Shown piece by piece: positions 1 through 64,000 of a stretch of 64,000 bases of DNA. Below the pieces are notes generated by a model. The model worked only from the letters and a program-made list of their open reading frames with translations, made no database searches and was not told the origin of the DNA. A program made the position numbers and the translations under genes. Origin of the DNA: a virus; the IMG/VR virus record IMGVR_UViG_3300028393_000057, positions 1-64,000 of that record, one strand, 5' to 3'. The stretch's first letter is position 1, and the number at the start of each line of letters is the position of its first letter.

Positions 1-737
1 CCATAGTCCATATTAGATTGATTTAATACTTTGTCTATAGATAAAGATTCACAGCTTACATTAAACATAGGGATTTGTGAACTTTTTATTAATGACCAAA
101 ATGTATTGTATTGATAGAAACTATCACTCTTAGTGTAAGTGATGGTTTTACTTTCTTCATTATACATTGGGTATTTTAAATAGTCTTTTAAATTGTGTGC
201 TGGTTTTGGTACAAGTTCTAATAATCCAGAACATTGTTGACCATTATAAAGAATAGCTTTATTAAACCATCTATCATTTGTTTCTACACGTGCATTGTAA
301 TTAAACACTCCATCTGGAATAGGTAGGTATTTATAAGCTTTAGTAAAGTCTTTTACATTCTGCAAAATCTCATCATGAAATTGATAACTAAATGGATATT
401 CAATTACATATGGTTCTATATTACCATAGTATGTATTATATAATATGGTGTTAGTTAAATGTCTCCATATAGAAGCTGTATTAGTTTCTTCAAACTTTAT
501 AGCTGCTATTTGTATTACATTAAGACTTGTTATAGGAAGCATTTTAGTCACCTTACACCTACCTGTAGATTGGATAATAATTACACTAACAAGATCATCT
601 ACACTATAACTGATTCCAGATATAACAGCACTTTTTGGAATATTAGTTCCAAGTACGTTTCCTAGATTATCAGATATAGTGAAAGGACCAGTTCTGTTTC
701 CAGCTTTTGTTAATTTTACTATTATTGTTTTTGCCAT
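1..737 (-). CDS. Structural-region protein, C-terminus cut by window edge
   Basis: Open frame starting at the ATG complementary to 735-737 (begins MAKTIIVKLTKAG) and running off the left edge; about 245 residues are visible. It starts 10 bases after the stop of the muzzle-like gene, so it is the next gene of the late operon. The N-terminus is beta-rich (FTISDNLGNVLGT) with no recognised domain. By position it is a tail or virion-internal protein; in crAss-like phages genes for injected cargo proteins follow the muzzle gene, but that parallel is inference only. Confidence 0.75.
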   Translation of the reverse strand, partial: MAKTIIVKLTKAGNRTGPFTISDNLGNVLGTNIPKSAVISGISYSVDDLVSVIIIQSTGRCKVTKMLPITSLNVIQIAAIKFEETNTASIWRHLTNTILYNTYYGNIEPYVIEYPFSYQFHDEILQNVKDFTKAYKYLPIPDGVFNYNARVETNDRWFNKAILYNGQQCSGLLELVPKPAHNLKDYLKYPMYNEESKTITYTKSDSFYQYNTFWSLIKSSQIPMFNVSCESLSIDKVLNQSNMDY

Positions 738-746
738 TTTATTTTA

Positions 747-3700
747 TTATGGTAATATAGTTGTAGTTGTTGTAGTTGTAACTTGTAATGCCATTCCTGC
801 TAAATTACAATCAGATTGTTTAATGGCTGTTCCTGATAAACGACAATCTATCTCTGTTCCAGTTCCTGTTAAACGACAATCACGTGTTGTACTAGTGGTT
901 GTAGTTGTAGGTTCTGGAGGCAATGGTTTACGAGTGGTAGTTGTAGTACTAGTAATAGGCACTTCATTAATAGCAAGTGCTTCAAGATCACATCCTTCAT
1001 TAAGTCCAGAATAGAAGAAATTATTCTCAGCTATATAAAAATTAGGAATATAACTATGAAAAGAAATCCAGCTCTGTGTATTCATGTTGAACGAAAGTGT
1101 CCAAGATTTATTACAGAAGTATTCAGAATCAGTGAGATTTACAATTTTTATAAGTGGTGCTGTTGTAGGATTTTCAATAATATAAAAGTCTCTAGTAACA
1201 CTATTGTATTTAATTTTATCATTTAATGGAATATAGTCAAGTTTTGATATTATAACTCTATCATATTTGGAATCATATACACCATGTAAACCACAGCCAT
1301 TGAAATGATTATCTGTATCCACTCCCTTAGTAACTATTCTTTCATTGTTTATAATCTCTTCTCTATCAGGGAAATATCTAAGAATCTCAAATGCTAAATG
1401 ATCTGTAAAGAATCTATTAAGTCCAGATCCAAATGCAGAAAGATCTTGTGCTTGATTACCTGATATTAAAAAAACTTGTCCTCTTTTAGCATCTATTGTT
1501 ATTTGTCCTTGAGGAATCTTTAATAACATTTTGTTTTGACTTCCTACATATCCAAGATCAGTTTCAGCAAAATCAATTGGAGGAGCTGATCTAAATAAAC
1601 TATCATTACCAAGATAGGCAGCTTGAGGATTACTAGTTTGAACAGTGAGCATTGTATTATACAAAAGACTCTTATTTTCAAATCTAGCAAGAATAGCTTT
1701 ATTTTGAATACCATCTAGTGATGTTAGTTTTCCATAGTTCTGTGGAAAATCAAACATTGCCACTGGAGAATATGATAACCAGTTATTAACTCTGTTATCA
1801 GCATTCACTTCTTGCGTATCAGAATAAATTGCTCTAAATGGATAATTTGTAAAACAAAGTTGTGCTTTCCAATCTGGAGGAAGATGTGAGAAAAAATCTT
1901 CTTTATTCTGTTTAGAAAATGTTATATTATAATAATATGTATTATCAAAAGCAATAGGCACAACACTTTGTTGAAACCAGTTATCTGGAATACCTGTACT
2001 TACATGTGGAAAGAAATCTCCCTCTTTATTATTAAATGCTTGTCTAAGATCTACATTAATAGAAGACTCACAATAGAATGAAGGAATACCATATGCAAAT
2101 AAATAAAACTTTCCATCATAGAATGTCCTGCCAGGATTATTATCTTTAGGTTCTTGAGTGTTAGGACAATCAAAATTATGAGCCTTGTATGAAATGATAT
2201 TTTTAAACTCAACTGTACCAGATGGATTAGTACTAGTTGTAGTAAAATCACTTAATACAGATCTAGCAGAATGCCAGTATTTTGGATAGGCAACATTACC
2301 TATCTCATCATAAAATACATCTGAATCATCAGGAGCTCCCACTCTATTATCTATAAAAAAAGGAAGCTTTGTTTTAAATGCAAATCTACTAATAAATGTA
2401 TCACCACCAAATACTACATCAGTGGAATATTTAGTAAGTGAATTTAAACTTCTCTGAAAGCCTGTATCAATTGTATTATAAGAATACATCTGTCCCCATT
2501 GGTTAACAAATGTATTTTTTAAAGATCCATAATAAGAGACAACCTTTATAGGTTGTTCTTGTTCAGGAGTTAAACAATTAGCTGTTTCAGAAATAGTAAA
2601 TCTTGAATAATCAGAAATAACACTAGTTCCTCCAGGTGCAAGTGTTGGTGTATCACTAGGAAAAGGAAGAGCAGGATATGAAGTTTTAAATCTTTCTGTA
2701 GCTGTCTTTAAATAAACAGAAGATTCTCTACTAAAGTTATTAATATTATAAGTGTCTCCTACATTCTGTACACCTGGAATAAGATATTGATAAAGATCAA
2801 GTTCTCTTTGTTTAATACCACTATTAGCAATACTTGCAGAATAGTCATAACTAGCTATTGAGTTAAAAGAATAAGCATAGTTTTTTCTTGTTATTCCATT
2901 TACATATATAGTGAGATAGGCTTGATATGCAGTGAACATTGCTCCTGCATTAAATGGATTAGTAATATTTGCTAATGCAGCACTAGATGTTAATGCATCA
3001 CTTTGAGCTTCCTTAGTCAGTAATTTATAGAATGCATTCTTTTGAACTTTTACAAAATGAGCATTTCCTGCACCAAAAATAGCACTCTCTAATTTAAGAA
3101 CACCACCTAAGAATGGTTGTCCAAAAGAAGTCTCTGGTGAATTAAATACCATTCTATATTTAGAACCATCAGTGAATCCACTTAAGTTTCCACCATCTGT
3201 ATTGCAAACAAGCTTTCCTGTAGTTTTAGAAACAAAATCAACTCCTGATCCAACATTGTTTGATATGTTTATAGGAACAGTTATTGAGTTTACTTGTGGA
3301 GTTGAATTAGCATCAACCCATTCTGTATGTAGTCCATCTACAGGACTCACCCAAGAATACCTATTTCCTTTAAGAAATGCTGTATTAAGACGATATGTAC
3401 TATAATTAGATAGAGAGATAGTTCCTGATGGGTCAGTAGTTTGAAAACTTGGTTTTCCTAAAGAACATATTTCAAATGAACCAGCTGAAGCAAGATATGT
3501 ACGTGTTGCAGGTTGGTTAGTATTACAATCTATATAAAGTAGAGTGTTGTTAATATTAGGAGTTATTGTATAAGTTTGACATTGTGCAGTGTATGAATTA
3601 CTGTCTGAAAGAAGAAATGGATCTTTTTTAAGATCATTGTATGGATAGTTGGGATAGAAGAAATTAGTTTTCTCTCTTGTATATTGACCAACATTTCTTA

Positions 3701-5450
3701 ATATACCTTTAGCAACAATAGATTTATTTGTACTTCTATCTCCTCTTACAATCTTATATGCAGCAATGTCTGCTTTTTGATCTGCTGTTAAATTTGATGA
3801 GCCAATTAATTGACTTATTTGTTGAGGGTTTATTCTAACACCAATAGGATAGACAGCATCAGCAGTTTGTATCACTGGTGCAAGTTGACCTCCACTATAC
3901 ACTAATGTAGGAGTTTCAAATATAGGACTAACTAAAACATCAGGAAATTTATGATGTCTAATAGGAGTGTTAGCAAGAGTTCCCCAAACATCTACATTAC
4001 ATGGATAAAGTTCTGTTGATTCCCAATAAGCAAATTCACCATACTGATATGGTGTGGCATTTCCAATTGGATCTCCTAAAGCAGCTCCAGTTACAGATGC
4101 TGTATTATATATTTTCCAATACGGACTATATCCTGTATCTCCTTGATAGTAAGTTGGTTCACCTATAAAGTCTGGATTAGTTGTAGGAACGTCTGGTTGA
4201 GAGAATTCGTTAAATCCCATCACTCTTCCTGGAATATGAAATCCATCAGTTTGTTTACCATTTCTTAAAAGAAAAACAATCTCAAATGCATACACCTCAT
4301 CTCTAAGATAACCTCTTAGATTTGTAGCATTAAGAGCATTTGAATAATTTTCTGTAGCTGGAATTTTATAAGTTTCCCATTGAAGAGAAATCTGATTTGC
4401 AATACCCTGATAGTTAATTCTATCTATAGAGGTAAGTTGATCCCATACAAGTATGTCTTGAACAGCTGTAAGATCTTGAGCAATTTCATAATATGGATAT
4501 TTTTCAAATATATCATTAATAGTCAGTTTTATTTGTGTTACATTCTGACCAGTGTATGTAATGTTTCTATTAGCTTGATCAATAAAATATGTGCCTGCTA
4601 ATTCTACAGAAGAAATAGCATTAACAGTTTTAATTACTGCTAAATTAAAATATTGCCATTGTCCTGTAACATCTAAATTGCTGACATTTAATACAATAGA
4701 TCTACCCACTTGATAATTAAATTCAAGTGTAGTTATCTGAGGATTAGCAATAGGAGTTGGATTAGTGACAGAATAATAAGAAGTGTATGGATTACCAGCT
4801 GCATCAGAATATTGTATAGCAAATTGATAAGTGCCAGCAGTGAGATCTCCCCCAGTGTCAATATGTGTAATAGCTAAATTAGGAATACTGAAATTAGGTT
4901 GCATCTTGAGTTGATTACAATCAATTTCATTTAAATAAGATGGAGTACAGAGAGTGGCCCCAGGAGCTATTATATATGGAATGTTATTAAGATCTAAATA
5001 TCTTCTAGGATTAAGTCCATCAGTCCAGTAGATTTCTGTTGTACAATTGGTAATCTTGTGTACAATTTTATGTATAGGATAATCTATATTAAATGCTAAA
5101 CAAGGAGCATCTATGTAAATATGATAGATGCAATCATTGTTATCCATATATCCAATTTGAGATCCTCCTGTTCCAGGATTCACTAAAAAGAATATATGTT
5201 TATTTTGTTCAGCAATAAAATGCTCACCTATCAAATGATAATTTGTAGGAAAGAGTAGGCAAAATTCATTCCCTGGCTCATTCTGATAATTAACAGAGTT
5301 TGAGTCAAAGTTTTCAACAGCAGCATTTAATGCATACGTGAGTTTACCTTTAGGAATCTGATTAACAGTTTGATCTAAATTTAAACCTGTAGTAGCATTA
5401 TTATATTCTGGTATAACATTGCCAGCTTGATTATTATCTTCTCCAGCCAT
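747..5450 (-). CDS. Muzzle-like giant tail protein with Thr-rich repeat tail
   Basis: 1567 residues, the longest gene here. The N-terminus (GLNLDQTVNQIPKGKLTYAL, residues 23-42) matches my memory of the start of large tail muzzle or tail-stub proteins of crAss-like Bacteroidota phages, which close the tail tip. Most of the chain is Tyr/Asn/Thr-rich beta structure without an enzymatic motif. The last ~75 residues change character: Thr/Pro linkers, then three tandem 11-12-residue units beginning DCRL, DCRL and DCNL (from about residue 1524, bases 780-881), then a run of seven Thr and ILP. It overlaps the upstream gene by 17 bases, indicating coupled translation. The structural role is well supported by size and place; the muzzle assignment is inference. 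Confidence 0.7.
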   Translation of the reverse strand: MAGEDNNQAGNVIPEYNNATTGLNLDQTVNQIPKGKLTYALNAAVENFDSNSVNYQNEPGNEFCLLFPTNYHLIGEHFIAEQNKHIFFLVNPGTGGSQIGYMDNNDCIYHIYIDAPCLAFNIDYPIHKIVHKITNCTTEIYWTDGLNPRRYLDLNNIPYIIAPGATLCTPSYLNEIDCNQLKMQPNFSIPNLAITHIDTGGDLTAGTYQFAIQYSDAAGNPYTSYYSVTNPTPIANPQITTLEFNYQVGRSIVLNVSNLDVTGQWQYFNLAVIKTVNAISSVELAGTYFIDQANRNITYTGQNVTQIKLTINDIFEKYPYYEIAQDLTAVQDILVWDQLTSIDRINYQGIANQISLQWETYKIPATENYSNALNATNLRGYLRDEVYAFEIVFLLRNGKQTDGFHIPGRVMGFNEFSQPDVPTTNPDFIGEPTYYQGDTGYSPYWKIYNTASVTGAALGDPIGNATPYQYGEFAYWESTELYPCNVDVWGTLANTPIRHHKFPDVLVSPIFETPTLVYSGGQLAPVIQTADAVYPIGVRINPQQISQLIGSSNLTADQKADIAAYKIVRGDRSTNKSIVAKGILRNVGQYTREKTNFFYPNYPYNDLKKDPFLLSDSNSYTAQCQTYTITPNINNTLLYIDCNTNQPATRTYLASAGSFEICSLGKPSFQTTDPSGTISLSNYSTYRLNTAFLKGNRYSWVSPVDGLHTEWVDANSTPQVNSITVPINISNNVGSGVDFVSKTTGKLVCNTDGGNLSGFTDGSKYRMVFNSPETSFGQPFLGGVLKLESAIFGAGNAHFVKVQKNAFYKLLTKEAQSDALTSSAALANITNPFNAGAMFTAYQAYLTIYVNGITRKNYAYSFNSIASYDYSASIANSGIKQRELDLYQYLIPGVQNVGDTYNINNFSRESSVYLKTATERFKTSYPALPFPSDTPTLAPGGTSVISDYSRFTISETANCLTPEQEQPIKVVSYYGSLKNTFVNQWGQMYSYNTIDTGFQRSLNSLTKYSTDVVFGGDTFISRFAFKTKLPFFIDNRVGAPDDSDVFYDEIGNVAYPKYWHSARSVLSDFTTTSTNPSGTVEFKNIISYKAHNFDCPNTQEPKDNNPGRTFYDGKFYLFAYGIPSFYCESSINVDLRQAFNNKEGDFFPHVSTGIPDNWFQQSVVPIAFDNTYYYNITFSKQNKEDFFSHLPPDWKAQLCFTNYPFRAIYSDTQEVNADNRVNNWLSYSPVAMFDFPQNYGKLTSLDGIQNKAILARFENKSLLYNTMLTVQTSNPQAAYLGNDSLFRSAPPIDFAETDLGYVGSQNKMLLKIPQGQITIDAKRGQVFLISGNQAQDLSAFGSGLNRFFTDHLAFEILRYFPDREEIINNERIVTKGVDTDNHFNGCGLHGVYDSKYDRVIISKLDYIPLNDKIKYNSVTRDFYIIENPTTAPLIKIVNLTDSEYFCNKSWTLSFNMNTQSWISFHSYIPNFYIAENNFFYSGLNEGCDLEALAINEVPITSTTTTTRKPLPPEPTTTTTSTTRDCRLTGTGTEIDCRLSGTAIKQSDCNLAGMALQVTTTTTTTILP
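780..881 (-). repeat. Three tandem Cys-containing 11-12-residue repeats
   Basis: Inside the C-terminus of the 1567-residue tail protein the units DCRLTGTGTEI, DCRLSGTAIKQS and DCNLAGMALQV follow each other directly, flanked on both sides by poly-Thr linkers. The DNA repeats are visible on the plus strand as three related gacaatc/aattacaatc blocks. Confidence 0.8.
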
Positions 5451-6405
5451 ATCTATTAGTTCTGTTTGGTAATTCGTACATGTTCAATCTATTCAAATCT
5501 TGTGTAACTCTTCTTTGTTTAGCGTACACATCTTGCTTCTTAATTTCAATATCTGCCATAATAAAGGCTTCTTCTGAAAGTTGTTTATAATAAACTAGCT
5601 TCTGCTGAATCTGTTGAAATGTTTCATCATTCACCTGATTAGATAAAGTCTCAAACATTTTATATTTAATAAATGCTTCTATATATTCCCTTACACGAAA
5701 ATTATCAGGAATCATTTGATTACCTGCTGTGTCATATTCATTAGCATAAAATATAATTTGAACTACACCTCTTTGAAAGTTTGTAACAAATTTGTTATCT
5801 CTAATGTCAAATGAATCAACAGAAGAAGATCCTGGAGATGATGAGTTATTAGCAACACCATTGTATCCATAAGCTTCTGGATTATTGTTATAATCTAAAG
5901 AACAATTTCTTCTAGCAGATATGTTTCCTGGCTTAAGTAGATAGGACTGTGTGAAAGATCGTGCTACTTGATTATTTGTTTTATATACAGTTTGAATTAA
6001 TTCAGGCATACATTCTCCACCACACTGAGGATCGGTACATCCAACATTAGAACAAGCAGGTCCCCCATATGTAATTGGAGAAACTTGTATTGTTGTTTGG
6101 GATGCAGCTTGAGAATAAAATGAATTTGCTGATTGATATGGATATTGAGGAACTTCTGCACACATCCATGCTTCTCTCATAGCAAAGAAGTTATCTGGAA
6201 GTCTAGCCTCATAACCCTCTATATAAAGAATTTGTTCAGCTATAACATATGAACTTCTGCCTAACTTCCTAAGACATTTGTCTGCATAAGTTGGGAACAT
6301 TAGATCATCTATTGCTCCAGTGTCAAAATAACTTTTTAATTCTTCCTTTACGGTTGAATAAACTATTTCAGGAGTTGTAAAATTGTATTTGTAGTAGTAT
6401 GACAT
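5434..6405 (-). CDS. Tail stub or connector-like structural protein
   Basis: 323 residues. The first 130 residues are mostly helical (EIVYSTVKEELKSYFDTGAIDD), like head-completion proteins of short-tailed phages. A middle insert is Cys-rich (CSNVGCTDPQCGGEC, near 140-155) and Ser/Asn-rich. The C-terminus is a long helix with many Gln, Lys and Arg. Position between the HU-like protein and the muzzle-like gene suggests a ring or connector protein. No enzymatic motif is seen, and no homologue is recognised with certainty. Confidence 0.6.
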   Translation of the reverse strand: MSYYYKYNFTTPEIVYSTVKEELKSYFDTGAIDDLMFPTYADKCLRKLGRSSYVIAEQILYIEGYEARLPDNFFAMREAWMCAEVPQYPYQSANSFYSQAASQTTIQVSPITYGGPACSNVGCTDPQCGGECMPELIQTVYKTNNQVARSFTQSYLLKPGNISARRNCSLDYNNNPEAYGYNGVANNSSSPGSSSVDSFDIRDNKFVTNFQRGVVQIIFYANEYDTAGNQMIPDNFRVREYIEAFIKYKMFETLSNQVNDETFQQIQQKLVYYKQLSEEAFIMADIEIKKQDVYAKQRRVTQDLNRLNMYELPNRTNRYGWRR

Positions 6406-6412
6406 TTATATA

Positions 6413-6889
6413 TTATTTTCGCCATTCAGAATAAATATGTTGATATTTTTCATCAGTGTTAATGTAATGTGCCAAGAGTCTTGAGGTGGTACGAGAGGGT
6501 TTAAAATACCAAAACTCTAAATGTTTTATTCTTGCACGTTCTTTGAACCAAACCCATCCAAAGAAATAACCTTCAGTGTGGTAATTAAAATTATATATCA
6601 CTTTACCTTTTGCTTTAGTCTTTTGCCAATCAATAGGAAGATTAATGAATTCTTTTCCATTATTTGTTTTTATCTTCTTTCTCTTCTTCTTATTGATTGA
6701 GAATTCTCCAAAACCAAAAGGGAGCCTTGCTCTCTCTCCAGTTTCTAATATATAATTTTTGAAAGACTCATTGAAAGAATAAACGATATTCTTCCACTCA
6801 TCAAATGTAATTTTAATTGATGGATGCTTTTTGCAGAAATTGTTGTAGTTTTCTTTACTGGAACTTCTCCAGTCAGTTTTTACTCTCAT
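6413..6889 (-). CDS. HU/IHF-like protein in the tail module
   Basis: 158 residues, basic. Around residues 52-70 the sequence RARLPFGFGEFSINKKKRKK has the helix-turn then GFGxF-beta signature of the HU/IHF fold, followed by a Lys-rich stretch; the rest (Trp/Phe/Tyr-rich) is unusual for HU. crAss-like phages are known to carry IHF-like genes near tail genes. It could bend DNA at the portal or be a structural protein using this fold. Its stop touches the start of the neighbouring 238-residue gene (1-base overlap). Confidence 0.55.
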   Translation of the reverse strand: MRVKTDWRSSSKENYNNFCKKHPSIKITFDEWKNIVYSFNESFKNYILETGERARLPFGFGEFSINKKKRKKIKTNNGKEFINLPIDWQKTKAKGKVIYNFNYHTEGYFFGWVWFKERARIKHLEFWYFKPSRTTSRLLAHYINTDEKYQHIYSEWRK

Positions 6890-7605
6890 TACTGTTTACT
6901 TACTTGATCATCTTTATTATCAGATGTTTTATCATCATTGATTCTAAAATATGTAGCAAGAAGCTTTTGTGATGTGAGAGCTAACACCTGGTTTTGCAAA
7001 TATCCAGGTAGGGCATATTCTTTATCAAGAGGATTTTTACAAAAGTCTTCAAGATTGGGTTCATGTCCACCACAACCACATTCAGGATACATTACTTCAT
7101 TAGGAACATCTTCTTCAAATAAAGCAGAAATTCTTATTGCTTTTAATAAAGGATTGTTAATATATAGATAATCATTCTGAATCCAATAGTATTCTTCATT
7201 CTTAATGATGGGAAGTTTTATTAGATTTACATATCTATTGATTGTAATTTCTTTTAATTTCTTACCAACACCACTTAATGCATTTATTGAATAAACTCCT
7301 TGTATAATATATTGATAGTTTCCCTCAGCTATACGTGGAAGTTTAAATCTACTTCTTCCAATTGAACAGGGATCTACATATTCACAACATTCAGAAATAG
7401 AGACTTCCACCATCTCTAAACAAGGAATGGTGGTAAACAATGTATCAGTAGCCCAAAGCTTTCTGAGATTTGTTTCTCTCTTAACTAATAATAAAGTGTT
7501 ATTTCTAATCTCAGATGCCACCACTCTATCAGTGATGAGGTTATCTGTTGATAACAATTTGTGCATTGAACGCACATCTGAAACTACTTTTCTTAATGTT
7601 GCCAT
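6889..7605 (-). CDS. Head-tail ring-like structural protein
   Basis: 238 residues, start MATLRKVVSDVR; overlaps both neighbours by one base, so translation is coupled. Beta-rich middle (SRFKLPRIAEGNYQYIIQGVYSI) with Cys motifs CCEYVDPC and CGCGG, then a helical C-terminus and an acidic Asp/Lys tail. No recognised family. Context (metallophosphoesterase upstream, HU-like and tail genes downstream) suggests a neck or ring component. Confidence 0.5.
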   Translation of the reverse strand: MATLRKVVSDVRSMHKLLSTDNLITDRVVASEIRNNTLLLVKRETNLRKLWATDTLFTTIPCLEMVEVSISECCEYVDPCSIGRSRFKLPRIAEGNYQYIIQGVYSINALSGVGKKLKEITINRYVNLIKLPIIKNEEYYWIQNDYLYINNPLLKAIRISALFEEDVPNEVMYPECGCGGHEPNLEDFCKNPLDKEYALPGYLQNQVLALTSQKLLATYFRINDDKTSDNKDDQVSKQ

Positions 7606-8855
7606 TATAAATATTGTTTGAATATATTTGTCATTCCATCAAATTCATCTATTAGGAATGCTGTAACTTCTGCTTTGGACATTGTGTGACCGTTCTTATC
7701 ATCCCAAAGACTTTTAGCGTTTGAGAAAGAAGGAATTTGATAAAACTTAATTCCATTAAAATCATGACTCACTTCATGATGTTTATCTCCAGTGAATATG
7801 TAGAAATTGGAATGATCACTCCAAGAATCTCTATATTCCATTGGAAACAATGCTGCAAGTTTAGCTGGTTTAATTGCATCTCCATGATTAAACATTAATG
7901 CTGATTCACCATAGCTTACGTATTTTCTATATTTAGGAGAACCATCAAATGTAACTCTAGGTTCATTTCTAAAATATGTTTGTAACCAACTAACTAAATG
8001 CCATCCTACATATTCATCATGATTTCCAGCTACATATATAATTTCTACATCATTTGAGTATTGTAGCAACAGTGATGTCATTAACACCTCATGTTCACAG
8101 ATTAGTTTAAATGAATCTTGATATGAACATATGTTCTGTTGAGGAGTTCCTTTGGTGGTCATATTTGTCCACTCACTATTAAACTCATCAGAACCAATTA
8201 TATATTTAATTTGAGAAAGATTATTAGACATATTAGCTTGTGCTAATATAACTTCCACCTTATACATGATAGTTGCAAATCTATCATAAATATTATTATT
8301 TCCATCTATATCATGTTTGTTTAGATGGCTATCTTGTTTATTGATAATAATACAACCATTTCTTTTTGCTGGAGTATATTTTACCTCAACCATTTCTGGA
8401 GAGACTGGTTCATATGTAGATAGGAATTCTACAAATGCATCCTGAAAAACTTCTTCTGTTTTCTTCTTACCTAACCAAGCTTTAACTTGCCAATGAGGTG
8501 TTTCGCCATTACCCCAATAGTTCTGGACATATTTAGTTATTTCCCATTTAGATGTATCAATATTACATTTTTCAATCAATTCATCTAGACTCTTAATTTC
8601 ATTCTTGGAATTGATAACAACTTCTCCTGTTCCCTTTATAAGATCTTCTTCATATTTTAATATCTGTTCCTCTAGTTCATTAATATAAACTCCAACCTCA
8701 GCATCATCTTGTACAGTTTCTCTATTTCTTAATTCATTTAATAATTCATCAACCTCATTTTCTGTAATTCCAAGCTTTTCAGCATAGAACTTTTTACTTT
8801 TTTTCCAACCTAAAAGTTTTTCAAGTTGTTGTAACAGTTGTTGATTTTCTGACAT
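7605..8855 (-). CDS. Calcineurin-like metallophosphoesterase with N-terminal HTH
   Basis: 416 residues. The catalytic half (about 165-416) shows the metallophosphoesterase motif series: QDSHL (174-178), GSDEF (221-225), GNHDE (277-281), HGD (324-326) and GDKHH (356-360), the Asp/His/Asn ligands of a two-metal site. The first ~45 residues (GWKKSKKFYAEKLGITENEVDEL) look like a helix-turn-helix, followed by an acidic coiled region. The family cleaves phosphodiesters or phosphomonoesters; a nuclease or DNA-end-processing role is possible but the substrate is unknown. It is the first gene after a well-formed promoter and a terminator, so it leads the tail operon. Confidence 0.85.
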   Translation of the reverse strand: MSENQQLLQQLEKLLGWKKSKKFYAEKLGITENEVDELLNELRNRETVQDDAEVGVYINELEEQILKYEEDLIKGTGEVVINSKNEIKSLDELIEKCNIDTSKWEITKYVQNYWGNGETPHWQVKAWLGKKKTEEVFQDAFVEFLSTYEPVSPEMVEVKYTPAKRNGCIIINKQDSHLNKHDIDGNNNIYDRFATIMYKVEVILAQANMSNNLSQIKYIIGSDEFNSEWTNMTTKGTPQQNICSYQDSFKLICEHEVLMTSLLLQYSNDVEIIYVAGNHDEYVGWHLVSWLQTYFRNEPRVTFDGSPKYRKYVSYGESALMFNHGDAIKPAKLAALFPMEYRDSWSDHSNFYIFTGDKHHEVSHDFNGIKFYQIPSFSNAKSLWDDKNGHTMSKAEVTAFLIDEFDGMTNIFKQYL

Positions 8856-8882
8856 ATTTAGTTTAGTTTAGTTAAATTAGCC

Positions 8883-8914
8883 CAAAGATACGTATTAATT
8901 TTTATATTTACCAA
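8883..8914 (-). promoter_or_regulatory. Bacteroidota-type promoter for tail operon
   Basis: Read on the minus strand: TTG (complement of 8912-8914), 21-base spacer, TATCTTTG (complement of 8883-8890). This matches the TTG-N19-21-TAnnTTTG consensus of Bacteroidota primary sigma factors. It lies 27 bases upstream of the metallophosphoesterase ATG and just after a terminator. Confidence 0.75.
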
Positions 8915-8968
8915 ATTAATTTAACTTATTTAGTTATATAGTTTAATCAAGTTGGTTATAAATAAAAA

Positions 8969-8992
8969 CTCCCAGAGTAGAAACTCTAGGAG
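8969..8992 (-). terminator. Rho-independent terminator after fibre genes
   Basis: Ten-base stem with one mismatch (ctcccagagt / actctaggag, loop agaa). On the minus strand the 3' side continues into TTTTTATTTAT. It ends the fibre transcription unit before the next promoter. Confidence 0.8.
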
Positions 8993-9032
8993 ATAAACCC
9001 TGTAAAACCAATAAAACAGAGTTTTTTATTAT

Positions 9033-9644
9033 TTATAGAGTCTCACAAAGACCATATCCTGTTATTGTATATGTGTTACCACCCACTATTATATCTTGTG
9101 GATTAGTTACTATTGTCTGACCTGCTATTACTAAATTTGAAAATTTTCTACTTTGCCAGTCATTATGTGGATTACCACTAAGAGCTACAAAGACATAACC
9201 AGGAAATCCAGTATTTAGTGTAGTTGCAAAGGTGCCTGTATCAGACATCACTGAACATCCTGTATCAGTGTATCCTTGAACAGTACCACTAACACTTAAA
9301 GAATCAAGTAAGGTTCCAGGGAACACTACATCTATGTATGCTGTATAATCTGGTTTATCTTGTGTACGAACGTTTATTGTTGCTTGAACAGGTGGTAGAG
9401 TAGTGGTAGTTGTTGTAGTGATAGTTGCCAATGATATATCTATATAATTTGTACACGTAGCATTAGATTTAACTCTTATAGTTGTAGTGGAATTTGGAAC
9501 TAAATACGATGTATATCCAGCTACAAGAGAAGATTTGGCTATACCTGTTTCAAAGGCTGCTGTATATCCATCTACATTTGAATATAGATTAAAGTTTCCT
9601 GTATCTGCCCCAGCAGTAGTTAGTGTTATTATAGCTGTTAACAT
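9033..9644 (-). CDS. Fibre/decoration protein with Thr linker
   Basis: 203 residues. Two beta-rich halves of about 75 and 115 residues are joined by TTTTTTTLPPVQ at about 77-88, the same kind of linker as in neighbouring virion genes. No signal peptide or enzymatic motif. Probably an exposed virion protein. The upstream leader on the minus strand contains AAACCAAATAAA, shared with other late genes. Confidence 0.55.
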   Translation of the reverse strand: MLTAIITLTTAGADTGNFNLYSNVDGYTAAFETGIAKSSLVAGYTSYLVPNSTTTIRVKSNATCTNYIDISLATITTTTTTTLPPVQATINVRTQDKPDYTAYIDVVFPGTLLDSLSVSGTVQGYTDTGCSVMSDTGTFATTLNTGFPGYVFVALSGNPHNDWQSRKFSNLVIAGQTIVTNPQDIIVGGNTYTITGYGLCETL

Positions 9645-9669
9645 ATTATTTATTTATTTATTTGGTTTA

Positions 9670-10584
9670 TTAAAAAGAACGAATAGCACGAACATTTAAT
9701 GGATTACCTTTACTAGCATAATTTTGATTACCGCTAGAAAAATTCTGGAAAAACGCTTGGGTAAATCCACCATCAATAGTGTTTTCTTGTGTAGAACTCC
9801 AATATGAATCAAGAGTAAAACCACCAATTGCCACTCTATTTAAATAAAGTTTATTCAATTCATCTTCACTTGGTAAGTACCAATCGGAATACCCTCCTTG
9901 AACCAAGTCTCCACAGAGTCTAGCAGCAATTCCTGCTGTTGAATCCACAGCTATTATATTAATTGTGTTTTGGTTTCCTGTTCCTATTAGATTGCTAGTA
10001 GTTACATGACTACCAACTCCAGATGTCCATATAGCAGAACTAGAAATATCAGCAACTGTTGCAATTAAACCATGTGTTTGTCCTGAAATATATCCAGGAT
10101 CACTAGGTTGTAAAATATATGCTAATTTACCCCCTCCATAAGCATCTCCTATTGTATAAGGAAATATTGTACTAGTTGTAGTTGTAGTAGTAGGAGGTAT
10201 TGTAGTAGTGGTTGTAGTAGTTGATGTACTAGTTGTAGTTGTAGTTGTAGAAGAAGTAGAAGAAGTAGAGGATGTTGTTGTAGTTGTAGGACCATATGCA
10301 CACTGCTGCACTAATGCACAAAAAGCAACTTGTAATGCTGGATTAGTAGCAATACCTGTTAAAATTGTATTTATTAAAACATCACTACTGAGAGCTACGT
10401 CTATTTTCTGTAATGCTACAGTGAGAGAGTCGTTAGTGTTAATTCCTGTACTTGGTAAGTTTGGTCCTGAATATATAACAATATCAGAATTAACTGGACA
10501 AGTCAAAGATTCACCACAACATCCTTTTGGATAAAATGCATAAATCTCTGGACCATAACAAGGCATTCCTGGTAAACAAGACAT
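9670..10584 (-). CDS. Fibre protein with Thr stalk and DUF1566/Lcl-type tip
   Basis: 304 residues in three parts. The N-terminus is Cys-rich (MSCLPGMPCYGPE) with a helical GINTNDSLTVALQKIDVAL segment like the next upstream gene, probably the virion-binding domain. A Ser/Thr stalk of about 45 residues lies near 100-145. The C-terminus has GGYSDWYLPSEDELNKLY, YWSST and VRAIRSF, the hallmarks of the DUF1566/Lcl C-terminal fold (C-type-lectin-like). The likely role is receptor or glycan recognition at the host surface. Confidence 0.75.
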   Translation of the reverse strand: MSCLPGMPCYGPEIYAFYPKGCCGESLTCPVNSDIVIYSGPNLPSTGINTNDSLTVALQKIDVALSSDVLINTILTGIATNPALQVAFCALVQQCAYGPTTTTTSSTSSTSSTTTTTTSTSTTTTTTTIPPTTTTTTSTIFPYTIGDAYGGGKLAYILQPSDPGYISGQTHGLIATVADISSSAIWTSGVGSHVTTSNLIGTGNQNTINIIAVDSTAGIAARLCGDLVQGGYSDWYLPSEDELNKLYLNRVAIGGFTLDSYWSSTQENTIDGGFTQAFFQNFSSGNQNYASKGNPLNVRAIRSF

Positions 10585-10596
10585 AGGAAAATTAAT

Positions 10597-11703
10597 TTAA
10601 GGGGTAACTGTAGGAATGTACATTATGTAATAACAAGCAAGAGCAGGTTGAGCATTACTATGTGCAAGTCCACCACCAAAAGAACTATTAACTGTTGTTG
10701 TAGCCACTGTTACTCCTGTAGTAGATGTAGTAGTTTGAACATTATATGGACTCTCATTAGTAATTCCTATAGTACCAGAAGCACCCCATTGTTGTGGAGT
10801 ATGTCCTGCAAAGTGATGGTGACCAGGGTCTGTTACAACACTTGTACTAACTGCATTGTGTGTATGTGCAGGAATTTGTGTACCGTCTAATGTAATAGAA
10901 TTTGAACCATACGTATTTCCTACAGCATAATTAAAATTATATACAGAAGATGCAGGGTTGACAGCAGCAGATAATGCAGGTCCAGGAACTAATTGTATAG
11001 CACCTACAGGAACACGTCCTCTTTTATCAGGAGTTCCATTTAAACCATTACATAAATAGATATCTTGAAAACCAAGTAGTGGATTACCAACACCTGTAGA
11101 ATTAAAATAAGAAAGACTTCCGTAATATTCCACAACTGTATATGGAACCATTCTTGTATAATATTGTGTACTAGTAGTTGTACCATTAATGTAAGCTTGA
11201 ATTAATGCATCAAGATCCGAAAGCTTTACATAATTTGTAGAAACGTTTAAAGCAAGAGCTGTAAGACTAACATCTATTTGACAAAGCTTTGTAATTATAG
11301 CTTGAACAACTGCATGTGTATCAGAAGAACTAGTTACACCTGTAAGACAACCAACTGAATAATCAGCATTTAAGATAGCAATATCAGCAGCAACTGCATT
11401 AACTTGTGTTTGAAGACTACAAGCAGACTTAATTAAAGCCTCAAATAAAGAAACAGCAGTGATATCACCACAAGTTGGTAGGAAGCTATTAACTAATGCA
11501 CAATAGCTTGCTGGAGGTATAGTGATGACAATACCTGTTCCATCTAATGTAGATGTTAGAAAGGTAATCAATGCTTGTTCAACATATGATAGAGAGTCAC
11601 CAGTTTTAATTCCTAAAACAGGAACATCTAGTCCTGTATATCTTACACATTGATCTGAGACAATCTCAGTACATCCATTATAACAGTTCGAACAATTGCT
11701 CAT
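10597..11703 (-). CDS. Tail-collar-domain fibre protein
   Basis: 368 residues. The N-terminus (SNCSNCYNGC, then TGLDVPVLGIKTGDSLSYVEQAL) parallels the neighbouring fibre gene, pointing to a shared attachment domain. The C-terminal ~180 residues show the phage tail-collar / MdpB-like pattern: YLCNGLNGTPDKRGRVPVG, GSNSITLDGTQIPAHTH, and a final HSNAQPALACYYIMYI. His-rich stretches (PGHHHFAGH) may bind metal, as in short tail fibres. Host-binding or collar protein; confident for the domain, less for its place in the virion. Confidence 0.8.
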   Translation of the reverse strand: MSNCSNCYNGCTEIVSDQCVRYTGLDVPVLGIKTGDSLSYVEQALITFLTSTLDGTGIVITIPPASYCALVNSFLPTCGDITAVSLFEALIKSACSLQTQVNAVAADIAILNADYSVGCLTGVTSSSDTHAVVQAIITKLCQIDVSLTALALNVSTNYVKLSDLDALIQAYINGTTTSTQYYTRMVPYTVVEYYGSLSYFNSTGVGNPLLGFQDIYLCNGLNGTPDKRGRVPVGAIQLVPGPALSAAVNPASSVYNFNYAVGNTYGSNSITLDGTQIPAHTHNAVSTSVVTDPGHHHFAGHTPQQWGASGTIGITNESPYNVQTTTSTTGVTVATTTVNSSFGGGLAHSNAQPALACYYIMYIPTVTP

Positions 11704-11713
11704 TTATTATAGT

Positions 11714-11983
11714 TTATTTATTAATTAAAAGTTTTACTTTACTTGCTATCATCTTCACTGAATAATGAACAGCATAATCTGGGTTACAATACTTGTATGT
11801 TAATATTCTTTTGTAGTTTAATAAATCACCAATCACTACATCAGGAATGGGTCTGTTCAATATAAATACAATATTGTTATATGCATCATTAGCAAGAATT
11901 GATAATTTGCAATCAATGTCTGCAAGAAGTGCAGGTATACTAGAACATTCTATACAATTCGTAAGCCTTGGTGATAACATCAT
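11714..11983 (-). CDS. Small Cys-containing late protein, unknown
   Basis: 89 residues, starting MMLSPRLTNCIECSSIP. Helical, ends VKLLINK. Overlaps the upstream 50-residue Cys-rich gene by 44 bases in another frame. No family recognised; it lies in the fibre cluster, so it may be a minor virion component or assembly factor. Confidence 0.5.
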   Translation of the reverse strand: MMLSPRLTNCIECSSIPALLADIDCKLSILANDAYNNIVFILNRPIPDVVIGDLLNYKRILTYKYCNPDYAVHYSVKMIASKVKLLINK

Positions 11984-12092
11984 CTTTAAATCTTTTTATT
12001 TGATTAGCAGCATAATTACATGCTGAACACATTCCATTTACTAGTTGACATCCACAGCCAACTTGAACTCCACATGCTGTACAGTTTGCCAT
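11940..12092 (-). CDS. Mini Cys-rich (zinc-ribbon-like) protein
   Basis: 50 residues from the ATG complementary to 12090-12092. Six cysteines fall in the first 25 residues (MANCTACGVQVGCGC then CSAC), consistent with a small zinc or disulfide knot, followed by a basic helix ending YELYRMF. It sits just downstream of the 188-residue gene. Too short to place in a family. Confidence 0.55.
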   Translation of the reverse strand: MANCTACGVQVGCGCQLVNGMCSACNYAANQIKRFKDDVITKAYELYRMF

Positions 12093-12093
12093 A

Positions 12094-12660
12094 TTAATAT
12101 AAATTATTGTTTACGTAATTATTACCTGTGCAATAACAGTTATTTTTTATAAAGTTATTTAACATATTATTTGCTTGAGTGTATAACTTATTTGATGTAT
12201 CTACAGCACAAGTATTAGCAGCAGCAATAGATCCTTGTATGAAATAATAGATGCTGTTAAGATTAATTTTTTGTTGTTTCCTAATAGCAAGATCACATTC
12301 CATCATATCCAATTTCATAAATGCATTATCGAACTTTTCTTGAATAACTTCAGTACGCATAATTGTTCTCTCTACATAATTTACATATGCAGGAGTAACA
12401 GAATATCTTAAATAATATACACCATCTGGTAGAGGTAGCAAAGGTTCACCCACTGCTGTAAGTCCTAAAGATGTAGAATTAAAAATATTAAAGTCATTAA
12501 TATTAAAAGGAAGAGAAACCACTTTAAAACCTGGAACAGTTATTTCAATAGTGGGAGATGTTACAGCAGGGACAACTGGATAGGTAGATGCATCAGCAAT
12601 ACCTAATGTTAAAGTATTATAAGTAGGTACTACTAATATTTCTAATTTGAGATCTGCCAT
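12094..12660 (-). CDS. Late structural protein, unknown
   Basis: 188 residues if started at MADLKLEILVVPTYNTL (ATG complementary to 12658-12660). A longer start at 12705 would lie inside the terminator stem and is rejected. The N-terminal half is beta (VSPTIEITVPGF-like strands), the C-terminal half helical with a CYC near the end. It resembles adaptor proteins that bind a virion surface through a beta domain, but no family is recognised. Confidence 0.55.
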   Translation of the reverse strand: MADLKLEILVVPTYNTLTLGIADASTYPVVPAVTSPTIEITVPGFKVVSLPFNINDFNIFNSTSLGLTAVGEPLLPLPDGVYYLRYSVTPAYVNYVERTIMRTEVIQEKFDNAFMKLDMMECDLAIRKQQKINLNSIYYFIQGSIAAANTCAVDTSNKLYTQANNMLNNFIKNNCYCTGNNYVNNNLY

Positions 12661-12676
12661 ATTTTTTAAAATAATA

Positions 12677-12715
12677 ATGCCAGAGGAATTTGAGTTTCCT
12701 CTCACCCTCTGGCAT
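12677..12715 (-). terminator. Strong terminator after abundant structural gene
   Basis: Perfect 10-base stem atgccagagg / cctctggcat with a 19-base loop. On the minus strand it is followed by TATTATTTTAAAAAAT. It lies 29 bases past the stop of the 379-residue gene and would lower expression of the fibre genes beyond it. Confidence 0.8.
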
Positions 12716-12744
12716 AGGTTATATGATATTAATTACCTTTCTTC

Positions 12745-13884
12745 TTATGGAATCAAAGTAGTTGTTGTTGAAGTAGAAGGCCAAACAGTAGTTGTAGTAC
12801 TAGTAGTTGAAGTGATAGGAGCACTATCATTAACTGGAGTACCTAAAGCAACTGACAACAAAGTTTCAATTGCACCACTCAAAGATTGAGGAGCAGCAAT
12901 AATAACCATTGAATCTTCATGAATATAATCTCCCCATTGATAAAGAGATTTATCCCAGTTGTTAAATTTAATGTAAAGAGTGTTGTAAGTGGTACCATCG
13001 GTAACCCAGCTTTCAAAGTTTTCGTTGTAACCAACCATTCTGTAAAGATGCTTCAAATAACCAGCTTGGTAGCTATAGAAGTTCTTTTCTAATTGTTGAA
13101 TTTCAGCAGAAGTACCAGCAACATAAGAAGCACGTTGTGTGATAACAGGGTTAGCGATAATATTGCAATTATCAGCAACAATGAAATCAGCAGTAGTTGC
13201 AGGTCCAGGATAGATGAATGTACGGAAGTACATACGATCATATTCCCAAGGGAATGCAGCAACATCACAAGGTTGACCATACTTAGTTAAAGGTTTACCA
13301 GAGATAACTAATTTAGCACTAGCATCATTACCAATACGTTGGAATTGATAGAAAGTACTGAAAGAAATGTTGTCTGGGTTGTTACCTGGAGCTTTCAAAT
13401 TTAATTGATAAATCAATCTGTCAATCAAAGCAGGAACATCAACCTCAGCACAAGGATCAGCACCACATGCAAGACAAGGAGCTTTCACAGTTACTGAACG
13501 AGTGAAACCATTGAAATACAAAGTGTCAATGTAACTAGAATGAGCACGTAAGGTTAAAGTTACATCAGTACCAGGAGTAACGTGAAAGTTAATAACTTCA
13601 GTTACTTGGTTAGAAGCAACAGGAGAACCTGTAACCTTATACCATTCAGTTACGTTAGCAGCAGAAATCTTATCAGATCTTTTGCTTCCTTGTAAGTAAG
13701 TATTTGTTCTACCTTGAGCTAAGTAGAAATAAGGACCAGTTGCTATATTACCAGCATTGGCAACAGCATAGGTGTTAGTGAAAACACCAAATTGACCAGC
13801 GGTCAAATTCTGAGTAGAACCAGAGCTAGGGAGTGTGTTTCCTACTGGAACTACGAAGAGGGTAGTTAATGAAAAATCAGCCAT
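12745..13884 (-). CDS. Abundant virion protein with C-terminal Thr linker
   Basis: 379 residues. Beta-rich N-terminal ~140 residues (LTLRAHSSYIDTLYFNGF), a CLACGADPC motif near 140, a mixed middle, and a C-terminal tail TSTTSTTTTVWPSTSTTTT. Codon choice is more GC-rich than its neighbours and like that of the capsid gene, and a strong terminator follows directly; both suggest high expression. Candidates are an auxiliary capsid or decoration protein; the Thr tail may carry or anchor another domain. Confidence 0.6.
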   Translation of the reverse strand: MADFSLTTLFVVPVGNTLPSSGSTQNLTAGQFGVFTNTYAVANAGNIATGPYFYLAQGRTNTYLQGSKRSDKISAANVTEWYKVTGSPVASNQVTEVINFHVTPGTDVTLTLRAHSSYIDTLYFNGFTRSVTVKAPCLACGADPCAEVDVPALIDRLIYQLNLKAPGNNPDNISFSTFYQFQRIGNDASAKLVISGKPLTKYGQPCDVAAFPWEYDRMYFRTFIYPGPATTADFIVADNCNIIANPVITQRASYVAGTSAEIQQLEKNFYSYQAGYLKHLYRMVGYNENFESWVTDGTTYNTLYIKFNNWDKSLYQWGDYIHEDSMVIIAAPQSLSGAIETLLSVALGTPVNDSAPITSTTSTTTTVWPSTSTTTTLIP

Positions 13885-13903
13885 TTTATTTTAATTTAAT
13901 TGT

Positions 13904-14635
13904 TTACTCGTTTGTTTGTATTCTATATTGTGCAGACTGTACAGCAGGAGCATTCTCTGTATACATTGCAAGATTTTGTACTGTAAGGTCTAGAAGTTCA
14001 TCTTCCAGATATAATTCTAATTCACAGTCTTGATCAAATGATGGTTCACCATCTAACATTATATATCCTTCTTTATTTATATATTTAGGATATCTCATGT
14101 AGCTCAAATATATTTTAGTTGGTGTAAATGTACCATCTGTAAATATACTTATCTCATCTGAAGAAAGAAAGTTAAATGTTTCTTGATATTCAAATGATGG
14201 TTTATAATGATCATTTGTTAATATGAGAGAAAGATCACCATGCTTTGCTAATTCTCTATTAATCCAAAGTTTCCTATCTTTACATCTTCCTTTATCAGCC
14301 AATACATAACTATCTATATAGAACATGTATTTAGGTACTAAAACATTTGTTGGAGCAAACCATTGATTTAACTCAAGGTTCTTTATCTTTAAATCTAAAG
14401 GTTGGTTATTGTAAGTAACTACAAGACTTTGAAGATCTTCATAACGCTTTTTAAAAGCGTCAAGTCCTAATCCTGAAATTGTACTTTGACCATCAACCTT
14501 TTGTTTTATCAGCTTTATCTGAGCTTCATTTAAAGCTAAAATTTTATCTTCTAAAGGAATTTGCTGATGTTCGTTTGTTGATAGTTTATTTAATTTCTGA
14601 TCGATCTTATATAATAAACTATCTACTGGTATCAT
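13904..14635 (-). CDS. Head-completion-like structural protein
   Basis: 243 residues, starting MIPVDSLLYKIDQKLNKL. Helical N-terminal half, then beta segments (YMFYIDSYVLADKGRCKDRKLWI). It overlaps the 322-residue gene by 4 bases (ATGA type). Position directly after the capsid cluster suggests a connector or minor head protein; no family recognised. Confidence 0.5.
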   Translation of the reverse strand: MIPVDSLLYKIDQKLNKLSTNEHQQIPLEDKILALNEAQIKLIKQKVDGQSTISGLGLDAFKKRYEDLQSLVVTYNNQPLDLKIKNLELNQWFAPTNVLVPKYMFYIDSYVLADKGRCKDRKLWINRELAKHGDLSLILTNDHYKPSFEYQETFNFLSSDEISIFTDGTFTPTKIYLSYMRYPKYINKEGYIMLDGEPSFDQDCELELYLEDELLDLTVQNLAMYTENAPAVQSAQYRIQTNE

Positions 14636-15600
14636 ATCGAAGCGAGTTTCTTTGTTTTAAGTTTTCCTTCTAATGTGAGCAACTCATCTTGGTTATCATC
14701 ATCAGCAAGGAATTTAATCAATGCATCTTCGTCAACAGCTATTTCATAATCACCCTCATAAATTCTACCATTAGGTTTTACTCTATATACAGAATGAGTG
14801 ACAGCTTGTTTAACAAGATCTCTAATATGGAGCAAGTTCTCTTTCATGTCTGCAAATCTATTAAATACTTCTACAGTTGAAAGTCCTTGGAATTTACCAC
14901 CTTTGAATTCTGTTTCTTTCAAAATATTATCCACTAGGTTGTATACAACTTCTTCTTTACTATCATCTGATATTGGAAGTCCAAGAAGTCTTGCAACTTT
15001 CTTTTTCTTCTCTGGAGTCATTGCATCAAATTTGCTAATTGCTTTATTGATCAATTGTTTCTTCTTAAATAGAATTGCATTTTCAATCTCATCGTCTGCA
15101 ACATAAAACTGAATGTCAGCAGGATAGTCACCTCTTTCCCAAGCCTGATAGCTAGAAGCAATAGTTGGATGAACTCTCAACCATGCAAATGCTAGTTCTT
15201 GGAAAGGATTACTTAAATCATAATAATTATCACCATCTGTAAGTTTAACAGCTTGTACATGTAGTACATCTTCTGTTGAAGTAGACATTCCGTAATTCCA
15301 GAAAGATGATCTAGGTCCTAGGTTAACATCACCAAGAGCTGTCTCTAACTTTGCTTTTAATTCTGTAACTCTTTCAATTTCCATCTCTCTTTCAAGAGGG
15401 TCAGAAATACGTCTAATATATCCAGCATTAGCATCTAATCCTGTTCTATACTGACCATCAAGTTCTTTGTAAGGATACTTAAATACTCCTGTACCAGGAA
15501 TTCTTGTTAAGCCTTTGGTAGCAAGTCCACCTTGCATAGTTTGCAGTTGAGAGTTATTATACTCTTTTTTCAGCGTTGAGATTTTTCCAATCTTGCCCAT
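14632..15600 (-). CDS. Virion-module protein downstream of major capsid
   Basis: 322 residues. Mixed alpha/beta with a motif-like N-terminus (GLTRIPGTGVFKYPYKE) and a region of charged helices from about 170 (FDAMTPEKKKKVARLLGLPI). The ending is acidic, then basic. The minus-strand leader TAAAACCAAATAAA..CTACATATG is nearly the same as that of the scaffold-like gene, suggesting shared control. Function unknown. Confidence 0.55.
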   Translation of the reverse strand: MGKIGKISTLKKEYNNSQLQTMQGGLATKGLTRIPGTGVFKYPYKELDGQYRTGLDANAGYIRRISDPLEREMEIERVTELKAKLETALGDVNLGPRSSFWNYGMSTSTEDVLHVQAVKLTDGDNYYDLSNPFQELAFAWLRVHPTIASSYQAWERGDYPADIQFYVADDEIENAILFKKKQLINKAISKFDAMTPEKKKKVARLLGLPISDDSKEEVVYNLVDNILKETEFKGGKFQGLSTVEVFNRFADMKENLLHIRDLVKQAVTHSVYRVKPNGRIYEGDYEIAVDEDALIKFLADDDNQDELLTLEGKLKTKKLASI

Positions 15601-15697
15601 ATGTAGTTATTTTATTTGGTTTTATTAGCAGGTAAATTCTCATCGAAGAGCCAGCAATTAGGAAACATATCCTAATTCAATTACCTGTAGTTTAAGG

Positions 15698-15733
15698 AGG
15701 GCTCCCTAAAGGTGGGAGTTAAAGGGAGCCCTT
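15698..15733 (-). terminator. Long GC-rich hairpin after capsid gene
   Basis: Perfect 10-base inverted repeat (agggctccct, 15698-15707; agggagccct, 15723-15732) with a 15-base loop, 15 bases past the capsid stop. It lacks a good U-run on the minus-strand 3' side, so it may be an attenuator or a 3' stabilising/processing hairpin as well as a terminator. Confidence 0.65.
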
Positions 15734-15747
15734 CTTGGTAGGATTTA

Positions 15748-17301
15748 TTAGAACTGAGGTATTTCCTCAATCAAAACTGTACGAGATAAATCTTCAATGA
15801 AAACATCACAACGATCTTTCATCCAGATTTCATATCCAGGGAATTTGTTAGCACTAGACATACCTTGAGATTTTGCAAATCCTAAGTGGTGACGAGTACC
15901 ATCAATATAACCCCAAGTCATAGAAGGAGCACCTTTCATTCTTACTTCACGAATGTTGTTGATCATAGAACCATCACTCATTGGACTAACATCAAACACC
16001 ATAAATACTGGAGTGCTCTTTTTGTTCTGACCAAATTCAAGATTGCTCTGTGGAAGATCCAACTCTTTCAAGTGAATCAATTCAACACGACCAGTTTCAC
16101 GTGTAACCATTGCATCAAATGCAAAGTTATAAGTGATATGCTGACCTTCACCCTGCATGTAACGATTACCGCTATCTGCCATGAAAGTAAGACCTGAGTT
16201 AAGAGCATCTGTTTTCAAAGCTTGTTGAAATACATCAAATCCAGCTTCATTTGTATACATCTTAACCTTACGATCTTTAACATCAACCCTACGGTAGAAT
16301 AGATCACCAAACACTGAACGAATCAAGTTAGCAGTAAATTCACCACGATTGTATTGTACTAAGTTACCATTGTTACGCATTCTGTGGTAAACACCAGCAG
16401 ATGTACGCTTCAACTCTTGTTTAGAACCATTAGTCTTAACAGTACCTGGTTTGCTCCAGATCATACGTTTAACCTTTAATTCTAACATAGATTTACGCAT
16501 CCAGAACTCAATGAATGGTTCCCATTTAACATCATTACGAGTTAAAGGTAATTGGTTTCTACGCTGTGGAGCATATACCAAAATATCCAAAGGTTTGCCA
16601 GAAGCATCAACCATCATTTTATCATCAGCCCATTCAGTGATTTTGTGCTCATAACCATATGCAGAACCTAAAGATTCAAACATAGTGATTTGCTCACCTA
16701 AACGAGGAAGACCTAATAAGTCTTGATCGAATTCACCAATTGCAGCATCAACTAATTCTAATTCAATACCAGTTTGTAAGAAGTTAGCACTTACATAATC
16801 AACAGTTGGGTTATCACTAACCAAAGTGAAGCTATACAAGTAACCTACGTTCCAAGGAACTGGATCTTTAATTACATAGAAACGAGGACCATACTGACGA
16901 GAACCTACAGAAATAATTGCATTCTTAGAGAACTCATTAGTGTCTAAAACTAAAGAAAATTCTTGACCATCAATACCAGGCTTAGATAAAGCTCCAGTTG
17001 AATCAGGAATGTCAATAATTTTAGGGAATTTGTAAGGAACAGCTACTTGCCATTTCCAAGCATCACTATTATTATCAATGTAATAAGGAGTGCTTTTGTT
17101 AATCATATCTAAGAAATCATTGCTATACAATGAGCTCTGAGTGTACAGACTGATAATTTTCTTATCATAATCTGCTGGTTCGGTGCTATGGAAACTCTCT
17201 AAGTGGTTAGCGTCTGTAAGTTTACCTACAGCACGTTTATCCATAGAGGCTACTCTTGCATACGTAAAACCAGTAAGTCCTGGGATTGTTTGAATTGCCA
17301 T
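15748..17301 (-). CDS. Major capsid protein
   Basis: 517 residues. Identified from position (TerL, portal, SPFH, scaffold-like, then this gene), a length typical of HK97-fold capsid proteins of crAss-like phages, absence of enzymatic motifs, and codon use biased to GC-richer, probably highly translated codons. No N-terminal prodomain is obvious (starts MAIQTIPGLTGFTYARVASM). Trp/Tyr-rich segments and a central ELKVKRMIWSKPG region fit a large folded shell protein. A hairpin directly follows. Confidence 0.8.
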   Translation of the reverse strand: MAIQTIPGLTGFTYARVASMDKRAVGKLTDANHLESFHSTEPADYDKKIISLYTQSSLYSNDFLDMINKSTPYYIDNNSDAWKWQVAVPYKFPKIIDIPDSTGALSKPGIDGQEFSLVLDTNEFSKNAIISVGSRQYGPRFYVIKDPVPWNVGYLYSFTLVSDNPTVDYVSANFLQTGIELELVDAAIGEFDQDLLGLPRLGEQITMFESLGSAYGYEHKITEWADDKMMVDASGKPLDILVYAPQRRNQLPLTRNDVKWEPFIEFWMRKSMLELKVKRMIWSKPGTVKTNGSKQELKRTSAGVYHRMRNNGNLVQYNRGEFTANLIRSVFGDLFYRRVDVKDRKVKMYTNEAGFDVFQQALKTDALNSGLTFMADSGNRYMQGEGQHITYNFAFDAMVTRETGRVELIHLKELDLPQSNLEFGQNKKSTPVFMVFDVSPMSDGSMINNIREVRMKGAPSMTWGYIDGTRHHLGFAKSQGMSSANKFPGYEIWMKDRCDVFIEDLSRTVLIEEIPQF

Positions 17302-17334
17302 TTTTGTTATTCGTTTAAGTTGTTATTTATTTGT

Positions 17335-18597
17335 TTATGAAAACCACGATTGAGATGCTGCCTGAGATTTAGTGTTTGATTTAACACCACTTTTACTTAC
17401 TTGTCTTGCAACTTCTCCAAATAACTCATTAGACTTTTTGCTAATTCCAGATTTTTGAATTGTTGAAAGAGTTGGATCTTTTTCTAATATTTTTAGAAGA
17501 AGAGCAACCTTTACTTTTTGCTCATGATTCTCAGGTCTTTTTAGATCTAGTATTGTTCTGTCAAAATCAGTTAAGGTTTCTCCAGATGGTGTTTTGTATT
17601 TATCTGTTAATAGAAAATCTTGTAGCTCACCAGCTAATTTCGGATTAAGAGGAATACCATCAAACTCTTTTGTTTTTAGTTTCTCTTGTAATACAGTTTG
17701 GACATTATTAACATATTGGTTCCTAATGGCTGCCTTCTGTTGTAATACCTTTTGTCCCTGTTCTTCTAATTGTTGAAGCTTTGCTGCTTCCTTTTTAATC
17801 AACACTTTGTGGTGTTTTGCTGCCACTGTTTCAAGATCACCATAGTTTTTCAATCTTTCGATTTCTGTAGTGACATCTTCAGGATCAAAACCCTGATCAT
17901 TAAGTGCTTGTTTTAAAACTGCAATTTGATTATTCTCTTCAGAAAGATCAAGATTAGCAAAGCTTTCTATATTATTATATGTACCGAAATATTCTTTAGG
18001 ATCAACTCCTTTTACAAATATGGCTTCAAATGCTTGTTGATAATCTTCTCCAAACTGTCCAATAAAGTTATTTACCACTTCAATTGCACCTTTCTTTTTC
18101 TCTGCATTAAATCTTTCAAGAAACTCTTCAGGAGTAGAGATTGCTACATCTTCTTCATCTTCATCCTTAGAAAATACTCCAAGTTTAAAAAGATCATTAG
18201 AAAGAGCACCAAACTTACTTACTTCAGGTTCTTCATCATCATCATCATCAGATTCAGAAACAGGAGCTTTCACTTTAGTAATAGGAGCTTGCTCCTCATT
18301 ATCTTCATCATCATCTCCTCCTAGTAGAAAGTCTTCAATAGAAACTTTAGCGTCATCATCCTTCTTCTCTTCTTCAGCTTCTGGTATAACAGAAGTTGTT
18401 GCTTTCTTAGAAGATGGTGCTTTAGGAGCAGGAGCTTTGTCCTCTGGTGTGAGGTCTTTGATATCTTCAGGATTACTTGTAGAGGTTTCTGAGGACATCA
18501 GATCATTTAATAGTTCTGCGTTCCCTAGTCCCATTTCCATAGTATTTTGAATACTAAAGTTACCAAATGATTGGTTATCAAAATTTTCTTCAGCCAT
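17335..18597 (-). CDS. Acidic scaffold-like protein
   Basis: 420 residues. The first ~150 residues are disordered and extremely acidic (repeated DDDD/EEE blocks such as GGDDDEDNEE). Residues ~160-420 are charged helices with coiled-coil character (KKEAAKLQQLEEQGQKVLQQK), ending Ser/Gln-rich. A coding position immediately before the major capsid gene and this composition are classic for assembly scaffolds. The promoter-proximal leader contains TTAAAACCAAATAAA. Confidence 0.7.
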   Translation of the reverse strand: MAEENFDNQSFGNFSIQNTMEMGLGNAELLNDLMSSETSTSNPEDIKDLTPEDKAPAPKAPSSKKATTSVIPEAEEEKKDDDAKVSIEDFLLGGDDDEDNEEQAPITKVKAPVSESDDDDDEEPEVSKFGALSNDLFKLGVFSKDEDEEDVAISTPEEFLERFNAEKKKGAIEVVNNFIGQFGEDYQQAFEAIFVKGVDPKEYFGTYNNIESFANLDLSEENNQIAVLKQALNDQGFDPEDVTTEIERLKNYGDLETVAAKHHKVLIKKEAAKLQQLEEQGQKVLQQKAAIRNQYVNNVQTVLQEKLKTKEFDGIPLNPKLAGELQDFLLTDKYKTPSGETLTDFDRTILDLKRPENHEQKVKVALLLKILEKDPTLSTIQKSGISKKSNELFGEVARQVSKSGVKSNTKSQAASQSWFS

Positions 18598-18732
18598 ATG
18601 TAGTTGTGTTTATTTGGTTTTAACGGTGTAAAAGTATATTATATTAAATTCATAGCAAAGGGTTTAGATACTATATGAGTCAATTTTCCAGATAATATAG
18701 CATTAACATTTTTTACTCTAACCCAATTTGTT

Positions 18733-19260
18733 TTATTCTTTGAATACTGTGTAGACTTTTGTAGTCACAATCCTTCCAAAATACACTTTATGTATATTAA
18801 CTCCCATATCATCACATTCTTTTTTTAATGCATTTTTTATAGCAGTGAGGGTTGTTTTCTTCTTAATGTCTTCCCATTCACAATCTGTAAGATAATCTGC
18901 AATTATTCCACGTGAAACGTCATGTATATTTCCATCAGCAGTATTTGTGTCTATTAGATATTTTTTTGGATCTATTATATCAAACTTAATGATTGGTTCT
19001 ACTGATACTTGTTTATTATCAATTGTTGTAATATCTACAGGCTGAACATGAAAGGTATCTATAGATTTCATCACTATATGCACCTCATCCATCAACGGTA
19101 TTTTCCAATTAACTCCTTCTTTTAAATTGTATTTATACTTACCAAGTCTCAATAGAACACCTGATTCGTAACATCTCAATACAACAATTGGGGAGAAATA
19201 GTCTTTAAACTTTTCTGCTACCCATTCAATTGTACTTATTAAAAGATTTCCGTCTAGCAT
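18733..19260 (-). CDS. SPFH/band-7 domain protein (stomatin/prohibitin-like)
   Basis: 175 residues. YESGVLLRLGKYKYNLKEGV (about 31-50) and the following WKIPLMDEV match the SPFH/band-7 signature (GVVxRxGK...GxxxxxPxxxxV); the later VQPVDITTIDNKQVSVEP also fits (the family's exchange of a default iron-sulfur-like 'T.D...V.V' strand). The N-terminal ~25 residues could contact a membrane but contain no clear transmembrane helix. SPFH proteins form membrane-associated rings or cages. The gene abuts the portal gene (stop/start overlap) and precedes the scaffold-like gene, so it is co-expressed with head assembly. Its role there is unknown. Confidence 0.8.
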   Translation of the reverse strand: MLDGNLLISTIEWVAEKFKDYFSPIVVLRCYESGVLLRLGKYKYNLKEGVNWKIPLMDEVHIVMKSIDTFHVQPVDITTIDNKQVSVEPIIKFDIIDPKKYLIDTNTADGNIHDVSRGIIADYLTDCEWEDIKKKTTLTAIKNALKKECDDMGVNIHKVYFGRIVTTKVYTVFKE

Positions 19261-21842
19261 TATTTAGTTTTTTTAGTACGTCCTTTTGCATTTTCTCTAG
19301 CAACAGCTAAATCATTTGCTTGATTCTCTCTAGCCACTTGTAATTTTTCTCTCTCTAATGCCATCTTATCCATAGCTTGTTTGCTCTTAGATTGAATATC
19401 CATCACCTTCATATCATAATCTTTAGCAGCTTTAGCCTGGTCATTAGTTAGCTTACTCATTTCTAGTACATCTGGAACAGCATTTGCATCCATATCAGGT
19501 AGAGGACCACTTTTAGCTTCAGCAGCTATAATGGCAAGTTCTTTCTTATTAATCCTGTCTAGCTCATTTTGATAATCATCATGTGCAAGTTGTTGTTCGT
19601 GTTGAGCTTGAGCTTGCTGTAATTGAGCTTGAGCCTGTTGTTGCTGTTGTTCAAGCTGTTGTTGTTGCTGCTGTTGCTGTTGCATTTGCATAGCTTCTTG
19701 CTTCTCCTTAAGTGTCTTGAACACTTTTTTCATCTGACGTACAGAATCTGTACTGTATAATTCAATAATGTCATGAAGACTTCCACCATTCTGTATAACA
19801 GCTTGTGACAATCCTCTAAGCTCATTAAACATCTTCTGATCTTCAGGTCTATTAGTAAGGAACACTTTAAGATCTCTAAACTTAAGATCTGATCCGTTCA
19901 CTTGAACAAATGCAGATTCTCCATTATTAGTGATGTATGACAATGTTGATTGTGGTTTCTTACTTTCTACATATAAAGCTGCATCTATAATAGCTTGATA
20001 GAGTTGACCAAGAACATATTCATGAGCTACAAATAAAGGTTCTGTTTGAGAATAAGACTGTGTAATAGCAGTGTTTGTACCTGTAGCACTCTCACTAGCT
20101 GATACACTTCCCATTCTTTGTTTAGACATACCTATCAGTTCCCAGCACTCATTCTTTAATTGTATAGCTAGTTGATAACGAGCTTGCATTTCCTGTGTAC
20201 GTGTAAGATCTAAAGATGTAAATTGATTGAATGAACTAGGAGCTTTTAAATTCTCAGGACTATCATCTATAAATACCACACCTCTATTACGAGCTTCCAT
20301 TTCCCAGATATCCAAAGCATCTTGTGCATCTCCATCTTTAGGAATAGGAATATGTCTCAATGACATAAGTTGCACCTTACCCACTTCTTTCTCAAGTAGT
20401 TTGTAAAGCTGGTTCATACATACATTATATAACACTTGGAAAGGTTTCATAAGATCCACTAAGCTTTTAGGCTCTGTATTTTTAATCTCATGTACAAGTC
20501 CAATAATAGGACAATAGTTTAAAAGTTTATATGGTTTAATGAAATAGATATCTGGACCAATCTTAATTCCTTGATACCATTGGTTAATCCATCCCCATTC
20601 TAAAGACTGTTGTGTAGGAATAGTTCCTGATTTATAGCTTTCGTCAACTAGGGTTGATTGCTCATTACCCATTTCATCTATATATATCAACTTACCAATC
20701 TTCTTCTTAGAAATCCAATAGCTTCTTACTACAACATATTTATAACCAAATGAAGATACATTAGATGTAAGTCCTAAGAAATCTTTAAGACCATCATCAT
20801 TCTCTTTCATCTCAGATTCTATAATCATTCTTGTCTGAAGAACCAAAGGATCAAATGTATCATATTGTATTGAATCATTTCCAGGTATGGCATCAGGGTT
20901 CCCAAGATTTGATTCTCTAACATTAATCAATCCATAATCTTGTAGTGAACTACGTAAATGATCAATCTCTTCTTTAGTCAATTCTGGAATTGATTCTATT
21001 ATCTCAGAGAGTTCCATAACTTGCACAGTACCAGCAGCATATGCACCTCTTGCTCTACCTGTAGGATCTGAAATAAATTTTCTATCTGGAGTACTTAGGA
21101 ACCAAGTGGTCTTTGGATTAGCCACTTCTATATTAAATCCTAATTTAGAATTGTCTTCGTATATATGATAGAATTCTCTAGCAGATATTAACATATCCCT
21201 AAAAGCATCTTCACTCATTTCTTTTGTATTGAATTCAGCCTTCTGACATGTAAGAACATGGTTTGCCCATTTTTCAGCTACAGAAGTGTAGTCATCTAAT
21301 TCATCCTTCACCTCTTCCATTGTCATTTGCTGAATCTCTTCATCTGGAATCTCCTGTCCTTGTAGGGCAGCTTTTTCCATAATCTTTTGTCTGGCTTGAT
21401 TAATAACATACTCTTGTAGAATACCTGTCTTAAACTCTAGCTCTTCTGCTTGACTGTCATCATCAAAAGCCTTCACTCTAAATGCATCTGGTCTCTTAGA
21501 GATTTCTCCTACTAATTCATTAATAGGAGTGGTGAGAATAGAATAATGTTTAACGTGAGCAGGTAGTTGAAGATTAACTTCAAGCATCTGTGTAAAACTT
21601 TTTACTGTTGGCTCTTGATAAAAATCCTCCATACGAAGAATTCCTTTTACAAGATCATAGTTCTTTACAAACGTATCTCTGTTTTTTACATATTCAGCAT
21701 AAGCTTTATTTGCAAAATAATCCATTGTATTCTTAATCCAACTTTCATCTTGTTTTTCTTTATCTGTTTTAAATTGATCAGGAAAGATGTTAAGATAGGC
21801 ATACCTAATGGTAGCATCTTTTGTATATCTAATTATTGCCAT
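19260..21842 (-). CDS. Portal protein
   Basis: 860 residues, directly after TerL (1-base overlap) and at the head of the capsid cluster. The N-terminal ~650 residues are mixed alpha/beta, typical of large portals of crAss-like or P22-like phages, with a conserved-looking WELIGMSKQRMGSVSASESATG segment near 555-580. The C-terminal region has a glutamine-rich coiled part (about 717-750, many consecutive Gln, then AQAQ repeats) followed by Lys/Glu helices, plausibly the portal barrel. Assignment rests on order, length and composition. Confidence 0.8.
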   Translation of the reverse strand: MAIIRYTKDATIRYAYLNIFPDQFKTDKEKQDESWIKNTMDYFANKAYAEYVKNRDTFVKNYDLVKGILRMEDFYQEPTVKSFTQMLEVNLQLPAHVKHYSILTTPINELVGEISKRPDAFRVKAFDDDSQAEELEFKTGILQEYVINQARQKIMEKAALQGQEIPDEEIQQMTMEEVKDELDDYTSVAEKWANHVLTCQKAEFNTKEMSEDAFRDMLISAREFYHIYEDNSKLGFNIEVANPKTTWFLSTPDRKFISDPTGRARGAYAAGTVQVMELSEIIESIPELTKEEIDHLRSSLQDYGLINVRESNLGNPDAIPGNDSIQYDTFDPLVLQTRMIIESEMKENDDGLKDFLGLTSNVSSFGYKYVVVRSYWISKKKIGKLIYIDEMGNEQSTLVDESYKSGTIPTQQSLEWGWINQWYQGIKIGPDIYFIKPYKLLNYCPIIGLVHEIKNTEPKSLVDLMKPFQVLYNVCMNQLYKLLEKEVGKVQLMSLRHIPIPKDGDAQDALDIWEMEARNRGVVFIDDSPENLKAPSSFNQFTSLDLTRTQEMQARYQLAIQLKNECWELIGMSKQRMGSVSASESATGTNTAITQSYSQTEPLFVAHEYVLGQLYQAIIDAALYVESKKPQSTLSYITNNGESAFVQVNGSDLKFRDLKVFLTNRPEDQKMFNELRGLSQAVIQNGGSLHDIIELYSTDSVRQMKKVFKTLKEKQEAMQMQQQQQQQQQLEQQQQQAQAQLQQAQAQHEQQLAHDDYQNELDRINKKELAIIAAEAKSGPLPDMDANAVPDVLEMSKLTNDQAKAAKDYDMKVMDIQSKSKQAMDKMALEREKLQVARENQANDLAVARENAKGRTKKTK
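19595..19690 (-). repeat. Gln-codon microsatellite in portal gene
   Basis: A run of ttgctgttg-type triplets encodes a stretch of Gln with a few Glu, Leu and Ala in the C-terminal barrel-like region of the portal protein. Such tracts can vary in length by slippage. Confidence 0.8.
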
Positions 21843-23884
21843 TATATAAAAAGTTTACTTTTTTGTTTACGATTTCCACCAAATAATGTGGATGATGATT
21901 GTGAAAATAATTTATTATTATTTTTCTTATTTGAATAAAGTGACATCACTCTAGGATCTGAACTTCCTCCAATTCTTCCCATGATAGGATCCATTTTCAT
22001 AGCTTGAGCTATTGCTAATTCTGCTGCTACGATTCTATCAAAGTTACCATTGTCATTATATTGTATAATCTCCTCTAATAGAACAGGATCAAATATCTTG
22101 CTCACTCCTCTAACTTCTTTGATTACAACACCAGCATCATCTTTCTCTGATATAATAATTTCCTCCATATACTTCTTAAGACAGTTGTGAAGGTAATCAA
22201 TTATCTTACCAGATGAACGATGAACACCATATTCTCTTTTAACAGTGGTGTTAGGAACAATCTCTTGTAACCATTGAGGTTGTTTCTCTAGATAATGAGC
22301 ATCTCCCTTTGCTTTCATATATTCAATAAATGATATATCATCATTCTCACAAAGGGTTCTAGCATTATAAAACTTAATAAGGAGTCTTGCTTGTTCTTCC
22401 CACACATCTTTATTATCTGGTCTAGCACAATACGAAGCTACGAACATATCTTGATATTTCTCTCCCATAAGATCGTGCATTCTCTTATATACATATACAG
22501 ATCCTAAAGAAGAACTGTATGCTGCTTTACCTTGTCTGTAGGGATCCACTCCAGCTACATATAATCCATAAGGAGGATTTTCTACAGGGAATTCATATAC
22601 AACAATTGGAGCATCTTTCAGATCGTTATTCTTTAGAGGAAAATTTGATATAGGAAGTTTATCTGTAAACTCATGACTCACCTTGTCCTCATCTTGAAAT
22701 AATATAATAGGAGTTCCTGTACGGTCTTGTTGTAACAACCTAGCTTTCTGCCTTTTAGCTGGTTCTATATCAAAGATGTTAGTATCTTCATTTAAGAATA
22801 TATCATCTACCTCCATAGGGTAGTACATCTTTTCTTTTAAATAAGCTATTCTATCACCAGCTTTCTTAAGTCTTTCTAGATTACTATTAGTAATTTCAAG
22901 TGCTTTCTGTTCATTACTAACCAGCATTTCTATATTATGCAAATCACTTCCAAGAGGTTGTTCTAGAAAAGCTCCTAACGTAGACTTTTCTTTAGCTTCC
23001 ATCCTATACTTATAGGAAAGAAATAATCCATGTATACGTTTCTCATCTTTTGCATTATTATATGTAAGAAAGTTAAAATTGTCTACATCAAACATTAAGC
23101 TCTTTGCATCCATGAACTTCTTCATATCTCCACCTGTACCTGTAAGAATTGGAGAACATCCCCAACCAAATGGTGTGGTAAAACCTGGAACAGCAGCTTG
23201 TAATCCTCTAAGAAAATTACCCTTACCAATCTCATCTATAATAAGCTTACGTGGTTTTGTACCAGCAATAGCTTCCTCATTATTACCTTCATCAAGGTTA
23301 CGTACAAGAATAGAAGAGAAAGGTATTCTCTCTCCTCCTCTGGTTTTAATACCCAATGTCACTTGACTCTTCCAATTGTCCTCAATTCTTTGCCATCTCC
23401 AAGCTTCTGGTAGGAAGTTAAGTCCTTTATCAATCTTATCTGTAATCAGTTTTATATCTGGAGAGTTTAGTCCAGCTATAATGTTTTGGGAGTTCTCATC
23501 AAATGTAGCTCCCCATGATATATAAGAAGCCTCAATAACACTCTTAGCAAACCTTCGTATACCAAGAATGACTAAGCCTTTCTTTTCATTATGTGCCCTA
23601 TCAATCTCATTTGTCACCACCCACTCATTATCTCGTAGATAAGGATTGGCATATTTCTGATTAATTCTACCTCTCTCATCTATAATATCCACCTCTGTAT
23701 GCCAGATGTTTAAATGCCAATAAAGAAAGGGGTTAATATAAACCCCATTCATCATTGCTCCATTTAAGCAAAGTTCTTTATGAAAATCAAAGAACGGTTT
23801 ATGTTCAGCAGAATCTTTATCTGGGATTCTTTTCTGATTAGCAAACCAATCTTTGTAATCTATATTCTTTAGTTCTAAACTCAT
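21842..23884 (-). CDS. terL: Terminase large subunit
   Basis: 680 residues. ATPase: Walker A variant GIRRFAKS (108-115), Walker B LIIDEIGK (214-221), coupling motif SPILTGTGG (244-252). The nuclease domain begins at GVDPYRQG (445-452), where the Asp is the first RNase H-like metal ligand. This is the packaging motor that cuts concatemers and pumps DNA through the portal. Neighbours are portal (downstream) and small helical genes (upstream). The C-terminal tail is Asn/Lys/Ser-rich. Confidence 0.95.
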   Translation of the reverse strand: MSLELKNIDYKDWFANQKRIPDKDSAEHKPFFDFHKELCLNGAMMNGVYINPFLYWHLNIWHTEVDIIDERGRINQKYANPYLRDNEWVVTNEIDRAHNEKKGLVILGIRRFAKSVIEASYISWGATFDENSQNIIAGLNSPDIKLITDKIDKGLNFLPEAWRWQRIEDNWKSQVTLGIKTRGGERIPFSSILVRNLDEGNNEEAIAGTKPRKLIIDEIGKGNFLRGLQAAVPGFTTPFGWGCSPILTGTGGDMKKFMDAKSLMFDVDNFNFLTYNNAKDEKRIHGLFLSYKYRMEAKEKSTLGAFLEQPLGSDLHNIEMLVSNEQKALEITNSNLERLKKAGDRIAYLKEKMYYPMEVDDIFLNEDTNIFDIEPAKRQKARLLQQDRTGTPIILFQDEDKVSHEFTDKLPISNFPLKNNDLKDAPIVVYEFPVENPPYGLYVAGVDPYRQGKAAYSSSLGSVYVYKRMHDLMGEKYQDMFVASYCARPDNKDVWEEQARLLIKFYNARTLCENDDISFIEYMKAKGDAHYLEKQPQWLQEIVPNTTVKREYGVHRSSGKIIDYLHNCLKKYMEEIIISEKDDAGVVIKEVRGVSKIFDPVLLEEIIQYNDNGNFDRIVAAELAIAQAMKMDPIMGRIGGSSDPRVMSLYSNKKNNNKLFSQSSSTLFGGNRKQKSKLFI

Positions 23885-24213
23885 TTTCTGTTTTTAAGGA
23901 AATCTTCAGCCATAGAGCTCATCTCTCCTTTACCCCTAATCTCCACTTTACTCTCTTCAGCACTTCTAAGCTTATCTACCACCTCAAGAAGAGATAGATA
24001 ATTCTTCATTGTTTCCTGTACAAACTTACCCTGTGCTTCAATACTAGCTATCACCATTGGCAACATACCACCTTTGGATGTAGGCTTCCATTCAATTCTA
24101 TCCTTAAGCTCATGAAGCTGATTAGCTGTCACATATGCCCTCCAGGATGTTAATTGTTCTTCTGCCCAATCAAGCTCTGTATTAATGTATGTAGTTTTTT
24201 TAATAGTCGCCAT
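23881..24213 (-). CDS. Possible small terminase subunit
   Basis: 110 residues, all helical and charged (ELDWAEEQLTSWRAYVTANQLHELKDRIEWK, then KGEMSSMAEDFLKNRK). It overlaps the TerL start by 4 bases and is immediately upstream of it. Position and helical make-up fit a small terminase subunit, but no DNA-binding motif is evident. Confidence 0.45.
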   Translation of the reverse strand: MATIKKTTYINTELDWAEEQLTSWRAYVTANQLHELKDRIEWKPTSKGGMLPMVIASIEAQGKFVQETMKNYLSLLEVVDKLRSAEESKVEIRGKGEMSSMAEDFLKNRK

Positions 24214-24505
24214 TATCTTCTTCTTCTTTTAAAATATTATCAAGGTCTAAGCCCTGTCTTATAATATCATCTATTTCACTCTCATCTGTATGTGGAATAT
24301 CCATATCTAGTTGAGCTTTGTATTTAGATAGGGCATATACAAATTCCTTATCTGTTATTCCCCATATATCTCCATAATCTGCTAGGCTCGTTGCAATGTG
24401 TCTACCTATATTATATTGTGGATAGGAACTATGTAGTTCGTTTAATATACTGATTGTCTGATTGTAATAGTTTGGTTTCTTCGACATGTCCATAAGTTTA
24501 TACAA
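24200..24505 (-). CDS. Small acidic late protein, unknown
   Basis: 101 residues (true start may be MDMSKKPNYYNQTISIL, a few codons in). Acidic helical C-terminus ending EEDNGDY. Overlaps both neighbours by 8-14 bases. Could be a packaging cofactor; function not recognised. Confidence 0.5.
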   Translation of the reverse strand: MYKLMDMSKKPNYYNQTISILNELHSSYPQYNIGRHIATSLADYGDIWGITDKEFVYALSKYKAQLDMDIPHTDESEIDDIIRQGLDLDNILKEEEDNGDY

Positions 24506-24686
24506 GAATGCCTGCTCCTTGTGCTGTCAGCTTTGTTACAGCTGGCTTAACCACAGAATTCAGAATAGCTTGTATTTGTTCATTAGCTATTTGTTGTGTA
24601 TCAGCTGTTATTCCAGGGGTAGCACATAGAGCTGCTAATCGTTCAATCATCATAAAAGAATCTTGTGTCATTTGGTTTGGGTTCAT
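24498..24686 (-). CDS. Small helical late protein, unknown
   Basis: 62 residues, starting MNPNQMTQDSFMMIERLAAL; two predicted helices separated by PGITADT. Overlaps both neighbours by a few bases. No family recognised. Confidence 0.5.
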   Translation of the reverse strand: MNPNQMTQDSFMMIERLAALCATPGITADTQQIANEQIQAILNSVVKPAVTKLTAQGAGILV

Positions 24687-24931
24687 GCTAATTCGTTTAA
24701 ATCGTCTTCATCAGACAGTTTTATTGTTTGGGTTAAATCTTTTTCTACATTTTCAAAATTAATGTTCTCTCTCATATATTCACTATTAAAAGAGACACCT
24801 AATGTATCTTGTTCTTCTCCATGTATTCCCATTATGTCAATATATTCCACACCTCTATGATAGAGATCATGCAATGTATCCATTAATATCTCTATAGGAA
24901 TTTTCTTTAATATTATTTCTTGTCCATCCAT
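24683..24931 (-). CDS. Small acidic late protein, unknown
   Basis: 82 residues, acidic (ends KLSDEDDLNELA). Central VEYIDIMGIHGEEQDTLGVSF. Overlaps the downstream gene by 4 bases (ATGA) and touches the upstream Zn-ribbon gene. Unknown. Confidence 0.5.
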   Translation of the reverse strand: MDGQEIILKKIPIEILMDTLHDLYHRGVEYIDIMGIHGEEQDTLGVSFNSEYMRENINFENVEKDLTQTIKLSDEDDLNELA

Positions 24932-25218
24932 TATAATTGTTTTAATTCTTCAGCTATATTTTCTTCCACTACAGCTAGCCATTTATTCAAAGGACAGCTA
25001 CAGGAAAGGCATTTAGTTTTTGCAGACAGCGTACATCCACAATCTGTGCAATGAACATCCAATCTGAATGTCTTATGCTTTGTAGAAATAAGAGGACACT
25101 CTTTACATATAGAGATTCTCTCTTTAGCCACTTCCTTAATGGCTTTTTTAAGTTTGGCTGGGGGAACTAAGTTGTTTCTCCATCCTTCATATACTTGTGA
25201 AAAATCAATTTTCATCAA
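24931..25218 (-). CDS. Zinc-ribbon protein
   Basis: 95 residues (possibly starting one Met later). Basic helical N-terminus, then cysteine motifs CKECP (38-42), CTDCGC (57-62) and KCLSCSCPLNKW (69-80). Eight Cys suggest two zinc sites. Small proteins of this pattern are frequent in Bacteroidota phages near packaging genes; function unknown, perhaps a transcription or packaging factor. Confidence 0.65.
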   Translation of the reverse strand: MMKIDFSQVYEGWRNNLVPPAKLKKAIKEVAKERISICKECPLISTKHKTFRLDVHCTDCGCTLSAKTKCLSCSCPLNKWLAVVEENIAEELKQL

Positions 25219-25555
25219 TCTTTGGTTTTAATGATTCAATTGCCATTCTTATATTATCTAGCTTCACTGTTAACGACTGCCTCTTTGTTTCTGTAATATC
25301 CTCGTTCAAAAGCGTTTTTTCATGTATTGCTTTAAAATGTAATAACTTATCTATTTGTTTAGCTGCTTTCTTTTTATTAAAGAGCATCTTTCCAAATCCA
25401 GCTATCTCTACACTATGATTATTAGCCATTGCCTCATTAGTAGATTGATATTGGTGATCTACCACTGCGTCTATTATCTTCTCACTTGTAAGCATCTTCA
25501 CTGCTAACACCCTAACAAGATAATCTTTCACTGACAGACTCCTTGGCTTATCCAT
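25205..25555 (-). CDS. HU/IHF-like DNA-binding protein
   Basis: 116 residues. Helical N-terminus (SVKDYLVRVLAVKMLTSEKI), then SVEIAGFGKMLFNKKKAAK (48-66), the HU/IHF signature of an N-terminal helical half followed by the GFG beta turn. The beta arm is shortened and a basic helix (HFKAIHEKTLLNEDITETKR) replaces it. Probable DNA-architectural role in replication or packaging. Overlaps the winged-helix gene by 8 bases. Confidence 0.6.
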   Translation of the reverse strand: MDKPRSLSVKDYLVRVLAVKMLTSEKIIDAVVDHQYQSTNEAMANNHSVEIAGFGKMLFNKKKAAKQIDKLLHFKAIHEKTLLNEDITETKRQSLTVKLDNIRMAIESLKPKIDEN

Positions 25556-25898
25556 GTGTAATTTTTATTTCCATTTGAATATCCTTTTCAAAATTCAGAA
25601 TAATCACTGGATTAACCTTCACCTTTGTTCCGTCCTTAACCAACACCCCTATCTTCTTCAGCTTACTAATCATATTGTTAATTGTAGGAGACGTTGTATT
25701 GTATTTTGCACAAAACTCTTGTCTGATGTTGGCGTAACTGATGTTTCCTTTAATGGCAGCAAAAGCTATCAATTGAACTTCTCTTTGTGTAAGATGGAGA
25801 TTGTTAATGGCTGACAAAACATTATAATACATCTGAGCAACAGCATATTGATCCCCTAAAGGCTTTTTAAGCTTCTGAACAATTACACTATTTTCCAT
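25548..25898 (-). CDS. Winged-helix regulator
   Basis: 116 residues. LTQREVQLIAFAAIKGNISY followed by ANIRQEFCAKYNTTSPTINNMISKLKKIGVLV (about 36-95) is a winged helix: helix 3 (SPTINNMISKLKKIG) is the recognition helix, then a beta wing. It is the first gene after a good promoter and opposite the early genes, so it may control the late or early switch. Confidence 0.65.
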   Translation of the reverse strand: MENSVIVQKLKKPLGDQYAVAQMYYNVLSAINNLHLTQREVQLIAFAAIKGNISYANIRQEFCAKYNTTSPTINNMISKLKKIGVLVKDGTKVKVNPVIILNFEKDIQMEIKITHG

Positions 25899-25918
25899 AT
25901 TTAGTTTATAATAATAAG

Positions 25919-25948
25919 CAAAGATAGACCAATTAACAACATCTACAA
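25919..25948 (-). promoter_or_regulatory. Bacteroidota-type promoter for regulatory/packaging genes
   Basis: Minus strand: TTG (complement of 25946-25948), 19-base spacer, TATCTTTG (complement of 25919-25926), matching TTG-N19-21-TAnnTTTG. The winged-helix ATG lies 20 bases downstream. The -7 element is identical to those of the promoters at 8883 and 29516. Confidence 0.75.
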
Positions 25949-26000
25949 ATAACTAATAACAATATTTACTAATGTTATTGCTATATTATGTATTAATTTC

Positions 26001-26237
26001 CTATGCAGGTTTCCAAAACACCATAATAACATTAACAAAAAACAACCCTATAATCAATTCCTCTTCTGTAGAACCATCATCTAATGTATATTCATTAAAA
26101 GACAACCCTGTATAATAATAAGGATTGTTAAGTGCTTTAATTTCAAATGTAGTTGTTAACTCTCTATATCCCCTAAACCCATACACTAAAGCCAACACTA
26201 ACAAAAATCCTGCAAAGAATAACAATGTCTCAATCAT
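26001..26237 (-). CDS. Small membrane protein
   Basis: 78 residues. N-terminal hydrophobic segment (TLLFFAGFLLVLALVYGF) and a second at the C-terminus (GLFFVNVIMVFW) flank a hydrophilic middle, so probably two membrane spans. It is the gene nearest the divergent control region. Unknown; candidates include a lysis or superinfection-exclusion function. Confidence 0.5.
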   Translation of the reverse strand: MIETLLFFAGFLLVLALVYGFRGYRELTTTFEIKALNNPYYYTGLSFNEYTLDDGSTEEELIIGLFFVNVIMVFWKPA

Positions 26238-26486
26238 AATAAATTTGTTTATACGTATATGGAATTAATTACACCTTCCCCACCCACTCACCCCAAAGGT
26301 CAATGTTTATTTTAAGACCACCAAATGTTTTTCCAGATATGTGCATATATATGTGAGAATGTCCCCCCTATATTAAAAATTTTTTATAAGCCCCCCCACC
26401 CCATTATATTGGGGAGAGAGAAGGTTACTCCACATATCAACCCCTCCTAAGTTTGGGCAAGTGGGTGTAATCCCCACACTAAAACA
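26238..26486. other. Divergent intergenic control region with C/G tracts
   Basis: About 250 bases between leftward late genes and rightward early genes. It contains plus-strand C tracts rare elsewhere in this genome (ccccccta, gcccccccacccc), a short hairpin cccca..tgggg (26400-26415), an AT stretch aaaattttttataa, and an imperfect repeat gtggg..ccccac just upstream of the first early gene. No gene is seen in it. It probably contains the early promoter and possibly an origin. Confidence 0.5.
26425..26455 (+). promoter_or_regulatory. Probable early promoter
   Basis: TAAGTTTG (26448-26455) fits the Bacteroidota -7 element; a TTA (one mismatch to TTG) lies 20 bases upstream at 26425-26427. It would start transcription about 40 bases before the first early gene. 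Confidence 0.55.
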
Positions 26487-26501
26487 TTGCCTCTCATCAT
26501 T

Positions 26502-26894
26502 ATGCCATTAGAATTTAAAAAGTATGAATCAGCAGAAGCAGGTATTTTCGAAGATCTTGGAACTATCAGATCTGTTGCAGGTAAAGGCGGAGAAATTGGT
26601 TTCATTCCAAAGAATTGGAATAACACTGCAAAGAACGTTGCAATTGTTATCTTCAAGAAGAATGGTACTTCTGCCACAGTATCAGCAAGCAAGCCACTAA
26701 GCGTTGCACTGCGTGCTAAAGAAGTCAGCATTCGTCAGTTGATGAAGTTTCAGTTAACTGAAGCTCCTAACGGAACAATCTTTGTCAGTATGCCAGGTGG
26801 TGGTGCTCCAATTCAAAAGCACGCTGTTGACAGCATCAAAGATGAAGACTTTGAGGTGGAGGAATTGTCTCACGAGGACACTATTGCAATGTAA
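26502..26894 (+). CDS. Abundant first early protein, unknown function
   Basis: 130 residues from MPLEFKKYESAEAG (ATG 26502); an in-frame ATG at 26487 would add MPLII. Small beta-rich protein with FVSMPGGGAP near the end and an acidic C-terminal tail (SIKDEDFEVEELSHED). Its codons (many cgt, gct, gtt, aag) are unlike those of neighbouring early genes, and it has its own promoter and a strong terminator, so it is probably made in large amounts soon after infection. The acidic tail resembles those of single-strand-DNA-binding or DNA-mimic proteins, but no family is recognised. Confidence 0.7.
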   Translation: MPLEFKKYESAEAGIFEDLGTIRSVAGKGGEIGFIPKNWNNTAKNVAIVIFKKNGTSATVSASKPLSVALRAKEVSIRQLMKFQLTEAPNGTIFVSMPGGGAPIQKHAVDSIKDEDFEVEELSHEDTIAM

Positions 26895-26903
26895 TGCAAT
26901 CTA

Positions 26904-26933
26904 AGAAAGGGCTAATCGCCCTTTCTTTTCTTT
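26904..26933 (+). terminator. Strong rho-independent terminator
   Basis: Nine-base stem agaaagggc / gccctttct with loop taatc, followed by tttcttttata. It isolates the first early gene. Confidence 0.9.
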
Positions 26934-26939
26934 TATATA

Positions 26940-27254
26940 CAATCTTTAAGCTGTAAACTGCAAGAGAATAGTAAACTTTATATAGTATTTGTATATAATA
27001 TAATAGGTGTATCAACAGTCTTGGAATATAAACAACATTTTCAAACAGCTATATTATACAAATGTAACATACATATAGCATTAACATATTACAATTGTAA
27101 TGAGACACAATAATCAGATGTACACTTATAAGATAGAGATAGGCTTATAAGAGCAAAGCAGGTACATCAGTGATAAATATTTAATGCATTAGATTGTTAT
27201 TAAATATCATTCTCATTGCAATTGTATTTTTATTCACACACAAAAAACAAAATT
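26940..27254 (+). other. Gene-free AT-rich stretch
   Basis: No gene is seen. It contains a palindrome pair cttataag (27125-27132 and 27144-27151) and gacacaataatc (27104-27115), an exact 12-base copy of the 5' arm of the structured RNA hairpin at 27420. It may include a promoter, but no canonical -7 element is found. Confidence 0.4.
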
Positions 27255-27404
27255 ATGAAAGAGTATATAATTACATACCAACGTACAGATGGTTCTTTTA
27301 GATTTACATTCATTGATGCTAATAACATTGATCAAGCTAAAGAATTAGTATATAATGATAAATTAGATTGTGTTCAGATATTAAGTGCTGAATGTAATTA
27401 CTAA
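27255..27404 (+). CDS. Small early protein, unknown
   Basis: 49 residues from MKEYIITYQRTDGS (ATG 27255, leader aaaattATG typical of this genome). Predicted beta-beta-alpha (FTFIDANNIDQAKELV). The gene lies between two copies of gacacaataatc. Unknown. Confidence 0.5.
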   Translation: MKEYIITYQRTDGSFRFTFIDANNIDQAKELVYNDKLDCVQILSAECNY

Positions 27405-27414
27405 AGTTTATTCT

Positions 27415-27730
27415 CCTGGGACACAATAATCGTCAACTGTGGTCATCATGCTACACGTTTGGGTTATTGTGTCTACGAGATTTTAATGCACCAATCTATC
27501 TTCCCAAGGGATAGCAGTTATAACATAGTCGAGGTTAGTAGACTTTATATAATCAACTTAAGATAAGGTTATATAAAGAACGAAAGCCTAAAATCCACAT
27601 ATTGGAGTAGACGTACAAAAATGTTATAGCTGAGTGCAGAGGGATTTTATGTGGTGATACATGGATTAACCAAATATATTGGACAATTAATTGTATTCCA
27701 GACAGCAGGAAGACTGCTCACCACATTTTT
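27415..27730 (+). ncRNA. Putative large structured RNA
   Basis: About 315 bases without a gene but full of complementary arms: gacacaataa 27420-27429 with 27464-27473 (10 perfect pairs); ctatc 27496-27500 with 27510-27514; cagttataacat 27515-27526 with 27621-27632 (12 pairs, one G-U); ctttatataa 27543-27552 with 27569-27578 (10 perfect); atgtggtga 27649-27657 with 27718-27726 (9 perfect); agcag 27704-27708 with 27714-27718. The helices nest consistently, with ccacata at 27595 as a competing partner of tatgtgg at 27648. It could be an independent RNA or a long 5' leader of the next gene. No known RNA family is recognised. Confidence 0.6.
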
Positions 27731-27757
27731 CATTTACACACATTAAATAATAATTAT

Positions 27758-27958
27758 ATGAACAAACAATTTCTATTACAAATGCTTGAATTATCAAACA
27801 CTAACAGACCATTTAAATATGTAAGTGAGTTATTGTTACAAATAGCTGTTGATCCTGAGCTTGATGATAATGTATCTATTGATGATTTTGATAATGAGTT
27901 CTATTCAGTTAGGAGTATTAGCTGGATTAAACAATGTTTCAATTTTAATTTAAAATAA
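27758..27958 (+). CDS. Small early protein, unknown
   Basis: 66 residues, starting MNKQFLLQMLELSNTNRPFK; acidic middle (DPELDDNVSIDDFDNE). Follows the structured RNA by 30 bases, so the RNA could act on its expression. Leader aattatATG. Unknown. Confidence 0.55.
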   Translation: MNKQFLLQMLELSNTNRPFKYVSELLLQIAVDPELDDNVSIDDFDNEFYSVRSISWIKQCFNFNLK

Positions 27959-27988
27959 TATTAATTAAACCTTATAAATCAATTAGTT

Positions 27989-28360
27989 ATGAATGCAGCA
28001 ATAGAATTTAACAGTTTTGTTACAGGTAAACCAGATGTTATATGTGCTTATGTAAGAAAGGTAAATTATGGTGAAGATCATTATAATGTAAGTCTTCCAT
28101 TGGGATATACAGAGGAACAATATGCTAATTTTATGCTTGATCTAGATTTTACATATGATAATGGATTTGGAGGACAAGAAGTAGATGGTGAAATATGGTT
28201 TAAAGATGGTACATGGGCTGATAGGGGAGAATATGATGGTTCAGAATGGTGGAACTATCATAAATGTCCTAAAGTACCAACATTTCTTTATCCTTTAGAA
28301 GAAGAATTACCTTTTGATCAGGCAAATTATTGGGATGGTGATGAAACATCTAAACAATAA
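27989..28360 (+). CDS. Acidic early protein, unknown
   Basis: 123 residues, rich in Trp, Tyr, Asp and Glu (WYFKDGTWADRGEYDGSEWW-like middle). Net strongly negative. No motif or membrane segment. Acidic small early proteins in phages may be DNA mimics, but nothing here proves it. Confidence 0.55.
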   Translation: MNAAIEFNSFVTGKPDVICAYVRKVNYGEDHYNVSLPLGYTEEQYANFMLDLDFTYDNGFGGQEVDGEIWFKDGTWADRGEYDGSEWWNYHKCPKVPTFLYPLEEELPFDQANYWDGDETSKQ

Positions 28361-28400
28361 TTTTAAACAACAATTATAAATCATTAAACTACAATTAGTT

Positions 28401-28553
28401 ATGAAAAAAGATTATTCAATACAGTTAATAATAATGTTAATATTTGGAGCATTGTTATTTATAATAGCAACAAGTTCTTGTTCTGTAAATAGAGGAGGAT
28501 ATAAAGCTCCTAAAACATGGCATTGTGTAGTTGGTAAACATCAATTGAGATGA
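28401..28553 (+). CDS. Small lipoprotein-like envelope protein
   Basis: 50 residues. A hydrophobic N-terminus (LIIMLIFGALLFIIATSSC) ends at a Cys at about residue 27, resembling a lipoprotein signal, although the residue at -3 is atypical. The short mature part is basic (GGYKAPKTWHC). Likely inserted in the host envelope. Too short for family assignment. Confidence 0.5.
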   Translation: MKKDYSIQLIIMLIFGALLFIIATSSCSVNRGGYKAPKTWHCVVGKHQLR

Positions 28554-28596
28554 TAATTTCAAATAAATATTATAAACAATTATAAATCAATCAATT

Positions 28597-28824
28597 ATGA
28601 AAGAAAGTTTAGAAAAATTCACAGCCATTATATTTGATGGTAAAATAGACATCAATGATTTCTATCATGCTAGCTTTACAGATAGATGTATTAGATTCCA
28701 GGGTAAAGCTAATAGTGATGTAATACATAAATACAAGGATGCAGGTTGGAAATTCACATTAGATGATAGTGCTACTATTATAGAAGGTGATATGGATAAT
28801 GTATCTTTAATATTCACATTTTAA
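28597..28824 (+). CDS. Small early protein, unknown
   Basis: 75 residues, starting MKESLEKFTAIIFDGKIDIN. Predicted alpha/beta, with FTLDDSATIIEGDM near the end. Unknown. Confidence 0.5.
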   Translation: MKESLEKFTAIIFDGKIDINDFYHASFTDRCIRFQGKANSDVIHKYKDAGWKFTLDDSATIIEGDMDNVSLIFTF

Positions 28825-28836
28825 TATATTCCATAT

Positions 28837-29013
28837 ATGAGAAAGTATATTAATATAATAATGGGCATTGTTATGTTCATTGTTACAACAGCATTAATTG
28901 GATGTATTATATATTTCACTAATCCAACCATATTATCAATAGCACTAATATGTGTTATATCTGGAGTTGGGTATATAATTTCTTATTTATTTATCACTGA
29001 TTATTTAAATTAA
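28837..29013 (+). CDS. Two-span membrane mini-protein
   Basis: 58 residues with two hydrophobic helices (IIMGIVMFIVTTALIGCIIY and ILSIALICVISGVGYIISYL) joined by FTNPT. Probably an inner-membrane protein. Clustered with other envelope mini-genes. Confidence 0.5.
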   Translation: MRKYINIIMGIVMFIVTTALIGCIIYFTNPTILSIALICVISGVGYIISYLFITDYLN

Positions 29014-29019
29014 ATCATT

Positions 29020-29139
29020 ATGAAAGATCATCAATTAGAAAAAGTTAAAAGAATAGAAGTGAGTATTAAGCTATTTGGCTTAATTCTCGTTCTCACATCG
29101 TTCATTTATTTATTACTTTACATTAAATTTGCAAAATAA
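29020..29139 (+). CDS. Single-span membrane mini-protein
   Basis: 39 residues: charged N-terminus MKDHQLEKVKRIEV, then one hydrophobic helix (LFGLILVLTSFIYLLLYI). Its stop overlaps the next start by one base (taatg), so the two are translationally coupled. Confidence 0.5.
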   Translation: MKDHQLEKVKRIEVSIKLFGLILVLTSFIYLLLYIKFAK

Positions 29140-29267
29140 TGAAAGCATTAATTATTATTTCAATATTAGCCATATTGTTTACATCATGTAGACCAACTAG
29201 AGGTTGTCCTGCATATGATAAAACATTTTGGTATAGAATGGGTGGATCTCGTCCATTTTTAAGATAG
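29139..29267 (+). CDS. Small lipoprotein
   Basis: 42 residues. Signal MKALIIISILAILFTSC with a lipobox-like LFTSC; mature part CRPTRGCPAYDKTFWYRMGG, Arg- and aromatic-rich. Coupled to the preceding membrane mini-protein. Probably acylated and placed in the host envelope; superinfection exclusion is one possibility. Confidence 0.6.
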   Translation: MKALIIISILAILFTSCRPTRGCPAYDKTFWYRMGGSRPFLR

Positions 29268-29294
29268 TCGTTTTTTTTTATTAGCAGTTAAAAA

Positions 29295-29330
29295 GGACTC
29301 TGGGTATTTCTATACCTGGAGCCATTTTTA
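29295..29330 (+). terminator. Rho-independent terminator
   Basis: Imperfect stem ggactctgggtat / atacctggagcc with a bulge and two wobble pairs, then attttta. Closes the envelope mini-gene cluster. Confidence 0.75.
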
Positions 29331-29365
29331 TTCATTTATTCACACACATTAAAAAATTATTAATT

Positions 29366-29503
29366 ATGAGTACAATCACTCTTACACCAATTGAGTTTGA
29401 TCTATTCAAGGACATTGCAGACTTTTATTTTGACTTCACTGTTAAAATGGGAATTGTACATGTTATAGCTAGCACAGAAATGTTAGCTAAGCTTGGATAT
29501 TAA
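29366..29503 (+). CDS. Small early protein, unknown
   Basis: 45 residues, starting MSTITLTPIEFDLFKDIADF. Amphipathic helix followed by GIVHVIASTEMLAKLGY. Stands alone between two hairpins. Unknown. Confidence 0.45.
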   Translation: MSTITLTPIEFDLFKDIADFYFDFTVKMGIVHVIASTEMLAKLGY

Positions 29504-29523
29504 TTCATTAAAGACTATCTTTG
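29493..29523 (+). promoter_or_regulatory. Bacteroidota-type promoter
   Basis: TTG at 29493-29495, 20-base spacer, TATCTTTG at 29516-29523: an exact consensus match. Transcription would start near 29530, 28 bases before the next gene. The -7 element lies inside the left arm of a terminator-like hairpin. Confidence 0.75.
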
Positions 29524-29547
29524 TATTTTACAGAGGTAGTCTTTTAA
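29511..29547 (+). terminator. Hairpin overlapping a promoter
   Basis: Thirteen-base stem aagactatctttg / cagaggtagtctt with two G-U pairs, loop tattttа-like (29524-29530), then tttaaat. It would stop upstream transcripts while its own left arm carries the -7 element of the next promoter. Confidence 0.65.
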
Positions 29548-29557
29548 ATCTTAAATT

Positions 29558-30061
29558 ATGAGTGATTTTATACCAGCTAGATTAGTACCAAAGAGCTATA
29601 AGCCTTTGAAACTAGAAAAAGGAATGTTCTTTGTTACAATAAAGAACAATGCTATTCATTTACATACACTTAATTTTGTTCCTAAGGATGTAGAATTATA
29701 TACCCAATTAAATGGAATGCCTGTTGAATTATATATAGTTTATGAAGGCAATTCAAATCTTAATGAGTTTGAAATCTTAGCAACACCAGAACAAATAGGT
29801 TGGTTTGATGATGGTGATTATTCTGATGAGATATCAGATATTACAATTAGACAAATCAACATTATATTCTCTGAGCATGAAGGATTTATAAATCTTGAAT
29901 ATGATATAGATGCAGATAAACCTGTATTATATGATAATAAAGTGACTATGAGATTTATAAATGACTCTGGACCTATAGATTTTGATGATTGGGAAGATTT
30001 TGATGAGGATGATCAAGATAATAATGAGAATGATTTTGAAGATAGATTAATTAACGAATAA
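29558..30061 (+). CDS. Highly acidic early protein (possible DNA mimic)
   Basis: 167 residues. The N-terminal ~120 residues are beta-rich; the last ~40 are almost all Asp, Glu and Asn (DFDDWEDFDEDDQDNNENDF). First gene after a consensus promoter. Overall charge is very negative, as in DNA-mimic anti-restriction proteins, but there is no sequence match to a known family. Confidence 0.6.
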   Translation: MSDFIPARLVPKSYKPLKLEKGMFFVTIKNNAIHLHTLNFVPKDVELYTQLNGMPVELYIVYEGNSNLNEFEILATPEQIGWFDDGDYSDEISDITIRQINIIFSEHEGFINLEYDIDADKPVLYDNKVTMRFINDSGPIDFDDWEDFDEDDQDNNENDFEDRLINE

Positions 30062-30072
30062 ATTTCATATAT

Positions 30073-30261
30073 ATGGAACAATTAGAAAAAGCAATAGAGA
30101 AAGTATATTATATGTTCTTTCTAAGAAAAGAAAGAGATAACAGTAGAATAACAGGTAAGTTTAACACTGTACATCCTCCAAGAAAACCATCATACCAACA
30201 ATGGTGTAGAGAATTTAATGTATCAATGCTCCATAATAGAGTGATTGTACATATGGACTAA
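30073..30261 (+). CDS. Small basic protein, unknown
   Basis: 62 residues; helical N-terminus (EKAIEKVYYMFFLRKERDN), then HPPRKPSYQQWCREFNVSML. Follows the acidic protein by 11 bases. Unknown. Confidence 0.45.
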   Translation: MEQLEKAIEKVYYMFFLRKERDNSRITGKFNTVHPPRKPSYQQWCREFNVSMLHNRVIVHMD

Positions 30262-30285
30262 TTCAGGTGTGTGGATAGTAAATAT

Positions 30286-30317
30286 GCCCTCAACATTAAT
30301 TTGTTGGGGGCTTTTTA
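30286..30317 (+). terminator. Rho-independent terminator
   Basis: Ten-base stem gccctcaaca / tgttgggggc with one wobble pair, followed by tttttattt. Confidence 0.85.
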
Positions 30318-30337
30318 TTTAACTTAAATCAATTAAA

Positions 30338-30526
30338 ATGGATAATACACAATTAAATAGGCTATTAAATGCAGCCTGCGAAATCATTATTTTGTTAGAA
30401 CATCATGCTGATACATATATTGCAAATAAGATTGAAGCTTTGTTTCAAGAAATAAAATATTCAGATAACTTAGATGCTGATATGGAAGCACAAGATTGGG
30501 AAACTTTTAAAGAAAACAAAATATGA
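30338..30526 (+). CDS. Small acidic helical protein
   Basis: 62 residues, starting MDNTQLNRLLNAACEIIILL. Two helices, acidic second half. Overlaps the next (exported) gene by 4 bases. Unknown. Confidence 0.5.
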   Translation: MDNTQLNRLLNAACEIIILLEHHADTYIANKIEALFQEIKYSDNLDADMEAQDWETFKENKI

Positions 30527-30921
30527 AAAAGCTAATAACATTAGTTATTACAATGGTAATAACAATAACAATTTATGCACAAGACAGTACAGTGTTAAAA
30601 TCAGAAGCTCAGAAAATGTGTACTTGGAATGACACATTAAGAGATTGGAACTGTCCTGATGTTTTATACAAAGAAGTAGCAATTGTATTAAAGAATGAGG
30701 TGTTCTATGTAAATGATGAATATAATTCAAAATATAAATTGACTTCCAAGGGTGATTTAACAAAGTATGATGAGTACAATTTAATTGTTTTCAATAATGT
30801 AATTGACAAAGATGGTGAAAGATGTGTTTTGTCTATGATTACACTTGTAAATGGTAATACGTCAATGTACATTGATTACAAAAATAAACAATTGAGATAT
30901 TTTTTCAATATCCCAAATTAA
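30523..30921 (+). CDS. Exported (periplasmic) early protein
   Basis: 132 residues. A clear signal peptide (MKKLITLVITMVITITIYAQ, cleavage probably after YAQ, common in Bacteroidota) and a mature part with two early Cys (CTWNDTLRDWNCPD) and beta strands. No known family. Acts outside the cytoplasm; superinfection exclusion or periplasmic defence evasion are possible but unproven. Confidence 0.65.
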   Translation: MKKLITLVITMVITITIYAQDSTVLKSEAQKMCTWNDTLRDWNCPDVLYKEVAIVLKNEVFYVNDEYNSKYKLTSKGDLTKYDEYNLIVFNNVIDKDGERCVLSMITLVNGNTSMYIDYKNKQLRYFFNIPN

Positions 30922-30951
30922 ACATTAAATCAAAATTTAAACTAGAAAGCC

Positions 30952-31506
30952 ATGGCAACAAAATTATCTTACAAAAACGCAACAGAAAAGAAAGAAGTTA
31001 GAGATTTTTTATTCTCTTTATTTGCAAAACATCATTTTAATAAAATAGTTGGATTACCTGGTCCAGATATAAATGATTATATATCGTTTTGTAAATCACA
31101 TGGGTATAAGAAGTTTAAAATGTATGAAATGGATGCTGTTATTCTTAAGAAACAGTTAAAAAAGATTAAAACACACAGAGCATCATTAATACATGGAGAC
31201 ATAATCAAAGCTAATCCTAATAGAAAAGATGTACTCTATGATCTTGATTATTGCGTAACTGTTAGATATATGAAGGAACATATTGAAAAATTCAATAATA
31301 ACTTCATTATGACATTTAGCAGAAGAATCAAAGACATTGAAACTATTACATCATTCTTTCAGGCAAAAGATGAAGAGGTTATATCTATTGTTACAAAGTT
31401 CTACCCAAGAGAACATAAGATTTACAAGACAGATAAAGGAAATGAATACATATATATTAATTACAGAGATACATCTAATATGTGTTGTATAGCTAAAATA
31501 AATTAA
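30952..31506 (+). CDS. Possible SAM-dependent methyltransferase-like protein
   Basis: 184 residues. KIVGLPGPDINDYISFCKSH (about 33-52) resembles the glycine loop of a Rossmann methyltransferase, MYEMD could be the acidic end of strand 2, LIHGDI a strand-3 element, and LYDLDYCVTVR a catalytic-side motif. The match is partial and the function is uncertain. No target domain visible. Confidence 0.45.
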   Translation: MATKLSYKNATEKKEVRDFLFSLFAKHHFNKIVGLPGPDINDYISFCKSHGYKKFKMYEMDAVILKKQLKKIKTHRASLIHGDIIKANPNRKDVLYDLDYCVTVRYMKEHIEKFNNNFIMTFSRRIKDIETITSFFQAKDEEVISIVTKFYPREHKIYKTDKGNEYIYINYRDTSNMCCIAKIN

Positions 31507-31508
31507 TT

Positions 31509-32015
31509 ATGCCTACAATAGATATTCCAGATAAGATATGTTCTCATTGTGGTGGTATTAGATGGATAACTAAAAAACAAAAATATGTTCGAAAAAATGG
31601 AAGTATTGGCGAAAGTATTGCAATGATATGTAATGTTATACAAAATGATTATGAAAAAAAATATAATGCTAAAAATTCTGATAAAAGAAAACTTGTTTAT
31701 AAAAAATATCACAATAAATTAAAAGATGATTTAGAATATAAAGAAAAAAATAAAAAACGTTCAAAATTATGGCGTGCATCTCATCCTGAAAAAAGTAAAC
31801 AATCTTCTGTTTTGTTTAGATTAAATAATGAAATAAAAATTAAAAAGTGGAAAAAAGAATATAATAATAAATCTACAACAGAATTAAATGACTATTATGT
31901 TAAAAAATTAATTAAGCAAGATACAATTTTAAATTCTAAAGATATACCACAAAAACTTATAGAATTAAAACGAAAACAATTATTATTAACAAGAAAATCA
32001 AAACAAAATGGCTAA
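31509..32015 (+). CDS. Lys-rich protein with N-terminal Cys pair, unknown
   Basis: 168 residues, strongly basic and AT-biased compared with neighbours (poly-A runs). CSHCGGIRW at the start is half of a zinc-binding site; the middle is KYNAKNSDKRKLVYKKYHNK; the end LNDYYVKKLIKQ..ELKRKQLLLTRK resembles a C-terminal motif common in small phage proteins. It could be linked to homing-type elements. It is separated from the preceding gene by only 2 bases. Confidence 0.5.
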   Translation: MPTIDIPDKICSHCGGIRWITKKQKYVRKNGSIGESIAMICNVIQNDYEKKYNAKNSDKRKLVYKKYHNKLKDDLEYKEKNKKRSKLWRASHPEKSKQSSVLFRLNNEIKIKKWKKEYNNKSTTELNDYYVKKLIKQDTILNSKDIPQKLIELKRKQLLLTRKSKQNG

Positions 32016-32253
32016 AATTAAAAAAGTACAAACAGTAATAGAAACAGCAGTAAAAACAGAATTTATTGATGATGTTAGAAGAGCATTACAAAACTTTGGA
32101 GATTCTAATGCAACATTATATAATGAAACAAAAGATCTTAAAGTGTGTCAAACAGCTATAAAAGCTTATAACTCAGCCATTAATGCTGCTAAAACACAAA
32201 TTATTTACAAGAAAATTACTGGAACTCCAGCAGAAATTCCATTTTTATCATAA
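32008..32253 (+). CDS. Small helical protein, unknown
   Basis: 81 residues; mostly alpha helix with a basic start (MAKIKKVQTVIETAV). Overlaps the preceding gene by 8 bases. Unknown. Confidence 0.45.
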   Translation: MAKIKKVQTVIETAVKTEFIDDVRRALQNFGDSNATLYNETKDLKVCQTAIKAYNSAINAAKTQIIYKKITGTPAEIPFLS

Positions 32254-32270
32254 TTAAAAACCCACACACC

Positions 32271-32483
32271 ATGGCAACATTAGTATGGAGTAGCAAAGAC
32301 TACTCAAGACATCACATTCAAGTGTCAGAAACAAATGACAATGTAAATAAGCTAATGAATAGCATATTTACTTATTCCAGGGAAAAGAGTGAGAGGATAT
32401 TTGTTAGTAATAACAGATATTATTATGCTCCAAGCCCAGAATACAAAGCATTCGTAGTTAGATTTAAAGGAATTAAAAAATAA
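32271..32483 (+). CDS. Small basic protein, unknown
   Basis: 70 residues, starting MATLVWSSKDYSRHHIQVSE; beta-alpha-beta likely (ERIFVSNNRYYYAPSPEYKAFVVRF). Unknown. Confidence 0.5.
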   Translation: MATLVWSSKDYSRHHIQVSETNDNVNKLMNSIFTYSREKSERIFVSNNRYYYAPSPEYKAFVVRFKGIKK

Positions 32484-32489
32484 TAAAAA

Positions 32490-32864
32490 GTGAAACACAA
32501 ATTTATAAAAACAGAAGATATATGGTATATTGACTTACCAGAATTTATTGAACAAGGATTAGGTACCAAAGCTAATTTAATGATGGTTGCAGGAGCAGAT
32601 GTAATGTTAGACATTCTATCTAATGATGGAAATGAAATCACATTAGAATTTTCTAGTGAACCAATTGAAGGTAGCCAACATACATTAGTCAAACAAAGAT
32701 TTGGTTTAGATAAAGAACTATTAAGTAAAATAGGACATGCACCTGTAGATTATGGTGCTTATTATAACTGGAAAGAAAATAACAGTCAATCTGTTTGGTT
32801 ATGTCCTGTTACAGAATATGTATTTAATGGAGCATATCCAGAAAAAATATACGTAAAAGTTTAA
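32490..32864 (+). CDS. DUF6717-like conserved protein
   Basis: 124 residues, GTG start. Features DIWYIDLPEFIEQG, ANLMMVAGADVMLDIL and VWLCPVTEYVFNGAYPEKIY, which agree with my memory of DUF6717, a family of unknown function in phages and Bacteroidota. Six bases after the preceding stop. Confidence 0.55.
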   Translation: MKHKFIKTEDIWYIDLPEFIEQGLGTKANLMMVAGADVMLDILSNDGNEITLEFSSEPIEGSQHTLVKQRFGLDKELLSKIGHAPVDYGAYYNWKENNSQSVWLCPVTEYVFNGAYPEKIYVKV

Positions 32865-32865
32865 T

Positions 32866-33042
32866 ATGGAACTAATTTTCAATTGGTGCGTAGATGTATT
32901 AATATTCCTAGCCAATGTGCTAGGAATAACATACAAAGAGATTAATGTATGGATATTCTGTATAATAGAACCTATTGTATTTATATACATGTTAACATTA
33001 ATTATTAAACAAAACAGATATATTAAAAGAATTATAAACTAA
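32866..33042 (+). CDS. Membrane mini-protein
   Basis: 58 residues. Hydrophobic helices at about 3-22 and 28-48 with a basic C-terminal end (KQNRYIKRIIN), so inside-positive. It starts 1 base after the preceding stop. Last gene before the structured RNA. Confidence 0.5.
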   Translation: MELIFNWCVDVLIFLANVLGITYKEINVWIFCIIEPIVFIYMLTLIIKQNRYIKRIIN

Positions 33043-33271
33043 TCACAACCTGTCGTGATCCAAATCTTAATTAGATCATTTGCCCTTGCACCCTTGTCTC
33101 AGGGTTGGGATAAACATAGATTACTTGACTTTCTTCTTCTAATTAAGATGTATGAGGTCTTTTTAAAGATAAAGTAATCAGGGAGGTTTCTCTGTACCAG
33201 AACAGAAGCTTATTGATCATTGTTTATAGGTCTTTAGTTGGTTCTACCCTAACTATTGATCTATAAATGAT
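33042..33271 (+). ncRNA. Putative pseudoknotted structured RNA
   Basis: About 230 gene-free bases with dense pairing: atcac 33042-33046 with gtgat 33055-33059; atcttaattaga 33064-33075 with tctaattaagat 33138-33149 (12 perfect pairs); ccct 33091-33094 with aggg 33101-33104; gattactt 33119-33126 with aagtaatc 33172-33179 (8 perfect pairs, crossing the previous helix, hence a pseudoknot); tctgt 33191-33195 with acaga 33202-33206; tttataggtc 33223-33232 with gatctataaa 33258-33267, enclosing tagtt 33235-33239 with aacta 33251-33255. No intron, tRNA or riboswitch family recognised. Confidence 0.65.
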
Positions 33272-33291
33272 GATTTATTGATTGATAAATT

Positions 33292-33320
33292 ATGGCTGAT
33301 ATGGCGGATATATGGCGGAT
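33292..33320 (+). repeat. Three copies of atggc(t/g)gat
   Basis: Copies at 33292-33300, 33301-33309 and 33312-33320, directly after the structured RNA. They also form the start of a 19-codon frame that is probably not a gene. Confidence 0.65.
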
Positions 33321-33364
33321 TAAAATCATTTTGTTGACATCACCAATATGATGAAATATAGTTG

Positions 33365-33372
33365 TATATTTG
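33365..33372 (+). promoter_or_regulatory. Candidate -7 element (TATATTTG)
   Basis: Matches TAnnTTTG, but the nearest TTG (33334-33336) is 28 bases upstream, longer than the usual 19-21. It would transcribe the mini-ORF at 33401 and the polymerase region beyond. Confidence 0.35.
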
Positions 33373-33400
33373 TCAAATTCAGTAGTATGACTACTGATAT

Positions 33401-33499
33401 ATGAGAAAAAGTAAACCAATAGCTTTACCAATAGGTATGTTTAGTAAAGATATAGCTTTACATATTATGAGCTATTTAGTTTACATAATAAATGATTAA
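33401..33499 (+). CDS. Possible mini-ORF
   Basis: 32 residues, MRKSKPIALPIGMFSKDIAL then a hydrophobic end (HIMSYLVYIIND). It lies downstream of the candidate -7 element and before the repeat array. Could be chance. Confidence 0.25.
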   Translation: MRKSKPIALPIGMFSKDIALHIMSYLVYIIND

Positions 33500-33502
33500 T
33501 CC

Positions 33503-33594
33503 ACCAAAAAGTGCCTTATATGACACATTATGATGTATTTATGCGACATTTAAGACACATTATCATACCAAAAAGTGCATTATACGACACTTTA
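33503..33594 (+). repeat. Two 28-base direct repeats, 64-base period
   Basis: accaaaaagtgc(c/a)ttata(t/c)gacac(a/t)tta, copies at 33503-33530 and 33567-33594, with a related tatgcgacatttaag between them. Iteron-like. Confidence 0.8.
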
Positions 33595-33604
33595 AGCAAC
33601 ATAA

Positions 33605-33751
33605 AAATTAGAAATATAAATCTAAAAACATAAAAATTAGGCGCAAAAGAATATAAATAGGAGCAAATTAGAAATATATATCTAAAAGTATACGCAATAG
33701 GGTATAAATAGACAGAATATTAAGAATTTATATGCTAAAGGGTATAAACCG
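33605..33751 (+). repeat. Interleaved AT-rich repeat array
   Basis: Set A: aaattagaaatata(a/t)atctaaaa at 33605-33627 and 33665-33687 (exactly 60 bases apart), itself an inverted repeat (ttaga..tctaa). Set B: (g/a)cgcaa(a/t)ag(a/g)(a/g)tataaatag at 33641-33660 and 33692-33711, with a diverged copy at 33732-33751. No gene. Candidate origin iterons or regulator-binding array. Confidence 0.75.
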
Positions 33752-33785
33752 TTCCAATTTGTCACACCTTCAAATAAATTAAATT

Positions 33786-34019
33786 ATGGATCATCCAGTA
33801 ACAATATTAAGAAATAGATTAATTAAAATAGGTATAACCATTGAAATGGTTAGTAACTATCCATGGATATACTTAGATAAGGTTAATGGTAATGTAGTGA
33901 AGGAAAAATACTTTGCTAATCATGGCTTTACAATAGGATTTAATCCTGCAAAAGTGGGAGATGTATTTAGTTACACTGATCTTAAAGAAATATTTAAAAT
34001 TATTAGAAAATATAAATAA
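33786..34019 (+). CDS. Small protein downstream of repeat array
   Basis: 77 residues, starting MDHPVTILRNRLIKIGITIE; ends with a basic helix (TDLKEIFKIIRKYK). First gene after the array. Unknown. Confidence 0.5.
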   Translation: MDHPVTILRNRLIKIGITIEMVSNYPWIYLDKVNGNVVKEKYFANHGFTIGFNPAKVGDVFSYTDLKEIFKIIRKYK

Positions 34020-34021
34020 TT

Positions 34022-34225
34022 ATGGCGGACATAACAAAATGCTTCGGAGAAGAAGATGAAATCATCTGCCCTTATAGAGACCGTTGTTACAGATTTACAG
34101 CAAAAGCTGATGAATATCAAAGTTACTTTCAAGGGATGCCACTTAAAAATGATAAATGCGACCACTATTGGGGAGATGGTGGAGAAAATATCTGGAATCA
34201 ATCAACAGAAATAGAAACATTATGA
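34022..34225 (+). CDS. Small Cys-containing protein
   Basis: 67 residues. Cys spacing in KCFGEEDEIICPYRDRCYRF and a later KCDHYW may form a small metal site. Overlaps the next gene at ATGA. Unknown. Confidence 0.5.
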   Translation: MADITKCFGEEDEIICPYRDRCYRFTAKADEYQSYFQGMPLKNDKCDHYWGDGGENIWNQSTEIETL

Positions 34226-34413
34226 CATCAAAAGAAAAAGCAGAACAATTATGGGGTAAATATTTCCAATTAAATTATGATTGGGATGGAGGGACAAAGG
34301 ACCAATGGGCAAAAGAAGGTGCATTAATAGCAGTAGATGAGATATTGTATAATTGTTATGAAGTTATGAAACCATTTTGGGAAGAAGTTAAAAAAGAAAT
34401 AGAATTATTATGA
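34222..34413 (+). CDS. Small acidic helical protein
   Basis: 63 residues from MTSKEKAEQLWGKYFQLNYD (ATG 34222, overlapping the previous stop by 4 bases; a start at 34156 is less likely because it lies deep in the upstream gene). Helical, ends EEVKKEIELL. Overlaps the next gene by 4 bases. Confidence 0.55.
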   Translation: MTSKEKAEQLWGKYFQLNYDWDGGTKDQWAKEGALIAVDEILYNCYEVMKPFWEEVKKEIELL

Positions 34414-34628
34414 TAGTACAAACAATACATGAAATCCTTAATCCTTTTGATGTAGAAACACCATTGGGATATGGTGTGGCAATATTTATGATCGCAGGTT
34501 CTATTCATTCCAATCCACAATTTATCATCAGGCTGTATAATACAGGTGAAGTTAGAACAGTGGATCAAAATGATATTAAAATTTACGGTAATCCTACAAC
34601 TGGAGAACCATTAACACCTAAAAAATAA
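34410..34628 (+). CDS. Small beta-rich protein, unknown
   Basis: 72 residues, starting MIVQTIHEILNPFDVETPLG; contains GYGVAIFMIAGSIHSNPQFI and ends with a basic TPKK. ATGA coupling to the previous gene. Unknown. Confidence 0.5.
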   Translation: MIVQTIHEILNPFDVETPLGYGVAIFMIAGSIHSNPQFIIRLYNTGEVRTVDQNDIKIYGNPTTGEPLTPKK

Positions 34629-34630
34629 TC

Positions 34631-34831
34631 ATGACTATATTTGAAGTTTCAGTAAAACTAGAATTAATAGACAAATCTGATAATCATCACAGTTTTGCAC
34701 GTACATTCACTTCTAATGAAGGTTTTTACGAGTGTTGGGAACAAATAGATATATTTAGAAACAGCAAGTTTGCTGAACAACCAACAATAACACATGTGCT
34801 TAACACCGCATCATTAGATGTAATATATTAA
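34631..34831 (+). CDS. Small protein, unknown
   Basis: 66 residues, starting MTIFEVSVKLELIDKSDNHH; alpha/beta. Two bases after the previous stop. Unknown. Confidence 0.5.
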   Translation: MTIFEVSVKLELIDKSDNHHSFARTFTSNEGFYECWEQIDIFRNSKFAEQPTITHVLNTASLDVIY

Positions 34832-34837
34832 AAAATT

Positions 34838-35059
34838 ATGAAAACACCAATGGAATTAGCTCTATCTAGAATAGAATTAATGAAAGATATTAAACCAGAT
34901 AGTATACATTGGCAAATGTTTAAGGACAATTACATATACATGGAAAAGCTAATGATGGTGGATAAACAAATAGAACTGTATAATCAATTAAACACATTAG
35001 GCTTGTTATTACCAAATTCAATTGGTTTTGAACTAGCAGAATTAAAAAACAAATTATGA
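34838..35059 (+). CDS. Small helical protein, unknown
   Basis: 73 residues, all helical (MELALSRIELMKDIKPDSIH), overlapping the next gene by 4 bases. Unknown; position in front of the polymerase suggests an early or replication accessory. Confidence 0.5.
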   Translation: MKTPMELALSRIELMKDIKPDSIHWQMFKDNYIYMEKLMMVDKQIELYNQLNTLGLLLPNSIGFELAELKNKL

Positions 35060-35250
35060 GAAATGAAGAATTATACGAATATGTATTCCATTTTAATCCA
35101 TATAATGAATTATGGAGTGCAATACCTAGAGACATCTACCAACAATATTTTAACAATAATGAGATGGATGGGGTATTAAAATCAAAAGAATTAACAACAT
35201 TGTTTTCTTTAATAGGAAAAGGTGCTACCTTTGTAAACTCAATTAGATAA
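35056..35250 (+). CDS. Small protein with YxFHFNPYNxLW motif
   Basis: 64 residues; EYVFHFNPYNELWSAIPRD followed by a helix. I recall similar aromatic motifs in small genes of Bacteroidota phages but know no function. ATGA coupling upstream. Confidence 0.5.
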   Translation: MRNEELYEYVFHFNPYNELWSAIPRDIYQQYFNNNEMDGVLKSKELTTLFSLIGKGATFVNSIR

Positions 35251-35257
35251 TACAGTT

Positions 35258-35515
35258 ATGGAAAATCGAGTTGGTTTAAGAAGCAATACATCAAACTATC
35301 AGAAATTATTGAGAGTTATAGCATTTGGAAAACATAACTTAGATATATCCAATAGTAAAACCCTTAAATATTTATATATAGGTAAAACTTATTATTTATT
35401 ACGTTCAGGAGAAATAATGATTAAACGTGAATGGCATGAAAAAGGAAATCCAGAATATATAGTGTGTGGATTACATGAAGAATGTGTTGCTACTAAAAAA
35501 AGACTTAAAAAATAA
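35258..35515 (+). CDS. Small basic protein, unknown
   Basis: 85 residues; basic C-terminus (ECVATKKRLKK); central KTLKYLYIGKTYYLLRSGEI is probably beta. It ends 3 bases before the polymerase. Unknown. Confidence 0.5.
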   Translation: MENRVGLRSNTSNYQKLLRVIAFGKHNLDISNSKTLKYLYIGKTYYLLRSGEIMIKREWHEKGNPEYIVCGLHEECVATKKRLKK

Positions 35516-35518
35516 TAT

Positions 35519-37471
35519 ATGAAAGTTTATATCTATGACATAGAAACTATGCAGGAGTTATTCCTAATAGGCTTATTTGATCCAGAGACAAAAGAATATC
35601 AAGAGTTTGAAATAAGTAGATGGAATAATTCACTTGACAGGTTCATTAAGTTCATAGAGAATAAAGATGAATATTATTGGGTGGGCTATAACAATCTACG
35701 TTTTGACAGTCAGGTGATTGAATATGTTATTAAGAATTATGATGATTGGCATCATCTATCTGGTCTTGAAATATGTGCTAAAATTGCACAGAAAGCAGCA
35801 GATGTGATTCATGATGCTAATTATGATGTATTTCCTGAATACAGGGAACATGAACTCTCATTGAAACAATTAGATTTATTTAAAATAAACCATTTCGATA
35901 ATAAGAATCGTATGGTGAGCTTAAAAAGATTGGAGTTTGAGATGGATCTTGAGAACATTGAAGAGATGCCCATTCATCATCAAAAAATTGATATGTCGAA
36001 AAAAGACATAATTCTCACCATGAACTATTGTAGAAATGATGTAATGGCTACTTATGAGTTCTATAAGATAACTACAGGTGATACAGAGCATCCTTTGTAT
36101 AAAGGAAATAATCAGATACAGCTCAGAATGGATATAAAGGAAGAATTTGGTATTAACTGTCTTAATTATTCTGACAGTAAAATTGGTGATGAGATGATTA
36201 AGAAGTATTATTGCCAAGAGAAGGGTATAGAATATGCACAGCTACCAAAGAAAGGTTATTTTAGAACAGAAATCAATGTAAAGAATTGTATTGCCAGTTA
36301 TGTAGAATTTAAAACACCACAGCTAAAAGAGTTCCTCAAGAAGATTAAAGCCATTAAACTAAAGCTGTTAGATGATTTTAAAGAGAGTGTAGTGTTTTAT
36401 GATAACACCTATTCATTCATGAAGGGTGGTTTGCATACAGAGAATAGTCCAAAGATATTTGAAGCTGATGATGAATATGAAATCATTGATTGGGATGTAT
36501 CTTCTTATTATCCTGCGATCATCATTAACAATGAGAAATATCCACAACATCTAGGTAAAGATTTTCTTAGAGGATATAAGCAAATGTTTGATAAGAGACT
36601 AGAACTAAAGCCTTTAGCTAAGACAGATAAGAAGATTAAAGGGATTGTTGGTGCTCTTAAGCTCGCTGTTAACTCTGTTTATGGTAAAAGTTCTGACATG
36701 CAGAATTGGATATATGATAGACAACTAACTATGTTTACCACCATAACTGGTGAACTATCACTAATGATGTTAATTGAAGCATATGAACTTAGAGGTATAC
36801 ATGTTATATCTGCTAATACAGATGGTGTAACACTGAGAGTTAAGAAATGTGATCTTGAACTAATGAAAGCTATTAACAATTGGTGGATGGACCTCACTAG
36901 TTATGAGTTAGAACGCACTGATTATAAGAAGATTATATTTTCAACAGTTAATGATTACCTAGCAATTAAAACAGATGGAGAAGTTAAAAAGAAAGGAGAT
37001 TTCCTCACAGATTTCGAATTACATAAGAACAAAAGTGCTAGAATTGTACCATTGGCACTTGAACAATATTATATTCACGATATACCTGTTGACATTACTA
37101 TTAGCAGTCATAATAATATCTTTGACTTCTGCCTAAGACAAAAAGCAAGTAGGGATTTTCATTATGAAGGGCACACTAAGAATGGTAAAACAGTGTATAA
37201 TAAGCTTATTCGTTATTATGTCTCTAATACAGGAGAGAAACTAATGAAGGTAAAGAATGATAGCTGTACAACAAATGCTGCTCCTATTAGTCAAGTTGAA
37301 GCTGGTGAATGGGTAATGACCGTATGTAATCATCTTACAAAGGATCATCCTCTATCTAATATCAATTATGAGTATTATATAGAGAAAGCAAATAGAATCA
37401 TACATAAGATACAGCTAGAAGGTAAGAAAAGAAAAGTCAATATTGACAAAAACCAATTAACATTATTCTAA
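35519..37471 (+). CDS. Family B DNA polymerase
   Basis: 650 residues. Proofreading exonuclease: DIE (7-9), GYNNLRFD (56-63), YCRND (170-174). Polymerase: FMKGG (300-304, YxGG-like), motif A DWDVSSYYP (324-332, catalytic Asp326), motif B KLAVNSVYG (381-389), motif C ANTDG (432-436), and KKKGD as the KKxY-like element. In motif C the usual first Asp of DTD is Asn433, leaving Asp435. About 650 residues is close to small replicative or protein-primed B-family enzymes, but no terminal-protein insertion (TPR1/TPR2) is recognised. This is the replicative polymerase. Confidence 0.93.
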   Translation: MKVYIYDIETMQELFLIGLFDPETKEYQEFEISRWNNSLDRFIKFIENKDEYYWVGYNNLRFDSQVIEYVIKNYDDWHHLSGLEICAKIAQKAADVIHDANYDVFPEYREHELSLKQLDLFKINHFDNKNRMVSLKRLEFEMDLENIEEMPIHHQKIDMSKKDIILTMNYCRNDVMATYEFYKITTGDTEHPLYKGNNQIQLRMDIKEEFGINCLNYSDSKIGDEMIKKYYCQEKGIEYAQLPKKGYFRTEINVKNCIASYVEFKTPQLKEFLKKIKAIKLKLLDDFKESVVFYDNTYSFMKGGLHTENSPKIFEADDEYEIIDWDVSSYYPAIIINNEKYPQHLGKDFLRGYKQMFDKRLELKPLAKTDKKIKGIVGALKLAVNSVYGKSSDMQNWIYDRQLTMFTTITGELSLMMLIEAYELRGIHVISANTDGVTLRVKKCDLELMKAINNWWMDLTSYELERTDYKKIIFSTVNDYLAIKTDGEVKKKGDFLTDFELHKNKSARIVPLALEQYYIHDIPVDITISSHNNIFDFCLRQKASRDFHYEGHTKNGKTVYNKLIRYYVSNTGEKLMKVKNDSCTTNAAPISQVEAGEWVMTVCNHLTKDHPLSNINYEYYIEKANRIIHKIQLEGKKRKVNIDKNQLTLF

Positions 37472-37707
37472 TGGCAAACGTAAAAAAATCTGTTAACAAA
37501 TTAACAGTAAAAAAATATATAGTGATATATGATGATAATAAGGGATTTGTTGAACAATGGGCAATGGGTAGTTCAAAGGAGATTATTGATCATTTTAATG
37601 AAGATCCTGAATTATATATAAATGCTGAAGAGTTTCTTACAATATATGAACTTGGTTCAGCTGTTCAATTTAAGTTTGTAACACCACAAATAGTATTAGA
37701 TTTATAA
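37471..37707 (+). CDS. Small protein after polymerase, unknown
   Basis: 78 residues, starting MANVKKSVNKLTVKKYIVIY; one-base overlap with the polymerase stop. Alpha/beta, acidic middle. Could be a polymerase accessory; unknown. Confidence 0.5.
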   Translation: MANVKKSVNKLTVKKYIVIYDDNKGFVEQWAMGSSKEIIDHFNEDPELYINAEEFLTIYELGSAVQFKFVTPQIVLDL

Positions 37708-37718
37708 AAATATATACA

Positions 37719-37976
37719 ATGGCTATTAATCGCACAAATATTGCAACACATTTAATTGAATATCAATTAACTATGGTGGGTAAAACTATGGCTGATGCTC
37801 AAAAAGATGATATGTGGTTCTTTAATTGGACATTTACACAGGAACAGCATGAAGAGTTCAAAGCTTATGCTCTTCCTTTGATTAAGAAAGTGTTTAAATG
37901 CAATAGAGCTAAAGCACAAGATACATTTGCTTGGTTTGATTTGCAATTTGGCTTACGTATAAAAGAAAAAGAATGA
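37719..37976 (+). CDS. Small helical protein, unknown
   Basis: 85 residues, starting MAINRTNIATHLIEYQLTMV; helical, ending EKE; overlaps the next gene by 4 bases. Unknown. Confidence 0.5.
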   Translation: MAINRTNIATHLIEYQLTMVGKTMADAQKDDMWFFNWTFTQEQHEEFKAYALPLIKKVFKCNRAKAQDTFAWFDLQFGLRIKEKE

Positions 37977-38314
37977 GAAGAATAAAGAACTTACTACGTT
38001 GGATCCCAATCATCTGGAAAGACAGAGATTGGGATTTTTATTTCACATATGAAATCTTGAAGAAAAAACTTGAATTCCAAGCAGAATATACAAGAAAGTA
38101 TGGATATCATGAAGCTTCTTTACGTGATGCTGATAGAATGCAAACTTGTGTAAATCTTATTACTAAGTTACAGAATGAAGAATATATAATTATTCCAGTG
38201 ACAAATAGAGAATACACTGAGCAAGATTTTAAGAATGATCAAATTAGACATGATAAAGCAAGGAAATTATTGTTCAAAATATTAGAACAAGACATTGAAA
38301 GATGGTGGGATTAA
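37973..38314 (+). CDS. Basic helical protein, unknown
   Basis: 113 residues. Trp-rich basic start (MRRIKNLLRWIPIIWKDRDW) then charged helices. I recall a similar N-terminus in small genes of other Bacteroidota phages. Unknown. Confidence 0.5.
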   Translation: MRRIKNLLRWIPIIWKDRDWDFYFTYEILKKKLEFQAEYTRKYGYHEASLRDADRMQTCVNLITKLQNEEYIIIPVTNREYTEQDFKNDQIRHDKARKLLFKILEQDIERWWD

Positions 38315-38337
38315 TTTAACAAATAAAACTAAAAATT

Positions 38338-38526
38338 ATGAAAAATTTTGAAGATTGGGAAAGAGAATATCTTACAGATTTCATATATTTGCAAGAACAA
38401 GGTTATGAATTAGATCGAAAAATTGATGAGCTGATGAATGAACGTACTCCTGCAAATATAGTAGTTATAGACAAAGATAAAATATTAGAACATGAACCTA
38501 TCAAATCTGAAATTCTCCCATTTTAG
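38338..38526 (+). CDS. Small acidic protein, unknown
   Basis: 62 residues, starting MKNFEDWEREYLTDFIYLQE; two helices and an acidic end. Its 3' end overlaps the next gene by 35 bases. Unknown. Confidence 0.5.
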   Translation: MKNFEDWEREYLTDFIYLQEQGYELDRKIDELMNERTPANIVVIDKDKILEHEPIKSEILPF

Positions 38527-39127
38527 TTCTATCCAAAGGAGAGGATATAGTTTAGATATGATTTTTCTTCTCAATTTAATTGTAGAAGAACAACCAGATC
38601 TTGAGAAGCTATGTTCAGAAATTCCAAAGATAGAAGCTATATACCAAGGCATACAAAGAAAGGGACTAATAACAGAAGAGGGTAAATTAACTCTACCTGG
38701 AAAAGAACTAATGGCTTTCTTAGAAACAGAAGAAGATGAATCCTCTGAACTTGTTAAGAAAAAACCTAATGAAGATGATTTTAATTCATGGTGGAAAGCC
38801 TATCCTGGAACTGATACATTTACACATAAGAACAAAAGTTTTTCAGGTAGTAGAAATCTTAGAGCTAAGAAGGATGAATGTAAGATTAAATTTGATAAGA
38901 TAATAGAAGAAGGAGAATACACTGTAGCTGAATTGATTGAAGCTGTAAAACATGAGGTGCTCCAAAAGAAAGAGAATTCTGTAGCAACTAGTATTAACAA
39001 AATGACATTCATGCAAAACAGTCTCACCTATTTGAATCAAAGAACATTTGAGCCATTCATAGAGCTTATTAAAGAAGGACACAAGATTGTAGAAACACAA
39101 ATTATAAAAGGGAGTACAGACATATGA
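38492..39127 (+). CDS. Helicase-loader-like replication protein
   Basis: 211 residues directly before the DnaB-like helicase (4-base overlap). The N-terminal ~75 residues fit a winged helix (IQRRGYSLDMIFLLNLIVEE), followed by an acidic linker and a C-terminal domain (FNSWWKAYPGTDTFTHKNK) like DnaD/O-type replication initiators. Likely recruits the helicase to the origin. Family assignment is inference from architecture and position. Confidence 0.55.
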   Translation: MNLSNLKFSHFSSIQRRGYSLDMIFLLNLIVEEQPDLEKLCSEIPKIEAIYQGIQRKGLITEEGKLTLPGKELMAFLETEEDESSELVKKKPNEDDFNSWWKAYPGTDTFTHKNKSFSGSRNLRAKKDECKIKFDKIIEEGEYTVAELIEAVKHEVLQKKENSVATSINKMTFMQNSLTYLNQRTFEPFIELIKEGHKIVETQIIKGSTDI

Positions 39128-40191
39128 GTTTTGAACAACTTAAACAAGAAGTCCAATCAGGAATGGATGGTAGGAACAATGGTATTCCTATGGGTTTTGA
39201 TAGGCTTAACAAGCATATTGGAATTAGAAAGTCCATATATACACTAGTAGGTGGTAACACTGGTTCTGGTAAGACATCATTCATTGATGATGCTTATGTA
39301 TTAAATCCATTTGATTGGTATATTGATTCTAAGAGAAACAACACAGACATAAAGCTTAGAATTATATATCGTTCTATGGAAAGAAATAGCACATATAAGC
39401 TAGCTAAATGGATCTCTAGAAAGATATTTGTAGACTATGGAAAACTTATTCCTGTAGGAAAGCTTCTTGGTTGGACAGATAAAATGACTCCTGATGAGCA
39501 TGATTTATTCTTGATGTATGAAGACTACGCAAATCATATGAAAGAAGTGATTACACTTATTGGTGGTCCAGAGAATCCTGTAGGTATAGCTAAAGAGCTA
39601 AAAGAGCATGCACTAGCTAATGGTAAAATAGAACAGCTAGATGAACACAATAAGGTTTATATTCCTAATAATGCTAATGAGATTACATTAGTGGTAATAG
39701 ATCATATTGGTCTTCTTAAGACAACAAAGACACAACCCACTAAAAAGGATGCTATTGATAAGATGTCTGATGAACTCAGATATGCAAGAGATTTCTTTGG
39801 ATATAGTCCTGTTGTTGTTAGTCAGTTCAACAGAAGTATTTCTAATATCACCAGACTAAAGAATGGTGATGTAGAACCACAACTGGAGGATTTCAGTGAG
39901 AGTTCTAGTACACAGAATGATGCAGATGTTGTTCTTGCTCTATTTGATCCTATGAGATATAAGGTGGCAGATCCATCTGGTTATGATCTTAATATTCTTA
40001 GAGATGAATATGGTAATAAATACTTTCGTTCTCTCAGGCTTATTAAGAATACATTTGGTTCTGATGATCTTAGAATAGGAATGGGTTTCCTTGGTCAAGT
40101 GGGGATGTTCAAAGAGCTTCCTAAAGTTAGTGCAATGAGTGCAGGTTTATATGAATCAGTGGTAAATAAAACATTTTTCTTAAATAAATAA
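39124..40191 (+). CDS. DnaB-like replicative helicase (RecA-fold)
   Basis: 355 residues. Walker A GGNTGSGKT (43-51), Walker B VVIDHIGLL (near 195-203), and VVVSQFNRSI (near 230) as the sensor/motif 3 region; ends without the long N-terminal DnaB domain, so it is shorter than bacterial DnaB (~470). Forms the replicative helicase or a closely related hexameric ATPase. Flanked by the loader-like gene and followed by the SF2 helicase. Confidence 0.85.
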   Translation: MSFEQLKQEVQSGMDGRNNGIPMGFDRLNKHIGIRKSIYTLVGGNTGSGKTSFIDDAYVLNPFDWYIDSKRNNTDIKLRIIYRSMERNSTYKLAKWISRKIFVDYGKLIPVGKLLGWTDKMTPDEHDLFLMYEDYANHMKEVITLIGGPENPVGIAKELKEHALANGKIEQLDEHNKVYIPNNANEITLVVIDHIGLLKTTKTQPTKKDAIDKMSDELRYARDFFGYSPVVVSQFNRSISNITRLKNGDVEPQLEDFSESSSTQNDADVVLALFDPMRYKVADPSGYDLNILRDEYGNKYFRSLRLIKNTFGSDDLRIGMGFLGQVGMFKELPKVSAMSAGLYESVVNKTFFLNK

Positions 40192-40195
40192 AATT

Positions 40196-40396
40196 ATGAA
40201 ATTAGAATTAGTAAAATTCAATTCCTTCCCAAATAAAAAGGATAAGTTTTGGCAGATAGTGCTAATACCAACCATCACAATATTGGCTAATGAAGAAAAC
40301 AAAGATGAATACATAGCTATTAACTTTGAGTGGTTATTTTGGACGCTAACACTTATAATCTCAGAACATGGAAAGAAGTACATATATCAAGATTAA
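40196..40396 (+). CDS. Small protein, unknown
   Basis: 66 residues, starting MKLELVKFNSFPNKKDKFWQ; hydrophobic middle (VLIPTITILA) but too short for a safe membrane call. Overlaps the next gene by 29 bases. Confidence 0.5.
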   Translation: MKLELVKFNSFPNKKDKFWQIVLIPTITILANEENKDEYIAINFEWLFWTLTLIISEHGKKYIYQD

Positions 40397-40613
40397 ATCA
40401 GAAGCTCCTCTACAATTAGTGTATGAACTATATAGAGAGAGATTTGATCATGGTGGAAATAACATATTTCTTAATCAAAATGATTTCTTCAGATTTGTCC
40501 AGATGTGGAACAATATAAATAACTTATGTCATCAAGCAATAGAATATTATGATGCAAAGTTTGGAATTGTAACAGTCTTGGATAAGGATGGCAAACCTTT
40601 AAAATACATGTAA
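40368..40613 (+). CDS. Small protein, unknown
   Basis: 81 residues, starting MERSTYIKIKSEAPLQLVYE; helical, ending DKDGKPLKYM; its stop overlaps the next start by one base. A downstream Met could be the true start. Unknown. Confidence 0.45.
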   Translation: MERSTYIKIKSEAPLQLVYELYRERFDHGGNNIFLNQNDFFRFVQMWNNINNLCHQAIEYYDAKFGIVTVLDKDGKPLKYM

Positions 40614-41704
40614 TGAAATCAATTAGAGATAAGCGACAACAAGAATTTGCAGATATATGGCTTAAGAAGAAGCGTGGTATTTTAAATTTATGTCCCAGGT
40701 TTGGTAAAATTTTCACAACTATTAATATTTTGGAGAAAATGCCTGATGATATTAATATTCTAATAGCCTATCCAGATGTAAAGATTAAAGACTCTTGGCA
40801 AACAGATTTTAAAGCAAGAGGGTATAACAATCCAAATATTAGATATGTAACACATTTATCTTTATGGAAATATAATGGTATTGATGTTAATATTAAATTT
40901 GATGTTATTATTATTGATGAGATACATTTACTATCTGATGCACAACTAGATGAAACTGATGAGTTGATAAGAAATAATAAACATATATTAGGACTCACAG
41001 GAACTCTATCTGTAGCAACAGAACGTGAGATAGAGGAAAGGCTTGATCTACATGTAATAGCTCACTATCCTATTGAATTAGCCATTCAGGAGGGTGTTAT
41101 AGTGGATTATGAGATAAATGTAATAAAGGTGCCCCTTGATAACACTGTTATGGTTAAATATAAGACCAAAACAAGAACAGAAAAACAACAGTTTGATAGT
41201 TATGCATGGGTGATTGACCAATTAGAGAGACAAAATAGAAATACAATGTTTCTTAGGTTAGCCAGGATGAGAATTATTCAGTCATCTCTTGCCAAAACTA
41301 ATGCTACAAAGGCACTTTTGGCAAAATATAAAGATGAACGTATTCTTGTATTCTGTGGACTAACTAAAATAGCAGATGAATTGGGTATTCCTTCCTATCA
41401 CAGTAAATCAGACGAGAAACAGGTGTTTGATGATTTTGCTGAAGGTAGAGGTAATCATCTAGCTGTTGTAAAAATTGGTAATACAGGGGTGACATATAAA
41501 CCTCTTAATAAGGTGATCATTAACTATTTTGATAGTAATGGAGAAAACCTAGCACAAAAGATAAATAGATGTATGGCCATGGAATATAACACTCCAGATA
41601 AAAAAGCACATATTTATATCATCAGTTCAACTGAAGAAGTGGAGGCTAAATGGCTAAAAAAAGCATTGGAATTCTTTGATAACAGTAAAATTAAATACAT
41701 ATGA
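40613..41704 (+). CDS. SF2 helicase with altered Walker A
   Basis: 363 residues. Motif I is CPRFGKIF (27-34): Gly31 and Lys32 are kept, but the usual Thr/Ser after Lys is Ile33. Motif II is DEIH (102-105), motif III GLTGT (near 126-130), and the C-terminal half has QKINRCMAME as motif VI. This is a compact UvsW/DEAD-type helicase probably used in fork remodelling or recombination. If Ile33 is real, magnesium coordination is changed. Confidence 0.85.
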   Translation: MKSIRDKRQQEFADIWLKKKRGILNLCPRFGKIFTTINILEKMPDDINILIAYPDVKIKDSWQTDFKARGYNNPNIRYVTHLSLWKYNGIDVNIKFDVIIIDEIHLLSDAQLDETDELIRNNKHILGLTGTLSVATEREIEERLDLHVIAHYPIELAIQEGVIVDYEINVIKVPLDNTVMVKYKTKTRTEKQQFDSYAWVIDQLERQNRNTMFLRLARMRIIQSSLAKTNATKALLAKYKDERILVFCGLTKIADELGIPSYHSKSDEKQVFDDFAEGRGNHLAVVKIGNTGVTYKPLNKVIINYFDSNGENLAQKINRCMAMEYNTPDKKAHIYIISSTEEVEAKWLKKALEFFDNSKIKYI

Positions 41705-41946
41705 AATTAATAAATATAAACACAACAGCGTATAAAGAAGAAGATTTTCTATTATACACTGATTTAACAAAAAAACAGATAATTGCAGTGATTGAACCCT
41801 TTGTACTTGCTGAACGTCAAGATTTATTAGATAGTGAAGGTACTTTTTATGATAATGAGATGTTAGTAAATGCTTTAAAAGCAACATATTCTAAAAATCA
41901 TATAGACCATTACCAAATTGAGGACATTGATCAAATAAGCATTTAA
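41701..41946 (+). CDS. Small acidic protein, unknown
   Basis: 81 residues, starting MKLININTTAYKEEDFLLYT; alpha/beta; overlaps the helicase by 4 bases. Unknown. Confidence 0.5.
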   Translation: MKLININTTAYKEEDFLLYTDLTKKQIIAVIEPFVLAERQDLLDSEGTFYDNEMLVNALKATYSKNHIDHYQIEDIDQISI

Positions 41947-41957
41947 ATTATATAAAC

Positions 41958-42155
41958 ATGAAAATAGAATTAATAAAAGAGCAAGAATTTAATGACACTC
42001 CTTGGTATAGTATCCATATAGATGGAATATATATAAGTGGAACATTAACTAGAAAACTTCATGATGCTGAAGGGTTTTATGAAACACTTTCTAAAAATCC
42101 TGATGCAAAAAAGATAAAAGAAATTTTGAAATATCAAGAAATAGTTGTACCTTAG
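41958..42155 (+). CDS. Small protein, unknown
   Basis: 65 residues, starting MKIELIKEQEFNDTPWYSIH; IHIDGIYISGT-type beta hairpin, then a helix. Unknown. Confidence 0.5.
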   Translation: MKIELIKEQEFNDTPWYSIHIDGIYISGTLTRKLHDAEGFYETLSKNPDAKKIKEILKYQEIVVP

Positions 42156-42173
42156 TGGCTAAAAAAAAAGATT

Positions 42174-42845
42174 ATGGCAAGTAAATTAATTGGTGTTGTT
42201 GGACAAACAGGTACTGGAAAGTCAACAAGCATTAAACATCTGAATCCAGCAGAAACCTACATTATTAATGTAGCAAAGAAAGAGTTGCCTTTTAAAGGAG
42301 CTGAAAAACTGTATAATGCAGAGTTGAAGAACTACAAAGAAGTGGATGATGCAAATGAGATAGCTCGTTTGTTAAAGACTATTTCTGATAAAGCTCCTCA
42401 TATCAAGAACATTATCATCGAAGACTCTAATTACATTATGGGATTCAATATTATCTCTAAAGCTACAGAGGTTGGATTTACCAAATTCACTCTAATGGCT
42501 AGAGATATGGTGGATCTATTTAGAGAAGCTAGAAGACTAAGAGATGATATCAAAGTGTTCTATTTCACTCATCCAGAAACTATAGAAGATGGTGGTGAAA
42601 TTATAGGATATAAGATTAAGACAGCAGGAAAAATGATTGATAATCAAATCTTGCTTGAAGGACTACTTACAATGTGTTTATATACATTTGTAGAAGATAA
42701 CAAAGATGGTAGTGCTAGTTATAATTTCTTAACTAATAGATTTAGAAAGTTTCCAGCTAAAACTCCAGATGGAATGTTTAAAGACATTAAGATTCCAAAC
42801 AACTTGCAATTAGTTGCAGATACAATTGATGCGTATTATATTTAA
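42174..42845 (+). CDS. Sak4-like RecA-fold ATPase
   Basis: 223 residues. Walker A GQTGTGKST (10-18), Walker B-like NIIIEDSNY (near 79-87), and a downstream FYFTHPET and GKMIDN. The order matches Sak4/AAA_24-type ATPases, single-strand-annealing recombinases that work with a phage SSB; the SSB gene is the second one downstream. ATP-dependent recombination or replication restart is the likely role. Confidence 0.75.
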   Translation: MASKLIGVVGQTGTGKSTSIKHLNPAETYIINVAKKELPFKGAEKLYNAELKNYKEVDDANEIARLLKTISDKAPHIKNIIIEDSNYIMGFNIISKATEVGFTKFTLMARDMVDLFREARRLRDDIKVFYFTHPETIEDGGEIIGYKIKTAGKMIDNQILLEGLLTMCLYTFVEDNKDGSASYNFLTNRFRKFPAKTPDGMFKDIKIPNNLQLVADTIDAYYI

Positions 42846-42866
42846 CAACAATAAAAACTTAAAACT

Positions 42867-43103
42867 ATGAATGAAGAATTAATTAAAGAATTTGATGATC
42901 TTGTTGAAAAAATCTTAGAAGATGAATTTGATGATGTAAAAATGACAATGTATGAAGTATATGACATTGCAACTAAAATGCAATATAATAGATTATATGC
43001 ATCAGCCAATGTTATTAATACAGGATTAGATTGTATACCATCAGCATTAGAGAAAATTGCAATGGAATTAGCAAATGTAGCACAGTCAAGAGCAGAATTT
43101 TAA
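42867..43103 (+). CDS. Acidic helical protein, unknown
   Basis: 78 residues, starting MNEELIKEFDDLVEKILEDE; helical; between the Sak4-like ATPase and the SSB. Perhaps an accessory; unknown. Confidence 0.5.
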   Translation: MNEELIKEFDDLVEKILEDEFDDVKMTMYEVYDIATKMQYNRLYASANVINTGLDCIPSALEKIAMELANVAQSRAEF

Positions 43104-43129
43104 TAACAAACAATAAAAACTAGAAAACA

Positions 43130-43999
43130 ATGAGTAACATTGGAGGAAAAAAACGTGAGCAATCACAAATGTCAGATTTTAAGAAATCTGTAGGATTATT
43201 TGAAGCAACTGTGGTTGCAATTAACCCTGATATTGAAGAATATAAGGAGAAATTGGGCATGGAGCTTAAAGAAGACAGTAAAGCTGTTGAGTATCTTGGT
43301 ACAAGTCAAGATGGTAACAAAACACTTCGTGTAGATGTGTGGTTGGAAGATGTAAAGAACAACAACAAGTTCAAAACAACGTTCTTCTTGGAAAACAAGG
43401 AAAAGGAGAATAAGGACAAAACAAAGAAGCAATATATTAACAATATTGGTTCTTGTTCTTGGGCTGATGATGCTAACAATCTTCCTACATGGTTTGCTGC
43501 TAGAGAATATCGTGTAGCATTTGTAGGAGAAGAAGAGCTTTACAATTTCATGCGTACATGGTTGGGAGATCTTGATTATCGTGATGCTGAAACCACTCTA
43601 CAATTAGATTGGTCTAAGATGATGAAAGGTAATGTTAAAGATCTAAAAGCACAGGTTAATGGAGAATGGTGTACTAATATTGTTGCACTTGCTACTATTA
43701 AGACTGTTCAAAAGGAAGATGAGATTAAGGAATATCAAGGTGTTTTCAATAAAGCATTCTTGCCATCTTATTCTCTAAAGCTGTTTAGATTGATTAACTA
43801 TAATGATCAAACTATCATCAGTAATCTACGTGCTAAGAAGTCTAAAGACTTGAAACCACATGAACGCTTTGTTATTAATGTAACAGGTGAGTATGGTTGT
43901 AAAGACTTTTACACTTTTAAAGACCTAAAGGAGTACAATTCAGATGATAACCTTGTAGCTTCGGACAAGGTGATTGCTGAAGATGATATGGAATTTTAA
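43130..43999 (+). CDS. Single-stranded-DNA-binding protein
   Basis: 289 residues. A tripartite beta-rich protein with basic and aromatic segments and an acidic C-terminal tip (AEDDMEF), the tail form that SSBs use to contact partner proteins. Genetic context (Sak4-like ATPase, primase, polymerase) supports this. A separate terminator follows at 44015-44053. The fold is inferred from these features. Confidence 0.7.
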   Translation: MSNIGGKKREQSQMSDFKKSVGLFEATVVAINPDIEEYKEKLGMELKEDSKAVEYLGTSQDGNKTLRVDVWLEDVKNNNKFKTTFFLENKEKENKDKTKKQYINNIGSCSWADDANNLPTWFAAREYRVAFVGEEELYNFMRTWLGDLDYRDAETTLQLDWSKMMKGNVKDLKAQVNGEWCTNIVALATIKTVQKEDEIKEYQGVFNKAFLPSYSLKLFRLINYNDQTIISNLRAKKSKDLKPHERFVINVTGEYGCKDFYTFKDLKEYNSDDNLVASDKVIAEDDMEF

Positions 44000-44014
44000 T
44001 TTAGAAAAACCAAT

Positions 44015-44053
44015 AAAACCCTCTCATCATTCAGTTGGTGAGGGGGTTTTTAT
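44015..44053 (+). terminator. Rho-independent terminator
   Basis: Stem aaaaccctctca / tgagggggtttt with one G-U pair, loop of 12 bases, then ttatattt. Follows the SSB gene. Confidence 0.85.
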
Positions 44054-44062
44054 ATTTAAGCT

Positions 44063-45067
44063 ATGATTACAGGAAGAAAGAAAACAAAACTTACCATGCA
44101 GTCTGTTCTTGATAAGATTACAGAATATGACATATTTAGGTGGTATATGCCTGATAAATCATGGAAACTCAATCGTGTAACATATTCTCCATATAGAAAT
44201 GAGAGTAATCCTTCCTTCATAATAGGGAATAAGAATGGCAATCTATCATTTATAGATTTTGCTGACACTAGTAGAAGAGGTGATTGTTTTGAATTTGTCA
44301 AGACATTACATAATCTTTCTTCTATGGATGATGTGTTAAAATTGATTGATAGAGATTTTCATTTGGGAATAGCTAGTGGTGTTGCTACAGAGGAATATAA
44401 AAAGATAGTTTCTGAATACAAACAACCTGAAGATCTTGGTAAGAGATATTCCCTTATACAAGTGGTAACAAGGAAGTTTAATAATGATGAGCTAGCTTAT
44501 TGGAATGCCTATCACCAGAGTTTACAAGATCTCAGAGATAACAATGTATATGCTATTAAGAAGGTGTTCTTGAACAAGAGCTTATTTGCTATTAAGGAGA
44601 ATGAGTTAACATTTGGTTATTTCTATGATGGTCACTGGAAGATATATAGACCATTTGCAGATAAGAAAGTTAAATGGGTTCCTAATAATGTACCTATCAC
44701 AGCAATGGATGGTAAAGAAGATATAAAAGATTGTCAAATAGCCTTTATAAATAAAAGTAAGAAGGATTATATGGTGATGAAGAAACTTTTTCCTTGTAGC
44801 TGTGCAGTGCAAAATGAAGGACTTGGTTGCTTTTCTACAGAGAATGTAGAATATCTAAGAGCAAACAGTGAGAAACAAATCTTAAGCTTTGATTCTGATG
44901 TTACAGGTGTACAGAATAGCCAGCAAATCACTAAAGTGTTTGGTTTTGGTTATCTGAATGTACCCAAGAAGTATTTAACAGAAGGAATTAAAGATTGGGC
45001 TGATCTTGCTAAAATACATGGTATGGATGTAATTGAGAATTATTTAAAACAAAAGAAACTGTTATGA
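44063..45067 (+). CDS. DnaG-like primase without zinc finger
   Basis: 334 residues. N-terminal YSPYRNESNPSF (41-52) is the CHC2-type segment of DnaG primases, but the Zn-ligand Cys/His of that domain are absent. The C-terminal half has TOPRIM-like elements: NKSKKDYMVM, then FDSDVTGVQNSQ (about 275-290) and GIKDWADLAK. Such zinc-less primases are seen in other phages. Primes the lagging strand with the helicase encoded upstream. Confidence 0.8.
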   Translation: MITGRKKTKLTMQSVLDKITEYDIFRWYMPDKSWKLNRVTYSPYRNESNPSFIIGNKNGNLSFIDFADTSRRGDCFEFVKTLHNLSSMDDVLKLIDRDFHLGIASGVATEEYKKIVSEYKQPEDLGKRYSLIQVVTRKFNNDELAYWNAYHQSLQDLRDNNVYAIKKVFLNKSLFAIKENELTFGYFYDGHWKIYRPFADKKVKWVPNNVPITAMDGKEDIKDCQIAFINKSKKDYMVMKKLFPCSCAVQNEGLGCFSTENVEYLRANSEKQILSFDSDVTGVQNSQQITKVFGFGYLNVPKKYLTEGIKDWADLAKIHGMDVIENYLKQKKLL

Positions 45068-45330
45068 CAGTAGAATTAGATTATTGGGATAGAGTGAGTT
45101 ATACATCACCCCATTCTGAAATGAAACGTAAAGAAAATATAGAAGCAGATGCAGAAATAGAAATATTTGAGAAGTTTTATAAAATGAATAATAGACTTCG
45201 TTACTGTAATGGTTCTTATTATAGATTTGGTACAAAAGAATGGCAAGATAAATACAATAACTGGTTACAAAGTGATGATTATAAAGCAAAATCATTTAAC
45301 CTATATTATGGAAATGGAGTAGTAGATTAA
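45064..45330 (+). CDS. Small protein, unknown
   Basis: 88 residues, starting MTVELDYWDRVSYTSPHSEM; acidic with aromatic patches; overlaps the primase by 4 bases. Unknown. Confidence 0.5.
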   Translation: MTVELDYWDRVSYTSPHSEMKRKENIEADAEIEIFEKFYKMNNRLRYCNGSYYRFGTKEWQDKYNNWLQSDDYKAKSFNLYYGNGVVD

Positions 45331-45341
45331 AAACATAAATT

Positions 45342-45515
45342 ATGAAACAGAAAGAAAATAACTTATTTGATCTAATTGAAGCTATTGAAGATAATATTGA
45401 ATGGCTAGAGACATTAGAAGAAGATGAAATAGAATGTATATCTATTGAGAATTTAGAAGGAATATTAAGCAAATTTTTTAACAAAACAATTAAAATCAAT
45501 AAAGATGGCAAATAA
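45342..45515 (+). CDS. Small acidic protein, unknown
   Basis: 57 residues, starting MKQKENNLFDLIEAIEDNIE, a single acidic helix region, ending basic. Overlaps the next gene by 11 bases. Unknown. Confidence 0.5.
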   Translation: MKQKENNLFDLIEAIEDNIEWLETLEEDEIECISIENLEGILSKFFNKTIKINKDGK

Positions 45516-46314
45516 AATAGAAGTTTACACAACAACAAAAGATTTATTATTAGCAGCACCTGTTCCACAAGATACAAGAACATATAAAGCTGTAAGTCAT
45601 GGTCAATTAATTGATCTAACATTGAATAGTATTGAGAAAGCTGGATTTACACTAGACAAAGAGATATATAGTTCTAGTAGAGGTGGAAGTGTAGCTAATG
45701 GTAGATTTAGTATTAGTAATGTAGCTGATAGTGAAATGCAATTACAAATAGGCTGGCAGAATAGCTATGACAAAACTTTGACATTAAAGTTTGCTATGGG
45801 CACACGTATATTCATTTGTCAAAATGGTTGTGTATCTGGAGATATGGGAGCATTCAAGAAGAAGCACCAAGGAGTTATTCAAGATTTCACACCTGGAGCA
45901 ATTTCTGAATATATCAAACAAGCTGGAGATTCTTTTGTAAGCATGCAGAAAGAAAGAGAAGAAATGAAGCAAATCGAAATCACCAAGAGAATCAAAGCTG
46001 AATTGATTGGTAGAATGATGATTGAAGAAAGCTTCATCACCTCAACACAGATGAACATCATCATGAGAGAATTAGATGCTCCTACACATGATTATAATGC
46101 TAAAGATAGTCTTTGGGAGTTGTATAATTATACAACATTTGCTATGAAAGAGTCTCATCCAACATTATGGATGGACACTCACATGAAAGCACATAGTTTC
46201 TTTGTTAATGAGAGTGGATCTATTATATCTCCAACAAAAGAATATAATTATGAGCCTACAGAGATGTACAAACAAGTTGAAATAGATTGGAATCACGCTG
46301 AAATATTAAGTTAA
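45505..46314 (+). CDS. DUF932-like protein
   Basis: 269 residues. RTYKAVSHGQLIDLTLNSIE, GWQNSYDKTLTLKFAMGTRI and FICQNGCVSGDM follow the DUF932 pattern (phage- or plasmid-borne proteins of unknown role). The C-terminal part is helical with DLWELYNYTTF-type sequence. Probably binds nucleic acid or modulates replication, but no mechanism is known. Confidence 0.65.
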   Translation: MANKIEVYTTTKDLLLAAPVPQDTRTYKAVSHGQLIDLTLNSIEKAGFTLDKEIYSSSRGGSVANGRFSISNVADSEMQLQIGWQNSYDKTLTLKFAMGTRIFICQNGCVSGDMGAFKKKHQGVIQDFTPGAISEYIKQAGDSFVSMQKEREEMKQIEITKRIKAELIGRMMIEESFITSTQMNIIMRELDAPTHDYNAKDSLWELYNYTTFAMKESHPTLWMDTHMKAHSFFVNESGSIISPTKEYNYEPTEMYKQVEIDWNHAEILS

Positions 46315-46315
46315 T

Positions 46316-47032
46316 ATGAATTTTGAGAAATTTAAAGAATCTTTTCATGAGAGCTGGCATAATAAAATGCAACCTTTCATAGAAAGTGAGGAGTGTGATG
46401 CTATTTATAAATTTCTAAAAGCTGAAAGTCAGAGGGGCAAGAAGATTGCCCCTCTTTCTTCTAATGTCTATAGATGTTTTGCAGAAACTCCTTTAGATGA
46501 TGTAAAGGTGGTCTTGCTAGGTATGTGTCCCTATCATACACTAAAAAGTGGTAATCCTGTAGCTGATGGACTATTAATGGGTTGTAGAAACACAATGGAA
46601 CTACAGCCATCATTAAAACAGTTTTATGACGCTATAGAGAGAGAAGTATATGAAGGACTAACATTAAATGCATACAAAGATCCAGATGTCACTCATCTAG
46701 CAAAAAAGGGTGTATTGATGTTAAATGCTGCTTTAACAACAGAAATAAACAAAGCAGGCTCTCATATAGAATTATGGGAACCATTTACAAAGTATTTATT
46801 TGAACATGTATTAACACATTCAGGAGCACCAGTGATATTTCTAGGCAAAGATGCAGCTAAATATGAGAAATATTCAAATCCATTCACATGGTCATTTAAA
46901 CTATCTCATCCAGCATCTGCTAGTTACAAAAATACACAATGGGATACAGAGGGTGTATTTACAAAGGTTAATAAGATAATTAAAGAAAACAACAATTTTA
47001 CCATCGAATGGTTGAATATTCTACCATTTTAA
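46316..47032 (+). CDS. Uracil-DNA-glycosylase homologue lacking catalytic Asp
   Basis: 238 residues. Alignment with family 1 UDG: LGMCPYH (68-74) stands where GQDPYH would be, so the catalytic Asp is Cys71; ADGLLMG follows; GVLMLNAALT is the central motif; VIFLGK precedes; and HPASASY is the leucine-loop motif (usually HPSP). Length is family-typical. With the Asp missing, normal uracil excision is doubtful; a binding role (as for the poxvirus polymerase partner D4) or an altered chemistry is possible. Confidence 0.8.
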   Translation: MNFEKFKESFHESWHNKMQPFIESEECDAIYKFLKAESQRGKKIAPLSSNVYRCFAETPLDDVKVVLLGMCPYHTLKSGNPVADGLLMGCRNTMELQPSLKQFYDAIEREVYEGLTLNAYKDPDVTHLAKKGVLMLNAALTTEINKAGSHIELWEPFTKYLFEHVLTHSGAPVIFLGKDAAKYEKYSNPFTWSFKLSHPASASYKNTQWDTEGVFTKVNKIIKENNNFTIEWLNILPF

Positions 47033-47042
47033 AAATAAAACC

Positions 47043-47351
47043 ATGTTACAAGAAGTAGAAATCAAAGATTTAGAAGCAGGAGATGAAATACTCATCTCTT
47101 GTCAGAGCTTTTTTAAATATTTAATATTGTTGAGAACTCCTCAGACAGGAAAGAAATTACATTGGAAAACACAGGGTCCTATGTATAAATCTGTAAAATG
47201 TTCTACAAGAGTTGATTCAATAGTACATACATCTAATACACATAAATGGACAGAAAATAAATATATACTCACCAATAAAGATCATAATAAAGAAGTGTAT
47301 ATAGATTTAGCATATAGACAAATATTATTAGTTAAGAAAAACAGCAATTAA
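47043..47351 (+). CDS. Small basic protein, unknown
   Basis: 102 residues. KDLEAGDEILISCQSFFKYL suggests a small beta barrel (Hint-like or SH3-like), then a Lys-rich end. Unknown. Confidence 0.45.
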   Translation: MLQEVEIKDLEAGDEILISCQSFFKYLILLRTPQTGKKLHWKTQGPMYKSVKCSTRVDSIVHTSNTHKWTENKYILTNKDHNKEVYIDLAYRQILLVKKNSN

Positions 47352-47353
47352 TT

Positions 47354-47542
47354 ATGAAAAACACTAGAGACCTTAAAAATTATGTCAGAGACATGATTGT
47401 TAAACATCCAGAACTAAAAGAGCAAATGCTTGAATTTTTAGAATTATGTATGAATGAAATTGAAGAAGGTGAAAGTCCTTCTAATGAAATGCATTTATGT
47501 GTACGTGATATTGAACAATTAATTACAAATCAACAATTATGA
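47354..47542 (+). CDS. Small acidic helical protein, unknown
   Basis: 62 residues, starting MKNTRDLKNYVRDMIVKHPE; helical, ELCMNEIEEGE middle; overlaps the next gene by 4 bases. Unknown. Confidence 0.5.
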   Translation: MKNTRDLKNYVRDMIVKHPELKEQMLEFLELCMNEIEEGESPSNEMHLCVRDIEQLITNQQL

Positions 47543-47910
47543 GAACATTAAAATACGGAGGAGATCTTCAAATAGGAGATTTTATTGGAGTAAGTGTTAA
47601 TAATTGTATGGATTTTGGATGGTATTGTGGTGATGGTATAAATAAAACATTACAATATTATACTATATGGGCTCCTAAAGTTAGATATGAAGATTATGAA
47701 GCATGGAAAAAACTTCCAGAGGACAAAAATCCTGGGGCTTATAAGAATGGATGGACAATAAAATGTTTGTATAAATCATATATAAACACTGTACATGATA
47801 CAAGAGTGATAAAAATTCTTCATCCAGAAGATATATTTACAAATAAAGCAGATAGAGAAGCATACGAAAAGTCAAAAGAAGTATTAATTAAGTTAAATTT
47901 CATCAAATGA
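47539..47910 (+). CDS. Unknown early protein with Gly/Trp-rich start
   Basis: 123 residues; MRTLKYGGDLQIGDFIGVSV resembles a small beta barrel, followed by aromatic-rich sequence. Overlaps the rIIA-like gene by 4 bases. Unknown. Confidence 0.5.
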   Translation: MRTLKYGGDLQIGDFIGVSVNNCMDFGWYCGDGINKTLQYYTIWAPKVRYEDYEAWKKLPEDKNPGAYKNGWTIKCLYKSYINTVHDTRVIKILHPEDIFTNKADREAYEKSKEVLIKLNFIK

Positions 47911-50243
47911 TATTAGAAAAACAAACAGAAGCCACCATTTTAGAAACAGGAGATTCATCAGAATCAATTGGTATGTCATTAGACTTAGATTCTGCTCAGA
48001 TATTGATGCAGATGTTAAGTAAGAATCTATATTCAGATTCAATAGGCTCCACTATCAGAGAATGTGCATCTAATGCACTTGATAGTCATAGAAGAGCTGG
48101 TGTTGACAAACCTATAGTTGTAGGATTTAAGAAGAACAAAGAAGACAATTATGAATTCACTGTAGAAGATTTTGGTATAGGCTTAGATGCTGATGATGTA
48201 CGTAATATTATTAGTAAATACGGTAAATCTACCAAAAGGAATAGTAATACAGAATTGGGTATGATGGGACTTGGTTTTAAGGCTCCTCTTGCTTATAGTT
48301 CTAGTTTCTATTTTGTATGTAGGAAAGATGGTATGGAGAGGAAATACATGATGTATGAAGGTGAAGACACCAACAGCATTGATCTTCTTTATGAAGCTTC
48401 TACAACAGAAGAAAATGGTGTAAAGATCATTATTCCAGTTAACTACTATGATAGAAGTGCATTCACCAGGAAGATTAAGGAGCAGTTGGCTTATTTTGAG
48501 AGTGTTTATTTTGATTGTGAGGATAATGTAAACAATGATTTTATCATCCACAGAAGTGAACATTTCCAATTCTCTGAACTATCTAGTAGTGATTATTTAC
48601 ACATATCTCTAGACAATGTCTACTATCCTATTGATTTCGATAAACTAGGAATCAAAGAAAGGATAGACTTTCCTGTAGCATTGAGGTTTAGTCTTACAGA
48701 TGGGTTATTTCCCACTCCAAACAGAGAATCCATTAGATATACCAAGGAAGCTAAACAAATCATCCTAGATAAGATAAGGAAGGTGGCTGATTTCTATGCT
48801 AATAAGTATAATGAGACTATGGTTGAAACAGATGATGTTACGGCTGTATTTAAACATTTCTCTGAATCTCGAAGGTATGTAAAAGGATTCAAAAAAGATT
48901 CATCATTAAATATTAGCAATTTACATGAGTGGTGTTCTATAAAGCTTCTAAGTCCTACATTGAAAGGTGTTAAACTCTTAGATCTTGAGAGAGTTAATTT
49001 CATAAGAGAGCATCTTCTTCAGGAATATGAGATAAAGCATAGTGTTTCTAATAACAGAATAAAAGAAGCAAAGAGAAGCTATGATCAAGTGATTAATACA
49101 TCAGACATAGACAGACATAAACTTTACATATATTCTGATAAAATCTCTGGTGCAAAGAAAAACTATTTGAAATCTATTCATACTGGAAGATGGGAGAATG
49201 AAGGTAAACTAGTTAAGAGAAAACATACATCTGTTACATTAGGAAGTGTTTTACGTACCACTAATTATAAAACATATGTAACATTACTAGAGCTTAAAAA
49301 ACATCCAAAATCTGAATGGAGAGATAGAATTAAAGAATATCAACATATTGTATCCCTGTTAACTAATAATTTTATTAATCTTGATGAGATGGTTATTCCT
49401 GATATATGGATAAAAAACAACACAAGAGCAAAAGCAGTTATCACTGGAACAACTGGTGGTGGTGTAAGAAGAGTTAAACTAGCAGGAGAGATTGTTGGTA
49501 AAGAAGGCACACCATTAGAGAGATATGTAGATGGTAAAAACTGTAAATGGGTGAGTGTAACCTATAAACTAGAGGAAATACATCGCATGAAACACCTTGT
49601 TGTATATGGTGGAGATGCTGATGTAGCTAAAATGGATAAATTGTTTAGTATTGTTGCAGGCAACAGGATGAAAACAAAGATTAAATTTATTCAGTTCTCA
49701 GAAAGGGAACTAAAGAATCTAGAAAAAATAGACATTCACAATTGGGTAAAACTTGAAACATTTATGGAAGGTAAAAACAAACCATTCAAAAGACTAATCA
49801 CTGCATATCTTATTCATCAATTAATGAGGAAAAATGAGGATGTGTTTGAGAAGAAACAACAACTTATGGGCATTTCTGGTGATCTCTATCTAAAACTTGA
49901 TTTATTAGAAGAATACAAGGGTAAATATTTTTGTTATGCAAATGAAGACATATATAGTGCAATGTTAGAAATAGCTAACGCTAACAATTTGTTCGATGGA
50001 GAGATATATCCTATATATAAGGAAATTAAAACTCTTACAGAGAAACTTACATTCTTACAACCATTATGTGATAAGCTTTCTTATTATCGTAATGAGAAAG
50101 ATCCAATTCTAGATGCTATTGCAGATTTGTTCAAATATTACAGAACAAGAATAGATTGGAAAAACTACAACATTAAGTTGACAGAAGAAAAGTTGTTAGA
50201 GAAAGAGCTAACAGAAGAAAACGTTGAAGAATTAATAGACTAA
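47907..50243 (+). CDS. rIIA-like GHKL ATPase
   Basis: 778 residues. GHKL motifs: RECASNALD (51-59; Glu52, Asn56, Asp59), VEDFGIG (86-92), GMMGLGFKAPLAYS (118-131). This is the Hsp90/MutL-like fold of T4 rIIA. The next gene is rIIB-like, as in T4, where the pair is membrane-associated and excludes or protects against rex. The middle is helical and basic. Here the role is inferred from the pair. Confidence 0.85.
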   Translation: MILEKQTEATILETGDSSESIGMSLDLDSAQILMQMLSKNLYSDSIGSTIRECASNALDSHRRAGVDKPIVVGFKKNKEDNYEFTVEDFGIGLDADDVRNIISKYGKSTKRNSNTELGMMGLGFKAPLAYSSSFYFVCRKDGMERKYMMYEGEDTNSIDLLYEASTTEENGVKIIIPVNYYDRSAFTRKIKEQLAYFESVYFDCEDNVNNDFIIHRSEHFQFSELSSSDYLHISLDNVYYPIDFDKLGIKERIDFPVALRFSLTDGLFPTPNRESIRYTKEAKQIILDKIRKVADFYANKYNETMVETDDVTAVFKHFSESRRYVKGFKKDSSLNISNLHEWCSIKLLSPTLKGVKLLDLERVNFIREHLLQEYEIKHSVSNNRIKEAKRSYDQVINTSDIDRHKLYIYSDKISGAKKNYLKSIHTGRWENEGKLVKRKHTSVTLGSVLRTTNYKTYVTLLELKKHPKSEWRDRIKEYQHIVSLLTNNFINLDEMVIPDIWIKNNTRAKAVITGTTGGGVRRVKLAGEIVGKEGTPLERYVDGKNCKWVSVTYKLEEIHRMKHLVVYGGDADVAKMDKLFSIVAGNRMKTKIKFIQFSERELKNLEKIDIHNWVKLETFMEGKNKPFKRLITAYLIHQLMRKNEDVFEKKQQLMGISGDLYLKLDLLEEYKGKYFCYANEDIYSAMLEIANANNLFDGEIYPIYKEIKTLTEKLTFLQPLCDKLSYYRNEKDPILDAIADLFKYYRTRIDWKNYNIKLTEEKLLEKELTEENVEELID

Positions 50244-50247
50244 TTAA

Positions 50248-50275
50248 AAAGGGGGAGATATTCTCCCCCTTTCAC
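50248..50275 (+). terminator. Rho-independent terminator
   Basis: Perfect 11-base stem aaagggggaga / tctccccccttt-type with loop tat, between the rIIA-like and rIIB-like genes. It has only a short T stretch but is very stable. Confidence 0.8.
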
Positions 50276-50293
50276 ATTTAAAACAAAAACAAC

Positions 50294-51850
50294 ATGAGTA
50301 TCAGTTTCAATTGGTTCAAATCCAAAAAAGTACAAGAGTTACAAGATTTACAGATTGAGGAACAGAGGATCAAAAATGACCTCTTACGTAAAGATTTATT
50401 TAAAACACCTTTCCCAGACACAATTAGTGTCAACATTGTAAGCAGTGAACCTAAAGTTGAGCCTAAAGAAGATTTAGACAACAAGCCCTATCTAAATGTA
50501 AAACTAGTGAATGATGTGCTCACCATTGTTCTAAAAGATGGTAGCATAATTACAAAGCCTGGAGCTACAGCTGATGATTTCAAAAGAGCTAGAGCATGTT
50601 TTACAGAGAACATGTTAATTGATCTTGTTGCTACACAGGAAGTGGTGCAAGAAAGAAAAGAAAGAGAAGATGAAGTTAAAAGGTTTAAAGCTATTCACAA
50701 AGGTTTTGAACTTTTGAGCAAGTTTAGCCATTTTAGAGTGGAGGGTAATTCTGTCTATCTATCTGGAATAAATAGAAGTCTTCCTCAATTACTAATAGAA
50801 AGATTTATAGAGATTGTAGACAGTTATAGCGATTTCTCCCAACCATATGCAGAAAAGTTGTTGTTACAAAATGATGAGTTCGTTGGACTAAAGAGGTTCT
50901 TTATGTGGGCTTGTCTAAATCCAAGAGTAGAAGTGGCAAACAGCTTATTTGATTTCCTAAGTAAAAATGGTATGAAGATCACTAAACAAGGATTCTTTGT
51001 AGCATTGAGAAATGTTGTAACATCTCATGGATCTGCTGAACTAGTTCATTTCATTAGCAATGCTTATAATAAAGTGAAAGCTGTATGGAAGAAATCTCCA
51101 GCTGATTATCATGTATTCCTAGAGAATGGTGCATATAAAATGGTTCACACTGATTCCTTAACTTACACTATGATAGAAGATTGTGATAGATGTGATGGTT
51201 CTGGAACAACTTTTGAATATGATGAAGAATATGATGATCATGGTCATTGTTATGAGTGCGATGGTAAAGGTGATGTAGAAGTTACCTATCATAAAGACAA
51301 TGGTCAATTGATTGGTAATCTAACAGAACTATATCTTGATCTTCCTAATAGATCAGAGAATAGATTTACAGACAACTGGACAAGAACATTTGATATTCGC
51401 ATTGGACAAGTGGTGAGTATGCCAAGTGAGAATTGTGATTGGAGTACACAAGATTGTGCTACAGCAGGATTACACTTTGCTGGTCATACAGCTCCTTATG
51501 TTCTATGTGGTGATACAACAGTTTTCACTCTTCACAATCCTATGAAAGTTGTGGGTATTGGTACAGAGAAGGGTAGATGCTGGGAATATCTTCCATTTAT
51601 GACTACAAATGTTACTGAAGCAAATGAAATCATGAATGATAAAGATTTTGATTTCTTACAGCTAGATGAAGCATATGCAATTCGTGAATTGGAAAATCTT
51701 GCTGAGAAAGCTAAAGAAGGTTTCCAAACAGAAACTAGCAAGCATGATTTCAATCTGCCAAGTATTTCTGTAAATGAAATTAACAATATTGTAAAATCTC
51801 TAGATGAAATGAAAAGTGAAATTTCAAGTAGAGTGAGCAATATTGATTAA
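50294..51850 (+). CDS. rIIB-like protein with inserted DnaJ-type zinc finger
   Basis: 518 residues. The body has rIIB-like features (FMWACLNPRVEVANSLFDFL, GMKITKQGFFVALRNVV, and a late DCATAGLHFAGH). Around residues 297-330 there is CDRCDGSG..CYECDGKG, the CxxCxGxG pair of DnaJ zinc fingers, with an acidic stretch between. This insertion is unusual for rIIB. It follows rIIA across a terminator, so its relative dosage may be set there. Confidence 0.8.
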   Translation: MSISFNWFKSKKVQELQDLQIEEQRIKNDLLRKDLFKTPFPDTISVNIVSSEPKVEPKEDLDNKPYLNVKLVNDVLTIVLKDGSIITKPGATADDFKRARACFTENMLIDLVATQEVVQERKEREDEVKRFKAIHKGFELLSKFSHFRVEGNSVYLSGINRSLPQLLIERFIEIVDSYSDFSQPYAEKLLLQNDEFVGLKRFFMWACLNPRVEVANSLFDFLSKNGMKITKQGFFVALRNVVTSHGSAELVHFISNAYNKVKAVWKKSPADYHVFLENGAYKMVHTDSLTYTMIEDCDRCDGSGTTFEYDEEYDDHGHCYECDGKGDVEVTYHKDNGQLIGNLTELYLDLPNRSENRFTDNWTRTFDIRIGQVVSMPSENCDWSTQDCATAGLHFAGHTAPYVLCGDTTVFTLHNPMKVVGIGTEKGRCWEYLPFMTTNVTEANEIMNDKDFDFLQLDEAYAIRELENLAEKAKEGFQTETSKHDFNLPSISVNEINNIVKSLDEMKSEISSRVSNID

Positions 51851-51860
51851 ATTTTAACAT

Positions 51861-51897
51861 AATCTGTCCCATTTATTTCGTATATTTGGGACAGATT
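51861..51897 (+). terminator. Perfect hairpin with internal promoter element
   Basis: Eleven-base perfect inverted repeat aatctgtccca (51861-51871) / tgggacagatt (51887-51897) followed by ttatttattt. TATATTTG (51881-51888), a Bacteroidota -7 element, sits across the loop and right arm. No TTG is found at the right distance upstream. Confidence 0.75.
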
Positions 51898-51910
51898 TTA
51901 TTTATTTATT

Positions 51911-52330
51911 ATGATTAGAAAGAAAAAAGCAGCCCCTAAGAAAGTTGCAAAGAAAAGAATAGCTGCTCCCAAGACTAGAAATGCTGGCACAATGAGTGAA
52001 AGTGCTTTCTGGAGTTTTATACGTAGTGGTCTTAGACAAAAATCAAGATGGTGGAAACCTATTACACAATGCAAAATGTTAGCTAAAAGAGTTTACAAAG
52101 GACCTAATAAGCGACAAAGATTTGAATATCAATGCAATGAGTGTAAGAATTGGTTTATTGAAAAGAAAGTTAACGTAGATCATATTATAGGAGCAGGTTC
52201 ATTGAAGTGTGCTAACGATCTTCCAGGGTTTGTAGAAAGGTTATTCTGTGAAATTGACAACTTACAAGTCTTATGTGAGAATTGTCACAATATTAAAACT
52301 CAAAACGATAAAAATGGAACAGAAAAGTGA
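51911..52330 (+). CDS. HNH endonuclease
   Basis: 139 residues. Very basic N-terminus (RKKKAAPKKVAKKRIAAP), then CNECKNWFIEKK, VDHIIG (His of the HNH core) and CENCHNIKT: zinc Cys pairs and the HNH signature. Two Cys pairs make a zinc finger. Free-standing HNH nucleases in phages may be homing endonucleases or packaging nicking factors; position between rIIB and the exonuclease suggests the former. Confidence 0.85.
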   Translation: MIRKKKAAPKKVAKKRIAAPKTRNAGTMSESAFWSFIRSGLRQKSRWWKPITQCKMLAKRVYKGPNKRQRFEYQCNECKNWFIEKKVNVDHIIGAGSLKCANDLPGFVERLFCEIDNLQVLCENCHNIKTQNDKNGTEK

Positions 52331-52550
52331 AATTAGTATTAACAAAACACCATCATTCTGTGAGAATTGGCATGAAGGATATGTAGAATATCAAGGTAGA
52401 CAACACAAGTTCTGGCTAATAAATCCAAAAAGAATTAATCCAGAAGATTACGATTATGAATTAGAAGTGAGATGGTTCTTTAAAAACGTTCCTACGGAAG
52501 TTAGAATGATGTACTCACTAATTGTTGAATCATTTAAACAAAAAATATGA
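52314..52550 (+). CDS. Small acidic protein, unknown
   Basis: 78 residues from MEQKSEISINKTPSFCENWH (ATG 52314); an earlier in-frame Met at 52248 would overlap the HNH gene by more. It overlaps the HNH stop by 17 bases and the exonuclease start by 4. Unknown. Confidence 0.5.
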   Translation: MEQKSEISINKTPSFCENWHEGYVEYQGRQHKFWLINPKRINPEDYDYELEVRWFFKNVPTEVRMMYSLIVESFKQKI

Positions 52551-53566
52551 AAACAGAAGCAACCTATAGAGCAGTAAAAATGGACAGCTCTAGTTCCTTG
52601 AAGGAATTTTGTCTAGACAGAAAGAAATACCATCGTAAGTATATTCTTAATGAAGCAGTAGAAGAAGGTGTAAACAAGGCTGCGACAATTGGCAGGATAG
52701 TTGAGACACTTCTATTAGAACCAGAAGAGTTTGACAATAGATTCTATCTATCTGTATGTAGTAAAGCACCTACAGGATTGATGTTAGACTTTGTAAATGC
52801 TTTAAGTAAGCATACAATAGATTCTACAGATGCTGATACTGGTGCAGTTACAAGAACATTTGAACAGATTGCACAGGATGCATATGTTGATTCTGGGTTT
52901 AAGATTAAATTTGAAGCTGTTCTTACTAAGTTTATAGGAAGTGATGCAGAAATCTTCTATAAAGAAATGAGAGAAGTGCAGGCTAAAGGTCTTACAGTGG
53001 TAACCACTGAAGATATAGCTAATGCTGATAGAACAGTAACTGAACTTAAAACTAATTTTGTCACTAAAGAAGTGATTAATTTAGTTAGTAGTGTTCGTTA
53101 TACAGTGATGAATCAATTCCAGGTAGAAGGATATCTTGTGGATGAGCATCCATTTAAGAGTATGATGGATAAAATTGTGATTGATCACAATGAGAAAACA
53201 ATCCAGGTGTATGATCTTAAATGTGTTTGGGCTGTAGAAAACTTCTATGAAGAGTATTATCTATACAGGAGAAGTTATATTCAAGCTTATTTATATTGGA
53301 AAGCATCTGCATATATATGTCCTGAAGGTTATACAGTTCTCTATCCTAAGTTTATTGTATGTGACAGCACAAACTATTTCAATCCATTGATTTATACAAT
53401 GACTGATATAGATATAATGGATGCATATAATGGATTTGAACATAAAGGAAGAGTCTATCCAGGTGTTAAATTATTGATTCAGAACTTAGACTGGGCAATT
53501 GCTAATGATACATGGAATATCAGCAAGGAGAATTACATTAATAACGGAGTAGTAAACATTAGATAA
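52547..53566 (+). CDS. PD-(D/E)xK exonuclease, RecE-like
   Basis: 339 residues. The catalytic core is MMDKIVIDHNEKTIQVYDLK (about 205-224), with Asp207 and DxK (Asp222-Leu-Lys224) of the PD-(D/E)xK fold, and an upstream Glu in QFQVEGYLV. N-terminal KMDSSSSLKEFCLDRKKYHR resembles phage RecE/DUF3799-type exonucleases. 5'-3' degradation for recombination is the likely role, working with the Sak4-like annealing system and RecA-like protein. Confidence 0.8.
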   Translation: MKTEATYRAVKMDSSSSLKEFCLDRKKYHRKYILNEAVEEGVNKAATIGRIVETLLLEPEEFDNRFYLSVCSKAPTGLMLDFVNALSKHTIDSTDADTGAVTRTFEQIAQDAYVDSGFKIKFEAVLTKFIGSDAEIFYKEMREVQAKGLTVVTTEDIANADRTVTELKTNFVTKEVINLVSSVRYTVMNQFQVEGYLVDEHPFKSMMDKIVIDHNEKTIQVYDLKCVWAVENFYEEYYLYRRSYIQAYLYWKASAYICPEGYTVLYPKFIVCDSTNYFNPLIYTMTDIDIMDAYNGFEHKGRVYPGVKLLIQNLDWAIANDTWNISKENYINNGVVNIR

Positions 53567-54124
53567 ATGGAGATAAAAAAGACAATAACTAGTATATTCA
53601 TGGTTCCTACGCTAAAGATAGATAAAGACAAGCTAAAAGACAATGGATATATAAATGGTTATGCAAAAGATGAAAGCCCAGATGCAGCAAGTTATGAAAA
53701 CTGTGTCTATCTTTTGTTTAAACCATCCAATCTTGATAAGTTTCGTAGTTTTCTAGATGGAGAATATGAAAGGACAAAAAGCGTAATAGATGATTATGAT
53801 TATGAAGATGGATATATTGTCGTAGTTTACAAGCTAAATCCAAAATTTAATAAGGATTACAAGCTTGTAAAAGAAGGTTTATATTCTAGAACTTCTAAAG
53901 AATTCCAAGCATTATTTCCAAAAATTGTCAAAATTGTAAAGAATGGACTTCATAGAGAGGAAATATCTTTACAATACAGAGTTTTTAATAAAACTGAAGA
54001 CATGATTTTATTTTGGGAAGAAAAGCTAGGAGTTATATTTGATCATGATCAAGAAGTTTGGCATGGATATGAGTATAAAAATGAAATTCTTAACATTAAT
54101 AAATTTAAAGAGCATGTACAATAA
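53567..54124 (+). CDS. Conserved-looking phage protein, unknown
   Basis: 185 residues. Contains SIFMVPTLKI, ENCVYLLFKPSNLDKF, DYDYEDGYIVVVYKL, KEGLYSRTSKEF and EEISLQYRVFNKTED, a set I recall in a widespread family of phage proteins of unknown function. Starts directly after the exonuclease stop. No enzymatic motif known. Confidence 0.55.
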   Translation: MEIKKTITSIFMVPTLKIDKDKLKDNGYINGYAKDESPDAASYENCVYLLFKPSNLDKFRSFLDGEYERTKSVIDDYDYEDGYIVVVYKLNPKFNKDYKLVKEGLYSRTSKEFQALFPKIVKIVKNGLHREEISLQYRVFNKTEDMILFWEEKLGVIFDHDQEVWHGYEYKNEILNINKFKEHVQ

Positions 54125-54320
54125 AGAAATACTAGATGAACTAGTGAGACAATTTGGTGTAACTAGTGTTATATTATTTTGTAAAATGGAAAGTACAAAG
54201 AATTCAATTCTATATAATGATTGTATCAAATCTGGAGACAATGAATGTGTAGAATATGATTTTGAGAGAGATTGGTGGGGAAAAGCAGGAAATGAATTAA
54301 CACAAAACTTAAAAAAATAA
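54114..54320 (+). CDS. Small protein, unknown
   Basis: 68 residues from MYNKEILDELVRQFGVTSVI (ATG 54114, inside the end of the upstream gene); a start at 54039 would overlap far more. Cys pair DCIKSGDNEC in the middle. Unknown. Confidence 0.55.
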   Translation: MYNKEILDELVRQFGVTSVILFCKMESTKNSILYNDCIKSGDNECVEYDFERDWWGKAGNELTQNLKK

Positions 54321-54321
54321 T

Positions 54322-54693
54322 ATGACAGCATTAGAATTATTAGAAGCCTACCCAAAAGCTGCTATTGTAGTGAAACAATGGTATTTAGAAAAAATGTTAG
54401 AATCATTAAACAACGATTCTCTTCCAGAAGATTTTAAAGAACATGTCAGGAATGAAGGAGTGGATGATTATAAAATTGCAGCAGTGATTGATATTGGTCC
54501 AAGAGCATTATTTGATGCATTTGATGAAAATCATATATATATTCAAATTAATGTATTACCAGAAGATTCATCAGCTACATTTACTCATATTATAAATAAT
54601 TCTTTTGTTTCTTTAATTGTTTATAATAATAGAAAAGGAGCAGAAAGAGCTGCTATTGAACAAGCATTTGAAATTTTAAATAGTAAGTTATGA
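54322..54693 (+). CDS. Small acidic protein, unknown
   Basis: 123 residues, starting MTALELLEAYPKAAIVVKQW; alpha/beta with DIGPRALFDAFDENHIYI. Overlaps the next gene by 4 bases. Unknown, though I recall similar genes in Bacteroidota phages. Confidence 0.5.
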   Translation: MTALELLEAYPKAAIVVKQWYLEKMLESLNNDSLPEDFKEHVRNEGVDDYKIAAVIDIGPRALFDAFDENHIYIQINVLPEDSSATFTHIINNSFVSLIVYNNRKGAERAAIEQAFEILNSKL

Positions 54694-54989
54694 GACAAAT
54701 AGATGAACTGGTCAAAACAAATTTTACTATAAAAAGACGTTTTCGTAATAAACATACGAAAATAGATATTATAGATTGTCAGCCTCATTTATATTTACAT
54801 GATAATCTTATAGCTAAAAGAAATGACAAAGATGAACTTCTAATTAATCATTGTGGTTGGGAAACTGTCACTACAAGAGCAAGGTTAAATTCCCTACCTG
54901 GCGTAAATATTAGAATTCTTAAAGGAAACTTTATATTAAATGAAAAAGGACCTATGGAAGAAGGTTGGATAAATATAGATAAATTATGA
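54690..54989 (+). CDS. Small basic protein, unknown
   Basis: 99 residues, starting MRQIDELVKTNFTIKRRFRN; contains basic patches and VNIRILKGNFILNEKGPM. Unknown; ATGA coupling to both neighbours. Confidence 0.5.
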   Translation: MRQIDELVKTNFTIKRRFRNKHTKIDIIDCQPHLYLHDNLIAKRNDKDELLINHCGWETVTTRARLNSLPGVNIRILKGNFILNEKGPMEEGWINIDKL

Positions 54990-55237
54990 GAGATAAAATA
55001 GTAGAACAAGTTATTAATAAATATGAAGATAGGAGTTATATTGGTATTGCTAAATATGGCACCACTCTAGAAGACAATAACAAGGATAATTATTTAAAAC
55101 ATCTACAGGAAGAATTGATGGATGCTACTCTTTATTTAGAGAAAATAATGTATCTAAATAAAGAAATAACTAGGTTAGTTAAAGATCATCCAAATGATTG
55201 TGAACTTGGTATGTTAATAAGGAACATGGTTATATAA
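54986..55237 (+). CDS. MazG-like small nucleotide hydrolase
   Basis: 83 residues. INKYEDRSYIGIAKYGTTLE then LKHLQEELMDATLYLEKI: an ExxxD helix typical of MazG-type NTP pyrophosphohydrolase folds. It stands before the ribonucleotide reductase and dUTPase, which supports a nucleotide-pool role. Too short for the full MazG fold; a dimer is needed. Confidence 0.55.
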   Translation: MRDKIVEQVINKYEDRSYIGIAKYGTTLEDNNKDNYLKHLQEELMDATLYLEKIMYLNKEITRLVKDHPNDCELGMLIRNMVI

Positions 55238-55261
55238 TATTTTAGTTTTCTCTTGGTTAGT

Positions 55262-55304
55262 AAAGGGGGATGCATTAAATTCGCATTCCCCTTTTATTTT
55301 TTAA
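55262..55304 (+). terminator. Rho-independent terminator
   Basis: Stem aaagggggatgc / gcattccccttt with one wobble pair, 9-base loop, followed by tatttttta. Separates the MazG-like gene from the reductase gene. Confidence 0.85.
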
Positions 55305-55322
55305 CATACAAACAAAAAACAC

Positions 55323-57179
55323 ATGGATTTAGGATTAGAAGCCTTGAGCAAAATTACAATTTTTAGCAAATATGCTAAATACAATTCAGAACTAAAACGA
55401 AGAGAAACCTGGGATGAAATTATTGATCGTTATCAAACAATGATGATTAAAAAATATCCTTTATTAGAAGATGCTATCATCAATAGTGCTAAATTCATCA
55501 GAGAAAAGAAAGTCTTACCATCTATGAGAGCATTACAGTTTGCAGGAAGTGCGGCTGAAGTGAATAATGCAAGAATTTACAACTGTTGCTACCTACCAAT
55601 TGATAGCTTACATAGCTTTTCAGAAACTATGTTTCTTTTATTAGGAGGAACTGGTGTAGGATTTAGTGTTCAAAAACATCACGTAGAACAACTTCCAGCT
55701 ATAAAGAAGCAAGACACTTATAAAATGAGAACCTATCTAATTGAGGATAGTATTATGGGATGGGCTGATGCTGTTAAAGTGTTAATGAAATTCTACTTTG
55801 AAGGTGGATATAAGCCTAAATTTGACTTTAGAGCTATTAGACACAAAGGAGCAAGACTTGTTACAGCTGGTGGTAAAGCACCTGGTCCTGAACCATTAAA
55901 GATAGCATTAGCTCATATTGATGCTGTTATGGAAAGAAAAGAGAATGGTAGTAAGCTATCTCCTTTAGAATGCCATGATATTCAATGTCATATAGCAAAT
56001 TCTGTATTAGCTGGAGGAATTAGAAGAAGTGCAATGATCTCTTTATTTAGTCATGATGATGAGGAAATGATCACATGTAAATATGGATCTTGGTGGGAAT
56101 TGAATGAGCAAAGAGGTAGAAGTAATAATTCAGCTGTTCTTGAGAGAGGACAAGTTGGAGAAGAAGAATTCTTAGCTCTTTGGAAAAGGATTGAACTATC
56201 AGGAAGTGGTGAACCAGGAATCTATTGGACTAATAACAAAGATTGGGGAACTAATCCTTGTTGTGAGATTGGGCTAAGACCATATCAATTCTGTAACCTA
56301 TGTGAGGTGAATGTTAGTGATATATCTAGTCAGGAAGAATTAAATGATAGAGTGGTGGTAGCATCATTCTTTGGTACATTGCAAGCTGGATTTAGTGACT
56401 TTCATTATCTAAGACCTATCTGGGCTAAGACAACACAGAAAGATGCTCTATTGGGCATAGGAATGACAGGTATAGGATCTGGTGAAATCTTAAAATACAA
56501 TCTTGAGATAGCTGCAAACACAGCAAAGGTTGTTAATAGTATGATATCTGCCCAAATTGGAACTAATGAAGCAGCTAGAATTACATGTATTAAGCCTAGT
56601 GGAACAACTAGTCTAGTCTTAGGTACAGCTAGTGGAATTCATGCTTGGCATAATGACTACTATTTAAGAACCATGAGATTTAATAAGAATGAGGACATTG
56701 CTAGCTATTTAATGGTGAACCACCCAGAATTATGTGAAGATGATGTACTTAGACCTAAAGATACAGTGTGTGTACGTATTCCAGTTAAAGCTCCTGAAGG
56801 ATCTATCCTTAGAACAGAAACAGCACTTGATACATTAGAACGTGTAAAGAAATTTGCTACACAATGGATTGTACCAGGACATTTAAATGGAGATAATACA
56901 CATAATGTAAGTGCTACAATCTCTATTCTAGAAGATGGATGGAAAGAGGTAGGTGATTGGATGTGGGAAAATAGAGAAGTGTACAATGGACTATCTGTAC
57001 TACCACATTTTGGAGGAAGCTATAAACAAGCACCTTTCGAGGACATTACAAAAGAACAATATGATGAGAAGATTAATTCTTTAAAATCTATTGATCTTAC
57101 AAATGTTACAGAGCTAGATGATACAGTGAATTTTAATGAATCTGTTGCTTGTGGAGGAGGAGCATGTGAAATAGTGTAA
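55323..57179 (+). CDS. nrdJ: Class II (B12-dependent) ribonucleotide reductase
   Basis: 618 residues. Catalytic loop NPCCEIGL (311-318): Asn311, Cys313 (thiyl radical site) and Glu315; the matching second Cys324 is 11 residues on, as in the monomeric Lactobacillus enzyme. YNCC near 87-90 fits the other redox Cys. The C-terminus CGGGAC (610-615) is the mobile CxxxxC that regenerates the active site with thioredoxin. No N-terminal ATP-cone extension; about 120 residues shorter than the L. leichmannii enzyme. Makes deoxyribonucleotides with adenosylcobalamin from the host, no oxygen required. Confidence 0.93.
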   Translation: MDLGLEALSKITIFSKYAKYNSELKRRETWDEIIDRYQTMMIKKYPLLEDAIINSAKFIREKKVLPSMRALQFAGSAAEVNNARIYNCCYLPIDSLHSFSETMFLLLGGTGVGFSVQKHHVEQLPAIKKQDTYKMRTYLIEDSIMGWADAVKVLMKFYFEGGYKPKFDFRAIRHKGARLVTAGGKAPGPEPLKIALAHIDAVMERKENGSKLSPLECHDIQCHIANSVLAGGIRRSAMISLFSHDDEEMITCKYGSWWELNEQRGRSNNSAVLERGQVGEEEFLALWKRIELSGSGEPGIYWTNNKDWGTNPCCEIGLRPYQFCNLCEVNVSDISSQEELNDRVVVASFFGTLQAGFSDFHYLRPIWAKTTQKDALLGIGMTGIGSGEILKYNLEIAANTAKVVNSMISAQIGTNEAARITCIKPSGTTSLVLGTASGIHAWHNDYYLRTMRFNKNEDIASYLMVNHPELCEDDVLRPKDTVCVRIPVKAPEGSILRTETALDTLERVKKFATQWIVPGHLNGDNTHNVSATISILEDGWKEVGDWMWENREVYNGLSVLPHFGGSYKQAPFEDITKEQYDEKINSLKSIDLTNVTELDDTVNFNESVACGGGACEIV

Positions 57180-57180
57180 T

Positions 57181-57249
57181 ATGAAAGGAGATAACCTAGT
57201 ACAGAATATAATAAATGGTATTTATTATTCTATAAAAGATAAAAGATAA
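57181..57249 (+). CDS. Possible 22-residue mini-ORF
   Basis: ATG AAA GGA GAT AAC... encoding MKGDNLVQNIINGIYYSIKD. Near the reductase stop, before a terminator. Could be a leader peptide or chance. Confidence 0.25.
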   Translation: MKGDNLVQNIINGIYYSIKDKR

Positions 57250-57279
57250 TATTTTTTGTTTTTGATTAATAATGATGAA

Positions 57280-57314
57280 AGCCCTGGTGTTTCTACACTG
57301 GGGCTATTTTTTTT
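57280..57314 (+). terminator. Rho-independent terminator
   Basis: Ten-base stem agccctggtg / cactggggct with two wobble pairs, loop tttcta, followed by eight T. Confidence 0.9.
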
Positions 57315-57358
57315 CAAAAAAAGTGTATATTTTTTAACGTTATGTGGATTAATTTTAG

Positions 57359-57366
57359 TAAATTTG
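57359..57366 (+). promoter_or_regulatory. Candidate -7 element before RecA-like gene
   Basis: TAAATTTG lies 23 bases before the ATG of the RecA-like gene, just after the terminator. No TTG is found at the right distance, so the promoter is incomplete on the visible match. Confidence 0.4.
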
Positions 57367-57388
57367 TTAAAATAAAAAAAGAAAAAAT

Positions 57389-58471
57389 ATGGCAAAAGCA
57401 ACAAAAGAAGTAAAGGTGAACAGCAAACATCAAGAGGCTCTTGATAAGCTAAACAAAACCTATGGTGTAGGTACAATTCTTACATTAGACAGTAAAGGAA
57501 CTGGTGATTATGATCTAATCAGTACAGGAAGTATTGGATTTGATAACATCACTCTAGGTATTGGAGGATTTGCAAAAGGTAAAATGTATGAACTAATGGG
57601 ATGGGAAGGTTCAGGTAAATCTACAATCTGTGGACATGCTGTAGCAGAATGTCAAAAGAAAGGTGGAGTGGTGCTCTATATAGATGGAGAGCATGCTGTA
57701 GATAAAACTTATTTCCAATCTCTAGGAGTTGATACAAATAAAATGTTGATTGCTCAGCCAAGTTGTGGTGAAGAAGGTTTTAACATTGCTATGGAAATGA
57801 TTAATACAGGAACAATTGATCTTGTTATCATCGATTCAGATTCAAGTTTAATTCCTAAGAAAGTGTTAGATGGTGAGGTGGGGGATAGTTCTATTGGTAG
57901 AAAAGCTTTATTGAATAGCAATGCCTATCCAAAACTAAAAGGTGCCCTATCAGCAAACAATGTTTGTGTTATTGTAATTTCTCAATACAGGGAAAAGATT
58001 GGTGTTATGTTTGGTAACCCCACTACAACACAAGGTGGACATGCTCTTAAGTTTTATACAGATGTACGTATAGAAGTGAGTAAGAGTCTTGCAAAAGAAG
58101 GTGATCAAGCTTATGGTAATATAACTAAGGTGAAGTCTATTAAGAATAAAATGTCTCCTCCATATCAACTTGCACAATTTGAGATTGTTTATGGTGTGGG
58201 TATTGATAAACTTAAAGAGATTATGGAACTTGCTAGTGACTTTGAACTTATCAAGAAATGGGGAAAAACCATCACTATGGGAGAAACCAAATATACTATT
58301 GAGGAATTCAGTGCTTTATTAACAGACAATGAAGAATTCTATAATCAATTAAAGTCTCAAATCATTGACAAGATTAATGCAATAGAGAAGGTTGTCGTAG
58401 AAGAACCTAAAATAGAAATTGAATTTTTAACCGATGAAAAAATAATTGCTGATGTTACAAGTGAAATTTAA
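57389..58471 (+). CDS. RecA-like recombinase
   Basis: 360 residues. Walker A GWEGSGKST (71-79), YIDGEHAVD, VIIDSDSSLIPKK (Walker B), then SQYREKIGVMFGNP and TTQGGHALKFYTDVR, which match RecA motifs closely. Bacterial RecA is ~350 residues. Strand exchange for recombination-dependent replication and repair. The phage carries both this and a Sak4-like ATPase. Overlaps the dUTPase frame by 20 bases. Confidence 0.92.
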   Translation: MAKATKEVKVNSKHQEALDKLNKTYGVGTILTLDSKGTGDYDLISTGSIGFDNITLGIGGFAKGKMYELMGWEGSGKSTICGHAVAECQKKGGVVLYIDGEHAVDKTYFQSLGVDTNKMLIAQPSCGEEGFNIAMEMINTGTIDLVIIDSDSSLIPKKVLDGEVGDSSIGRKALLNSNAYPKLKGALSANNVCVIVISQYREKIGVMFGNPTTTQGGHALKFYTDVRIEVSKSLAKEGDQAYGNITKVKSIKNKMSPPYQLAQFEIVYGVGIDKLKEIMELASDFELIKKWGKTITMGETKYTIEEFSALLTDNEEFYNQLKSQIIDKINAIEKVVVEEPKIEIEFLTDEKIIADVTSEI

Positions 58472-58889
58472 AAAAATCTCTAGCAACACTAAACTTCCTT
58501 TTAAAGGGAGTTTAGATGCTGCTTGCTCTGATGTATATGCACATTCTATTACATTTGAGGATGGTAAAATGGTAATAGGACTAGGATTCAAAACAGAAAT
58601 CCCTAGAGGATATAAAGGAATTCTTATCCCTAGAAGTAATCTAACTAAACATCCCTGGATGATGAATAATTCAATGGGAATTATTGATGCTGACTATCGT
58701 GGAGAATGGAAAATGATTCTCACACCATTAAATGGTGATCTTATAACTACTTCTCTTCCTTATGGTGCAGGAGATAGAGTGGGACAAATATATTTTGAAG
58801 CTGTCACTCCTGTTGAATTCATAGAGGTGGAAGACCTATCAGAAACTGAAAGAGGAACAGGAGGATTTGGAAGTACAGGATTAAATTAA
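58452..58889 (+). CDS. dut: dUTPase
   Basis: 145 residues from ATG 58452 (an earlier TTG is possible). Five dUTPase motifs: SDVYAHS (26-32), PRSNLTKH (60-67), GIIDADYRGEW (76-86), GDRVGQI (108-114), RGTGGFGSTG (134-143). Hydrolyses dUTP to dUMP to keep uracil out of phage DNA, which fits the UDG-like gene and RNR. Trimeric fold expected. Confidence 0.93.
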   Translation: MLQVKFKKISSNTKLPFKGSLDAACSDVYAHSITFEDGKMVIGLGFKTEIPRGYKGILIPRSNLTKHPWMMNNSMGIIDADYRGEWKMILTPLNGDLITTSLPYGAGDRVGQIYFEAVTPVEFIEVEDLSETERGTGGFGSTGLN

Positions 58890-58894
58890 TATTT

Positions 58895-59272
58895 ATGGAA
58901 AATAAATATTTTACTCCAGATATAGAAGATATACATGCTGGTTATGAATGTGAGCTTTTATTATATGCTGAGTGGGACCCAATTACAGTAAAACCATACA
59001 CTGCATTAGAATCAGTAGTTAAGTGTATAAAAGATAAAATAATTAGAGTTCCCTATCTCACTAAAGAACAAATAGAAGCTGAGGGATGGAAAGAGACATC
59101 TATAAATCATTATACTAAAAAAGATATATTTCTTAAAGTCTACATTGGTTATTTACATGATGAGATATTGTCCTTTAGAATTTCTATATATAATGCTGAG
59201 GGAACATTATTTAAAGGAGAATGTAAAGACATTAACACATTTAGAAAACTCTTTAAATTATTAGATATATGA
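58895..59272 (+). CDS. Small protein, unknown
   Basis: 125 residues, starting MENKYFTPDIEDIHAGYECE; alpha/beta, with LLYAEWDPITVKPYTALE. Overlaps the next gene by 4 bases. Unknown. Confidence 0.5.
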   Translation: MENKYFTPDIEDIHAGYECELLLYAEWDPITVKPYTALESVVKCIKDKIIRVPYLTKEQIEAEGWKETSINHYTKKDIFLKVYIGYLHDEILSFRISIYNAEGTLFKGECKDINTFRKLFKLLDI

Positions 59273-59484
59273 GTATAATCACATCCCTTAATGAAGATGA
59301 AATAGACATCTTTAAAAAACAATATCTTAGTGCTCCTGATATTAAAAAGGAGATAGAAAAACTTGAAACTGAAAAGGTTAGCAAGACTAAGAAGAAAGCA
59401 TATAAGATATGGAAGGATCAAATTAACCTCTTTATTGATCTTTATAATTTAAAAACAGGAGGAAACTATAAAAAAATAATATGA
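59269..59484 (+). CDS. Small Lys-rich helical protein
   Basis: 71 residues, starting MSIITSLNEDEIDIFKKQYL; helical, ends LKTGGNYKKII. Four-base overlaps with both neighbours. Unknown. Confidence 0.5.
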   Translation: MSIITSLNEDEIDIFKKQYLSAPDIKKEIEKLETEKVSKTKKKAYKIWKDQINLFIDLYNLKTGGNYKKII

Positions 59485-59843
59485 AGCTAACAGAATTAGG
59501 AAAAATTAAGGAATACCAGAGAGACTTTTATGAACTATTTGATAGAAAATTAGAGATAGACTGGTTGAGAATGAAAGGATTGATTGACTATCCTAGAGAA
59601 GATGTTGTAAGTAATCAATCTCTGGAAGAACTATTTAATGATTGTGTTTCAAAACATGGGGCTGATGCTAACAAACTTAGAGCTAAGAAACTCAGAGTGA
59701 GTCACAGTGATTATGAAAAAGAAAGACGTGTATTAATAGATTTTAGTAAGGCTGTAATTAGTAGAAGACTAAATACAAGAAAAGCAGCATTATTGATCAA
59801 TAGAGATCGTAGCGTATTATATCATTTTCTAAACTGTATGTAA
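59481..59843 (+). CDS. DnaA-domain-IV-like HTH protein
   Basis: 120 residues. The last ~25 residues, TRKAALLINRDRSVLYHFLN, resemble the DnaA C-terminal recognition helix (xxRDHSTVxxx). The rest is helical and basic (FNDCVSKHGADANKLRAKK). Could bind an origin or regulate transcription. The match is limited to the last helices, so other HTH families are possible. Confidence 0.5.
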   Translation: MKLTELGKIKEYQRDFYELFDRKLEIDWLRMKGLIDYPREDVVSNQSLEELFNDCVSKHGADANKLRAKKLRVSHSDYEKERRVLIDFSKAVISRRLNTRKAALLINRDRSVLYHFLNCM

Positions 59844-59844
59844 T

Positions 59845-60237
59845 TTGAAATGTTTAACCTGTGGTAAGAATGCTGATAGTGAATATTGTTTTCAACATAA
59901 ACCTAGAAAACCTCTAGCTCAATCTAGATTAAACAAATCTGCATTTTCTGCTGGTAACGTAAAGAAAATTAGTGAGATGCAGGAGTTTTTTATGTCTTTA
60001 TGGAAAAAAAGAAGACATTTCTCTGAGATTAGTGGAAAATATTTAGGTAAGGAACCAATGAGCACATATTTCCATCACATTCTTCCAAAAGAAAAATACC
60101 CAGAAGCTTCTTTAGATGAAGAAAATATCATACTTTTGACACTTGATGAACACACCAATGTAGAAGGTGATATGTATAAATACGAAGAAGTTAATAAACA
60201 ACGTGAATTATTAAAAATTAAATATGGAAAAGCCTAA
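59845..60237 (+). CDS. NinG/HNH-like nuclease with zinc knuckle
   Basis: 130 residues, TTG start (ATG alternatives are out of frame). MKCLTCGKNADSEYCFQHKP is a Cys/His zinc site; the body has FHHILPKEKYPEA and LTLDEHTNVE, an HNH-like His motif as in phage NinG-type recombination proteins. Probably cuts branched or recombination DNA. Confidence moderate. Overlaps PhoH by 14 bases. Confidence 0.6.
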   Translation: MKCLTCGKNADSEYCFQHKPRKPLAQSRLNKSAFSAGNVKKISEMQEFFMSLWKKRRHFSEISGKYLGKEPMSTYFHHILPKEKYPEASLDEENIILLTLDEHTNVEGDMYKYEEVNKQRELLKIKYGKA

Positions 60238-60874
60238 CAGAGAAAGAAAAACAGATATAAAATATCTTATTCAACTCAATGAAGAACAAAAAATTGCTAA
60301 AAGTCTTATTGTAGATAATCAAGTGGTTGTTGTTACAGGTGTGGCAGGTACAGGTAAAAGCCTTGTATGTGCCCAAGTGGCATTAGATTTTCTTAATAAA
60401 AAACAAATAGAAGAAATCTACATCACTAGAGCAGCAATTGAAGTGGGCAAATCATTAGGTTTTCTACCTGGAGATCTTGGAGAAAAGTTTGATCCATATC
60501 TAGAAGCATTCAAAGATAATCTTTACAAATGCTGGGATAAAGTTAAAGTGGACAACATGCTCAAAGATGGTAAGGTGAAGGCTCTTCCTGTACAATTCAT
60601 TCGTGGTAAAACTGTAGATGATCTTTTAATTGTAGAAGAGGCTCAAAATCTTTCTAAGCATGAAATATTAGCAATTTTAACTAGGCTTGGTAAAACAGGA
60701 AAGATTATTATTAATGGAGATAATGAACAAAAGGATATTAAAGATGACTTTAATGGACTTAGTTATGTTATAGAACTATCTAAGAAAATCAAAGACATTA
60801 AATGGATTAAATTAAAAGAAAATCACAGAAGTGATCTTGTTGGAAAAATCCTAGATTATGAATATAATAGATAA
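60224..60874 (+). CDS. PhoH-like ATPase
   Basis: 216 residues. Walker A GVAGTGKS (39-46), ITRAAIEVGKSLGFLPGDLG matching the PhoH pattern, DDLLIVEEAQNL as the acidic motif and NGDNEQ as motif III. PhoH-type proteins are widespread in phages; role in RNA or nucleotide metabolism is not settled. Confidence 0.85.
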   Translation: MEKPNRERKTDIKYLIQLNEEQKIAKSLIVDNQVVVVTGVAGTGKSLVCAQVALDFLNKKQIEEIYITRAAIEVGKSLGFLPGDLGEKFDPYLEAFKDNLYKCWDKVKVDNMLKDGKVKALPVQFIRGKTVDDLLIVEEAQNLSKHEILAILTRLGKTGKIIINGDNEQKDIKDDFNGLSYVIELSKKIKDIKWIKLKENHRSDLVGKILDYEYNR

Positions 60875-60902
60875 TAATTTTAAACAATAAACCAAAATAA
60901 AC

Positions 60903-61205
60903 ATGAAAAATCAGTTCTTTTACACTAGAAAAGACATTACAGGAGGAACTCCTGAAGCCCCAGAATTTAAAACTTATACAGACAGTTTTAACGTTGAAAA
61001 GGTTATTCGTAGCCTATCAATTGAAGATGGTAGGACATTAGTCTTATTAGATGATCTTCATGAGAGAGTACAAGAAACTCCAGATATAGATGTTAGGACC
61101 AACAAGATTAAAGGTGTTAAGCGTGAACGTAATATATTTCAAAGTGAAATCTATTTAGATGATGCTGATGCTAGTAGATTCTATATGTTAACATCAATTG
61201 GATAA
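60903..61205 (+). CDS. Small protein, unknown
   Basis: 100 residues, starting MKNQFFYTRKDITGGTPEAP; contains VLLDDLHERVQETPDI and a basic KRERN. It follows PhoH by 28 bases; leader aaccaaaataaacATG. Unknown. Confidence 0.5.
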   Translation: MKNQFFYTRKDITGGTPEAPEFKTYTDSFNVEKVIRSLSIEDGRTLVLLDDLHERVQETPDIDVRTNKIKGVKRERNIFQSEIYLDDADASRFYMLTSIG

Positions 61206-61206
61206 T

Positions 61207-61950
61207 ATGCTTCCATTCATTAGTTGTAAATGTATAACTTACGGAAGAGTAGTTACGCTTGAGGAGAGTATTGAATCTTTTCTCAAGCAAGACTATCCTT
61301 CAGATAGGTGTGAGCTTGTAATAGTTAATGACTATCCTTTGCAAACTCTTATTTATGATCATCCTCAAATTAAAATAGTTAATCTATCTGAGACCTTTAC
61401 CACTATAGGTAAAAAAGAGAATTATGCTACAGAATTATGTCAAGGAGATATAATATGTCAATGGGATGATGATGATGTAGCTCTACCACACCATTTAAAT
61501 AATGTAGCTAAATACATGACTGATAGTGTGAATATCATTCACTGGGAAACAGGAGTGTTATGTCATATTACAGGAATTGAACAAGTGGGTTGGATAGGTA
61601 ATTCTGGTATTGTGTTTCGTAAATCAGCTTGGAAAGCTGTAGGAGGACATCCTCTTGAAAATGCTGGATATGATATGACATTTATTGAAAGTATCAATAG
61701 ATATGGAGGAAGACTATTTGTTAAAATGCCTAAAGAAGAAGCTTCTTGGTTTTATATGTGGGGAGGTAGAGGTTATCATATGAGTGGAGAAGGTACAGAT
61801 CATCCTGGAAAACTCAATGCTATACAAAGGCACAGTGCTCATATTGAAAGAGAAAGAATCAATGGAAGAATTCCAACAGGAGAAGTCTTATTAGTTCCTA
61901 ATTGGAAAGAAGATTATTCAGAAATATTAAAAAACTATTTAAAATTGTAA
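61207..61950 (+). CDS. Family 2-like glycosyltransferase
   Basis: 247 residues from MLPFISCKCITYGRVVTLEE (ATG 61207; TTG at 61198 also possible). GT-A fold: N-terminal SFLKQDYPSDRCELVIVND, then QWDDDDVALPHH as the DxD nucleotide-sugar/metal motif. No membrane segment. Could glycosylate phage DNA, virion proteins or host envelope; in this position with the methyltransferase it may be a modification pair. Confidence 0.8.
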   Translation: MLPFISCKCITYGRVVTLEESIESFLKQDYPSDRCELVIVNDYPLQTLIYDHPQIKIVNLSETFTTIGKKENYATELCQGDIICQWDDDDVALPHHLNNVAKYMTDSVNIIHWETGVLCHITGIEQVGWIGNSGIVFRKSAWKAVGGHPLENAGYDMTFIESINRYGGRLFVKMPKEEASWFYMWGGRGYHMSGEGTDHPGKLNAIQRHSAHIERERINGRIPTGEVLLVPNWKEDYSEILKNYLKL

Positions 61951-61951
61951 A

Positions 61952-62488
61952 ATGGCACATCCAGAACAGAGAACATTCATGACATATGTAAAAGATAAAT
62001 TTCCTGAAAAGTTTACAAATTGCAGAGTGTTAGATATTGGTTCATTAGATATTAATGGAAACAATCATTATTTATTTACAAACTACAAATACATTGGTGT
62101 AGATATTGGTGCAGGAAATAATGTAGATGTTGTGTGTAGAGGACATGAATTTAAAGACTCTGAAGGATTTGATATTGTTATATCAGCTGAATGTTTTGAA
62201 CATGATGAATTTTGGAAAGATACAATTAAAAACTGCATCAATCTAACTAAACCAGGAGGAGTGTTCTTATTTAGTTGTGCTACAACAGGAAGACATGAAC
62301 ATGGTACAAAAAGAACTACTCCTCAAGATTCTCCATTTACATCAGAAATTGAGAATGATTATTACATGAATCTTACAGAACAAGATATTCGTGAAGAGAT
62401 AGATATGGAAAATCATTTCTCTGAGCATGAGTTTATTGCTAGAGAAACATGGCCTCAAGATTTATATTTCTGGGGAATGAAGAAATAA
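61952..62488 (+). CDS. SAM-dependent methyltransferase
   Basis: 178 residues. CRVLDIGSLDINGNNHYL (motif I, about 24-41), YIGVDIGAG (motif II), DIVISAECFEHDEF (motif IV) and PGGVFLFSC (motif V/VI). Class I small-molecule-type methyltransferase without a target-recognition domain; substrate could be a sugar transferred by the adjacent glycosyltransferase, or protein or RNA. Confidence 0.8.
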   Translation: MAHPEQRTFMTYVKDKFPEKFTNCRVLDIGSLDINGNNHYLFTNYKYIGVDIGAGNNVDVVCRGHEFKDSEGFDIVISAECFEHDEFWKDTIKNCINLTKPGGVFLFSCATTGRHEHGTKRTTPQDSPFTSEIENDYYMNLTEQDIREEIDMENHFSEHEFIARETWPQDLYFWGMKK

Positions 62489-62490
62489 AA

Positions 62491-62519
62491 AAAAGCTCCT
62501 TAATAGGGAGCTTTTCTTT
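62491..62519. terminator. Bidirectional terminator between converging units
   Basis: Nine-base stem aaaagctcc / ggagctttt with loop ttaatag, followed by ctttt on the plus strand and preceded by aaaaa (U run on the minus strand). It serves the plus-strand early operon and the minus-strand basic-protein cluster. Confidence 0.85.
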
Positions 62520-62559
62520 TAGTCCTATAATACTGAGACTATAGGGGGGCTTGCCAGTT

Positions 62560-62631
62560 TTATTTATTATTACTTTCTAGGCAGTTAGGACATGTTCCTT
62601 CATAATATATATTATGAATAGAGCATATCAT
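62560..62631 (-). CDS. Mini-protein with CxxC
   Basis: 23 residues, MICSIHNIYYEGTCPNCLES; the CPNC pair may bind metal. Its start overlaps the preceding stop (ATGA), so it would be translationally coupled. Possibly real, short for certainty. Confidence 0.35.
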   Translation of the reverse strand: MICSIHNIYYEGTCPNCLESNNK

Positions 62632-62786
62632 TTTGATAATCTTTTTTGTTTCATAGGAGCCATAGGACTCTTTAGTCTCTTAACTGTATCAGCTTCCTTC
62701 ATATAATTTCCATTAACTGGATTAGGAGGCTTTACCTTGGGAGCCTTTCTTGGTGCTCCAGACTTCTTAGCTTTACCTGATGTCAT
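62628..62786 (-). CDS. Basic mini-protein, unknown
   Basis: 52 residues, Lys/Pro-rich (MTSGKAKKSGAPRKAPKVKP then KRLKSPMAPMKQKRLSK). Start overlaps the next gene's stop (TAATG). Disordered and basic like the cluster it belongs to; possibly virion-internal or DNA binding. Confidence 0.5.
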   Translation of the reverse strand: MTSGKAKKSGAPRKAPKVKPPNPVNGNYMKEADTVKRLKSPMAPMKQKRLSK

Positions 62787-63205
62787 TAGCAACCATTTTT
62801 ACATTTACCACCCATCTTCATCATTCCACCTTTTTTCATAGATGTAGGTACCATAGAAGCAGCTGATCCACCATATTGCATTTTCTTCTTAGGTGTTTTG
62901 CCTTCTTTCTTCATAGCAATTGCTATTGCAGCCTGCTTAGCCATCTTACCACCCATTTTCATCTTAGATCCAGCTTTAGCTTTAATAACTCCACGTCCTA
63001 CAAGAATATCAGCTTTGCTAATTTTACCATCTTTATTAAGATCAGGAAATGAAGCACCGTCTTTAGCTTTGTTAAGGTTACCAACATTCTTAGAAACAGA
63101 ATTCTTAGATGGAGATAATGTACCACCACCTTTCATCATTGGTGCCATTTTATCCATTACTTTTTTAGCTATTGCTTTTTTAACAGCTTTTTTAATTGTT
63201 GCCAT
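62786..63205 (-). CDS. Basic Gly/Met/Lys-rich protein with EF-hand loop
   Basis: 139 residues, very basic. Around residues 54-65 DLNKDGKISKAD is a canonical calcium-binding EF-hand loop (D-x-N-x-D-G-x-I-x-x-x-D). The rest is repetitive (KAKAGSKMKMGGK, KKMQYGG, KMGGKCKNGC), like histone-like or virion-internal proteins. The single loop may act in a pair or structurally. Followed by overlapping small genes. Confidence 0.65.
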   Translation of the reverse strand: MATIKKAVKKAIAKKVMDKMAPMMKGGGTLSPSKNSVSKNVGNLNKAKDGASFPDLNKDGKISKADILVGRGVIKAKAGSKMKMGGKMAKQAAIAIAMKKEGKTPKKKMQYGGSAASMVPTSMKKGGMMKMGGKCKNGC

Positions 63206-63230
63206 TTTTATTTGTTTTATATTTTAATAA

Positions 63231-63782
63231 TTATTTACCTTTACGAGCTTTGCCCATTGCTTTAAATGTTTTAGCTAATGCTTTTCTTTTAGGAGTACAT
63301 GTTGCTTTTGTCATAGGAGTGCAATATCCTTTGTGTTTAGGATTAACAGCCTTTTGAATCCAGTTCTTGTCTTTTACTTTACCACCAGATTTCATCTTTG
63401 TAGCACCAAGTTCTTTATCTTTCTTTAATACAGGAGCAGCAGCTGTTTTTCCAGCTATTGTATTTTCTTGAACTTTAGTCCATGCACCATTAGGATCAAT
63501 TGGTCCAACAGCAGCAGATGGTTTAAGACCAAGACCAGCTTGAGCTTTTTTCATTTTACCACCACCTCTAAGTTTAAAGCCCATTTTATCATATCCAGGC
63601 TTTCCTTTAAGCTTTTGTCTATCCACATCTTTATCTGCTTGCTTTATTTTCATAGAAGCTTCTCTCATAGCAGGAGCTGAAGTAGCTTTTGACATTTCTA
63701 ATGCAGCTTGATTACCTTTTTTCTTGTAGATAGCTGTACTATCACCGTATTGAGCTTTTTTAATTTTTTTAACTGTTGCCAT
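63231..63782 (-). CDS. Highly basic virion-associated-like protein
   Basis: 183 residues, starting MATVKKIKKAQYGDSTAIYK. Lys/Gly-rich, with short repeats KKAQ(Y/A)G. The C-terminal block KNWIQKAVNPKHKGYCTPMT and KATCTPKRKALAKTFKAMGK resembles a motif I recall in basic phage virion proteins. Its start overlaps the next gene's stop by one base. Possibly packages DNA, or is a minor capsid component; no enzymatic motif. Confidence 0.6.
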   Translation of the reverse strand: MATVKKIKKAQYGDSTAIYKKKGNQAALEMSKATSAPAMREASMKIKQADKDVDRQKLKGKPGYDKMGFKLRGGGKMKKAQAGLGLKPSAAVGPIDPNGAWTKVQENTIAGKTAAAPVLKKDKELGATKMKSGGKVKDKNWIQKAVNPKHKGYCTPMTKATCTPKRKALAKTFKAMGKARKGK

Positions 63783-63931
63783 TATTTTTTTGTTTTAGCT
63801 TTAATTTTCTTCTCTTGTTTAAGCATCTGAGCTGTAGGTTTCTTTCCAGATCCTTTAGCTGCTCTGATATTATCCCATAAACCACGTTGAGATGTTGAAC
63901 CATCTGCACGTTTAATCATTTGTTTTGCCAT
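63782..63931 (-). CDS. Basic mini-protein, unknown
   Basis: 49 residues, starting MAKQMIKRADGSTSQRGLWD, ends KKIKAKTKK. Overlaps the 183-residue gene by one base (TAATG). Part of the basic cluster. Confidence 0.5.
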   Translation of the reverse strand: MAKQMIKRADGSTSQRGLWDNIRAAKGSGKKPTAQMLKQEKKIKAKTKK

Positions 63932-63943
63932 AATATTTATTTT

Positions 63944-64000
63944 TTAACATTTCCATTTACGGAGTGATTTATTAATTCTGCTATTTGGATCATTGGCTGT
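63944..64000 (-). CDS. C-terminus of a gene cut by window edge
   Basis: Open minus-strand frame with stop TAA complementary to 63944-63946; the visible end is TANDPNSRINKSLRKWKC, basic. The rest lies beyond the right edge. Confidence 0.4.
   Translation of the reverse strand, partial: TANDPNSRINKSLRKWKC

Follow-up and report, generated by a model that had tools for sequence, protein, structure and literature searches.

A region of 230 nt (33042-33271), which lies between two blocks of genes in a virus genome, raises the question of whether it encodes a structured RNA and, if so, what such an RNA does for the phage. The genome is a 73.4-kb virus record whose proteins include a DNA polymerase, a primase, a ribonucleotide reductase, a UvsX-like recombinase, RIIA/RIIB-like proteins and a major head protein; the stretch analysed, here termed the window, covers 64,000 nt. 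A sequence-only reading had described the region as one pseudoknotted RNA, placed between the stop of a membrane mini-gene and a repeat array. The stems of that description are all present in the window: the 12-pair helix (P1), the helix that crosses it (P4, 8/8 pairs), a small hairpin (P5) and a long hairpin with an inner stem (P6, 33219-33232/33258-33271). As a single element the region did not hold, since it is composed of the RNA proper (about 33062-33207) and a separate hairpin (33216-33271). The features are listed in Table 1.

Table 1. Positions of the RNA, its helices and its neighbouring elements in the window.
Feature	Position	Strand	Evidence or remark
58-aa mini-gene upstream of the RNA	32866..33042	+	accompanies the RNA in just two loci, the window and L002
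Noncoding RNA, common part of the family (P1 to P5)	33062..33207	+	about 30 relatives; covariation; covariance models
P1, 5' arm	33064..33075	+	partner 33138-33149; crosses P4; 12/12 pairs; cognate-pairing permutation 0/20,000
P2 (33083-33085/33107-33109)	33083..33109	+	encloses P3; cells paired 98.8% (P2) and 99.3% (P3); double changes in both
P3	33090-33094/33101-33105	+	nested in P2; loop 33095-33100, UGUCUC
Unpaired conserved joining stretch	33110..33118	+	consensus nnAGACAUA, window AUAAACAUA; directly 5' of the invariant G of P4; alignments A1, A4
P4, 5' arm (crossing helix)	33119..33126	+	partner 33172-33179; 97.3% cells paired; 6/8 pairs double-changed
P4b, 5' arm	33129..33132	+	partner 33165-33168; inner continuation of P4; RNAalifold; permutation 0/20,000
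P1, 3' arm	33138..33149	+	inside the P4/P4b loop; pairing and permutation test
P4b, 3' arm	33165..33168	+	RNAalifold; permutation test
P4, 3' arm	33172..33179	+	helix search; covariation
Conserved G-rich strand CAGGGAGG	33179..33186	+	first C closes P4; alignments A1, A4
P5 hairpin (33191-33195/33202-33206)	33191..33206	+	conserved loop ACCAGA, 33196-33201
P6, long hairpin separate from the RNA family	33216..33271	+	z -7.67; kept in L007, which lacks the RNA

The folding of the single sequence was ruled out as proof of an RNA. The whole region has a z-score of -2.33 against shuffled sequences, mostly because of the last hairpin, whereas the pseudoknotted part (33062-33210) has a z-score of +0.64 and gains nothing over its shuffles with a folder that cannot model the knot. 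A further small hairpin (33042-33059) was found in the window and its closest relatives alone and is not general.

The separation of P6 from the RNA comes from the relative L007, which shares 97.6% DNA identity with the window over 33743-38500 and 92-98% on both flanks. This relative lacks 32483-33210, corresponding to a DUF6717 gene, the mini-gene and the RNA, and retains 33211-33428, where P6 and the first repeats lie. The presence of 33211-33271 in L007 without the RNA means that the region consists of two elements. P6 is long and AT-rich, with an inner stem that varies, and shows compensating changes in relatives, independently of the RNA; it is also found at about 2526-2580 of L007 and 1565-1620 of L008, and no clear T-run was found for it. 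The motif CAAATTCAGTAGT is repeated 3' of the RNA/P6 site in the window (about 33375-33390), L007 (2684), L008 (1710) and L013 (1767), and is present twice in L002 (2430, 2453); it is possibly an operator or part of a promoter. A sigma-70-like site (33334-33362, + strand, TTGACA-17-TATAGT, 11/12) lies 3' of P6 and ahead of the next gene block; the region does not hold more such sites than expected by chance. Two 28-nt copies of ACCAAAAAGTGCxTTATAxGACACxTTA (33503-33530 and 33567-33594), 64 nt apart, occupy the repeat-rich gap ahead of the gene at 33786.

About 30 distinct relatives of the RNA were found in IMG/VR contigs. Exact-pattern scans gave L002 and L003, followed by L008 and L056 among DNA-polymerase relatives, and scans with the conserved motifs gave many further members. 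The very divergent L228 and L232 were fetched via the neighbouring helicase and not via the RNA. Pattern matches without the core, such as L091, L096, L138 and L140-L142, were excluded from the family. An exact 19-mer of P1 common to L001 and L004 was attributed to chance, the rest of the RNA being absent.

Covariation among these relatives strongly supports the pseudoknot and indicates that the region encodes a real RNA of about 150 nt. With 26 members aligned by MAFFT without regard to structure, 93.7% of the cells in P2, P3, P4 and P5 are paired (76.9% in shuffled alignments), 13 pairs have double changes and the covariation score is 0.461 (0.151 shuffled), which drops below 0.09 when the partners are slid by 1-3 columns. 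A model-fitted alignment of 28 sequences, including two divergent ones, gives 94.6% paired cells (76.2% shuffled), 16 double-changed pairs and a score of 0.505 (0.162 shuffled) that was reached by 0 of 500 shuffles and collapses on the same slide of 1-3 columns. The changes on both sides of P4 in these 28 sequences are illustrated by the arm pairs GATTACTT/AAGTAATC, GGTTTCCT/AGGAAATC, GCTGTCTT/AAGACAGC, GTATAGCT/AGCTATAC and GCTGACCT/AGGTCAGC. Covariation of the crossing helix was the point on which the earlier reading had agreed to be judged, and the pseudoknotted RNA that it proposed is therefore not refuted. RNAalifold recovers P2, P3, P4 and P5 unaided from the model-fitted alignment and adds P4b.

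The arms of P1 are unrelated yet complementary sequences in different lineages, which prevents their alignment in columns, and P1 was therefore tested by cognate pairing. The mean cognate score is 21.1 against 14.4 for non-cognate arms across 15 lineages, and 20.5 against 14.7 across 21 members; P4b gives 11.6 against 8.6. In each of these tests 0 of 20,000 permutations scored as high, and related rows raise the non-cognate scores, so that the bias runs against the result. The P1 test is ungapped and only clear for the group, as L056, L086 and L102 have low single scores because of internal loops in P1. Two members, L131 and L139, have a short P4 loop and no P1, and P1 is thus an optional part of the fold.

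The conserved molecule is the + strand RNA. One P3 pair is G-U in 12/28 sequences, and others occur in P2 and P4; such a pair is a mismatch in DNA and would be A-C on the other strand. The invariant or nearly invariant positions are the CC and GG of P2, most of nnAGACAUAG, the CAG after P4 and the P5 loop RCSAGA. An alternative pairing that competes with P2 (CCUUG/CAGGG) is so nearly invariant that covariation cannot judge it.

The RNA family is apparently uncatalogued, as judged from Rfam 15, phage and species genome searches and the open-licence literature. Neither the window nor six other RNA-bearing loci match a family of Rfam 15 at the curated gathering score, and the matches at E values up to 10 are unrelated, mutually inconsistent and below threshold. 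No Rfam self-splicing group I/II intron or small self-cleaving ribozyme is matched even at E 10, and these candidates were rejected. Four query stretches gave no credible copy of the RNA in 50,697 phage records, in a search that needs sequence identity, and no cultured phage that carries the RNA was found in the phage-record searches; one match in Gordonia phages (E 0.04) lies inside annotated genes, in sequence unlike the RNA. In 84,980 species genomes, two pattern scans that depend on a conserved motif gave no match that passes the covariance models, the pattern matches in eight genomes all failing them. The newness concerns the RNA family, which matches no known family, and not a mechanism.

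The RNA is an optional single-copy insert between genes in several phage lineages. Empty sites are found at three junctions where the gene order otherwise matches. In relatives of L056 and L121 without the RNA (L010, L014, L016, L024, L034, L039) the next gene comes immediately after the same terminator. Within the helicase clade, 13 relatives that lack the RNA have a TAATG in which the stop of the gene ahead overlaps the start of the helicase, and the RNA-bearing members have the RNA between these two codons. The RNA was found in 15/80 helicase loci and 3/80 DNA-polymerase loci, some of whose contigs may stop short of the site. One copy is present in each of 16 records, and in the loci examined its orientation is that of the flanking genes. 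The neighbours vary (helicase, dNMP kinase, a PDDEXK (DUF3799) protein, a DnaA_C-domain protein, integrase and others), while the core of the RNA remains constant. The junction 5' of the helicase start in L173-L244 is either empty (TAATG) or occupied by small ORFs or by the RNA, and the small ORFs in other relatives point to an insertion hotspot.

The setting in the window is not general to the family. The 58-aa mini-gene has no match in Pfam or PHROG and is no general partner of the RNA: the link to its stop, proposed at first, gives way in other members to the stop of an unrelated gene just upstream. In other phages the RNA is flanked by quite different genes, and this repeat array is absent there. 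Two other candidate partners were rejected because both are found in RNA-less phages too, namely a small Cys-rich protein (c15) and, as a partner of the G-run, a terminator with the loop TTCCCCYA. This intrinsic terminator is found in L010 (about 2776), L056 (about 6326), L121 (reverse strand, about 2863) and other DNA-polymerase relatives, and in many phages, whether they carry the RNA or not, it stands ahead of the same gene. Conservation of the loop is unusual in a plain terminator. In L126, a 100-aa protein with a Bac_DnaA_C (DnaA DNA-binding) domain is encoded 538 nt 3' of the start of P2, and L133 and L135 have a protein that resembles it without a Pfam match.

The RNA is probably co-transcribed with the upstream gene, given that the stop of the upstream frame is 0-44 nt before P2 in most members and that no Bacteroidota-type promoter, a type that may not be that of the host, was found ahead of the RNA. 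After P5, a run of at least four T is present in 19/27 listed members, compared to 37/255 for a comparable T-run just upstream of other gene starts in these loci; it is missing in the window, L002, L008, L090 and L132-L135. In the helicase clade the start codon comes only about 12-16 nt after P5, which suggests that termination is partial or regulated, or that the T-run is no terminator there.

We tentatively give most weight to a noncoding RNA gene of about 150 nt, an accessory of the phage, that would be released from the mRNA and act in trans. The chief alternative, which we regard as unlikely though a serious contender, is a cis-acting control element between cistrons, akin to an attenuator or riboswitch, in which the knot would set the stop at P5 and its T-run or the use of the next start codon. 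The constant sense placement directly between a stop and a start is expected equally of such an element and of a trans-acting gene, and counts to that extent against the latter, as do the T-run missing from several members and the lack of a promoter found ahead of the RNA. The short distance from P5 and its T-run to the helicase start in one clade, the lack of a Bacteroidota-type promoter of its own and the disruption of the TAATG stop-start overlap by the insertion also speak for cis control. Riboswitches and attenuators with an intrinsic terminator are similar in having a structured domain with a hairpin and T-run before a gene, as in that one clade, and differ from the RNA in that it has no consistent downstream gene, no T-run in several members and no Rfam match. 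The genes downstream are unrelated across lineages, the closest relatives live without the RNA, and 579 nt, with P6 and the promoter-like site, separate the RNA from the following gene in the window. The P5 loop is conserved, unlike a typical expression platform. The gain and loss of the RNA, its changing neighbours and its conserved unpaired core are the reasons for favouring the trans-acting gene over cis control.

An element at the 3' end of the upstream mRNA, which would stabilise or process it by blocking exonucleases or providing a processing site, is improbable. It would fit the position just after, or overlapping, the end of the upstream gene in most members and the order of a knotted fold followed by a terminal hairpin. 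Yet stability alone needs no invariant unpaired core, and in L056 and L121 the RNA follows a strong terminator and not the end of a gene.

Little more can be said for a processive antiterminator of the put type, which would keep RNA polymerase modified to the end of the operon, and we consider it improbable as well. The HK022 putRNA is about 70 nt long, has two stem-loops and follows early promoters closely (PMC9378689); the RNA resembles it as a structured element with a conserved core in co-directional early genes. The sense orientation within long co-directional gene blocks and the strong conservation of the core across lineages would agree with such a role. The RNA differs from putRNA in fold and also in its place within the gene block, with about 17-22 kb of co-directional genes upstream of it in G001, G004 and G009 and only 1.3 kb downstream in G007. 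Because the RNA is often late in its gene block, a put-like role becomes less likely.

There is a similarly slim chance that the RNA is a selfish mobile RNA or DNA element, ribozyme-like or mobilised by a homing endonuclease, with no function for the phage. The precise optional inserts at several junctions would be expected of it, and in six members (L002, L008, L093, L095, L113, L120) a NUMOD1 endonuclease-like gene is at most two genes away, a proximity that is suggestive only. Most members have no such endonuclease adjacent, the genomes carry one copy each, the copy in the window has neither inverted nor direct terminal repeats, and the Rfam introns are unmatched. A replication primer RNA or origin-linked element, the first proposal for this locus, is very improbable: the RNA is near replication genes in several lineages, but close relatives with the same replication genes lack it (in L007 P6 and the first repeats remain, and few DNA-polymerase loci carry it), and it is placed differently in different phages. 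The single copy, the co-orientation and the varying neighbours argue against an origin or primer and favour an accessory co-transcribed noncoding RNA gene.

In the RNA, the P2/P3 hairpin is followed by the P4/P4b stem-loop, whose loop pairs back upstream (P1) and forms the pseudoknot; the conserved G-rich strand and the P5 hairpin with its conserved loop complete the fold. As a trans-acting gene, the RNA would be transcribed inside the surrounding mRNA and freed by processing together with, in most members, a terminator-like stop after P5. The unpaired core (nnAGACAUAG, CAGRGRSG and the RCSAGA loop) may be where a host or phage factor makes contact, and the freely varying stems may merely hold its shape. 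Phage tRNA genes are also optional RNA genes that are co-transcribed in sense. The RNA resembles them in its optionality and sense placement and might likewise work in trans, yet it is neither tRNA nor tmRNA, none being detected in the window by ARAGORN.

The RNA may counter a host defence or take over a host function. Such a counter-defence or host-takeover role is our best guess, drawn from the pattern of gain and loss and from two precedents (PMC3475682, PMC10651486). The pseudo-ToxI of phage PhiTE, a phage-encoded RNA that blocks a host suicide system, is likewise a phage-borne noncoding pseudoknot RNA (PMC3475682). It consists of tandem 36-nt repeats resembling a host antitoxin, whereas here a single copy of about 150 nt is present; no direct-repeat family, and hence no ToxI-like tandem of pseudoknot repeats, was found within 33042-33271. 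The RNA anti-CRISPRs (Racrs) are solitary units resembling CRISPR repeats that serve phages as counter-defence RNAs (PMC10651486), and are comparable to this RNA as small accessory phage RNA genes. This RNA differs from them in being several times longer, multi-helical and knotted. The pattern scans and covariance models found no host member of this RNA family in the species genomes, so there is no support for the idea that a host antitoxin or guide RNA was simply copied. A bolder proposal, which we hold to be possible but unlikely, is a new class of RNA whose knotted core would bind and disable a host defence or core machine and which would pass as an optional cassette across phage lineages.

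It is rare for a phage noncoding RNA to combine a covariation-supported fold with a clear history of gain and loss. This family comes with an alignment, two covariance models and close pairs of phages with and without the RNA. Such pairs make its function testable through the abilities that only the carriers of the RNA have.
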